Source of the DNA: Candidatus Gastranaerophilales bacterium
GTDB taxonomy: Bacteria > Cyanobacteriota > Vampirovibrionia > Gastranaerophilales > Gastranaerophilaceae
Assembly: GCA_947589425.1 (NCBI GenBank)
Contig: CANQAV010000016.1
Location: forward strand, 1 to 36,644
Reading direction: 5' to 3'
Length of the DNA: 36,644 nucleotides
The notes under the pieces are model-generated. The model worked only from the letters and a program-made list of their open reading frames with translations. It made no database searches and was not told where the DNA came from. The position numbers were made by a program, and so were the translations under genes. Each line of letters begins with the position of its first letter. Position 1 is the first letter of the stretch. Shown in pieces: positions 1 through 36,644 of the stretch.

Positions 1-260
1 TCTAAAACAAAAATAGTATTGCCAATCAGTACAATATTGTCAATTCTTCCACCAACGCGAGGAATTGTGTATTCAAATATGATGCTACCATCAGGAAATT
101 TATTTAATACGTTTTTTAAAAGTCTAATTTGTTCAATCCAGGCATCTTTTTGCTTGCAAACTGAATCATACTCGTCATTTTTTGCGATGATACCAAATAT
201 TTCATCATCACTTTGATTTAAAAAATTTTTAATACTATTACTATAAAACGCACTGCACAT
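1..260 (-). CDS. DUF2075-type helicase/nuclease protein, N-terminus only
   Basis: The gene runs off the left edge, and only the first ~86 codons are present. The reading frame starts at the ATG whose complement is 258-260, with AAAGGA about 10 bases upstream as ribosome binding site. The visible protein begins MCSAFYSNSIKNFLNQ and contains DAWIEQIRLLKNVL and then FEYTIPRVGGRIDNIVLIGN. This matches the N-terminal region of DUF2075 proteins, where a PD-(D/E)xK-like fold (typically ..IPRMGKRVD..VIFVLEFK) precedes a superfamily 1 helicase/ATPase domain. Such proteins are common in defence islands, but their function is poorly defined. The conserved ExK is just outside the window, so whether the nuclease is intact cannot be judged. 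The family call rests on remembered similarity of the N-terminus. Confidence 0.7.
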   Translation of the reverse strand, partial: MCSAFYSNSIKNFLNQSDDEIFGIIAKNDEYDSVCKQKDAWIEQIRLLKNVLNKFPDGSIIFEYTIPRVGGRIDNIVLIGNTIFVL

Positions 261-286
261 CTTTTTCACATCCTTTATGCATATTG

Positions 287-365
287 TAGCACAAACACCA
301 TAAATCCAACTCGGAAGCATTGGAACACTACTTCCGAGTATTGTGTCTGTTTTGTATCAATTAAA
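287..365. repeat. repeat A, left copy (about 79 bp)
   Basis: This segment is repeated in direct orientation at 8764-8843 with only a short stretch of substitutions and a 1-base indel near its middle. Inside it, 309-317 (ACTCGGAAG) and 331-339 (CTTCCGAGT) form a perfect 9-bp inverted repeat with a 13-base loop. The second arm is degenerate in the right copy. It lies between the DUF2075 start and the HXXEE stop codon. It has no T tract typical of a terminator. Confidence 0.9.
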
Positions 366-379
366 TTATTATTAGTACA

Positions 380-991
380 TTAAATATTTTTTATCTGTCC
401 CAACTCTTTTTTCATTTTAGGAACTAAATAGCAAAAGCCGTATACCATCATGGAAGCTTGAGCTAATATACCGATGATTATGCTTAATATGTTGATTTTT
501 GCTGAAACTAAATTGTTTGAGATAAAATACCAAACCGTATAAATTCCAATCGGTATATTAAAAAGCACACTTACAACGAGCCCCGGGTTATATTTTCTGT
601 TGAATTTTAAAAACATTACAACATGAGCTAACGCATTCAAACAAGAAAAATAAGCACACCATAAACCCCATTTTAAACCGAAATAATGCGCAAGTACAGC
701 AGATAAGGGCATTAGAAAATATATAAGAGGAATATTTATCCAAAAAGACCCTGCTTTAGTTAGGGGATAATCCCCACTAACAGATTTCATCATATTATGG
801 TTAAAGTATTTTAAAAATCCGCCCGGCAGAATATATTCTTCAAACTCATGAAACCAATACACAACGGTTTGCAGCCATATAAGATAAAGAGGATAATTAT
901 AATCTTTTACATACAGAAAGATAAAAATAAAACCATATAAAGCCAAAAACGGCGTTGCTTTCATCCAATTATCATACAACCATTTCAACAT
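380..991 (-). CDS. HXXEE domain-containing membrane protein
   Basis: A 203-residue, strongly hydrophobic protein with about five to six predicted membrane segments. The motif WFHEFEEY, near residue 47, is the H-x-x-E-E signature that names the HXXEE family. A second conserved-looking histidine follows in LNALAHVVMF, with NPGLV after it. The family is predicted to be a membrane-bound, possibly metal-dependent enzyme of unknown activity. No Shine-Dalgarno sequence is visible upstream of the ATG (989-991). The gene sits between repeats A and B in the left copy, while the same two repeats directly adjoin one another at 8764-9194. It therefore looks like cargo inserted into, or lost from, that site. 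Confidence 0.75.
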   Translation of the reverse strand: MLKWLYDNWMKATPFLALYGFIFIFLYVKDYNYPLYLIWLQTVVYWFHEFEEYILPGGFLKYFNHNMMKSVSGDYPLTKAGSFWINIPLIYFLMPLSAVLAHYFGLKWGLWCAYFSCLNALAHVVMFLKFNRKYNPGLVVSVLFNIPIGIYTVWYFISNNLVSAKINILSIIIGILAQASMMVYGFCYLVPKMKKELGQIKNI

Positions 992-1054
992 AATAAAAAT
1001 ATAATAATCATAAATAAAAAAGTCAAGATTGTTAAAATTTTGAAATTTGTTGTT

Positions 1055-1342
1055 ATTTTTCCGAAACTTAGTGTTAATTTTTTGCTAATTTTCAAATTGG
1101 ACATTTCCGAAATACGCAAACTAAACGTACAATTCAAACACACAGCCGAAATGCAGGTGGGAAAATAATTTTGAGCCAACTTTCCGTAATACGCAAACTA
1201 AACGTTTCACCAACAAAAGTCCGAAAAGACCGTTTTCCTGAACGGGTAGTTTGATTATTTCCGACAGCTAAAACCCAAACAGGAAGCCAACTTTCCGAAA
1301 AAAGCAAACTATCCGTAAAAAGCAAACTACTCAATTAACTAC
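1055..1342. repeat. repeat B, left copy (288 bp direct repeat)
   Basis: This segment aligns without gaps to 8886-9173 with about four mismatches: two adjacent near 1254, one near 1270 and one near 1304. It has no credible coding capacity. It contains several copies of a motif close to TTCCGWAATACGCAAACTA at about 1105, 1182, 1293 and 1312, plus an inverted copy at 1247-1264. It also holds a CCGTT/AACGG hairpin near 1230-1245. The next tRNA-like sequence on the minus strand begins 68 bases further on. Confidence 0.95.
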
Positions 1343-1410
1343 AGCCTGTATGCGTAAGCTGATTGTAAAGAAACACATGGTTTGATTATTTGGATCACTT
1401 AGTTTGAGTA

Positions 1411-1472
1411 TGGTGGGGCGGAAGGATTCGAACCGCACATATTCTATTTATTGATACGACTGATTTTCAGCC
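1411..1472 (-). pseudogene. truncated tRNA 3' portion (class II tRNA-like)
   Basis: Read on the minus strand, the segment ends in GGTTCGAATCCTTCCG followed by CCCCACCA. That is a typical T loop (TTCGAAT) with a CCA-like end. Upstream, CGTAT and ATATG can pair as the extra arm of a Ser/Leu/Tyr tRNA, and CTGA/TCAG could be a remnant anticodon stem. The 5' half is missing: no matching acceptor strand or D arm exists upstream. The T stem is also mispaired, with only two clean pairs. It looks like the leftover of a tRNA used as an integration site rather than a working gene. The parent tRNA identity is uncertain. Confidence 0.55.
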
Positions 1473-1705
1473 TTTGCACATTAATATTAACTCTTTTTTA
1501 ATCAGATTTCAAGTGGTTTTGCTTGTCCGAAACGGGACAAATTATGATATGCAGACAGTATCTGATTTTAAGGGCAAAAATTCAACAAATTGTACCGCCA
1601 AAACCCTTAATTCTTCGTCCCGTTTTATAACTTTTCATTTACTATTATTTTAATAAAAAAATTCATTATGTTATTATTAAACAGATAGACTATAATACTA
1701 TTTAT
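1473..1705. other. intergenic stretch, mostly unassigned
   Basis: Between the tRNA-like fragment and the large NTPase gene I see no convincing gene. A short perfect inverted repeat, TTGTCC/GGACAA, lies around 1524-1541. A short minus-strand open stretch (KRDEELRVLAVQFVEFLPLK) could be the tail of a lost gene, but it has no family signature. Confidence 0.4.
1691..1696 (+). promoter_or_regulatory. -10 box TATAAT for the STAND NTPase gene
   Basis: A perfect TATAAT ends nine bases before the ATG at 1706. Transcription would start about 3 bases before the start codon, giving an almost leaderless mRNA. No Shine-Dalgarno sequence is present. No clear -35 element is visible. Confidence 0.5.
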
Positions 1706-4700
1706 ATGAGCAAAATTAATATTATACAGCAAAAGATAAAAGAACTAAGTGGCGGAGAGTTCCAAAAACTTTGTGACAGATATCTATATAAAAAATATAA
1801 TTTTTCGAATATATGTCCACTTGGTTCTGAAGATGGAACAAACAAACCGACAAAAGGCATTCCTGATTCATACGTTGTAATGCCCAATGGTAAATATATT
1901 TTAATTATGTATGGTTCTGTGAAAAGCAATTCATATAAAAAATTGGAACAAGATATTAAATCTTGTCTTGATTCAAAAAAATTAAAATTGGAAAAAGATA
2001 AAATAGAAAAAATTATTTGTGTATATTCATCTACAAATATAAACCCTAAACAACAAGAATTATTAAAAACCATAACCGAAGGAATTCCGCTGGAAATAAT
2101 AGATTTAGGAACAATGTCTTATGATTTACTGGAACATTATCCTTCAATTTGTTATCAAGAATTAAACATACCCATAGATAGCCATCAGATATTTTCAATA
2201 GATGATTTTGTTGAAATATATAATAAAAAATCTTCATCATCGCCATTAGATACAGCATTTATGTTTAGAGAAAAAGAATTATCCGAGCTTAAAGAATCTA
2301 TGTCTAAAACTTATGCAACAGTTGTATTAGGGGCGTCGGGGATTGGAAAAACAAGATTAGTTCTTGAAACCTGTAAATTATTTAATGGGCAAGAATATAA
2401 AGTTTTTTGCATTAAATCTAACGGAGCTTCTATACAATCCGATCTAAATATGTATTTTAATGAATCCGGGAACTATCTTTTATTTTTAGATGATATTAAT
2501 GAAATAAAAGAAATTGAATACATTTTGAGTTTTATTCATACACGGAACGAAGATATAAAAATAAAAATAGTGGCAACTGTTCGTGATTATGCAAAAGAAA
2601 GAATTTTAATCGCATTATCCAAATATAGCGAACCTTCGATAATTTCATTAAAAAAATTTTCTGATGAACAAATTAAAGAATTTTTACAAAAAAATTATAA
2701 TATCAAAAGCACAAAATGTATCGAACAAATTAATAAAATATCCCAAGGTAATATTCGTTTAGCAGTTATGTCCGCGCAAAAGGCTATCAATGAAGGATAT
2801 AAAGCTATAGTAGACGTAAATCAATTATTCAAGTATTATTACTGTAGTATTTTAAATGATTTAAAAGCAGATAGGGATATTTATTGTATTTTATTTATTA
2901 TTGGTTTTTTAGGAGCAACTAATTATAAATTAAACGAAATTACAAAATTATTATTAAATTATTTTAATATTGATGAAAAAAAATTTATCGAAATATGCAA
3001 TCATTTATATACATTAGAAATTATTGATAAATATGAAGATCAAGTATTAAAAATAAGTGATCAAAATTTTAGAGATTTTATATTATATTATGTACTTATA
3101 GAACAAAAATATATATCTGTAAAAGATTTATTATTATTAACCTTGCCGAAACACGTCTCACAAGTAGTAAATGTTTTAAATACAATTTTATCAATATTTT
3201 TTAATAAAGAAACTATAGATTATATAACCACTGAAGTAAACAAAGTTTGGGAAAATAGTGATAAAAATACTGAATATTATTTTGTTAAATATTTTTCTGC
3301 ATTAAATCTTGATAAGACACTTTTATATATACAAAATATAATTAAAAATATAAAATCTGTTCCATATGATATTAAAGATTATAATATTTCTGAAAATTCA
3401 AATAATAGAACAATAACATTTTTTCCTATAGAAGTTTTGTCAAAATTTAAAAGAACTAAATATAGTGCTGATGCTATTGAATTATTATTAGATATTATGA
3501 ATAAAAGTCCAGAATATATCCATGACGTATATATAACATTATCAGAGGCATTTTTGTATGATGATGATTCATATAACGATGACTATAATAGCGAATATTT
3601 ATTAATTGATAAAATTTGGCAGTTATCGAAACAAGGTTCCAAATTAAATGAAACACTTTTATTAATATCAATATTTAAAAATTTATTGCAAATAGAATAT
3701 GATACTACAAAAAGTGCTTCAAAAGGAAGAAGTATTATTATACGGCAAATGTGCATCGCACCGACTGAAAATGCATTTAAAATAAGGAAATATATATGGG
3801 AAATTTCATACAAGCTTTATAAAACAAAAATATACAAATCATATATAGAAAAACTTATATCTAATTATTTTGTAAGCGGTCCTCGTAATAAATACAGAAC
3901 AAAATTCATACAATATGATATGTCTTGTTTTTCAAAATTGTTTTTATCAAAAAGGAAAATAATCGATTTCAATATGGCAGTAATCCTATATAATCTTGTT
4001 AAAATATATGACTATATGGATGTAAAACCAAACGAAGCTTTGTTAAGATATAAAGAAAATAAAGAGTTCATGTTTTTGGTTAATTTGTTAAAAAGACACA
4101 AACAAAATGAAAAACCTCAGATTACTGAACAAAAACGTAAAAATAGATTATCAAAACAAATAAATCAATATAATAAACAAGATTGGATTGATTTTTTTAA
4201 TGCATTTAAAAAGTACGAAAAATGTTCATTTTTATCATCAGAATCAATATATGACGGTTTTATGGATATATTTGAGCAATTAGAAAAAAATCTGACACAA
4301 TTTTTAATTGTAATGAATTTGTATTTTAAAAAGAGAATACGAACTGTTTATTATCCAAATAAAATTATCAGAAATTTGTTTAAATTTTATGGAGTAAAAG
4401 AAACAAAAAGCCTTATTAAACAATGCAGAAAAGATGAAAAAGACCTTTGGTTAAAATCGTTTTATGAAGAATACCCGCAAGATCAAATCAATAAATCAAT
4501 CTGCAAGAAATTAATTAAATTTATGGATAATACCCTTCAAAGCAATAAACCTCAAATTATTCCGGTATTTTCAATTGAAAAATATAGAAAGTGTGACACG
4601 AATATCATCAGAACAACAAGTCAAATGATTTGTAAAAACATGTACGATAATAACAGTATAGTTATAGAATTTTTAAAAAATTATTTTTTTGAAGAAGATG

Positions 4701-5419
4701 CTAAAAAATTAGTAAATATTTATAGTGAAAATATTACAATATTGGAAGAATTATACTTACTTTATATAAAAATAAATGGGGATCATTCAGGTTGTTTGTT
4801 TGTTGAAATTTTTAAGAAAGATGCAGATTTTTGGAATAAATTTACGCAAAAAATTGGGGAAGACAAATATAAAGACTTGTATTACCATGGGATTTTTGAA
4901 CATATTTGGGAAAATGAAAAATTTGCTGATTATATAGATATTGCTATAGATAATATGATATTGAAAAGGGATTATATAATACATTCTGAATTTTTACTCG
5001 AAAAAATTTTCCCAAAACCAAACGGAAATGAAGATTGTATATCAAAACGCCAACAAAAATATATTTCTGATTTCATCAAAAAAAATGCTTATAATATTGA
5101 AAAACTTAAGGTTATTTTTAATGTAATAGTATATAGATATGAAGCTTTGAAGAATGAATACATTCTTGAATTATTGCAAATAAATAATAATGTTGACGTT
5201 TTTAAATCAATTCCCATAGAAAAAATGTCATATTCATTTAGTGGTAGTTTAGTTCCTTTAATTGAAGAACGAATTAAGTCTTTAGAAAATATAAAATTTT
5301 TGCTAAAGGGTACAAAATACATTGAACACAGATGTTATTTAGATAGATTAATTGACATTAAAAAAGAAAAAATGAAACAGGAAAAAATAAGAGATTATGT
5401 GGAAGAAATTTATAATTAA
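1706..5419 (+). CDS. STAND-type NTPase with N-terminal restriction-endonuclease-like domain (Avs-like)
   Basis: A 1237-residue protein. Residues ~1-100 resemble a PD-(D/E)xK nuclease: GGEFQKLCDRYL is followed by KGIPDSYVVMPNGKYILIMYG. Residues ~185-300 are a P-loop NTPase, with Walker A GASGIGKT at 209-216, Walker B YLLFLDD at 257-263 and a VATVRD sensor-like segment near 289-294. The remaining ~900 residues are helical, with no enzyme motif, and fit a repeat-type sensor array. This order (effector, STAND NTPase, long repeat sensor) is that of antiviral STAND (Avs) proteins, which recognise phage proteins and then activate the effector. Oddly, the position that normally carries the catalytic acidic residue (as in VFVEYTT) reads LIMYGS, so the nuclease may be inactive. 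It stands alone, flanked by other defence-like genes. The STAND call is firm; the Avs role is inferred. Confidence 0.75.
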   Translation: MSKINIIQQKIKELSGGEFQKLCDRYLYKKYNFSNICPLGSEDGTNKPTKGIPDSYVVMPNGKYILIMYGSVKSNSYKKLEQDIKSCLDSKKLKLEKDKIEKIICVYSSTNINPKQQELLKTITEGIPLEIIDLGTMSYDLLEHYPSICYQELNIPIDSHQIFSIDDFVEIYNKKSSSSPLDTAFMFREKELSELKESMSKTYATVVLGASGIGKTRLVLETCKLFNGQEYKVFCIKSNGASIQSDLNMYFNESGNYLLFLDDINEIKEIEYILSFIHTRNEDIKIKIVATVRDYAKERILIALSKYSEPSIISLKKFSDEQIKEFLQKNYNIKSTKCIEQINKISQGNIRLAVMSAQKAINEGYKAIVDVNQLFKYYYCSILNDLKADRDIYCILFIIGFLGATNYKLNEITKLLLNYFNIDEKKFIEICNHLYTLEIIDKYEDQVLKISDQNFRDFILYYVLIEQKYISVKDLLLLTLPKHVSQVVNVLNTILSIFFNKETIDYITTEVNKVWENSDKNTEYYFVKYFSALNLDKTLLYIQNIIKNIKSVPYDIKDYNISENSNNRTITFFPIEVLSKFKRTKYSADAIELLLDIMNKSPEYIHDVYITLSEAFLYDDDSYNDDYNSEYLLIDKIWQLSKQGSKLNETLLLISIFKNLLQIEYDTTKSASKGRSIIIRQMCIAPTENAFKIRKYIWEISYKLYKTKIYKSYIEKLISNYFVSGPRNKYRTKFIQYDMSCFSKLFLSKRKIIDFNMAVILYNLVKIYDYMDVKPNEALLRYKENKEFMFLVNLLKRHKQNEKPQITEQKRKNRLSKQINQYNKQDWIDFFNAFKKYEKCSFLSSESIYDGFMDIFEQLEKNLTQFLIVMNLYFKKRIRTVYYPNKIIRNLFKFYGVKETKSLIKQCRKDEKDLWLKSFYEEYPQDQINKSICKKLIKFMDNTLQSNKPQIIPVFSIEKYRKCDTNIIRTTSQMICKNMYDNNSIVIEFLKNYFFEEDAKKLVNIYSENITILEELYLLYIKINGDHSGCLFVEIFKKDADFWNKFTQKIGEDKYKDLYYHGIFEHIWENEKFADYIDIAIDNMILKRDYIIHSEFLLEKIFPKPNGNEDCISKRQQKYISDFIKKNAYNIEKLKVIFNVIVYRYEALKNEYILELLQINNNVDVFKSIPIEKMSYSFSGSLVPLIEERIKSLENIKFLLKGTKYIEHRCYLDRLIDIKKEKMKQEKIRDYVEEIYN

Positions 5420-5477
5420 AATAACTTATAAAATTAATAAAATAGTTTTCGCTAAATAATATACATGCTTATTTATA

Positions 5478-5656
5478 CTATACTTCTCTAATTTGTTTAT
5501 CCGTCCCGCTGAGCCAACCTTGTGGGGTACATCAACATACTGATCTATTTCACAATCTAAACCCTCTTTTCTTAAATTATTTGATAAATCCAAAATATTT
5601 TTAATATGTTTTTTATTATCCCAACTATAACTTATAAAAATGTTCTTAGTTGGATT
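5478..5656 (-). pseudogene. remnant of a SEFIR/TIR-domain gene, frameshifted and truncated
   Basis: On the minus strand from 5656, one frame reads NPTKNIFISYSWDNKKH and later LRKEGLDCEIDQYVDVP. That is the opening of a SEFIR (TIR-like) domain: FISYSWD, a helix, then the DGIDC.IDQY strand. At the following CCCC tract the match moves to the +1 frame as PQGWLSGTDKQIREV, which is the next SEFIR segment (PPQGWP.WM..QI). It then meets a stop. There is no ATG in front: an in-frame TAA precedes the N codon where a start would be expected. The original protein probably had a C-terminal partner domain that is gone. SEFIR and TIR domains act as NAD-consuming effectors in antiphage systems. The call rests on reading the frames by eye. 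Confidence 0.65.
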
Positions 5657-5742
5657 TTAAATGCAATCACCTAAAATGTTGCCGCCTTTATTCTGTTAAT
5701 TTAATATTTGTGTTATGCTAATAATATTGAGGTTTATTTATT

Positions 5743-6804
5743 ATGTTTGAGTTTATAATAGTTTGTCTTGTGCTCTATGCACTATTTGAAGGATTTATAT
5801 TAGACCCTATATGTAAAGCAAAAAGCGAAAGATTTAAAAATACTATTGAAAACTTTACAATCAATTTTATACAACCATTAATAAAAAAAGATGAAAAATA
5901 CCAAATATTTGAACCTGTTTCTTTTGAAACCGTTAAAATATATACAAAGCTTTTAAAAGATGAATTTAATACATCTTATATAAGTGATTTTTGTTGCGAC
6001 TATACTCAAAATTTTTCACAGAATGACTCAAAATTCCAAATACTTCAACATAATTTGGATTTATCCGAACAAAAATACCAAAAAACTTATGATAGAAAAT
6101 GGACTGTTTATCATTCAAGAGATTTTTTAAATGAATTATTATTTAAGGCTTTATACGAAAAATTTGTTAAACAATTTGCAATTGATAATCCCGATTGTGA
6201 AAATGATTGGTATTCTATAAGGGAATGCTATTTTAATACTTTTGAATGCAATACTTCATATTTGATTTATATTTCTGAATATTTTAAACATGCACATATT
6301 GATAATCTTAACTTCAAAAATAATATTGAAATTTTAATATACGAATATCAAAAATACATTAATGAAATTGATACACACTTGAAAGCAAATGAATATAAAA
6401 AATTAATAATTAATGATGAAATATTAGAAACTTCAAAAGATATAAATATGATTGATTCTATGTCAGGTATAGAATTTGAAGAATTTTTAAAAGATTTATT
6501 TCAAGAAAAAGGATATAAGGTTTCATTAACACAAAATACTGGCGACCAAGGTGCAGATTTAATATTGGATAATATTAATGAAAAAATTATAGTTCAAGCA
6601 AAAAGATATAGCACAAAAGTATCTAATAAAGCTATTCAAGAGGCTGCGGCAGCTATAAAATATTATAATGCCAATAGAGCTATTGTAATCACTAATAATT
6701 ATTTTACAAACTCAGCAATCGCTCTTGCTGCAGCAAACAAAATTGAACTTTGGGATAGAGATGTACTTATAAAGCATATAAAATATAAACATTTTAAACT
6801 TTAG
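5743..6804 (+). CDS. membrane-anchored Mrr-type restriction endonuclease
   Basis: A 353-residue protein. Residues ~3-21 (FEFIIVCLVLYALFEGFIL) form one N-terminal membrane helix. Residues ~30-230 are a helical, charged region that I do not recognise. Residues ~238-346 are an Mrr_cat-like PD-(D/E)xK domain: MSGIEFEEFLKDLF, then GDQGADLIL (D272), then IIVQAKRY (Q285, K287), followed by AIQEAAAAIKYYNA and a C-terminal WDRD. All catalytic positions of the D..QxK pattern are present, so it should be active. TTGAGG lies about 13 bases before the ATG. It ends overlapping the convergent HNH gene by 4 bases. Mrr-type proteins cut modified or foreign DNA. The membrane anchor suggests action at the cell envelope, for example on incoming DNA, but this is inference. 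Confidence 0.8.
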   Translation: MFEFIIVCLVLYALFEGFILDPICKAKSERFKNTIENFTINFIQPLIKKDEKYQIFEPVSFETVKIYTKLLKDEFNTSYISDFCCDYTQNFSQNDSKFQILQHNLDLSEQKYQKTYDRKWTVYHSRDFLNELLFKALYEKFVKQFAIDNPDCENDWYSIRECYFNTFECNTSYLIYISEYFKHAHIDNLNFKNNIEILIYEYQKYINEIDTHLKANEYKKLIINDEILETSKDINMIDSMSGIEFEEFLKDLFQEKGYKVSLTQNTGDQGADLILDNINEKIIVQAKRYSTKVSNKAIQEAAAAIKYYNANRAIVITNNYFTNSAIALAAANKIELWDRDVLIKHIKYKHFKL

Positions 6805-7718
6805 TTTGTAGGTTTGATATGCTTATTAAGCATTTGTTCTATATTAAAATCAGGAATATATTTTTTTATAAATTTAATAATAACATCTTCCTGAGTTGTT
6901 TTAATCAATCTTCTTTTACTACAAATTGAAAGTTCTTTTAATAAAACATCACCTTTGCTTTTGAAATTAGAAAATGCTTTCGGATTATCCGAAATCATAC
7001 AAGTGGCAGATAAAAATTTGTTACCAAATAAACATATACCAAGTGTAACAGCATTTTTATAATAACTGCTCCAAATTACATGATAATTTTTAAATGCCTG
7101 AAAGTCAGATAATATTATATGAATAAAAGGGTCTGGATTTTTATATTCTGAAAGTATTCTTGTTCTTATATTTGTATTATTAATAATATCTTCAATTTTT
7201 TCAGAATTCATAATAGTTCTCAGGTCTCTATGAAAACCATATTTAACAAAAGTATCTCCATATAAATAATATCCAAGACCAAGAAATAATTTAGCAAAAA
7301 AACGCTCATAAACATCTAAATTTATTGTAAAGTTAACAGAAAAAGATTTTACTTTATATTCTTCTAATGTTTTTTCCCAGCTTGGAGTATTTTTTTCATA
7401 TTTTTTATGAAAAAGAAATTTATTATTTACAATAGACACATCTACATTTTCGTTAGTATCTTTAATTATAGAATTTTTAAAAATCGGTGTAATTTTTTTT
7501 GAATGACCTTTAAAATTATAATCTTTTGCAATTAGTTTTACAAAAGATTCTTCTAAAAAAGGAGCATCAACAGTTGAACCCAAGTGAGAATTTAAATTTT
7601 TTGCAACCAAAATAGATAAATCTAAATGTCCACCTAATTTTTTGGGTAGAATATGTTCTTTATTTAACAAATTTTCATCAATATAGTCATCAGAATATAT
7701 ACAGTATTTTTTCATCAT
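6801..7718 (-). CDS. HNH-like endonuclease domain protein with degenerate zinc knuckle
   Basis: A 305-residue protein. Residues ~5-55 resemble HNH_5-type nucleases: CIYSDD, then KEHILPKKLGGHLDL (the usual EH..P..LGG) and NLNSHLGSTVDAPF (usually CN...G..VD). The cysteine pairs that normally bind structural zinc are lost, with only the first cysteine of CIYS remaining and the second pair replaced by asparagine. The catalytic-type histidine in EHILP is kept. The remaining ~250 residues are unassigned. The gene is convergent with the Mrr-type gene, with stop codons overlapping by 4 bases. It is divergent from the GIY-YIG gene, sharing an ~87-bp promoter region. Family-level confidence is moderate and the function is unknown. 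Confidence 0.6.
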   Translation of the reverse strand: MMKKYCIYSDDYIDENLLNKEHILPKKLGGHLDLSILVAKNLNSHLGSTVDAPFLEESFVKLIAKDYNFKGHSKKITPIFKNSIIKDTNENVDVSIVNNKFLFHKKYEKNTPSWEKTLEEYKVKSFSVNFTINLDVYERFFAKLFLGLGYYLYGDTFVKYGFHRDLRTIMNSEKIEDIINNTNIRTRILSEYKNPDPFIHIILSDFQAFKNYHVIWSSYYKNAVTLGICLFGNKFLSATCMISDNPKAFSNFKSKGDVLLKELSICSKRRLIKTTQEDVIIKFIKKYIPDFNIEQMLNKHIKPTN

Positions 7719-7805
7719 AATTTCTTTCTATATATTTCAATTATAGAATAAACTAAAAGTATAAAATTTATTGACATAATATTACCATTTCAATATTATT
7801 ACATA

Positions 7806-8537
7806 ATGAGCAAGCAATTTTATGTTTATGAATGGTATAATATAGAAACTAAAGAAATATTTTATGTAGGTAAGGGTACCAGAAATCGTATTAACCATAA
7901 GAAACGTCGTAATAAACTTTTTAAGGAATATATAAAAAAATAATTGTGCAAATCGAATAGTTGCAGAATTTGAAAACGAACAAGATGCTTTTAAATTTGA
8001 ACATGATAGAATTTTTAAATTAAAACAAAACAACGAATGCAAATGTAATCTTGACAATGGTGGGGTTGGAGGAGTAAATTTTGTTTGGACTTCTGAAATG
8101 AAGGATTATATGTCTAAATATAATCCTATGAAAAATGAAAATCAAAAAGAACGCATGTCTAAAGCAAATCCAATGAAAAATAAAGATGTTGTTAAAAGAG
8201 TAGTACAAAAAAACAACGTGCAGTTGTTATAGATGGTATTAAGTTTGAAAGCATAAAATCTGCTTGTGAATATTATAAAGTCTTTGCCGCAGAAATAATA
8301 ACTTGGTGTAAAAGAGGCTATGATAGAAATAAAAGACCATGTAGGTATGAAGATGAAGAACAAAAAACTTTCATTTTAAAAACAACAAATTCAAAAAAAG
8401 TACAAGTTGACGATAAGAAATTCAGCTCAGTTAGAGCTGCTGCAGAATATATTGGTGTTTGGAGTGAAAGTATTATAAGAGCAATAAAAAATAATAGAAA
8501 AATAAAAGGACATACTGTAAAATACATTAATACTTAA
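7806..8537 (+). pseudogene. GIY-YIG homing endonuclease with NUMOD domains, two frameshifts
   Basis: Start and stop are in the same frame (244 codons), but the reading frame moves away and back within it. Frame 1 gives YVYEWYN and FYVGKGTRNR, the GIY-YIG core. An A7 run at 7934-7940 then leads to TAA. Removing one A continues as NNCANRIVAEFENEQDAF and then NPMKNENQKERMSKANPMKN (NUMOD3-like). A second A7 run at 8207-8213 needs one more A to continue as RAVVIDGIKFESIKSACEYY and KKFSSVRAAAEYIGV, two NUMOD1-like DNA-binding modules, ending in GHTVKYINT. Layout and length match I-TevI/SegA-like free-standing homing nucleases. Both breaks lie in homopolymer A runs, so decay, sequencing error or slippage are all possible. 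Confidence 0.8.
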
Positions 8538-8679
8538 TTCTCTATGAAAGCTATATTATACTGTTGCAAGTTAAGTATTTTATCTAATATTATATATAAA
8601 ATCAAATCGGACTTGGAATTTTTTGTATTTATCCATCAATTTTAAATATTTAATAAATTTTGTTACTTTTTAAACTAAT

Positions 8680-8730
8680 AAAAGTCCAAATCGACCGTTT
8701 TGGAATAGAGATAATCAAACGACTTCCGAC
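8680..8730. repeat. degenerate partial copy of repeat B
   Basis: AAAAGTCC, then GACCGTTTT and a later ACTTCCGAC follow the same order as at 1215-1266 in repeat B, with several substitutions. It includes ATAATCAAAC, the inverted form of the TTTGATTAT present in the left B copy. Confidence 0.55.
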
Positions 8731-8763
8731 TTGCTATGTGTTAGTATTATTAGGCATTATTCA

Positions 8764-8843
8764 TAGCACAAACACCATAAATCCAACTCGGAAGCATTGG
8801 AACACTATATCCTACGTATTGTGTCTGTTTTGTATCAATTAAA
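8764..8843. repeat. repeat A, right copy
   Basis: A direct repeat of 287-365. The hairpin arm CTTCCGAGT of the left copy is replaced here by TATCCTACGT, destroying the perfect stem. Repeat B follows within about 40 bases, with no gene between them. Confidence 0.9.
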
Positions 8844-8885
8844 AATTTCTGAAATTTGTGTTATTTTTTCCGAAATTAGGTGTTA

Positions 8886-9194
8886 ATTTTTCCGAAACTT
8901 AGTGTTAATTTTTTGCTAATTTTCAAATTGGACATTTCCGAAATACGCAAACTAAACGTACAATTCAAACACACAGCCGAAATGCAGGTGGGAAAATAAT
9001 TTTGAGCCAACTTTCCGTAATACGCAAACTAAACGTTTCACCAACAAAAGTCCGAAAAGACCGTTTTCCTGAACGGGTAGTTTGCGTATTTCCGACAGCT
9101 CAAACCCAAACAGGAAGCCAACTTTCCGAAAAAAGTAAACTATCCGTAAAAAGCAAACTACTCAATTAACTACACAAACTACTCAATTAACTAC
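8886..9194. repeat. repeat B, right copy, with an added 21-bp tandem unit
   Basis: Positions 8886-9173 match 1055-1342 with about four substitutions and no gaps. Positions 9174-9194 duplicate the preceding 21 bases (CAAACTACTCAATTAACTAC), an extra unit missing on the left. At the other end, a TTTCCGAAATTAGGTGTTAA-like unit just before 8886 is also additional relative to the left copy. The internal inverted motif here is the full TTTGCGTATTTCCGA, which mirrors the direct copies exactly. Confidence 0.95.
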
Positions 9195-9214
9195 AATAAC
9201 AACGGACGCTAAAA

Positions 9215-9237
9215 AAGAGAGTATAGGATACTCTCTT
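9215..9237 (-). terminator. intrinsic terminator of tRNA-Met
   Basis: AAGAGAGTAT and ATACTCTCTT form a perfect 10-bp stem with a 3-base loop. On the minus strand it is followed by six T. It lies just downstream of the tRNA. Confidence 0.85.
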
Positions 9238-9242
9238 AAATT

Positions 9243-9314
<72 letters not shown>

Positions 9315-9575
9315 ACTAAAACTTTATTTAATTTTCAACATCTCGGGCTTGCTGCCATGTTTTGTAAATAAATCAACTTACACAAATATATCATATAGCA
9401 AACCTAAGACAGTTCACTTTACTTATTCTACCAACAAAATATTAATTTTCAAGTAAATTTTAAAACTAAATATATTAAGAAATATTAACATTTTTTGTAA
9501 ACACGGCAATTTTAACAAAAAAATATACTTTATAAAAGAGTAAGGTTAGTTTAATTTAATAGTGGGGTTTAGATT

Positions 9576-10211
9576 ATGAGTTTAGGAATAGGAACAATCA
9601 ATACCGGAAGCTATTTTGGCGATGGACAGATTAATCTTGTTAATGCCGGCGGCGCAAGTTCAAACTCAAGAGCAAGGAACGCATCTTCTGTAAACATCAA
9701 CAGAATTGCAAGAAATCTTGCATCCGCATACGGTACTAATATGGAAATGATTTATGCGTATATGCAAGAAGGCGATATTAATACCGCACTCAACCTTCGC
9801 AACAATATTTTTGAAGATGCAAAACAAACTGTTGAAAACTATGGTTATGATGTAACAGATGAACAGATAAGAAACATTCTGGATCAATCATATCAAAATA
9901 TAACAGGCGAAAGTTTTGCTCTGAGTGCAAAAAATAGTACAAAAGGTTCTTTTGTAACAGGCTTAATCGAAGGATTGCCCGGAGGAATATTGTCAAGCAA
10001 AACATCGGAAGCAGAAGCAAACGCAAAAATTGCAGGCGTAAAAACTCCTATAAGAGAAAAAGTAAAAGAATCCGCAGGCTCAGTCATTTCAGGAGTGGCT
10101 TCAGGAGCAGTAATCGGATTTGGAATCGGTGCTTTTGGCGGTCCGATAGGCTGGGTTGGCGGCGCAGTAATCGGCGGAATATGGGGTCTTGCAAAATCAT
10201 TAATTTTCTAA
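9576..10211 (+). CDS. small protein with C-terminal glycine-zipper membrane segment, unknown function
   Basis: A 211-residue protein that I do not recognise. The N-terminus is polar and rich in Gly/Asn/Ser, and the middle (~45-115) is helical. Residues ~165-211 are a long Gly/Ala/Ile stretch with repeated GxxxG spacing (GVASGAVIGFGIGAFGG), typical of glycine-zipper helices that pack or oligomerise in membranes. There is no signal peptide. GGGG lies about 8 bases before the ATG. It is a single-gene unit closed by a strong terminator. A role in membrane insertion or envelope association is inference only. Confidence 0.65.
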   Translation: MSLGIGTINTGSYFGDGQINLVNAGGASSNSRARNASSVNINRIARNLASAYGTNMEMIYAYMQEGDINTALNLRNNIFEDAKQTVENYGYDVTDEQIRNILDQSYQNITGESFALSAKNSTKGSFVTGLIEGLPGGILSSKTSEAEANAKIAGVKTPIREKVKESAGSVISGVASGAVIGFGIGAFGGPIGWVGGAVIGGIWGLAKSLIF

Positions 10212-10215
10212 TAAC

Positions 10216-10249
10216 AAAAAAACGTCCTACAAAATAGGACGTTTTTTTA
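10216..10249. terminator. bidirectional intrinsic terminator
   Basis: AACGTCCTA and TAGGACGTT form a perfect 9-bp stem with loop CAAAA, flanked by an A run on the left and a T run on the right. It can therefore stop both the plus-strand glycine-zipper gene and the minus-strand SLH gene that converge on it. Confidence 0.9.
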
Positions 10250-10261
10250 TAAGATTATTAT

Positions 10262-11554
10262 TTAAATTTCTTCCTCAAGAACGCTCTTTTTAGTTCTCAA
10301 ATTGAAATATTCTTCGCTTTGGGGGATAACCATATCACCTGTAATTAAGATATATATGGTTTTTCCCGTCTTGATATTAAATTCGGTTAAAGGCGCCATT
10401 TGGTGTGCAACTTTAATTAAATATTCTTTTTGGCTTCCTTTATATTGAGCAAGACTTTTTGCTTTTCTTGGGCTTTTTACACTGTTAACATAAACAATTT
10501 TATCATTTTTTGTAAAAGGCACACCTGCCATATCATAAGTTTCGCCGTTAGGAAGTGAATATTTATGGAACACAAGTCTGGAGCGTTCACCCTTGGAGCG
10601 CCAAGCACTGTATCCTAATTTTTCAACTCTTGCGTAAAACTCGGTGCCTTTCGGATACAAAAAAGTTCCTTGTGTTGTATAGACATCATTTGGAGCCGTG
10701 AAAACAAATTCATCACCTACATAATCACTTCGTGTTTTAACAAGTCCCATGTTGGTACCGATTAAAATATTTCCGGCTTCTATAATTTTTTTCGTATCAT
10801 AAATTTGTACTTTATTATTTGTTGCAAACGGAGCTAAATCAAGGGTATTTTCGGCAATAAATTCAGCTTTGTCGAAATCATATAAACCGTTTCCGTCGCC
10901 GCTTGACAAGCTGTCATACAAATCTCTGTATTTATCTTGAACTTTGTCTAAATTCGCAGCTATTTTATCAAACAAAACTGCAGCTTCAGCTCTTGTTAAA
11001 TTGTTCTTTGGAGTAAAGCTCAAAGCATCAGGATGATTTACATAAAAACCGTTAGCCACGTTTTTAATATATGCACGTCTTGCCCAAATTGGAATTTCAT
11101 CATGGTCGCTAAATGCGGAAATATCGGAAGCAACATAGTCGCCTTTTGTAATATTTGAAATCATACTCATAGTTTCGTTATGATTTATATTTCTTGAAGG
11201 CTTAAACGTTTTATCGGGATATCCGAATGCCATTCTGATTTGTTCGGATAAAACAACACTTTTTAAATTTGGGGTATTGTTATTTATGTCTTTGAATGTC
11301 GTTCGTTCAACAACGGGCTCATTTTGACGGCGTATTACCTTCAACAGTGCAGTAACAAATTCGCTTCTTGTCATTGTGCCTTCGGGTTTAAATTTATTTC
11401 CGTCAACAACATATATATAACCGTTTTGAATAGCATGGACAATTTCCTGACCTGCCCAATAATCGCTTTTAACATCAACTATTTCAAGTGCCTGAACCGA
11501 ATGGAAAAACATTACGGCAAGCACTACAGCAAACAATCTTTGAATTTTTTTCAT
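10262..11554 (-). CDS. S-layer homology (SLH) domain protein
   Basis: A 430-residue secreted protein. Residues 1-22 (MKKIQRLFAVVLAVMFFHSV, cleavage near VQA-LE) are a signal peptide. Three SLH modules follow: ~25-70 (AIQNGYIYVVDGNKFKPEGT, then MTRSEFVTALLKVI), ~85-135 (IRMAFGYPDKTFKPSRNINH, then NETMSMI) and ~145-195 (IKNVANGFY, then FTPKNNLTRAEAAVLFDKI). Three SLH modules form a pyruvylated cell-wall-polymer binding unit, or tether the outer membrane to peptidoglycan in cyanobacterial relatives. The C-terminal half (~215-430) has no domain I recognise and no porin-like length. The start has AGAGG upstream. It lies just downstream of a same-strand GT9 gene, but with an 80-bp gap. Confidence 0.85.
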   Translation of the reverse strand: MKKIQRLFAVVLAVMFFHSVQALEIVDVKSDYWAGQEIVHAIQNGYIYVVDGNKFKPEGTMTRSEFVTALLKVIRRQNEPVVERTTFKDINNNTPNLKSVVLSEQIRMAFGYPDKTFKPSRNINHNETMSMISNITKGDYVASDISAFSDHDEIPIWARRAYIKNVANGFYVNHPDALSFTPKNNLTRAEAAVLFDKIAANLDKVQDKYRDLYDSLSSGDGNGLYDFDKAEFIAENTLDLAPFATNNKVQIYDTKKIIEAGNILIGTNMGLVKTRSDYVGDEFVFTAPNDVYTTQGTFLYPKGTEFYARVEKLGYSAWRSKGERSRLVFHKYSLPNGETYDMAGVPFTKNDKIVYVNSVKSPRKAKSLAQYKGSQKEYLIKVAHQMAPLTEFNIKTGKTIYILITGDMVIPQSEEYFNLRTKKSVLEEEI

Positions 11555-11635
11555 TTAATACCTCTTATTTTCATACAATAAAATCGGTTAAGACAATATT
11601 AACTAAAATTATTCTACAATAATAAAAAGCTAAAA

Positions 11636-12646
11636 TCAATTAATTTTATCCAAAATCATTTTGGGGTTGATTAAAAGACAATCCGAATTTTCACAATTAA
11701 ATTGCCTTTTGTGCCACAAACAAGGTCTGCAGGGGATGTCATTTTTAATAACAGTAACATTTTGAATATCGGGAACAAGTTTTTTCTCGTTTGTCGGAGC
11801 AAATATTGCAAAAATCTTAGCCCCGACACCGAGCGCAACATGCAAAGGAGCGCTGTCCGCACATATAACACAAAAAGCATTTTTCATAATATATGCCATT
11901 TCAAGAATGCTTTTTGTTTTTTGAAAGTAATTAAAAAAGTTCTTATGGTTTGATATTTTTTCGTTTTTCAATATTTCATCAACAATATCTTTGTCATCTT
12001 TTGTGCCAAACAAAACAACCTGTCTGTTTTTTTCAAGAAGCCCCGAAATTAAATCAGTCCAAAAATCCGCTTTTGGAGTTTTGAAAATGTTTTTTTGAAT
12101 TGACATTTTTGAAACTCCGGGATGAATACAGATATATTGACCCCTGTTAAAATTTTTATCAAGTTCAAAATCGGAATTGATGTCAATTTGAGGGAGCTTG
12201 AAAGATGAATTTGATATCGATTTAATTAAATCAAAATACATATTTCCCGCATATTGATTTTCATTCAATTCAACGGATTTTGTAAGCAGAAAAGAAGTTT
12301 TTGTTTTGTAGCCGAGCCTTTCTTTTATGCCTGTCAGAAAAAGAATAATCGCAACCAGAGGGCTTTTCCCGCTTGAAATAACGCAATCAAAACGACTTTT
12401 CCTTGCTTTTAAAATAAGCTGTAATATATTTTTTATTTTTTTAAAGAACGAGGTTTTAATATCAACCTCAATTATTTCATCAACTAAATTTGTTAAATCT
12501 TTAACCGATTTTGCACGTCCTTCAAGCGCAAGGGTAATTTTAGCCTCGCTATATTGTTCTTTGATACCTTTTATTGCAGGTAAAAAAAGAATTTCATCCC
12601 CAATTCCGCCGTAGTTAATCATTAAAATATTTTTAAAGTTGCTCAT
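11636..12646 (-). CDS. glycosyltransferase family 9 (heptosyltransferase-like)
   Basis: A 336-residue GT-B protein of the ADP-heptose:LPS heptosyltransferase family. The N-terminal GGIGDEILFLPAI (residues ~14-26) is the usual GxGD acceptor-side motif. YICIHPGVSK opens the C-terminal half. CADSAPLHVALGVGAKIFAIFA is the donor-binding D(S/T)xxxH region. The C-terminus carries CRPCLWHKRQFNCENSDCL, the four-cysteine tail common in this family. It probably adds a sugar during lipopolysaccharide-core or other surface-glycan assembly on the cytoplasmic side of the inner membrane. The exact sugar cannot be told. Confidence 0.88.
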   Translation of the reverse strand: MSNFKNILMINYGGIGDEILFLPAIKGIKEQYSEAKITLALEGRAKSVKDLTNLVDEIIEVDIKTSFFKKIKNILQLILKARKSRFDCVISSGKSPLVAIILFLTGIKERLGYKTKTSFLLTKSVELNENQYAGNMYFDLIKSISNSSFKLPQIDINSDFELDKNFNRGQYICIHPGVSKMSIQKNIFKTPKADFWTDLISGLLEKNRQVVLFGTKDDKDIVDEILKNEKISNHKNFFNYFQKTKSILEMAYIMKNAFCVICADSAPLHVALGVGAKIFAIFAPTNEKKLVPDIQNVTVIKNDIPCRPCLWHKRQFNCENSDCLLINPKMILDKIN

Positions 12647-12946
12647 AATTTGATTATCCGATTAAATTATTTTTAGTCAAATATATTGACAGCTGATTTT
12701 GTTGTTGATAATTTAAATTGACAGTTGAATATTTAATCGGGACACGAACAATGCGAGCTTTAGTCCGACGGACTTAGCGAGCAAAGTGAGTGCAAAAGTG
12801 TGTGACGAGAACGGCAAAAGCGATGAGCTTTTGACGTTTGAGAAACCGTACTTCGGGATGTAGCAGGGACCCCGTTTTGGAAAAATGGGGGTGCGCAAAT
12901 CCCGAGAGCTTAAATAAAAATAAAAATTGACAGTTGAATATTTTAT
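12647..12946. other. intergenic region with tRNA-Pro-derived fragments and small hairpins
   Basis: No gene is supported. The stretch contains a 28-bp copy of the tRNA-Pro leader plus its first bases (12715-12742) and a 12-bp piece of the tRNA-Pro 5' end, TCGGGATGTAGC, at 12853-12864. It also holds short inverted repeats such as GTCC/GGAC near 12762 and CCCC(G)TTTT/AAAATGGGG near 12870. An apparent minus-strand reading frame across here and the tRNA is spurious. Confidence 0.7.
12715..12742 (+). repeat. upstream copy of the tRNA-Pro leader
   Basis: This 28-base segment, AAATTGACAGTTGAATATTT plus AATCGGGA, is repeated at 12924-12951 with a single mismatch. There it runs directly into tRNA-Pro. 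The copy includes the first five tRNA bases (CGGGA) and then diverges. Confidence 0.9.
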
Positions 12947-12951
12947 CGGGA
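12924..12951 (+). promoter_or_regulatory. conserved leader immediately upstream of tRNA-Pro
   Basis: It contains TTGACA 15 bases before the tRNA. That is too close for a normal -35 box with its -10 outside the gene. A near-identical AAAATTGACAGTTTAATATTT lies before the tRNA-Leu-like fragment at 36594, so this is a shared tRNA-leader element. Whether it is a promoter or a processing signal is unclear. Confidence 0.5.
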
Positions 12952-13020
12952 TGTAGCGCAGCTTGGTAGCGCACCTCGCTTGGGACGAGGGGGTCGCAGG
13001 TTCAAATCCTGTCATCCCGA
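12947..13020 (+). tRNA. tRNA-Pro (TGG anticodon)
   Basis: A complete 74-base cloverleaf. The acceptor CGGGATG pairs with CATCCCG, followed by discriminator A. The D arm is GCGCAGCTTGGTAGCGC. The anticodon stem CCTCG/CGAGG holds loop CTTGGGA (anticodon TGG). The T arm is GCAGGTTCAAATCCTGT. CCA is not encoded. Confidence 0.97.
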
Positions 13021-13480
13021 ATTCTTTTATCTTAACATTAATGTTTCCACTGACAGGATTTTCAGGCACGCATTTTTCTAAAAAACAAGTTTTAAGAAAA
13101 ATTGCTCACTCAACCCGTCAAACTACGGCTCCTCAACTCACCTTGTTTGTCGTGACATCCTGACAGATTTACAGATTTTTTACGCTTTCGCTAAAAATCA
13201 GCAAACTGCACAACTTATTCGTACCGCTCAAATTTCGCCTACGACTAAGTCGTCATCCCGAATAATAAGAGAGTTGGTTTATTACTATACAAATAAAGAG
13301 TTTATTAATGACTAATTCTATTAGAGATGAAAACGATAATCTATTTTATATAGCAGTCAGATATTTCTCTTAATAATCAAAAAATCTGCAAACAAAACAT
13401 AACTTCAGGCATTTTTGGACCTTTACAATATATTTAGATTTAGTATTATGTATATTAGAAGTTATGTTGGCGGAAGTTTA
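13021..13480. other. intergenic region downstream of tRNA-Pro, possible integration scar
   Basis: No gene is supported. The 12 bases GTCATCCCGAAT that end tRNA-Pro (13011-13022) recur at 13252-13263, bounding a ~240-bp segment. That segment contains a dispersed-repeat copy at 13143-13175 and small inverted repeats (ACGACTAAGTCGT near 13241). Beyond 13264 the DNA is AT-rich up to the protease start. Confidence 0.6.
13143..13175. repeat. dispersed short repeat, copy 1
   Basis: TTGTTTGTCGTGACATCCTG followed by ACAGATTTACAGA is similar, with a few differences, to 14739-14772. Both copies lie in non-coding DNA flanking the protease gene. Confidence 0.5.
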
Positions 13481-14651
13481 ATGAAAAAAAGAATACTAAT
13501 TATTTTTGTCGTTTTGATACACTTTATTCCAGCGGTCTTTGCAAGTAAAAATGCTCAACCTTTATCGGCAAATAAAATCTATGAAAACAATGTAAATTCA
13601 ATTCTTTTTATAGAAACGCAAGAATCCAGCGGAAGCGGAATTATTTTAGATGATGCGGGAACTTTTGTTACATGTTTTCATGTTATCGGTAATGCCGATA
13701 ATATATCAGTAACAACAAAAGACGGTAACAAGTATAAAGTAAGAGGTTTTAAATATCTAAATCCTGCCGATGATATAGCTATATTGACAATAAGTTCAAG
13801 AAAAAAATTTACCCCTGTTTCTATCAATACTAACGGATACAAAGTAGGAGATAATATTTATACCATAGGCAATCCGCAGGAAATAAAATTTGTTTTTAAC
13901 AACGGTATTATAAATAAAATAATTGATGATGATAAATAAAATAATTGATGATGATATAATCCAATTTTCCGCACCTGCTTCGCCCGGCTCAAGCGGAAGC
14001 GCTTTGTTCGATAATTCGGGCAATTTAATAGGAATGGTCATTTCGCAGTACAATCCGTCTGTAGCGCAAAATATGAATTTTGCCGTAACAAATTCTAAAT
14101 TTTTACCTTACTTAAGTAAAAAAACTAAAGCAAATACAAAACATCTGCCATGGAACGAGTTTGTATCATCAAGATTATCGGAAAAAAATTTAAAAGAATT
14201 CATCGCATACGCTTTAGATAAAGATAATTATGTAATGTTTTTCAAATATTCAAAGTCACTTATTGCACCTGAAACTACATCGCCTGATGATTATGCTTTA
14301 TACGGAACTATGGCTATAGTTGCTTATATGAGTGATTACGACAACAATAAATTTTTAATTGATGAAGCGATTAAATGGTATACTGCATCAATAAACTCAA
14401 AGGTAAATGAAGAAATTTCTCTTTTCGGATTAATTCAAGCATCAATGATGAAAAATGACTTAGAAAACATTAATGAATACGAAAAGCAGTTGAAAAAGTA
14501 TCATAAAAGTTATAAATTTTTAAAAAATTGCTATAAAGAAGTTGCTAAATGCAAGTATGCCAATGATAAATCAGAATGCGGTGAAATAACACGAGATAAA
14601 ATTTTAAATTATTTATGCTCTTTAGCTAATGATATATACGATAAAAAATAA
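13481..14651 (+). pseudogene. secreted trypsin-like serine protease (S1C/HtrA-like), frame broken by a 22-bp duplication
   Basis: The start is placed at MKKRILIIFVVL, with GGAAG just upstream; the longer frame from 13415 adds an unlikely tail. A signal peptide ends near AVFA-SKN. The triad is present: H67 in TCFHVIGNAD, D98 in NPADDIAIL, and S164 in PGSSGSALFD, the usual GNSGGPL region. A 22-bp tandem duplication (13912-13955) falls between Asp and Ser and sends the first frame to a stop at 13939. Without the duplicate the frame is intact for 382 residues. The C-terminal ~200 residues form a helical, TPR-like region rather than a PDZ domain. The second piece alone (from ATG 13923) carries the Ser but not His/Asp, so neither fragment can be an active protease. 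Confidence 0.85.
13912..13955 (+). repeat. perfect 22-bp tandem duplication inside the protease gene
   Basis: The unit AAATAAAATAATTGATGATG plus AT occurs twice head-to-tail at 13912-13933 and 13934-13955 with no mismatch. Because 22 is not a multiple of 3, it shifts the reading frame. Confidence 0.97.
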
Positions 14652-14738
14652 AACAAACCCGCTTGTAAAACAGCAAGGGTAATTCTTATTTTTGGCTTGA
14701 AAAGAGAATTATATTTTCCCTGACTCGTATACTTGCTT

Positions 14739-14772
14739 TGTTTGTTGTGCAAATCCTAACAGTTTTACAGAC
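14739..14772. repeat. dispersed short repeat, copy 2
   Basis: This resembles 13143-13175, with TTGTTTGTTGTGCAAATCCT followed by AACAGTTTTACAGA. It lies in the gap between the protease gene and the convergent glycosyltransferase. Confidence 0.5.
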
Positions 14773-14783
14773 CATAAAAAAAT

Positions 14784-15962
14784 TTATACACAGGTTTTTG
14801 TTTTTGAAAATAAACTGTCCAATTCGCATTTAACCCTATCTATATTAATTTCGTTGACACTGAATTTCAAATGTTCGGGGATAGGCAAATAGCCGATTGG
14901 CTCAATTTCTTTTGAATTTTTATCAACAAGTTCCTGAAATTTATCGGGATAAATGTATTTAACGATATCATCATTATAAGGATGAAATCTTTTATAAGCG
15001 CCGCTTCCCGAAAAGCATAGTGTCTTACATCCGATTGAATGAGCGATATGAACATTGCCCGATTCAACACTTAAGAGCATATCACAAGATTTCAGAACAA
15101 AAGGAATCATTGATATACTTAATTTTCCCGCCATATTTATACATCTTTTTTTATTATTTATTTTTGACAGAAGCGGAGTTAGCCTATTTTTCTCTGATTT
15201 TGCACCAAGAAAAAGAAAATAAGTTTTATCATCCGTTTTTTCAATGCAATAATTTATTATTTGCGCCCATTTTTTTGAAGAAAGCATTCTATCTTTTCCC
15301 GAAGAAAAATATGAAATTGCAATATATTTACAGCCTTTTTCAAAAGGCACTCTTAATTCGGATGTATCGTCTTGAATTTTAATTCCCAAAAACTGTTCAA
15401 ATTCTTTTTTTGCTCGCTGTAATTCAAACAAATATTGGGAACTGTCACTATATTTAATAAGATGATTAAAAACTTTACTTTTTATTTTTTTGTTATCAAA
15501 ATAACCGATATATTTATCTTTTGCTTGAACATTTTTAAACATTGAAACAAATCCGTTCATCCTCTTTGCAGCAAAAATTATCGGAATTAAAGAAAAAAGT
15601 ACATCAGGATTATATGAATTTATTCTCTTGATTAAATGTTTTTTATAGGCGGGAAAACGAAATTTGCTTATATCATAGTCAATAATTTCATCAAAATATT
15701 CAGAATCATAAAGATTGACAAAATCGTTGTATATATTTCTTCCTATATAAATAACCGATGCATTGCGGTATTTGGGAGACATTTTAATATATTTAAAATA
15801 CGGACGGTATAACATATAATCGCCGATACCTACGGGTCCGTATAACACTATAACGGGATGATTATACTTTTTCTTTAATTTGATTTTAAACTTTATTTTA
15901 AAATTTAAAAAATTAAAAACGGCATGGTCTTTTTCTTTTTTTATATGAAAGAGGCGAAACAT
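14784..15962 (-). CDS. glycosyltransferase family 9-like protein
   Basis: A 392-residue GT-B protein. VIVLYGPVGIGDYMLYRPYF (~38-57) is the GxGD-type N-terminal motif. YIAISYFSSGKDRMLSSKKW opens the C-terminal half, with the basic S/K residues expected for the donor phosphate. SCDMLLSVESGNVHIAHSIG corresponds to the usual (D/E)SG..H.A...G motif. The basic N-terminus (~30-36, KIKLKKK) may help membrane association. It is probably a surface-polysaccharide or LPS-core transferase. AGGAG lies 9 bases before the ATG. Upstream, in the leader, sits a run of ten G on the coding strand, the kind of tract that can switch expression. Confidence 0.8.
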   Translation of the reverse strand: MFRLFHIKKEKDHAVFNFLNFKIKFKIKLKKKYNHPVIVLYGPVGIGDYMLYRPYFKYIKMSPKYRNASVIYIGRNIYNDFVNLYDSEYFDEIIDYDISKFRFPAYKKHLIKRINSYNPDVLFSLIPIIFAAKRMNGFVSMFKNVQAKDKYIGYFDNKKIKSKVFNHLIKYSDSSQYLFELQRAKKEFEQFLGIKIQDDTSELRVPFEKGCKYIAISYFSSGKDRMLSSKKWAQIINYCIEKTDDKTYFLFLGAKSEKNRLTPLLSKINNKKRCINMAGKLSISMIPFVLKSCDMLLSVESGNVHIAHSIGCKTLCFSGSGAYKRFHPYNDDIVKYIYPDKFQELVDKNSKEIEPIGYLPIPEHLKFSVNEINIDRVKCELDSLFSKTKTCV

Positions 15963-15982
15963 AAAAGAATAACTCCTTTTAG

Positions 15983-15992
15983 CCCCCCCCCC
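15983..15992 (-). promoter_or_regulatory. homopolymer G10 tract (coding strand) in the leader of the glycosyltransferase
   Basis: Ten consecutive C on the plus strand lie 20 bases upstream of the start codon, between the Shine-Dalgarno sequence and a TATAAT at 16018-16023 (minus strand). Such a tract stands out in AT-rich DNA and is a classic site of slipped-strand length change. Confidence 0.6.
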
Positions 15993-16121
15993 TCAGATTT
16001 TGACATTAAAAATTAAATTATAATATAAATTTTAACACAAAAAATCCGATGCAAAGCATGTTTTTTTATTTTATTGCCCTCTTAAAATAACACCAAAACA
16101 AATATAATATTTGTTTATGTA

Positions 16122-17711
16122 TTAATTTTTCAAAAATGCATCTTTATATTTTTGTATTAAAACTTGCTTATCAACAAATCTGTGCCCTTCCTCGCCGTAG
16201 CTATCCACTTCTTCCGAAGGAACAAATACATATTTCCCGTCCAGCAATTCTCCCGCATGAAAAGCTTTACTGATGCTATATGCACTGACTTTTAACTGCG
16301 CTTCCGCCTGGCGTATTGAATTAAATCGCATATATTTACCGTCTTTTGTTACAACATAAAATGAAATATTTTTTATTTTTTTGTTGTTTCTGGCGGCATT
16401 ATTTAAACTTTTCAATTTTTCCTCATCAAGCACAACTTCGCCGTTTTCCGTATTTTTTTCCGTATCTTTTGCCAGCACAAAAACATAACCTGACAAAAGC
16501 GCATATTTATTAACCGAATGTCTTATCGCTCCCGCCGATACGCCAAGTTCGGCACTTGCATCAGAGATGCTGTCATATCTTTTATAATTTCCGTTATTTA
16601 AAACAGCATATACGGGGACTTTTGAACGGGATGGCGCATAAAATTGAATAATTTCATCGGCTTTTTTATTGTCAAATATCTTATTATTATCGCTATCAAC
16701 ACTTACAACATTTTCTTCAGGTGTAAAAACATATCCGTTAAAATATGTCGTTTTGCCAAGCATAGACTGAATTATATTATGTTCATAATCAAAATAAGCA
16801 CCGTTTTTTATATCATCCGGACTAATGAGTGTATATTTACCTTCTTCATCAAGCATATAAACGTTTCTTTTAAGGTTGTTAAAATCAACGCTTTTTATCT
16901 TAAAAATCTTTTTTAAATCTTCTATTTTTTGGAAATCCACAAAAGAATGTCCGTTTTTATCCTGCTTTTCCACATCTCTTGAATATGCTAAAACCATATC
17001 TCCAAGCCAGCAATTTGAGCCCTTTAGCGCCTGATATACCTGCCCGTAATAATATCCGTACTTATCGGTTATTCCTTTTATGTTGTCAAATTTTTCAATG
17101 GAGCCGTCTTGGTGAATTGCATAAACATATTTTATATTTCTCAGTCTTACAATTGCTTTTTGAAGTACATCATTGTCTATTACCGTGTTTCCGAATTCAT
17201 CCTTTTTTTCCATTTCCGAAGCACAAACAAATGTATACCCCCCTGCACTAACTGTTTTACCAAGAGTTACCGCAGATATTTTTGATTGGTTGAGATTAAG
17301 TTCGTTGCCCGCATCTGACTGGCTTTCAAACCTTTTATAACTTCCGTCTTTTGCAATTGCATAAACGGGAGCTTTGTTTGATGTTTGAAATTCATTTATA
17401 ATTCCCTTAATTTTTTGTTCATCAAGCTTAATTTGTCCGTCTTCGGTTTTAATTTCAACCTCATCCGCCTTAACAGCTCTATAGGATTTATTAACAACCG
17501 TTTTATGTCTTGTGCTTGCGGAAATTTGCGCCGGAGTAGCACCAACCGCAACGGCCGCAACTTTTATACATGGAAATTTATAATGACTTCCGTCTTTTTT
17601 AAACAAATATACGCATTCTTCTCTTGCTGAAAAGCTAAGCGCTTTATTTTCCGGTTTTTTTGTTACCGAAAAAAATCTGAAATTATTATACAATACCGGA
17701 GAAATCTTCAT
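16122..17711 (-). CDS. protein of six ~80-residue NUMOD1-like repeats, unknown function
   Basis: A 529-residue protein. After a 30-residue polar N-terminus come six repeats starting near residues 33, 115, 195, 283, 366 and 450. Each runs: VYAIxKDGxYKRF, a helix-turn-helix-like stretch (SISDASAELGVSAGAIRHSV or SIRQAEAQLKVSAYSISKAF), GYVFV, an acidic linker, and DEEKLK. The F.S...A...L.VS...I pattern is that of NUMOD1 DNA-binding modules of homing endonucleases, as in the GIY-YIG gene at 7806. No nuclease motif, signal peptide or membrane segment is present. It could be a multi-module DNA-binding protein or a regulator. Repeats 1, 3 and 4 are the most diverged. An inverted repeat lies just upstream. 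The repeats are certain; the NUMOD1 link is by eye. Confidence 0.7.
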   Translation of the reverse strand: MKISPVLYNNFRFFSVTKKPENKALSFSAREECVYLFKKDGSHYKFPCIKVAAVAVGATPAQISASTRHKTVVNKSYRAVKADEVEIKTEDGQIKLDEQKIKGIINEFQTSNKAPVYAIAKDGSYKRFESQSDAGNELNLNQSKISAVTLGKTVSAGGYTFVCASEMEKKDEFGNTVIDNDVLQKAIVRLRNIKYVYAIHQDGSIEKFDNIKGITDKYGYYYGQVYQALKGSNCWLGDMVLAYSRDVEKQDKNGHSFVDFQKIEDLKKIFKIKSVDFNNLKRNVYMLDEEGKYTLISPDDIKNGAYFDYEHNIIQSMLGKTTYFNGYVFTPEENVVSVDSDNNKIFDNKKADEIIQFYAPSRSKVPVYAVLNNGNYKRYDSISDASAELGVSAGAIRHSVNKYALLSGYVFVLAKDTEKNTENGEVVLDEEKLKSLNNAARNNKKIKNISFYVVTKDGKYMRFNSIRQAEAQLKVSAYSISKAFHAGELLDGKYVFVPSEEVDSYGEEGHRFVDKQVLIQKYKDAFLKN

Positions 17712-17722
17712 GCATGCACCGT

Positions 17723-17754
17723 TTTATAAACACAATCTTATTTTTGTTTATAAA
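17723..17754. promoter_or_regulatory. 10-bp inverted repeat upstream of the six-repeat protein
   Basis: TTTATAAACA and TGTTTATAAA are perfect inverted arms separated by 12 bases, and each arm contains the palindrome TTTATAAA. It lies 11 bases before the start codon of the minus-strand gene and has no T tract. An operator is more likely than a terminator. Confidence 0.45.
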
Positions 17755-17785
17755 AAACATGAAAATAATATAATTTGCCTTAAAT

Positions 17786-18796
17786 TTAGAGTACTAAATC
17801 GTATAATTCATCTATTATTTCTCTTGCATCCGCAACGATTTTATAATCGCTGTATTGAAAAATTTGTGCATTTGAATCGGTATTTACCGCTATTATTTTC
17901 TTTGAATTTTTCATACCCATTATATGCTGTATAGCTCCCGATATACCAAAAGCAACATATAATTCAGGCTCAACCGAAACCCCCGTTTGCCCAATCTGAA
18001 GGTTTGAGGGCGCAAGATTAAAATCAACAACTTTTCTTGTTGCACCATATTTTGAACAAGTATTTTCCGCTATTTTTTTTAATTTTTCATAATAATTACT
18101 TGTACCGTCATATAATCCGTATCCGCCTGCGAAGATGATTTTGGCGGACGAAAAATCAACATCATTACAAATTTTATTTTGTACGGTTTTAATAATTTTC
18201 ATTCTTGTTTCTTCATACCTGCAGGGCAGATATTCAAAATATTTACCGCAATTATTAAAATCAAATTCCGCTTTAAATACATTTTCCCTTACGGTTGCAC
18301 ACTGCGGAGATGATTTTGAAATTATCGTTGCCATCAATTGCGCACCAAATGTAGGACGTGTCGAAGCAAGTTTTATATCGTCGTCCTTTAAAATTATTTC
18401 AAGTTCTATACAATCCGCAACAAGTCCGGTATTTAAAAGCGTTGTTATTCTGGGAGCCAAAATTCTTCCTTTTACCGTTGCCGGAAAAAGAATAATATCG
18501 GAAGGCGAAGTGTTGAAATATTCAACAAACACTCTTGAATAAATCGTTTGGCAAAAATCATTCAAGGAGTCATCTTTTATAAATGTAAACTTATCAGCCC
18601 CCGAGGCATAGGCTTTTTTAATACAATCCTCATCCAAAGAAGCGCCTATTGATATTGCCTCAATTTCAATATCATAATCTTTAATTAAACGCTTAGCCTC
18701 ATTTTTTAAAGACCTTGCCTTTGACAACAATTCATAAGAAACATTTCTCAAAGTGTTGATATCATCTCTCTCGCAATAAACAATAATTTTATTCAT
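17786..18796 (-). CDS. etfA: electron transfer flavoprotein alpha subunit
   Basis: A 336-residue protein. The N-terminal half has the ETF adenine-nucleotide-hydrolase-like fold (KIIVYCERDD, ILFPATVKGRILAPR). The C-terminal FAD-binding domain is clear: GATRKVVDF near 251, then QIGQTGVSVEPELYVAFGIS (267-286), GAIQHIMGM, and IIAVNTDSNAQIFQYSDYKI with VADA. With EtfB it forms the heterodimer that takes electrons from acyl-CoA or other flavin dehydrogenases, or takes part in electron bifurcation. Its ATG begins one base after the etfB stop, so translation is coupled. The length is normal. No fix-type extra domain or ferredoxin domain is fused. Confidence 0.95.
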   Translation of the reverse strand: MNKIIVYCERDDINTLRNVSYELLSKARSLKNEAKRLIKDYDIEIEAISIGASLDEDCIKKAYASGADKFTFIKDDSLNDFCQTIYSRVFVEYFNTSPSDIILFPATVKGRILAPRITTLLNTGLVADCIELEIILKDDDIKLASTRPTFGAQLMATIISKSSPQCATVRENVFKAEFDFNNCGKYFEYLPCRYEETRMKIIKTVQNKICNDVDFSSAKIIFAGGYGLYDGTSNYYEKLKKIAENTCSKYGATRKVVDFNLAPSNLQIGQTGVSVEPELYVAFGISGAIQHIMGMKNSKKIIAVNTDSNAQIFQYSDYKIVADAREIIDELYDLVL

Positions 18797-18797
18797 C

Positions 18798-19571
18798 TCA
18801 TTTCTTTACCTTGTTTATTTGTTCAAACATAAATTTTGCAAAATCACTTGATATTTCTGCGGTATTTTTTTTATTTTCCGGACGGAATGCACGATATACT
18901 CTTGTAGGGGAGCCTATAATCCCGACTTCATTTTTATCAAGACCTATATCATCCAAACCGTACACTTCAATATTTAAAGATTGCGCTCTTATGTAATCAT
19001 TAATTTTCGGAAAAGTTTTCTCTTTGCACTCATCATTTAAAGCCACCAGACAGGACATGTTTATTTCCCAAAAATTCATTATTGAGCCCGTTTTTTGCAC
19101 AACCGATATATTTGCGCTTTCACATACAATATCTGATGCACAGGTAACATCGGGAATATCCAAATATTGTGCAAGACTGACGGGAACCTGTGCGGTATCT
19201 CCGTCCTGCGCCATTTGTCCCGTTAAAACAAGGCTAAAGTTCGGAATGAATTTTTTTATTGCAGATGCTAAAATTTTTGAAGTTACCAAAGTATCCGATG
19301 CCGCAAAAGCTTTATCCGAAAGCAAAATCGCTCTGTCTGCGCCTTTTGCCGCTGCGTAATTCAAAACTTCTTTTGCATTCTCGGGTCCCATAGAAATGGC
19401 GGTAATTGAAACGTCTTTCAGGGCTTGTTTCAATTTAACCGCAGTTTCAATTGCAAATTCATCACAAGGATTTAGCTTTGAAAGCATAAGCGATCTGTCT
19501 AAATTATTTTCTTTAGTCCATTTAATATCATCCACATCCGGTACTTGTTTTAAACAAAGCACAATATCCAT
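18798..19571 (-). CDS. etfB: electron transfer flavoprotein beta subunit
   Basis: A 257-residue protein. It starts MDIVLCLKQVPDVDDIKWTK and continues LNPCDEFAIETAVKLKQ, ISMGPENAKEVL, AAAKGADRAILLSDKAFAAS, DTLVTSKILASAI and LTGQMAQDGDTAQVPVSLAQ, all standard EtfB landmarks including the nucleotide-binding DGDTAQVP loop. It partners EtfA, encoded next. The Shine-Dalgarno AAGGA overlaps the stop region of the SIS gene, 9 bases upstream. The three genes therefore form one operon. ETF usually sits beside a dehydrogenase; here the neighbour is an isomerase, which is unusual. The electron donor is not encoded in this window. Confidence 0.95.
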   Translation of the reverse strand: MDIVLCLKQVPDVDDIKWTKENNLDRSLMLSKLNPCDEFAIETAVKLKQALKDVSITAISMGPENAKEVLNYAAAKGADRAILLSDKAFAASDTLVTSKILASAIKKFIPNFSLVLTGQMAQDGDTAQVPVSLAQYLDIPDVTCASDIVCESANISVVQKTGSIMNFWEINMSCLVALNDECKEKTFPKINDYIRAQSLNIEVYGLDDIGLDKNEVGIIGSPTRVYRAFRPENKKNTAEISSDFAKFMFEQINKVKK

Positions 19572-19580
19572 ATTTAGTCC

Positions 19581-20633
19581 TTATTTTGAAGAATTATCAA
19601 CAACTTTATTAAGCCCCTCGGGTTTATCGACATTTCTTTTTAATTTTATTGCAATTTTTAGTGCAAGAAATTGAATTGTCATAATTTTTGCAAGCAATAA
19701 CGCAATATATGAAGGAGCTTTAGGAATTTTGACCAATATATTACAATTTTGTTTTTCACATCCGTCCGAAATTAAAATTGAATATGTTTTATATGTTGAT
19801 AAGATTTTATCCAAAATTTCAATTTCTTTTTTAGTACAATTCTCATCTAAAAAAGTCAACAATAATTTTGACTTATTTAATAACGCAAAATGTCCGTGAA
19901 TGAATTCTCCCATAGGATATGAACTTGTATTTATATAACATGTTTCTTTGATTTTTAATGCCGCCTCACGTGCAAGAGGATAATTAATTCCGTATCCGCA
20001 AATTGAAAAGTCGGACACTTTCGCAATTGCTTCGGTTGCAATATCAATATCGGCAATATTATTTTTTACATTGTTCAAATAATCTTTGATTTCAAGGGCT
20101 TTATCTTTATATGAAGAAATATCATTATTTTGATTTTTCAACAATTTTACCGCCAAAATCCAAAGCATAAAAACACTTGCGCTAAAAGTTTTAGTTGCGG
20201 CAATTGCATATTCTCTGCCTGCTTGAATATCAAATTTAAAATCGGCTTCTCTATAAAGATATGAGTCGATATTATTTGTAACACAAAGGCATTGAGCATT
20301 AAATTTTTTTATTTTTTTCATTGCCTCAACGGTGTCATAACTGTTTCCTGATTGGCTTATAAAAATATAAAGAGCATCTTTATCATAATTTTTTAATCCC
20401 GAAGCCATAAATTCACAAGCATATTCAACATTTGTTTCAATGTTGGAAATATTTTCGAAAAAATATTTACCGCACAAAGCGCAATTATATGATGAGCCGC
20501 TTGCAATAAGGACTATACGGGAAATTTTTTTCGGCATATCAACCGAAATAAAATCATCATGTGTGTACTTTTGTACTAAAGTATCAATAGCATCACATTG
20601 TGAATTGATTTCAAGTTCCATCATATAACTCAT
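19581..20633 (-). CDS. GlmS-type SIS-domain sugar-phosphate isomerase/deaminase
   Basis: About 350 residues with two SIS domains and no glutaminase domain. The first SIS domain has IASGSSYNCALCGKYFFE, VEYACEF, ISQSGNSYDTVEAMK and AATKTFSASV. The second has GYGINYPLAREAALKIKE, SYPMGEFIHGHFALL (the histidine used for ring opening in GlmS) and a C-terminal RNVDKPEGLNKVV with the conserved lysine. Isolated SIS pairs of this type include AgaS/FrlB-like amino-sugar deaminases. The substrate cannot be read from sequence. The frame is open from 20714, but that start would run into the divergent hemW gene. I prefer the ATG at 20633, at the predicted transcription start; ATGs at 20624 and 20621 are alternatives. 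It is first in an operon with etfB and etfA. Confidence 0.8.
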   Translation of the reverse strand: MSYMMELEINSQCDAIDTLVQKYTHDDFISVDMPKKISRIVLIASGSSYNCALCGKYFFENISNIETNVEYACEFMASGLKNYDKDALYIFISQSGNSYDTVEAMKKIKKFNAQCLCVTNNIDSYLYREADFKFDIQAGREYAIAATKTFSASVFMLWILAVKLLKNQNNDISSYKDKALEIKDYLNNVKNNIADIDIATEAIAKVSDFSICGYGINYPLAREAALKIKETCYINTSSYPMGEFIHGHFALLNKSKLLLTFLDENCTKKEIEILDKILSTYKTYSILISDGCEKQNCNILVKIPKAPSYIALLLAKIMTIQFLALKIAIKLKRNVDKPEGLNKVVDNSSK

Positions 20634-20639
20634 ATTCAT

Positions 20640-20647
20640 ATTATAAT
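20640..20647. promoter_or_regulatory. overlapping divergent -10 boxes (SIS gene / hemW)
   Basis: The palindromic ATTATAAT reads as TATAAT on the plus strand (20642-20647) and on the minus strand (20645-20640). The hemW ATG begins 7 bases after the plus box. A minus-strand ATG (20633) begins 7 bases after the other. Both mRNAs would be leaderless, and neither start has a Shine-Dalgarno sequence. Confidence 0.55.
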
Positions 20648-20653
20648 GTAAAA

Positions 20654-21742
20654 ATGATAAATTGTTACTATATTCATATTCCGTTTTGCGAAAAAAAATG
20701 CAAATACTGCGCATTTTGTTCTTTTGAGCTGTTAAAATTTAAAAAAGATTATCTTGAAGCCCTAAAAAAAGAAATAAGTTTTTATTATAATAAAAATCCT
20801 ATAAAAACGCTTTATATCGGAGGCGGAACACCTTCGTTACTGGAAGAGGACGAAATAAAAGATATAATATCGAATTTCAAAATAAATAAAAATACGGAAA
20901 TTACAATTGAGCTAAATCCAAAAAGCACGGATTACAAAAAACTGAAAAAATATAAAAATATCGGAATAAACAGAATTAGTCTGGGAGTTCAAAACTTTGA
21001 CGACAAAGTTTTAAGTGAAATCGGAAGATTGCACACAAAAAAAGATATTTATGAAGCGCTTGAAAACATTAAGAAAGCGGGCTTTGATAATTTCAGCATT
21101 GATTTAATTTATGGTTTAGCAAACCAAACAAAACAAGACTGGGAAAGAACTCTTGATGAAGCAATTTCAATCAATCCGCCCCATATATCTTTATACGGAT
21201 TAAAAATTGAGGAAGGAACATATTTTTATAAACATCCGCCAAAAAATCTTCCGGATGAAGATATGCAGGCAATAATGTATGAAAGTGCAGTTCGAAAATT
21301 AAAAAAATATTATAAACACTATGAATTTTCAAATTTTGCAAAAGAAAAAAAATATTTTTCAAAACACAACATTAATTATTGGCATCTTGGCTCCTATTGG
21401 GGTTTTGGATTAAGCGCATCAGGATATATTGAAAATAAAAGATATACAAATACCGCTAATTTAAAAAAATATATAAATAATCCTCTTGAAAAAAACTATG
21501 AAATACTGTCAAAACAACAGCAAACAGAAGAAGAAATTTTTATCGGCTTAAGACTTTTAAAGGGAATAAATTTTAATAAAATCAATAAAAAATACAATAT
21601 CGACATTTTTAAAAAATATGAAAAAGAATTTTTAAAATATATAGACTTAAAACTGATGAAAAAAACAAAATTCGGAGTTAAATTAACCCAAAAAGGAATT
21701 TTGATATCAAATAACATATTGTGCGATTTTATAAAAGTATAA
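20654..21742 (+). CDS. hemW: HemW-like radical SAM protein (heme chaperone)
   Basis: A 362-residue protein. The radical SAM cluster motif is C12-x3-C16-x2-C19 in FCEKKCKYCAF. YIGGGTPSLL follows (the GGGTP SAM-binding motif), then ELNPKS, NRISLGVQNFDDKVL, GRLHTKKDIYEAL, SIDLIYGLANQTKQDW and NINYWHLGSYWGFGLSASGY, all in the order seen in HemW. It lacks the N-terminal extension and extra features of oxygen-independent coproporphyrinogen oxidase HemN. HemW binds heme and passes it to respiratory targets. The start is the ATG next to the divergent promoter, giving the usual HemW N-terminus YYIHIPFC. Its 3' end is followed by an inverted repeat. Confidence 0.88.
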   Translation: MINCYYIHIPFCEKKCKYCAFCSFELLKFKKDYLEALKKEISFYYNKNPIKTLYIGGGTPSLLEEDEIKDIISNFKINKNTEITIELNPKSTDYKKLKKYKNIGINRISLGVQNFDDKVLSEIGRLHTKKDIYEALENIKKAGFDNFSIDLIYGLANQTKQDWERTLDEAISINPPHISLYGLKIEEGTYFYKHPPKNLPDEDMQAIMYESAVRKLKKYYKHYEFSNFAKEKKYFSKHNINYWHLGSYWGFGLSASGYIENKRYTNTANLKKYINNPLEKNYEILSKQQQTEEEIFIGLRLLKGINFNKINKKYNIDIFKKYEKEFLKYIDLKLMKKTKFGVKLTQKGILISNNILCDFIKV

Positions 21743-21749
21743 ATCATAA

Positions 21750-21790
21750 TTTGCAAGATGTTTTTTTTCATAATATAATGCGCTTGCAAA
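21750..21790 (+). promoter_or_regulatory. inverted repeat enclosing a -10 box before the zinc-ribbon/dxr unit
   Basis: TTTGCAAG (21750-21757) and CTTGCAAA (21783-21790) are perfect 8-bp inverted arms. The second is followed by GGGTTTTT. The loop contains T8 and TATAAT at 21774-21779, so a promoter for the next gene would start within the second arm. It could act as hemW terminator, as operator, or both. Confidence 0.4.
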
Positions 21791-21806
21791 GGGTTTTTAC
21801 AAAAAA

Positions 21807-22121
21807 ATGGAAAACAAAGAACGGATAATTGAAGAAATGCAGCAGGTCGTCTTACAAATGAAATTAGATGACATTGAAGAAAACCCCGAAAGCGAATATG
21901 AACTTTTTACATGCAGTGCTTGCGCAAAAGATATGCCTTTAGCGGGCTCAATTCAATATTCAAAATACAGATTATGCAATGACTGTGTTTTAATGTATGA
22001 ACTTGCTCTTAAATTAAATAAGATAAAAAATATTGAAGAATTTATGGCAAAAACCGAAGATATTCGCTTAAAAGAAATGTGTGATTTCATCAAAAAAGAC
22101 AGCTCTAAGGAGTTGAACTAA
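21807..22121 (+). CDS. small zinc-ribbon protein, unknown function
   Basis: A 104-residue protein that I do not recognise by name. Two CxxC pairs, C36-C39 (TCSAC) and C57-C60 (LCNDC), spaced 17 residues apart, form a zinc ribbon. They are framed by acidic N- and C-terminal helices. The gene ends 2 bases before dxr, and the GGAG ribosome-binding site of dxr lies within its last codons. The two genes are almost certainly co-transcribed and coupled. A link to isoprenoid synthesis is suggested only by this position. Confidence 0.8.
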   Translation: MENKERIIEEMQQVVLQMKLDDIEENPESEYELFTCSACAKDMPLAGSIQYSKYRLCNDCVLMYELALKLNKIKNIEEFMAKTEDIRLKEMCDFIKKDSSKELN

Positions 22122-22123
22122 AA

Positions 22124-23266
22124 ATGAAAAACGTAATCATTTTAGGCTCAACCGGCTCAATCGGAACACAAACCCTTGAAGTTATTGATAAGCTTGATGA
22201 TTACAAAGTTATCGGGTTATCCGCAGGGAAAAATATCAGCCTTTTAAAAAAACAAATTGAAAAATATAAACCCGAAATTGTTTCGCTTCAAAATGAAAAA
22301 GATGCACTTTTAATAAAAAACGAATATAAAAATGTTGAAGTTTATTTTGGCGAAGATGGCTTAATTGAACTATCTCAAAATCCAAAATATGATATTCTTG
22401 TAGTTGCAACAAACAGTACGGTATCCCTTAAGGCAACCCTGAAAGCAATAGAAAACAAAAAAAGAATTGCTCTTGCAAACAAAGAAACTCTTGTTATGGC
22501 GGGGGATATCGTAATGAAAAAAGCTAAAGAAAACAATGTTGAAATTCTGCCGATAGATTCCGAGCACAGTGCGATTTTGCAATGTTTAAACACAAAAGAT
22601 AATAAATTTGCAAAAAGACTTTGGATAACGGCTTCAGGAGGTCCGTTTTTAAATTCGACACGGGAAGAAATGAAAAATTTCAGAGCAAAAGATGCGCTAA
22701 ATCACCCTAATTGGGCTATGGGTAAAAAAATTACGATAGATTGCGCAACTCTTGCAAACAAAGGGCTTGAAATAATTGAAGCGCATCATTTATTTGATTT
22801 TGATTATGAAAACATCAAACCTATAATCCACCCGCAAAGTATCGTTCATTCGTTTGTAGAATTTGTTGACGGCTCCGTTATTGCTCAAATGGGACTCCCT
22901 TCAATGCATATACCGATACAATATGCTCTTACATACCCGAAACGCACAAAAGGAATAAAAACCGACAGTTTTTGTCTGTTTAATAAAACTCTTGACTTTT
23001 ATGAGCCCGACTTCAATAAATTTCCTCTTTTAAAATATGCTCTTAATTGCGCTAAAGAAGGGGGTATCATGCCCGCAGTATTTAACGCATCCAATGAAAT
23101 TGCGGTATATAAATTTTTGGCGGGCGAAATAAATTTTCTTGAAATCGAAAAAATTGTATTTAAACAAATTGAAAAAACAAAAAATATATTAAATCCCTCT
23201 CTTGATGAAATTTTTGAAGCGGACGAATTAATAAGAAAAAATCTAAAGATTTCCGCTTGTAACTAA
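22124..23266 (+). CDS. dxr: 1-deoxy-D-xylulose 5-phosphate reductoisomerase
   Basis: A 380-residue full-length DXR (IspC), the NADPH-dependent enzyme that converts DXP to 2-C-methyl-D-erythritol 4-phosphate in the MEP isoprenoid pathway. The NADPH fold begins ILGSTGSIGTQ (G8-G14). ALANKETLVMAG (N119-K120-E121) follows, then PIDSEHSAI (metal ligands D145 and E147), TASGGPF, NHPNWAMGKKITID, ATLANKGLEIIEAHHLF and PQSIVHSFVEF. The last 24 bases overlap the 3' end of the convergent gene at 23243. Confidence 0.97.
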   Translation: MKNVIILGSTGSIGTQTLEVIDKLDDYKVIGLSAGKNISLLKKQIEKYKPEIVSLQNEKDALLIKNEYKNVEVYFGEDGLIELSQNPKYDILVVATNSTVSLKATLKAIENKKRIALANKETLVMAGDIVMKKAKENNVEILPIDSEHSAILQCLNTKDNKFAKRLWITASGGPFLNSTREEMKNFRAKDALNHPNWAMGKKITIDCATLANKGLEIIEAHHLFDFDYENIKPIIHPQSIVHSFVEFVDGSVIAQMGLPSMHIPIQYALTYPKRTKGIKTDSFCLFNKTLDFYEPDFNKFPLLKYALNCAKEGGIMPAVFNASNEIAVYKFLAGEINFLEIEKIVFKQIEKTKNILNPSLDEIFEADELIRKNLKISACN

Positions 23267-24154
23267 CTGCCCCGTTGCACCGTTATAGAATGCATAACGA
23301 TAAACGCAATTTTCAAGCCCCTGTAATTTAAAAACTTTAGATAATTTTGAAGTGGATATATTATATTCACGATATTCAAAAGGTCTTGAATAAAAATATG
23401 TTAATGTCTGAAAAACGTTTTGGGTCGTTGTGTCATAAGAAGTATATTCAAGAGGGATAACCCTGCTTGAATTTTTAGCCGCATCAAAATCAACATCAAA
23501 TACAAGTTTCATATACTCTCTGTTATTTTCATAAGCGTGGAACACCATTGGTTTACCTTTTTTGTTATAAACCATAAGTTCTTCCAAATTTCCTTCTTTA
23601 TCAAACATCTCCCACTTGGAAATTAATAAGTTATCAAATTTCAAAATCTTATCAAGCAGGCTCTTTGATTGAAAAGATATACACATAACATCTTTTTCAA
23701 AAAACAGAAAAATTTTTGAAATTACAAAACCATCTGTCACAGCGCTTTTAAGCATTTTATTTTCATAATTTCTTATCTCAAAAATTCTTCCTTTTCCTTC
23801 TTCAACCGCAATACATTTCTTATCCGAATTATTTGGAAGAGTCTTGTTATATGCATATTGAGCCAAAAGAGCGCTAAATTCAATTATGGCTTCATCTATT
23901 TGTGTTTTTGTTTCACCCTTTAGTGACATTCTTGCAACAATACTCTTTACGTAAGCACTTATTTTTGAATATTTCTGGTTAAAGTAAATCTGAATTAAAC
24001 TGCTTTTATTTTTTTTAACATCCTCAAAAGGATTTGACGAATATTTAAAGTCTTCAATATTGTCTGCCAGCGGGAACAAATCTCCTTCCAGCTTATTTTT
24101 TTCTCTTTGGTTTATATTGCCGTAGTTAAAATAAGAATTCATTTTAAAATACAA
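23243..24154 (-). CDS. hypothetical protein
   Basis: A 303-residue soluble protein with no family that I recognise. It has no signal peptide or membrane segment. The N-terminal ~100 residues are polar and helical. From ~110 on, alternating hydrophobic strands (FVISKIFLFF, LISKWEMFDKEGNLEELMVY, PMVFHAYENN) suggest a mostly beta domain resembling repeated MORN-like strands (FDKEGN, YNKKGK). The first ATG is supported by AAGGTG a few bases upstream; a second ATG four codons in is possible. Its 3' end overlaps dxr by 24 bases. It is downstream of secA on the same strand, with a 64-bp gap. Confidence 0.65.
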   Translation of the reverse strand: MYFKMNSYFNYGNINQREKNKLEGDLFPLADNIEDFKYSSNPFEDVKKNKSSLIQIYFNQKYSKISAYVKSIVARMSLKGETKTQIDEAIIEFSALLAQYAYNKTLPNNSDKKCIAVEEGKGRIFEIRNYENKMLKSAVTDGFVISKIFLFFEKDVMCISFQSKSLLDKILKFDNLLISKWEMFDKEGNLEELMVYNKKGKPMVFHAYENNREYMKLVFDVDFDAAKNSSRVIPLEYTSYDTTTQNVFQTLTYFYSRPFEYREYNISTSKLSKVFKLQGLENCVYRYAFYNGATGQLVTSGNL

Positions 24155-24218
24155 TCACCTTATAAAATCAAACACCTTTCAGCTATACAAAACAAATAGT
24201 TAATATTTTTTGCGTTTT

Positions 24219-26864
24219 TTACGCATTTTGATTTAATTCATCATCATAAACCTGAACACCGAATTTTGCTCTGAATAAATGTCTTATTGTTTCTCCTTGA
24301 ATTTCCGCCATTAAAGCATTAAACAAATTATACGCTTCTTTTTTATATTCAATCAGAGGGTCTTTTTGTCCGTATGCAACAAGTCCGATTGAATCTTTCA
24401 GCATATCAATATTACCTAAATGGTCTGTCCATTTTGCATCAATTACCTGCAAGAGAATATCTTTTTCAACATGGCGCAGAATATTATCCTCACGATATGC
24501 TTCCTGACGCACAAAATCATTTCCGTAATATCTTTCCATTACTTCATTAAAATTATCAATTGTTTCTTTTTCAAAATCTTTATATGCGCTGAGAGCCATA
24601 TCTTTTAACATTGAACTGATTTCGGGAAATCTTTTATCTTTAATTTTTTCAATTTTTAAAACATCTCTCAATTGCGGAACAACGCTTACAAATTCTTTAA
24701 CGAGCATATTTAAATCATCATTCACATATTCTTGAGGAGACATGTCTTTGCTTATATATTGAGATAGAATTCTATCCGATTCTTTTGTTATCATAAACTT
24801 AATTTCATCCGAAAGATTGCCTGAAGCAAGGACTTTTCTTCTTTGGTGATAAAATTTTTCACGCTGTATATTCATAACATCATCATATTCAAGAACCGAT
24901 TTTCTTATATCAAAATGGTATGTTTCTACTTTCTTTTGAGCAGATTCAATCTGGCGGGTGATTAAAACATTTTCTATTGCGGTATCATCATCAACATTTA
25001 ACATTGTCATAAGATTTGCAATTTTTTCTCCGCCGAATATTCTCATAAGGTCATCTTCCAAAGAAAGGAAAAATCTTGTTGAGCCGGGGTCGCCCTGACG
25101 TGCCGCACGTCCTCTTAATTGGTTATCTATACGGCGGGATTCGTGGCGCTCCGTGCCTATTACGTGCAATCCGCCCAATTCAACGACTTTATCATGTTCT
25201 TGTTGAGTTATATCCTGCGCTTTCTTAAGGGCTTCATCTCTTAATTTTTCATAATCCGGATGTTCTTTTGTGATACCTTTTTTATCAAGCTCCTCTTTTG
25301 CAAGATATTCCGCATTGCCGCCTAAAAGTATATCGGTACCTCTTCCTGCCATATTTGTTGCAATTGTTACGGCACCGAGTCTTCCCGCTTGGGCAATGAT
25401 ATAAGCTTCTTTTTCATGGTGTTTTGCATTTAAAACATTATGTTTAATTCCCATTTTCTTTAAAATCGCAGAAAGATATTCCGATTTTTCGATTGAAATT
25501 GTGCCGACAAGAGTGGGTCTGCCTAATTTAACCATTTGTTCAATTTCACGGGCTACAAATTCATATTTTTTCTGCTTTGATTTATAAATTACATCAGGAT
25601 AGTTAATTCTTATATCTTCTTTATTTGTGGGAATTTGAGTAACCTGAAGGTTGTAAATTTTACCGAATTCCGCTTCTTCAGTCATGGCGGTACCTGTCAT
25701 GCCCGAAAGTTTAGGATATAAACGGAATAAATTTTGGAAAGTAATTGAAGCTAAAGTTTGGGTTTCATCTTGAATTTTTACTCCTTCTTTTGCTTCAACG
25801 GCCTGATGAAGCCCGTCCGACCAGCGCCTGCCTTCCATGATACGACCCGTAAATTCATCTACTATCATTACTTCATCATTTTTGACAACATAATCAGTAT
25901 CTTTAATAAAGAGTTCTTTTGCTTTTAGGGCTTGAAGAAGATGATGCGCATATTGAGTTTTCATATCAAACAATTCATCAACCTTAAGAAGTTCTTCCGC
26001 TTTCAGAACACCTTCTTCCGTGAAAATTATATTTTTATTTTTTTCATCCACTTCATAGTGTTTATTTTTTTCAAGCATTGGTGCAATTTTTGCCATTAAT
26101 TGATATGTTTGAGCAGATTTTTCAAGTCTTCCCGAAATAATCAAAGGTGTTCTTGCTTCATCAATTAAAATTGAATCCACTTCATCTATAATTGCGTAAT
26201 TATAAGGTCTTTGGACAAGAGAATTAAGGTCTGAAGCCATATTATCCCTTAAATAGTCAAAACCGAATTCGTTATTTGTTCCGTAAGTAATATCGCACTG
26301 ATAAGCTTCTTTTTTGCTTTCATAACTGTTATACTGTCCGCTTGATAAAATAACGCCGACACTAAGTCCTAAAAATTCATAAATTTTTCCCATCCAATCT
26401 CTGTCACGTTTTGCAAGATAATCGTTAACCGTAACAACATGGACACCTTTCCCCGTAAGTGCATTTAAATAAGCGGGTAGTGTTGCAACAAGGGTTTTAC
26501 CTTCCCCCGTTCTCATCTCCGCAATATGTCCGTTATGAAGAAATATGCCCCCTATAAGCTGTACATCAAAGTGCCTTAAATTTAATACTCTTTTTCCCGC
26601 TTCTCTCACTGTTGCAAAGGCTTCGGGGAGAATATCATCAAGCGCATTTTTTTCAAGAACTCTATCCTGGATAATATCTGATGAAGTAGGTCTTTTTGAT
26701 AAAATTTCTTTAAATTCATCCGTTTTTGCCCTTAATTGCTCATCGCTCAATTTGGAAAATTCTTCTTCAAGAGCGTTAATTCTATCTACAACAGGCATGA
26801 TTTTGTTGATTTTTCTAACATTCGGGTCTTTAAAAATTTTCAAAAGTATGTCAATAAGCGCCAT
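24219..26864 (-). CDS. secA: protein translocase ATPase SecA
   Basis: An 881-residue full-length SecA, the motor that pushes unfolded preproteins through SecYEG. Walker A is MRTGEGKT (117-124). Walker B is AIIDEVDSILIDEARTPLII (DEVD at 227-230). The preprotein cross-linking domain follows, then SGMTGTA, TNMAGRGTDI and the GLHVIGTERHESRRIDNQLR motif of the second RecA fold. The helical wing and scaffold lead to a short end, RAKFGVQVYDDELNQNA. The usual C-terminal CxCx8CH/C zinc tail that binds SecB is absent, as in many lineages. GAGG lies 5-6 bases before the ATG. It is divergent from ileS. Confidence 0.98.
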   Translation of the reverse strand: MALIDILLKIFKDPNVRKINKIMPVVDRINALEEEFSKLSDEQLRAKTDEFKEILSKRPTSSDIIQDRVLEKNALDDILPEAFATVREAGKRVLNLRHFDVQLIGGIFLHNGHIAEMRTGEGKTLVATLPAYLNALTGKGVHVVTVNDYLAKRDRDWMGKIYEFLGLSVGVILSSGQYNSYESKKEAYQCDITYGTNNEFGFDYLRDNMASDLNSLVQRPYNYAIIDEVDSILIDEARTPLIISGRLEKSAQTYQLMAKIAPMLEKNKHYEVDEKNKNIIFTEEGVLKAEELLKVDELFDMKTQYAHHLLQALKAKELFIKDTDYVVKNDEVMIVDEFTGRIMEGRRWSDGLHQAVEAKEGVKIQDETQTLASITFQNLFRLYPKLSGMTGTAMTEEAEFGKIYNLQVTQIPTNKEDIRINYPDVIYKSKQKKYEFVAREIEQMVKLGRPTLVGTISIEKSEYLSAILKKMGIKHNVLNAKHHEKEAYIIAQAGRLGAVTIATNMAGRGTDILLGGNAEYLAKEELDKKGITKEHPDYEKLRDEALKKAQDITQQEHDKVVELGGLHVIGTERHESRRIDNQLRGRAARQGDPGSTRFFLSLEDDLMRIFGGEKIANLMTMLNVDDDTAIENVLITRQIESAQKKVETYHFDIRKSVLEYDDVMNIQREKFYHQRRKVLASGNLSDEIKFMITKESDRILSQYISKDMSPQEYVNDDLNMLVKEFVSVVPQLRDVLKIEKIKDKRFPEISSMLKDMALSAYKDFEKETIDNFNEVMERYYGNDFVRQEAYREDNILRHVEKDILLQVIDAKWTDHLGNIDMLKDSIGLVAYGQKDPLIEYKKEAYNLFNALMAEIQGETIRHLFRAKFGVQVYDDELNQNA

Positions 26865-26991
26865 AATATCCTCAAATCTAGATTAATTGATAATAATATT
26901 ATCACAAAAAAATATTTAATTCACATTTATTAAATAAATATGTTTATAGTATAATTTTATCAACATATCAAGAATACATAAGGGGTTTAAA

Positions 26992-29793
26992 ATGATAGAA
27001 GAAAAACAATTAAAAGATACTTTAAATCTTCCTTCAACAACACTCGCCATGAGAGCTAATGCAACGGTAAGGGAGCTTGAGATACAAAAGTTCTGGCAGG
27101 ATAACAACATATACGAAAAAATGCTTGAAAAAAATAAGGGCAATAACAGTTTTATACTCCATGACGGTCCGCCCTATTTAAGCTCGGATAAAATTCATGT
27201 CGGAACGGCTTTAAATAAAATTTTAAAAGATATCATAAACAAATATAAAACCATGACAGGTTACTATGCTCCTTATGTACCCGGATATGATGCTCACGGG
27301 TTGCCGATTGAAAATGCCGTTGTAAAAAATATAAAAGGGGGCAGACACTCAATCACCGAAGGCGAATTAAGACAAAAATGCAGACAATACGCCCTAAACA
27401 GCCTTAAAGGTCAGGAAAGCGCTTTCAGGCGTCTTGGTGTTTTAGGAAATTGGGAAAAACCATATTTAACAATAGCGCCCGAATATGAAGCCGAACAGGT
27501 AAGAGTTTTCGGTGAAATGTACAAAAAAGGCTATATTGAAAAAGGATTGAAACCCGTTTATTGGTGTGCGGATTGCGAAACCGCATTAGCCGAAGCGGAA
27601 GTTGAATATGCCGATATAACATCCGATTCAATTTATGTAAAATTTCAGCTGACGGACGAACAAAAGCTTTATCAAAAGGCGGGAATAAATTCACAAAATA
27701 AATTGTATTCAATAATTTGGACAACAACTCCGTGGACAATTCCCTCAAACAATGCAATCTGCTTAAATTCAAGATTTGATTATACAATTTTTGAATATGA
27801 AGGAGATAACTATTTCTGCGCATCCGACTTGCTTGAAAACTTTACAAAAGATGTTGAATGGGAAAACATAAAAATTTTGGGCACGCTAAAAGGCTCCGAA
27901 TTTGAATATTTCACGGCTAAGCATCCTCTTTATGAAAGAACATCGCTTTTAATATTAGGCGACCACGTTACCCTTGAAGCCGGCACGGGCTGTGTTCATA
28001 CAGCTCCGGGTCATGGCTTGGAAGACTGGGAAGCAGGTCAAAAATACGGACTTGAAACTTTCTCGCCTTTTGACTCTAAAGGATGCTGGACAAATGAAGT
28101 GCCGGACTTGGAAGGAGTGCCTTATTATAAAGGTAATTCCATTGTAATAGAAAATTTGAAAAAAATCGGTGCGCTTGTTAAATCTCAAGAAATCACCCAC
28201 TCGTATCCCCACTGCTGGAGATGTAAACACCCGGTAATGTACAGAAGCACGCCGCAGTGGTTTGTTCGTGTGGATAAATTCAGAGCAAAAGCGCTGGACG
28301 AAATTAAAAAAGTTAAATGGATTCCCTCATCGGGTGAATCAAGAATAGGAAACATGGTACAAAACAGATCCGATTGGTGTATTTCCCGCCAGCGTGCTTG
28401 GGGAGTACCCATTCCAATATTCACCTGTGAAGATTGCCATGAAGTAATATGCAGTGAAGAAACAATCGAAAACGTCGCAAAAATCTTTGAAAAAGAATCC
28501 TCTGACGCATGGGTTATAAAAGAAGCAAAAGATTTACTGCCTGAAGGTTTTAAGTGTCCGAAATGCGGAAAAACTCATTTTATTAAAGAAAAAGACATAA
28601 TGGATGTTTGGTTTGATTCGGGAGTATCTTGGAGAGCCGTTGTTGAAAAAAGAAAAGACGAATTGGGTACAACTCCGGTTGATATGTATTTAGAAGGCTC
28701 GGACCAGCACAGAGGATGGTTTCAATCTTCACTTTTAACTGCAATTGCAACAGCAGAACATGCTCCCTACAAACAAGTTCTGACCCACGGCTTTGTATTC
28801 GGGGAAGACGGAAGAAAAATGTCAAAATCACTGGGTAATTACATAAGACCCGACGACATAATAAAAAACTACGGAGCCGACGTTTTAAGGCTCTGGGCAG
28901 CAAGCGTTGATTATCGAAACGATGTTAAAATCGGCGATAATCTTATGAAACAGCTTGTTGAAGTATTCAAAAAAACAAGAAATACGGTTCGCTTTCTTTT
29001 GGGCAACCTGTATGATTTTGACCCGAAAAACGATTATGTGGAATATGATAATCTTGAAGAAATAGATAAATTCGCACTTTCAAAACTTGCAAAACTAATT
29101 GAAAATGTTAATTCATCTTTTGAAGCTTATGAATTTTATAAATATTTTCAATATCTTCAAAACTTTGCAAGTGCGGATTTGAGCTCTTTCTACCTTGATA
29201 TCGTAAAAGACAGACTGTATACAAAAGGCAAAAAATCTCTCTCAAGAAGAGCTTGCCAAACCGTTATGTATGAAATATTACATACTTTGATTAAAATTCT
29301 TGTGCCCGTTATGCCTCATCAGGCGGAAGATATCTGGATGAACATGCCAAACTCTCATAAAGACAGAGAATCTGCGCTTTTGCTTGACTGGGTAAAATCA
29401 AAAGACGAATGGATTAATAATGCTCTCGATGAAGAATTTACGAAACTTTTAAAGACAAGGGAAATTGTTGCAAAAGCAATTGAGCCCCTGCGCTCGTGCG
29501 AGCCTAAAACAGTCGGCTCATCTTTAGAAGTTGATATCACAATATCTTCAAGCGATAAAAAAAATACGGCACTTTTAAACAAATATTCAAATCTTTTGAG
29601 CGATTTATATATCGTATCACATGTATATTTGAATGATACCGAAAGTGAAATTTTAAGCGAATATACACAGGATGACTTCAGCGTAAAAGTCCACCGTGCA
29701 AAAGGACAAAAATGCTCACGCTGCTGGAAATACAGAGAACTTGATTCCAATAATATATGTGCTGATTGTATTCAAGCTATAAAGGAGGGTTAA
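26992..29793 (+). CDS. ileS: isoleucyl-tRNA synthetase
   Basis: A 933-residue class I synthetase charging tRNA-Ile. The HIGH motif appears as IHVGT (H69-T72) in HDGPPYLSSDKIHVGTALNK. The editing domain has TTPWTIPSN and the HTAPGHGLEDW motif. KMSKS is at 609-613 (DGRKMSKSLGN). Zinc cysteines in the tail are C908, C911, C923 and C926 (CSRCW, then CADC), typical of bacterial-type IleRS. AAGGGG lies ahead of the ATG. The rubrerythrin gene starts 2 bases after its stop. Confidence 0.98.
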   Translation: MIEEKQLKDTLNLPSTTLAMRANATVRELEIQKFWQDNNIYEKMLEKNKGNNSFILHDGPPYLSSDKIHVGTALNKILKDIINKYKTMTGYYAPYVPGYDAHGLPIENAVVKNIKGGRHSITEGELRQKCRQYALNSLKGQESAFRRLGVLGNWEKPYLTIAPEYEAEQVRVFGEMYKKGYIEKGLKPVYWCADCETALAEAEVEYADITSDSIYVKFQLTDEQKLYQKAGINSQNKLYSIIWTTTPWTIPSNNAICLNSRFDYTIFEYEGDNYFCASDLLENFTKDVEWENIKILGTLKGSEFEYFTAKHPLYERTSLLILGDHVTLEAGTGCVHTAPGHGLEDWEAGQKYGLETFSPFDSKGCWTNEVPDLEGVPYYKGNSIVIENLKKIGALVKSQEITHSYPHCWRCKHPVMYRSTPQWFVRVDKFRAKALDEIKKVKWIPSSGESRIGNMVQNRSDWCISRQRAWGVPIPIFTCEDCHEVICSEETIENVAKIFEKESSDAWVIKEAKDLLPEGFKCPKCGKTHFIKEKDIMDVWFDSGVSWRAVVEKRKDELGTTPVDMYLEGSDQHRGWFQSSLLTAIATAEHAPYKQVLTHGFVFGEDGRKMSKSLGNYIRPDDIIKNYGADVLRLWAASVDYRNDVKIGDNLMKQLVEVFKKTRNTVRFLLGNLYDFDPKNDYVEYDNLEEIDKFALSKLAKLIENVNSSFEAYEFYKYFQYLQNFASADLSSFYLDIVKDRLYTKGKKSLSRRACQTVMYEILHTLIKILVPVMPHQAEDIWMNMPNSHKDRESALLLDWVKSKDEWINNALDEEFTKLLKTREIVAKAIEPLRSCEPKTVGSSLEVDITISSSDKKNTALLNKYSNLLSDLYIVSHVYLNDTESEILSEYTQDDFSVKVHRAKGQKCSRCWKYRELDSNNICADCIQAIKEG

Positions 29794-29795
29794 TT

Positions 29796-30335
29796 ATGGA
29801 TTTAAAAGGCTCTAAAACCGAACAAAATTTAATTGAAGCTTTTAAGGGTGAATCAAGCGCAAGAAATAAATATACATATTATGCTTCGCAAGCCAAAAAA
29901 GACGGTTTTGTGCAAATGGCTAAAATTTTTGAAGAAACCGCAAACAACGAAAAAGAACACGCAAAAATATGGTTTAAATTGCTGCATGGCTCAAAAATGC
30001 CTTCCACAAAAGAAAATCTTAAAGACTGTATTGAAGGTGAAAACTATGAACATACTTCAATGTATCCCGAATTTGCACGTGTTGCAAAAGAAGAAGGCTT
30101 TAGCGAAATAGCAAGATTATTTGAATGTGTTGCAAAAATTGAAGCACACCATGAAGCAAGGTATCAAAAACTTCTTGATAACCTTGAAAACAATGAAGTA
30201 TTCTCAAAATCGGAAGATAAAAAATGGGAATGCTCAAACTGCGGTTTTATTTTAGAAGGAAAACAGGCTCCCGAAGTCTGCCCTGTTTGCGCACATCCTA
30301 AGTCGTTCTTTATGGTAAGCCCCGACAATTTTTAA
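29796..30335 (+). CDS. rbr: rubrerythrin
   Basis: A 179-residue protein. The N-terminal ferritin-like diiron domain carries E19 (FKGESSARNKY), E52..H55 (NNEKEHAKIW) and a second carboxylate set around residues 110-120 (ECVAKIEAHHEARY). The C-terminal rubredoxin centre is C146-C149 (CSNCG) and C162-C165 (CPVC). Rubrerythrins reduce hydrogen peroxide to water in anaerobes, which suggests an oxygen-sensitive host. The start is the ATG at 29796, behind AAAGGAGGG. The longer in-frame start at 29766 lies inside ileS. The genes are 2 bases apart, so the mRNA is shared. Confidence 0.96.
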   Translation: MDLKGSKTEQNLIEAFKGESSARNKYTYYASQAKKDGFVQMAKIFEETANNEKEHAKIWFKLLHGSKMPSTKENLKDCIEGENYEHTSMYPEFARVAKEEGFSEIARLFECVAKIEAHHEARYQKLLDNLENNEVFSKSEDKKWECSNCGFILEGKQAPEVCPVCAHPKSFFMVSPDNF

Positions 30336-30378
30336 TACATAACAGTTCAGGCGCCTGCGCCTCGTTGGTTTTAAACAG

Positions 30379-32400
30379 GTGAAATTTTTAAATACGGATA
30401 AAAAAACCATATTGATTATAGCTATATCCTTGTCCGCAATGATATTGATTGTTGCTGTGCTGTTTTTTAAGATTAAAAACGACAAAAACGGACAAAGATA
30501 TTATAAACAAGGGATTGAGTTTTACAAAGAAAAAAAATATCAGGATGCATACTATAATTTTAAACAAATAGGCAGATTTAACGCATTATATAAATTGTCG
30601 CTGATTAAACAATATCAATGTGCTAAAGAATTGCAAGACACAAAAACCGCATACTCTAAAATTTCACAGTTGGCAAAACTATCTAAAAAAAGCCCTATGG
30701 AGCCGTGGGTATTATATCAGGAAGCAGAGATGTATCGGGAATTGCATCCTGACAAAAAAGAAAATTGCATAAAAAAATATGAAAATATTCAAAAAAAATT
30801 TCCCGACAGCGATTTTTCAACTGCAAGTTCATACAAAATAGCAAGTATTTGTCTTGAAGATGACAAAAATAAATCAAAAATATATTATTTGGAATATCTT
30901 AAAAATGCTCCTTCGGGCAAATTTGCAATCCCCTCTCTTGAAGCATTATCGGGACTTAAAGCAGGAATATCCCAAAAAGATTGGGAAATTATAGCAGATG
31001 CGTATTTTGCGACGGGCAAATATCAAGAAGCAATTAACTGTTATTTATATTCAAATTTTTCGGATGTTTGGTATAAAATTTCAAAAACATACAAATATTT
31101 GGGAAATTATCAACTCGAAAAGGATACAATATTAAAAGGACTACAGTTAAAAATTTCTTCCGTTGAAGAAAAAGACATAGATACCGCAATAGACAGATTG
31201 AGTTCAATAGCAAGAAAAAATAAAACACAATTGCTTGAGGAGTTATATAACGTATATCCCAATTCTTATATAATTCCGACCGTAATCTATAAGCTCGCCT
31301 GCAGCAACAAAACATCTGCCTCAATTAGACTATACAAGCTTGTTTCAATGAAATATCCGAATTCATATTGGGCATCAAATTCGTTATGGGAAGTGTTTTG
31401 GTATAATTGGAGCTTATCAAGATATAAAACATGCGATAATCTTGCAAAACGCCACGAAACACTATATCCCGATACACAGGATGCGCCCAGAATAATGTAC
31501 TGGCATGCAAAGGCTCTTTTAAAAGAGGGGAAAAATCAAAATGCCAGGGATTTGTTCTATAAAGTTATTAAACGGTATCCTCAAAGCTATTATGCATTTT
31601 TATCGGCAAAAGCCCTAAAGGGGCATAAAACAAAAATGATAACAAAAAAACCCGTTTCACCCTATAAAATAAGTGCTTTAAATAAACATCTGTTTAAGGA
31701 TAAAACTCTTTTGGCGCTGGCAGAGAATGAGGACTTTGAAACACTGGAGAATATGAAAATAAGCGACGGTTTTGTTGAAGCTTATCTGCTATACCAAAAA
31801 GGGAAATACCCTTCATCAATTAATTGTGCCAAAAAAGCTCTGAATAAAAAAACAAAACCTTCCGAAGATATTGAAAAAAAAGATACCGTTTTTGTAAAAT
31901 ACAGTGATTGGGAACTTAAGCTTCTGTATCCCGTAATGTTTGAAAATGAAATAAATAAATATTCAAAACAATTTAATGAAAGTCCTTATTTAATTTTAAG
32001 TTTAATAAGAGAAGAAAGTCATTTTGACAAAAATGCCAAAAGTTCCGCAGGAGCCAAAGGGTTAATGCAGCTAATGCCTGCAACGGCACAATTTATTGAA
32101 CATGTTCCCCAAAACGAAGAAATAATTTTAAATCCCGAATTAAACATAAAGATGGGTACAAAATATTTTAATTATTTAAAAGATTTCTTTGACGGAAACG
32201 ACTATCTTGCAATATCAGGATATAACGGAGGTCCGGGGAATATCAAAAAATGGCTTAACAACCCTGCAATAAGTACAAATGAAATTGATGTTTTTGTTGA
32301 AAACATTCCGTACTACGAAACAAAAAACTATATAAAAAAGGTGCTTGCAAGCTATTGGGTATATACCAACATATATTCAATCATTGGCGGTACGATATAG
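30379..32400 (+). CDS. Slt70-like soluble-type lytic transglycosylase
   Basis: A 673-residue protein starting with GTG. Residues ~10-31 (ILIIAISLSAMILIVAVLFF) are an N-terminal membrane anchor. Residues ~40-480 are TPR-like helical hairpins (YQDAYYNFKQIG, YQEAINCYLYSN, ARDLFYKVIKRYPQSYYAF). Residues ~525-650 are the SLT domain: REESHFDKNAKSSAGAKGLM with catalytic E546, then QLMPATAQ, NIKMGTKYFNYL and AISGYNGGPGN. It cleaves murein glycan strands to 1,6-anhydro products in the periplasm. The start is uncertain because there is no strong ribosome-binding site. A GC-rich palindrome, AGGCGC-CT-GCGCCT, sits at 30349-30362, 16 bases upstream. Confidence 0.9.
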   Translation: MKFLNTDKKTILIIAISLSAMILIVAVLFFKIKNDKNGQRYYKQGIEFYKEKKYQDAYYNFKQIGRFNALYKLSLIKQYQCAKELQDTKTAYSKISQLAKLSKKSPMEPWVLYQEAEMYRELHPDKKENCIKKYENIQKKFPDSDFSTASSYKIASICLEDDKNKSKIYYLEYLKNAPSGKFAIPSLEALSGLKAGISQKDWEIIADAYFATGKYQEAINCYLYSNFSDVWYKISKTYKYLGNYQLEKDTILKGLQLKISSVEEKDIDTAIDRLSSIARKNKTQLLEELYNVYPNSYIIPTVIYKLACSNKTSASIRLYKLVSMKYPNSYWASNSLWEVFWYNWSLSRYKTCDNLAKRHETLYPDTQDAPRIMYWHAKALLKEGKNQNARDLFYKVIKRYPQSYYAFLSAKALKGHKTKMITKKPVSPYKISALNKHLFKDKTLLALAENEDFETLENMKISDGFVEAYLLYQKGKYPSSINCAKKALNKKTKPSEDIEKKDTVFVKYSDWELKLLYPVMFENEINKYSKQFNESPYLILSLIREESHFDKNAKSSAGAKGLMQLMPATAQFIEHVPQNEEIILNPELNIKMGTKYFNYLKDFFDGNDYLAISGYNGGPGNIKKWLNNPAISTNEIDVFVENIPYYETKNYIKKVLASYWVYTNIYSIIGGTI

Positions 32401-32403
32401 AAA

Positions 32404-32427
32404 AAGCCCAAACAAAAGCTTGGGCTT
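32404..32427 (-). terminator. intrinsic terminator
   Basis: AAGCCCAA and TTGGGCTT form a perfect 8-bp stem. On the minus strand the stem is followed by a T run. It serves the minus-strand HEAT-like gene ending at 32462 and may also stop the transglycosylase transcript. Confidence 0.85.
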
Positions 32428-32461
32428 AGTATGGAAAATTACAGTTTAAATCCTGTATGGT

Positions 32462-33577
32462 TTATTTTTTCTTTTTAGCGTCGTTTTTATTTGCGCTATC
32501 ATCCGCAGGTTGTGCTTGAGCAGGCTCCTGAACATTTATCCCGAGTTGTGCTAATGCGTTCAAAGCTTCTTGTTTAACCGTTTCATCTTCAGAATTTGAT
32601 GCATTGATTAATGTATCTTGTATTGTGGTTGTTAAGCCTGTTTCTTTTTGAAGTTTTTCTTTGTCATTCGGGTCATTTTTCATTGCATTTTGTTTTTGTA
32701 TGTCTTCGGGAGTTGTTACATAAGCTAATGCCTGAATTGCGGCAACTTTGACTTCGGGTCTCGGGTCATTATTTATAATATCCATCATTTCTTTATAACC
32801 TAAAAGTTCGTGAACTTCGGTCGGAAGAACGGGAGTTTCGCCGTTTGCTTTTTGTGTTTCTATATATTGATTTATTTCTTCTCTTTGCAATTTTTGAATC
32901 ATTGACAAGGCAAATAATGCAAAAATTCTGTTTTTATTTGCTTTATCACGGGGAGATAATTGTTCTGCAAGAGCGTCTTCTTCGGGTGTTAATTGTTCGC
33001 CTTTGTTTATTTTTTCAGCTATTGCAATCTGTTGTTCGGTAGGGCCTTCAAGAGAAGTTGTATCTTCTTTAATAATATCAATCAAGCCTTTCATAACGGG
33101 CTCTGATACAACTTGAAGAGCTTTATCGGGAGTATCTTGAACATATTGAGCTATTGTATTTATGGTTTGTGCCCTTTTATCGGGGTCGGTATCGGCTAAA
33201 TTCTTTACTAATTCATCCGTATTGATTGTTTCTGTCGGAGTTTCCTGATTTTGTACAGGTTGCTGTACATTTTGAGGGGTCGGTTGAGGCTGCGTATTTT
33301 CCAAAACACTTTGAGGCATCATCTGAGGAGCGGGAACTGCCGTCAAAGGTGCCTGCTGCGGGGGGAACATATATTGTTGATATGTTTGAGGCAATGCCTG
33401 CGGTTGATACATTGAAGCCTGCGGAATATTGTAGAGTGAATTTGTATATTGGTATGGAACAGTAGCTGCCGACGGAGCGCTTCCATAGGCTTGAGGATTG
33501 AATATGTTAATTGCTACTGCATTAGCCCCGCCATTAGGGTTTGGATATATCTGTTGAGGGTTTATCGGTTGTACCAT
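32462..33577 (-). CDS. HEAT-repeat-like protein with Pro/Gln-rich N-terminus
   Basis: A 371-residue protein. Residues 1-~112 are disordered, rich in Pro/Gln/Tyr, and include GANAVAINIFNPQAYGSAP. Residues ~115-350 are helical pairs of HEAT type (TDPDKRAQTINTIAQYVQD, PRPEVKVAAIQALAYVTTPE, SEDETVKQEALNALAQLGIN). The C-terminus is KKKK. No signal peptide is present. The protein is probably a scaffold; no enzyme motif is seen. The same N-terminal peptide occurs in the neighbour at 34172-34870, so the two are diverged paralogues or share a partner. AAGGAG precedes the ATG. A terminator follows. Confidence 0.75.
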   Translation of the reverse strand: MVQPINPQQIYPNPNGGANAVAINIFNPQAYGSAPSAATVPYQYTNSLYNIPQASMYQPQALPQTYQQYMFPPQQAPLTAVPAPQMMPQSVLENTQPQPTPQNVQQPVQNQETPTETINTDELVKNLADTDPDKRAQTINTIAQYVQDTPDKALQVVSEPVMKGLIDIIKEDTTSLEGPTEQQIAIAEKINKGEQLTPEEDALAEQLSPRDKANKNRIFALFALSMIQKLQREEINQYIETQKANGETPVLPTEVHELLGYKEMMDIINNDPRPEVKVAAIQALAYVTTPEDIQKQNAMKNDPNDKEKLQKETGLTTTIQDTLINASNSEDETVKQEALNALAQLGINVQEPAQAQPADDSANKNDAKKKK

Positions 33578-33740
33578 TGATTTCTCCTTTTTTGTGTAAT
33601 CTCCACACAGTCTGAATAAAACATGTGAAAAAAAATAATTGCTTTATTTTCTGTATTTTTATTGTTAATGCCGAACTATTTATTTAATTATACCGAAAAA
33701 TCAGTATTTGCAATATATTTAGACTTTACATTTTGTTACA

Positions 33741-34175
33741 TCATTCTAAATAATCGGTTTTTTGAAATAATCCTGTTGAGTTTTTAATGAAATCCCATCC
33801 TTCCAATAATGCTAATCCGATTGCGGAGATGTTTGCGACTGTTTTATGTTTTGTTGTAAACATTGCAACAGCACTCAGGATAAAATTCGGCAAACATCTT
33901 ATTACACCAACTCCAAAACCTTTTATATATCCTTTAACTTTTGCAAATCCTTCTTCAATTCCTTGTCCGAAAGCATTTTGAGCAAGCCAATTTTTTCTTT
34001 GAGCATCTTTATAAGACACTCTGTTTGCCTTTTGAGCGGATATTGACCTTCTTATCGTAGAATTTGCGGAAGTCTTTACATATTCATTATGGGATGCAAT
34101 TTTAGCGCTCTTGTGTATGTCTGTTATACAAGATGCGATTGAAAGACCAGCTGCTGATTTTGAAATTAGTGTCAT
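33741..34175 (-). CDS. small protein with hydrophobic segment, unknown function
   Basis: A 144-residue protein with no family that I recognise. It is basic in the first half (TIRRSISAQKANRVSYKDAQ). A Gly-rich amphipathic stretch (GQGIEEGFAKVKGYIKGFGV) leads to a likely membrane helix near residues ~93-110 (IRCLPNFILSAVAMF), with a second weak one near ~113-127. Its ATG overlaps the stop of the upstream HEAT-like gene by 4 bases (ATGA), so translation is coupled and the two products may act together. Confidence 0.7.
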   Translation of the reverse strand: MTLISKSAAGLSIASCITDIHKSAKIASHNEYVKTSANSTIRRSISAQKANRVSYKDAQRKNWLAQNAFGQGIEEGFAKVKGYIKGFGVGVIRCLPNFILSAVAMFTTKHKTVANISAIGLALLEGWDFIKNSTGLFQKTDYLE

Positions 34176-34870
34176 TTATTTACCTTTTGTTGTTTAACAG
34201 GTTGAGGTGCAGATAATTTTAACAGGATTTCAGATGCCAAAAGCGCATCTTCGCCTATTTGGTCTTTGTTTTGAGATTGAATTTCTTTCAAAATTTGAAT
34301 TGTTTCGTCATTACCTACACAATAACCTGTTTGTAAAGTTGTCAATGCAAGAAAACGAACAGAAGGGGATGTATCTCTCAACGCTTTGTTTAACAAAGGA
34401 ATTAAAGAGGGATTATCTTTTCTGTTTTCATCTTCTTTAAATCTTTCCATTAAATCTTTAGCACCGATTAAACGAACTTTTGGATTATCGTTATTCATAT
34501 AATTTTCAAGAGATTTAATATAATCATCTGTTAAAGGAACAATTGTTTTTGTTTCCTTTTTATCATCTTTTTTTTCTTCGGTTTTTTCAGCTTCATTATT
34601 CGGAGTTTTATCATAAAGGGCCGTATTATTTGCAGCATTAAGATTATTTGCCCCCGGTTGGTTTAACATATTATTATAATTTTGAGGGTATAGGGGTAAA
34701 TTTGGCATCATATTTTGTCCGTACATTGAATAATACGGCAATTGAACAGATGACGGCACGGCAGCGGGAGCTGTGCCATATGCCTGCGGTGAAATAATAT
34801 TAATATTAACAGCATTCGGATTTGCAACCGGATAACACGGATATGAATTCGGATTGAAATTTTGCTGCAT
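34172..34870 (-). CDS. HEAT-like protein with shared NAVNINI..PQAYG N-terminus
   Basis: A 232-residue protein. Residues 1-~85 are disordered, rich in Asn/Pro/Tyr, with ANPNAVNINIISPQAYGTAP, close to the peptide in the 32462-33577 product. A Lys/Glu linker (EKTEEKKDDKKETK) follows. Residues ~112-220 form HEAT-type helices (NPKVRLIGAKDLMERFKED, TSPSVRFLALTTLQTGY, LLASEILLKLSA). It starts behind GGAAGGGG and overlaps the next gene by 4 bases. It is divergent from gatB. A scaffold or adaptor role is inferred only from the fold. Confidence 0.75.
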   Translation of the reverse strand: MQQNFNPNSYPCYPVANPNAVNINIISPQAYGTAPAAVPSSVQLPYYSMYGQNMMPNLPLYPQNYNNMLNQPGANNLNAANNTALYDKTPNNEAEKTEEKKDDKKETKTIVPLTDDYIKSLENYMNNDNPKVRLIGAKDLMERFKEDENRKDNPSLIPLLNKALRDTSPSVRFLALTTLQTGYCVGNDETIQILKEIQSQNKDQIGEDALLASEILLKLSAPQPVKQQKVNK

Positions 34871-35002
34871 AATAACCCCTTCCTATATTTAAATAAAAAA
34901 CAAAGAAAATAAAAATTGCCTTAAAAAATGAAAAAATATTAAGCATTATTAATCACGAAAAAATGTTTGTGTTACAATAAAACAAAAAATTAAGGAGTAA
35001 AG

Positions 35003-36448
35003 ATGTCTGATTATAAAGATAAATATGAAATGGTTATAGGCTTAGAAGTCCATGCTCAGCTTAAAACCAATACAAAAATATTTGCACGTGAAGGCTGCGA
35101 GTTTGGTCGTGACCCAAATACCGAAACATCTGCCGTAACGCTAGGGATGCCCGGGGTATTGCCCGTATTAAATAAAGAATGTGTTAATATGGCAATTTTA
35201 ACGGGACTTGCACTTAATTCAAACATTCCTTCAAGATGTAAATTTGACAGAAAACAATATTTTTATCCCGATCTTCCGAAAGGATATCAGATATCACAAT
35301 ATGATGAGCCGATTTGTCAGGGCGGCTGGGTGCAAATTTCAAATAAAAAAATAGGCATTACAAGAGCACACCTTGAAGAAGATGCGGGTAAACTTGTTCA
35401 TGCAGGTGCTGCAGGGTTATATGGCTCATCTTATTCGCTTGTTGACTTAAACAGGGCAGGAACTCCTCTTTTAGAAATCGTATCAGAGCCAGATATGAGA
35501 AGCTCTGAAGAAGCAAGAGAATATGTTGAAAGCTTAAGAAATATTTTAAAATATATAGGTGTTTGCGACGGAAACCTTGAAGAAGGCTCTATGAGAGCAG
35601 ATGCAAACATCTCAATTCGTCCGAAAGGTCAAAAAGAGTTTGGTACTCGTGCCGAAATTAAAAACGTTAACAGTTTTAAAGCTCTGACAAGAGCTCTTGA
35701 ATATGAATTTAACCGTCAGGCGGAATTACTTGAAGAAGGTAAAGAAGTAATTCAAGAAACAAGGCTCTGGGACGACAATTCAGGCATTACCTCATCAATG
35801 AGAGGAAAAGAAGATGCGCATGATTACAGATATTTTCCCGAGCCCGATTTAATGCCCTTAGAAATATCAAAAGAATGGGTTGAAAAAATTAAAAATTCTA
35901 TGCCCGAGCTTCCGACCCAAAAAATGGAAAGATATCAAAAAGCAGGGCTTAGCGAATATGATGCAAGCGTTCTTGTAAATCAAATGGATATGGCATTATA
36001 TTATGATAAGCTTCTTTCAAAAGGTGCAGACGCCAAAACAGCTTCTAATTTCCTTATGGGCGAAGTTGCCGCTTATCTTAAAGAAGAAAAAATTACGATT
36101 GAAGAGTCAAAGTTAACTGTTGAAAACTTTGTAAAACTTCTTGAGCTTTTGAAAAAAGGCACAATATCAAATAATATAGCAAAATCACTTGTAATTGAAA
36201 TTCTAAAAACAGGAAAAGATGCTCAGGCTCTTGTTGAAGAAAAAGGACTATCGGTAATTTCAGATGAATCTTCAATTTTGCCGATAATACAAAAAATTCT
36301 TGAAGCAAACCCCGAACAGGTTAAAGCTTATAAAGGCGGAAAAGATAAGCTTTTTGGCTTCTTTGTGGGTCAGGCTATGAAAGAAACAAAAGGCAGGGCT
36401 AATCCTCAACTGTTGAATAAATTATTAAAAGAAGAATTGGATAAATAA
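35003..36448 (+). CDS. gatB: aspartyl/glutamyl-tRNA amidotransferase subunit B
   Basis: A 481-residue full-length GatB, the kinase/tRNA-binding subunit of GatCAB. GatCAB turns Glu-tRNA(Gln), and often Asp-tRNA(Asn), into the amide form. Signature segments in order are VIGLEVHAQLKTNTKIF, GMPGVLPVLN, DRKQYFYPDLPKGYQISQYD, RAHLEEDAGKL, GNLEEGSMRADANISIRP and RAEIKNVNSF. The C-terminal YqeY-like tail ends PQLLNKLLKEELDK. AAGGAG lies 6-7 bases before the ATG. gatA and gatC are not adjacent in this window. Confidence 0.98.
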   Translation: MSDYKDKYEMVIGLEVHAQLKTNTKIFAREGCEFGRDPNTETSAVTLGMPGVLPVLNKECVNMAILTGLALNSNIPSRCKFDRKQYFYPDLPKGYQISQYDEPICQGGWVQISNKKIGITRAHLEEDAGKLVHAGAAGLYGSSYSLVDLNRAGTPLLEIVSEPDMRSSEEAREYVESLRNILKYIGVCDGNLEEGSMRADANISIRPKGQKEFGTRAEIKNVNSFKALTRALEYEFNRQAELLEEGKEVIQETRLWDDNSGITSSMRGKEDAHDYRYFPEPDLMPLEISKEWVEKIKNSMPELPTQKMERYQKAGLSEYDASVLVNQMDMALYYDKLLSKGADAKTASNFLMGEVAAYLKEEKITIEESKLTVENFVKLLELLKKGTISNNIAKSLVIEILKTGKDAQALVEEKGLSVISDESSILPIIQKILEANPEQVKAYKGGKDKLFGFFVGQAMKETKGRANPQLLNKLLKEELDK

Positions 36449-36566
36449 AAACAAAGCCCTAAATTCAATTAATTTACTTTGACACAAAGGCTTGTTTTTG
36501 TTATCTTTTAATTAATGATTTTTATGAATGTGGTTGAAAATTAAGACCAATTTCGCCACGGGTTGC

Positions 36567-36587
36567 AAAAATTGACAGTTTAATATT
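36567..36587 (+). repeat. tRNA leader element, copy before a tRNA-Leu-like fragment
   Basis: AAAATTGACAGTTTAATATT nearly repeats the leader of tRNA-Pro at 12924, with one difference over about 20 bases. It is again followed within a few bases by a tRNA 5' end. Confidence 0.6.
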
Positions 36588-36593
36588 TGATTT

Positions 36594-36605
36594 GCCGATG
36601 TGGCG
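36594..36605 (+). pseudogene. tRNA-Leu-like 5' fragment
   Basis: GCCGATGTGGCG is how many bacterial tRNA-Leu genes begin. After these 12 bases the sequence departs into CCGTTGATG and a perfect 10-bp palindrome (36608-36629, GTTGATGTTT/AAACATCAAC), so no D arm follows. It is short, and the window ends soon after, so chance cannot be excluded. Confidence 0.4.
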
Positions 36606-36644
36606 CCGTTGATGTTTTTAAACATCAACAAAAAAATAAGACCA

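Follow-up and report, generated by a model that had tools for sequence, protein, structure and literature searches.

What might a protein do that is built entirely from modules that are known for steering homing endonucleases, when it carries no endonuclease? The question is raised by a gene in a 36,644-nucleotide stretch of Candidatus Gastranaerophilales bacterium DNA (contig CANQAV010000016.1; hereafter, the window), whose product had been read in an earlier note, made from the letters alone, as nothing but six NUMOD1-like modules without a catalytic domain, and possibly as a member of an undescribed family of modular DNA-binding proteins. The analysis described here confirms that observation and supports the interpretation in part. 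Based on homology and structure prediction, we consider it rather probable that this nuclease-free array of NUMOD (I-HmuI-type helix-turn-helix) modules is the recognition arm of an HNH homing endonuclease, detached and amplified, which would now act as a multivalent DNA-binding protein. The coordinates of the features are collected in Table 1.

Table 1. Features of the window, and positions of the leader tag in the window and at other loci
Feature	Position	Strand	Basis or remark
529-aa protein, six NUMOD-like units, without catalytic domain	16122..17711	-	ORF, Pfam and family profile
N-terminal leader, residues 1-32 (MKISPV...ALSFSA), predicted disordered	17616..17711	-	pLDDT about 35 and tag analysis
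Unit 1, residues 33-113, core net charge +8	17373..17615	-	Family profile and charge count
Unit 2, residues 114-193, top family-profile match (87 bits), used for structure model	17133..17372	-	
Unit 3, residues 194-281, core net charge -1	16869..17132	-	Family profile and charge count
Unit 4, residues 282-364, furthest diverged (41 bits), with a core net charge of -5	16620..16868	-	
Unit 5, residues 365-448, best Pfam NUMOD1 stretch	16368..16619	-	
Unit 6, residues 449-529	16125..16367	-	Family profile
AT-rich inverted repeat with perfect 11-nt arms around a 12-nt loop, in the interval from etfA to the array gene	17722..17755		
Frameshifted GIY-YIG homing-endonuclease remnant, 3' part with two weak NUMOD-like units	7806..8537	+	Related to the module but not to the family
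Leader tag sites	window 17616-17711; L092:15291, L097:8490, L102:729, L074:168, L074:6111, L076:3255, L078:2228, L078:2845, L049:2888		Pattern M[KRNQ][IV]...[hydrophobic][STNA]F-x-[GAS]

The leader takes up about 32 residues, and the rest of the protein is filled by six units of 80-88 residues each, one after another. An iterated profile of the family detects all six at 41-87 bits, so that chance can be dismissed as the source of the repeat, and their pairwise identity of 17-39% shows that the array is old and not the product of a recent tandem expansion. In Pfam searches the protein matched the I-HmuI_NUMOD-like family (PF22083) over four stretches with an E-value of 2.4e-23 and 81.9 bits (cut-off 27), and NUMOD1 (PF07453) with an E-value of 6.4e-7 and 29.9 bits (cut-off 22.8), and no catalytic domain was detected. 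Matches to the 'homing endonuclease' models of PADLOC and the 'HNH endonuclease' models of PHROG arise only via the C-terminal NUMOD part of these models. NUMODs are DNA-binding regions whose target contacts extend up to 30 bp (PMC3943268). The Pfam models of NUMOD1 and PF22083 span a core of 37-46 residues only, whereas the unit seen here is about 80 residues long.

The consensus of the unit, derived from 185 aligned units, is PVYAIDKDGNYKKFDSQKEAAKELGISPSNISNCLNGKRKTTKGYVFVYASDVETKDENGNIVVDKEKIKEILK. The AlphaFold2 model of unit 2, predicted with 75 aligned units as input, has a mean pLDDT of 96.3 and displays a strand-strand-helix-helix-strand arrangement followed by a short hairpin and a C-terminal helix; the helix-turn-helix on which the earlier reading depends is present in it. 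A Foldseek search initiated with this model retrieved I-HmuI as the top match (E-value 2e-3, probability 1.0, rmsd 0.8 over 51 columns), and a profile search of PDB sequences with the unit found residues 121-170 of the same enzyme (E-value 1.1e-6). The top three PDB matches of the model are all DNA-binding modules, namely I-HmuI (PDB 1u3e, residues 120-174; VIA-align Z 8.6, rmsd 1.5 over 55 residues, 31% identity), sCTP-23166 of Paulinella (PDB 8b6e; Z 6.6) and the DNA-binding domain of I-TevI (Z 5.0). All of them are aligned within residues 1-57, and the acidic second part of the unit (about residues 51-74) falls outside the matches. The core carries a mean net charge of +2.6 and the tail one of -2.2. 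The C-terminal NUMOD-like module of I-HmuI differs from the present units in being single and joined to an HNH nuclease, and in lacking the 24-residue tail in the aligned region. The Paulinella protein shares the fold, the absence of a nuclease and the membership of an expanded family, but it is a single module of about 52 residues that belongs to a eukaryote, is imported into an organelle and forms no tandem array; unlike such single nuclease-free modules of less than 90 residues, the proteins described here are multi-unit. These short chromatophore-targeted proteins, which are stand-alone relatives of the module, bind double-stranded DNA (PMC12176269). Sequence and predicted helix-turn-helix fold thus support the assignment of the unit as a NUMOD1/I-HmuI-NUMOD-like module. 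In a model of the full-length protein the units are predicted well and their mutual arrangement is undefined (pTM 0.43), which is consistent with beads on a string; a Foldseek search with this model was uninformative because the relative orientation of the units is not predicted.

A census of repeat number in related genomes, which had been suggested along with the original observation, yielded 46 proteins with 2-9 units (170-792 residues) in the fetched regions, 41 matching PF22083 and 31 matching NUMOD1 (PF07453). None of the 46 has an HNH, GIY-YIG or other credible catalytic domain by Pfam, the remaining matches being to HTH families or weak chance matches. In whole-genome searches, the unit was present in 12 of the 28 genomes of the window's genus; it was also found in 10 of 191 sampled genomes of the window's family, across four genera; beyond that family, 289 genomes of the class and 386 of the phylum gave no match. 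The distribution is patchy and, within the phylum, array proteins are confined to one bacterial family among the genomes searched. Two matches are at loci bearing the names of rumen MAGs, RUG14156 and RUG14173, where RUG denotes a rumen uncultured genome. A RUG14156 group has been placed in Gastranaerophilales (PMC12270094). Some family genes form tandem arrays: the L034 genome has six in a row, and the L074 and L075 genomes have three in a row each (with 7, 3 and 9 units). The window's own genome has at least three further members, on contigs C1, C17 and C3. Close relatives at the syntenic locus L038/L041 have 4 and 3 units, and another family member shows a recent duplication of units 1 and 2. 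Beyond the phylum the comparison covered exact-pattern scans, plasmids and phages, so repeat-only families may exist elsewhere. The window protein had no match in scans of genome contigs and viral contigs or in a tblastn search of phages, nor did one family member in a tblastn search of plasmids, and the L038/L041 pair used as scan query returned only those two loci. The module itself and its tandem occurrence in endonucleases are already known; in open-licence papers we found no description of a chromosomal family built solely of NUMOD modules. The nuclease-free array family therefore appears to be undescribed so far, much as the earlier note had surmised, with DNA binding predicted from sequence and model. 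Two further observations from these genomes are a radical SAM protein of a related genus (L085:4955-6235), which ends in a single unit, tail included, and belongs to a cluster of similar cysteine-rich proteins, and a homologue of Rex-like redox repressors, called by eye, near family genes in two genera (L074, L075, L081), which may be plain synteny.

With a consensus-like member as query, the closest nuclease-bearing relatives are HNH homing endonucleases of Lactobacillus phages. For example, orf143 of phage LP65 (AAV35963.1), annotated as similar to SPO1 gene 112, consists of NUMOD4 and HNH_3 followed by three units in tandem, and shares 30.6% identity with a family member in an alignment covering 71% of its length (E-value 9e-14). 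Its core similarity to the family is strong (family profile E-value 5.7e-36 over the protein, in a small set), and the similarity of the tail alone is weak (E-value 0.005, also in a search of a small set); linkers such as GGDFKLDKDKLREI resemble the tail of the bacterial unit. The HNH homing endonucleases of Iacchus and Ldl1, together with LP65 orf143, resemble the family in that they contain such units in tandem, two or three per protein, with a tail that is similar but shorter. They differ in the NUMOD4 and HNH_3 nuclease placed in front, neither of which is found in the bacterial family, whereas the latter has up to 9 units and a leader of its own. PF22083 occurs within the window's bacterial family almost exclusively in repeat-only proteins, and hence a nuclease-bearing parent was not found in these genomes. 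The simplest history, the direction of which we infer, would be the capture of the recognition arm of an HNH endonuclease, loss of the nuclease and amplification of the arm.

We hypothesize that the arm, once split from its nuclease, was amplified to 2-9 units in one Gastranaerophilales lineage. Each unit is predicted to consist of a core of about 50 residues, made up of a β-hairpin, a helix-turn-helix and a strand, and of an acidic hairpin plus helix of about 24 residues that would act as a spacer; every unit would add its own variable recognition helix. The array would bind an extended stretch of DNA multivalently, as the arm of an LP65-type tandem endonuclease would. Given the homology and the fold, with NUMODs and the Paulinella proteins as relatives, DNA binding by the array is likely. 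Since the nuclease is absent, action by occupancy may be supposed, the protein serving either as a lineage-specific regulator (by repression or activation) or as a DNA-organising protein; this cellular role is the weakest step of the proposal and, like any DNA target, is presumed. The view that six DNA-binding modules follow one another holds insofar as all are NUMOD-like, but six is an upper bound, given the acidic core of unit 3 and the divergence and still more acidic core of unit 4, which is possibly not DNA-binding. One of the three units of LP65 orf143 likewise has a core charge of -2, and the acidic units 3 and 4 are thus a reason for caution, charge alone not excluding binding. Between paralogous units, variation is greatest at the positions that the recognition helix exposes, 28, 29, 30, 32 and 33 of the profile (identity 0.10), whereas orthologous units keep these positions (0.66), as expected if the units read different sequences. 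However, orthologue identity at other exposed positions (0.62-0.69) is no lower, so that a per-unit reading code is compatible with these values, which do not demonstrate selection on such a code. It is distinctly unlikely, in our view, that the arrays form a modular DNA-reading system, in which the variable recognition helix of each ~80-residue unit would read a short stretch of DNA, the number and order of units would set the length and sequence of the target, arrays would be remade by gain and loss of units, and the N-terminal tag seen across the lineage would bring them all to the same place in the cell. If arrays did read DNA unit by unit, nature would have supplied a compact scaffold for modular DNA binding. 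Even if they do not, they are probable regulators that lend themselves to study, in a gut and rumen lineage that is uncultured and has seen little experimental work. That NUMODs here make up whole, conserved, multi-copy chromosomal proteins points to the targeting arm of a selfish element taken into host service.

The leader ends in a lineage-typical [hydrophobic]-[STNA]-F-x-[GAS] tag directly before unit 1, and it is this tag that most favours a different reading, namely that the NUMOD fold has been kept and the modules exapted as a protein-binding or structural scaffold, which the tag would send to a protein partner or cell structure, or out of the cell. Among 43 family members starting with M, 36 open with M[K/R/N/Q/..][I/V], and in 39 an F lies no more than 25 residues ahead of unit 1, mostly in an F-x-[G/A/S] context. 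The tag is also enriched on unrelated genes: under a stricter pattern it occurs in 12 of 54 non-family proteins with an M[KRNQ][IV] start as against 18 of 555 others (Fisher p 2e-6), the carriers including a GH77 4-alpha-glucanotransferase, a GAPDH-like protein and uncharacterised proteins. In a control stretch, 2 of 47 M[KRNQ][IV]-start proteins carried the pattern, and a low-threshold test of enrichment on neighbour genes was not significant. The tag is possibly an uncharacterised sorting or export signal, and its being common to the arrays and to unrelated proteins makes a location other than the nucleoid possible; the wide divergence of unit surfaces and the acidity of units 3 and 4 would also suit a scaffold. 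However, the presence of metabolic enzymes among the tagged proteins means that the tag by itself is no proof of export, the nearest relatives by both sequence and fold are DNA-binding modules, and the mean core charge is positive. We therefore regard the scaffold as unlikely.

Helix-turn-helix modules can bind RNA, and the arrays might accordingly be post-transcriptional regulators that bind RNA rather than DNA. Two trypanosome mitoribosomal proteins are indeed among the structural matches of the unit, but at Z 2.4-2.6 they are at noise level, and all close relatives act on DNA, which leaves an RNA-binding role very unlikely.

The homology to HNH endonuclease arms, the patchy distribution within the genus and the broken state of the nearby GIY-YIG gene could also be taken to mean that the arrays are decayed homing endonucleases, functionless since the loss of the nuclease. 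Against this, dN/dS values of 0.14-0.37 in six orthologous pairs indicate that the family genes are under purifying selection, which largely refutes decay, and near relatives keep the genes at syntenic positions. Remnants would neither keep long open frames nor gain units, and the family comprises 46 multi-unit ORFs with a consistent leader; functionless remnants are thus highly improbable.

The multivalent DNA-binding array that we favour is encoded outside any intron, intein or mobile-element location: in the window the gene follows the etf genes, and other members sit among housekeeping genes or within their own arrays. While etfA is present in all 27 genomes of the genus searched, the array gene adjoins it only in the window's genome among 24 etfA loci fetched, and is a lineage-specific insertion next to a conserved etf operon. 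The operator-like palindrome that the earlier note placed ahead of the gene (TTTATAAACA-N12-TGTTTATAAA) is real, spans 17723-17754, 11 bp ahead of the ATG, and is the sole exact copy in the genome. The autoregulation proposed for it is unsupported, because no other family gene is preceded by it (unrelated hairpins occur in a few cases, some of them terminator-like) and AT-rich inverted repeats are common here, a 400 kb sample of the genome containing 10 with arms at least as long and similar A+T (about one per 40 kb). Nor is a terminator supported, as the palindrome is nearly A+T only, has no U tract and folds as RNA no better than shuffles (z-score -0.55).

Two 289-nt direct repeats that are 99% identical (1055-1343 and 8886-9174) bound an island (about 1344-8885) that contains the GIY-YIG gene, whose product the earlier note described as ending in the same module. 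The array gene is 7 kb outside; two weak NUMOD-like units do close the GIY-YIG gene (family profile E-value 9e-8; Pfam NUMOD1 E-value 4e-4, below the cut-off), but it is broken by two frameshifts. That the array might occupy homing or insertion sites and shield them from homing endonucleases or other mobile elements is scarcely credible, for all its derivation from homing-endonuclease arms and the broken homing endonuclease in the window, as the family is not associated with mobile islands, its genes adjoin housekeeping genes, and no matched cutter was found in these genomes.

The island adjoins tRNA-Met and is probably an integrated defence-like island; its genes encode an nSTAND-type NTPase (1706-5419), an Mrr-type restriction endonuclease (5743-6804) that matches PADLOC models including ZorD and the candidate PDC-S02, an HNH protein (6801-7718) and the broken GIY-YIG gene. 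Elsewhere in the window, a trypsin-like serine protease (13415-14651), with the catalytic GSSGSA motif in its second part, is seemingly split in two frames around 13930 by a frameshift or sequencing error, and two neighbouring HEAT-repeat proteins (32462-33577 and 34172-34870) have similar proline/glutamine-rich N-termini (NPNAVNINIxxPQAYGxAP).
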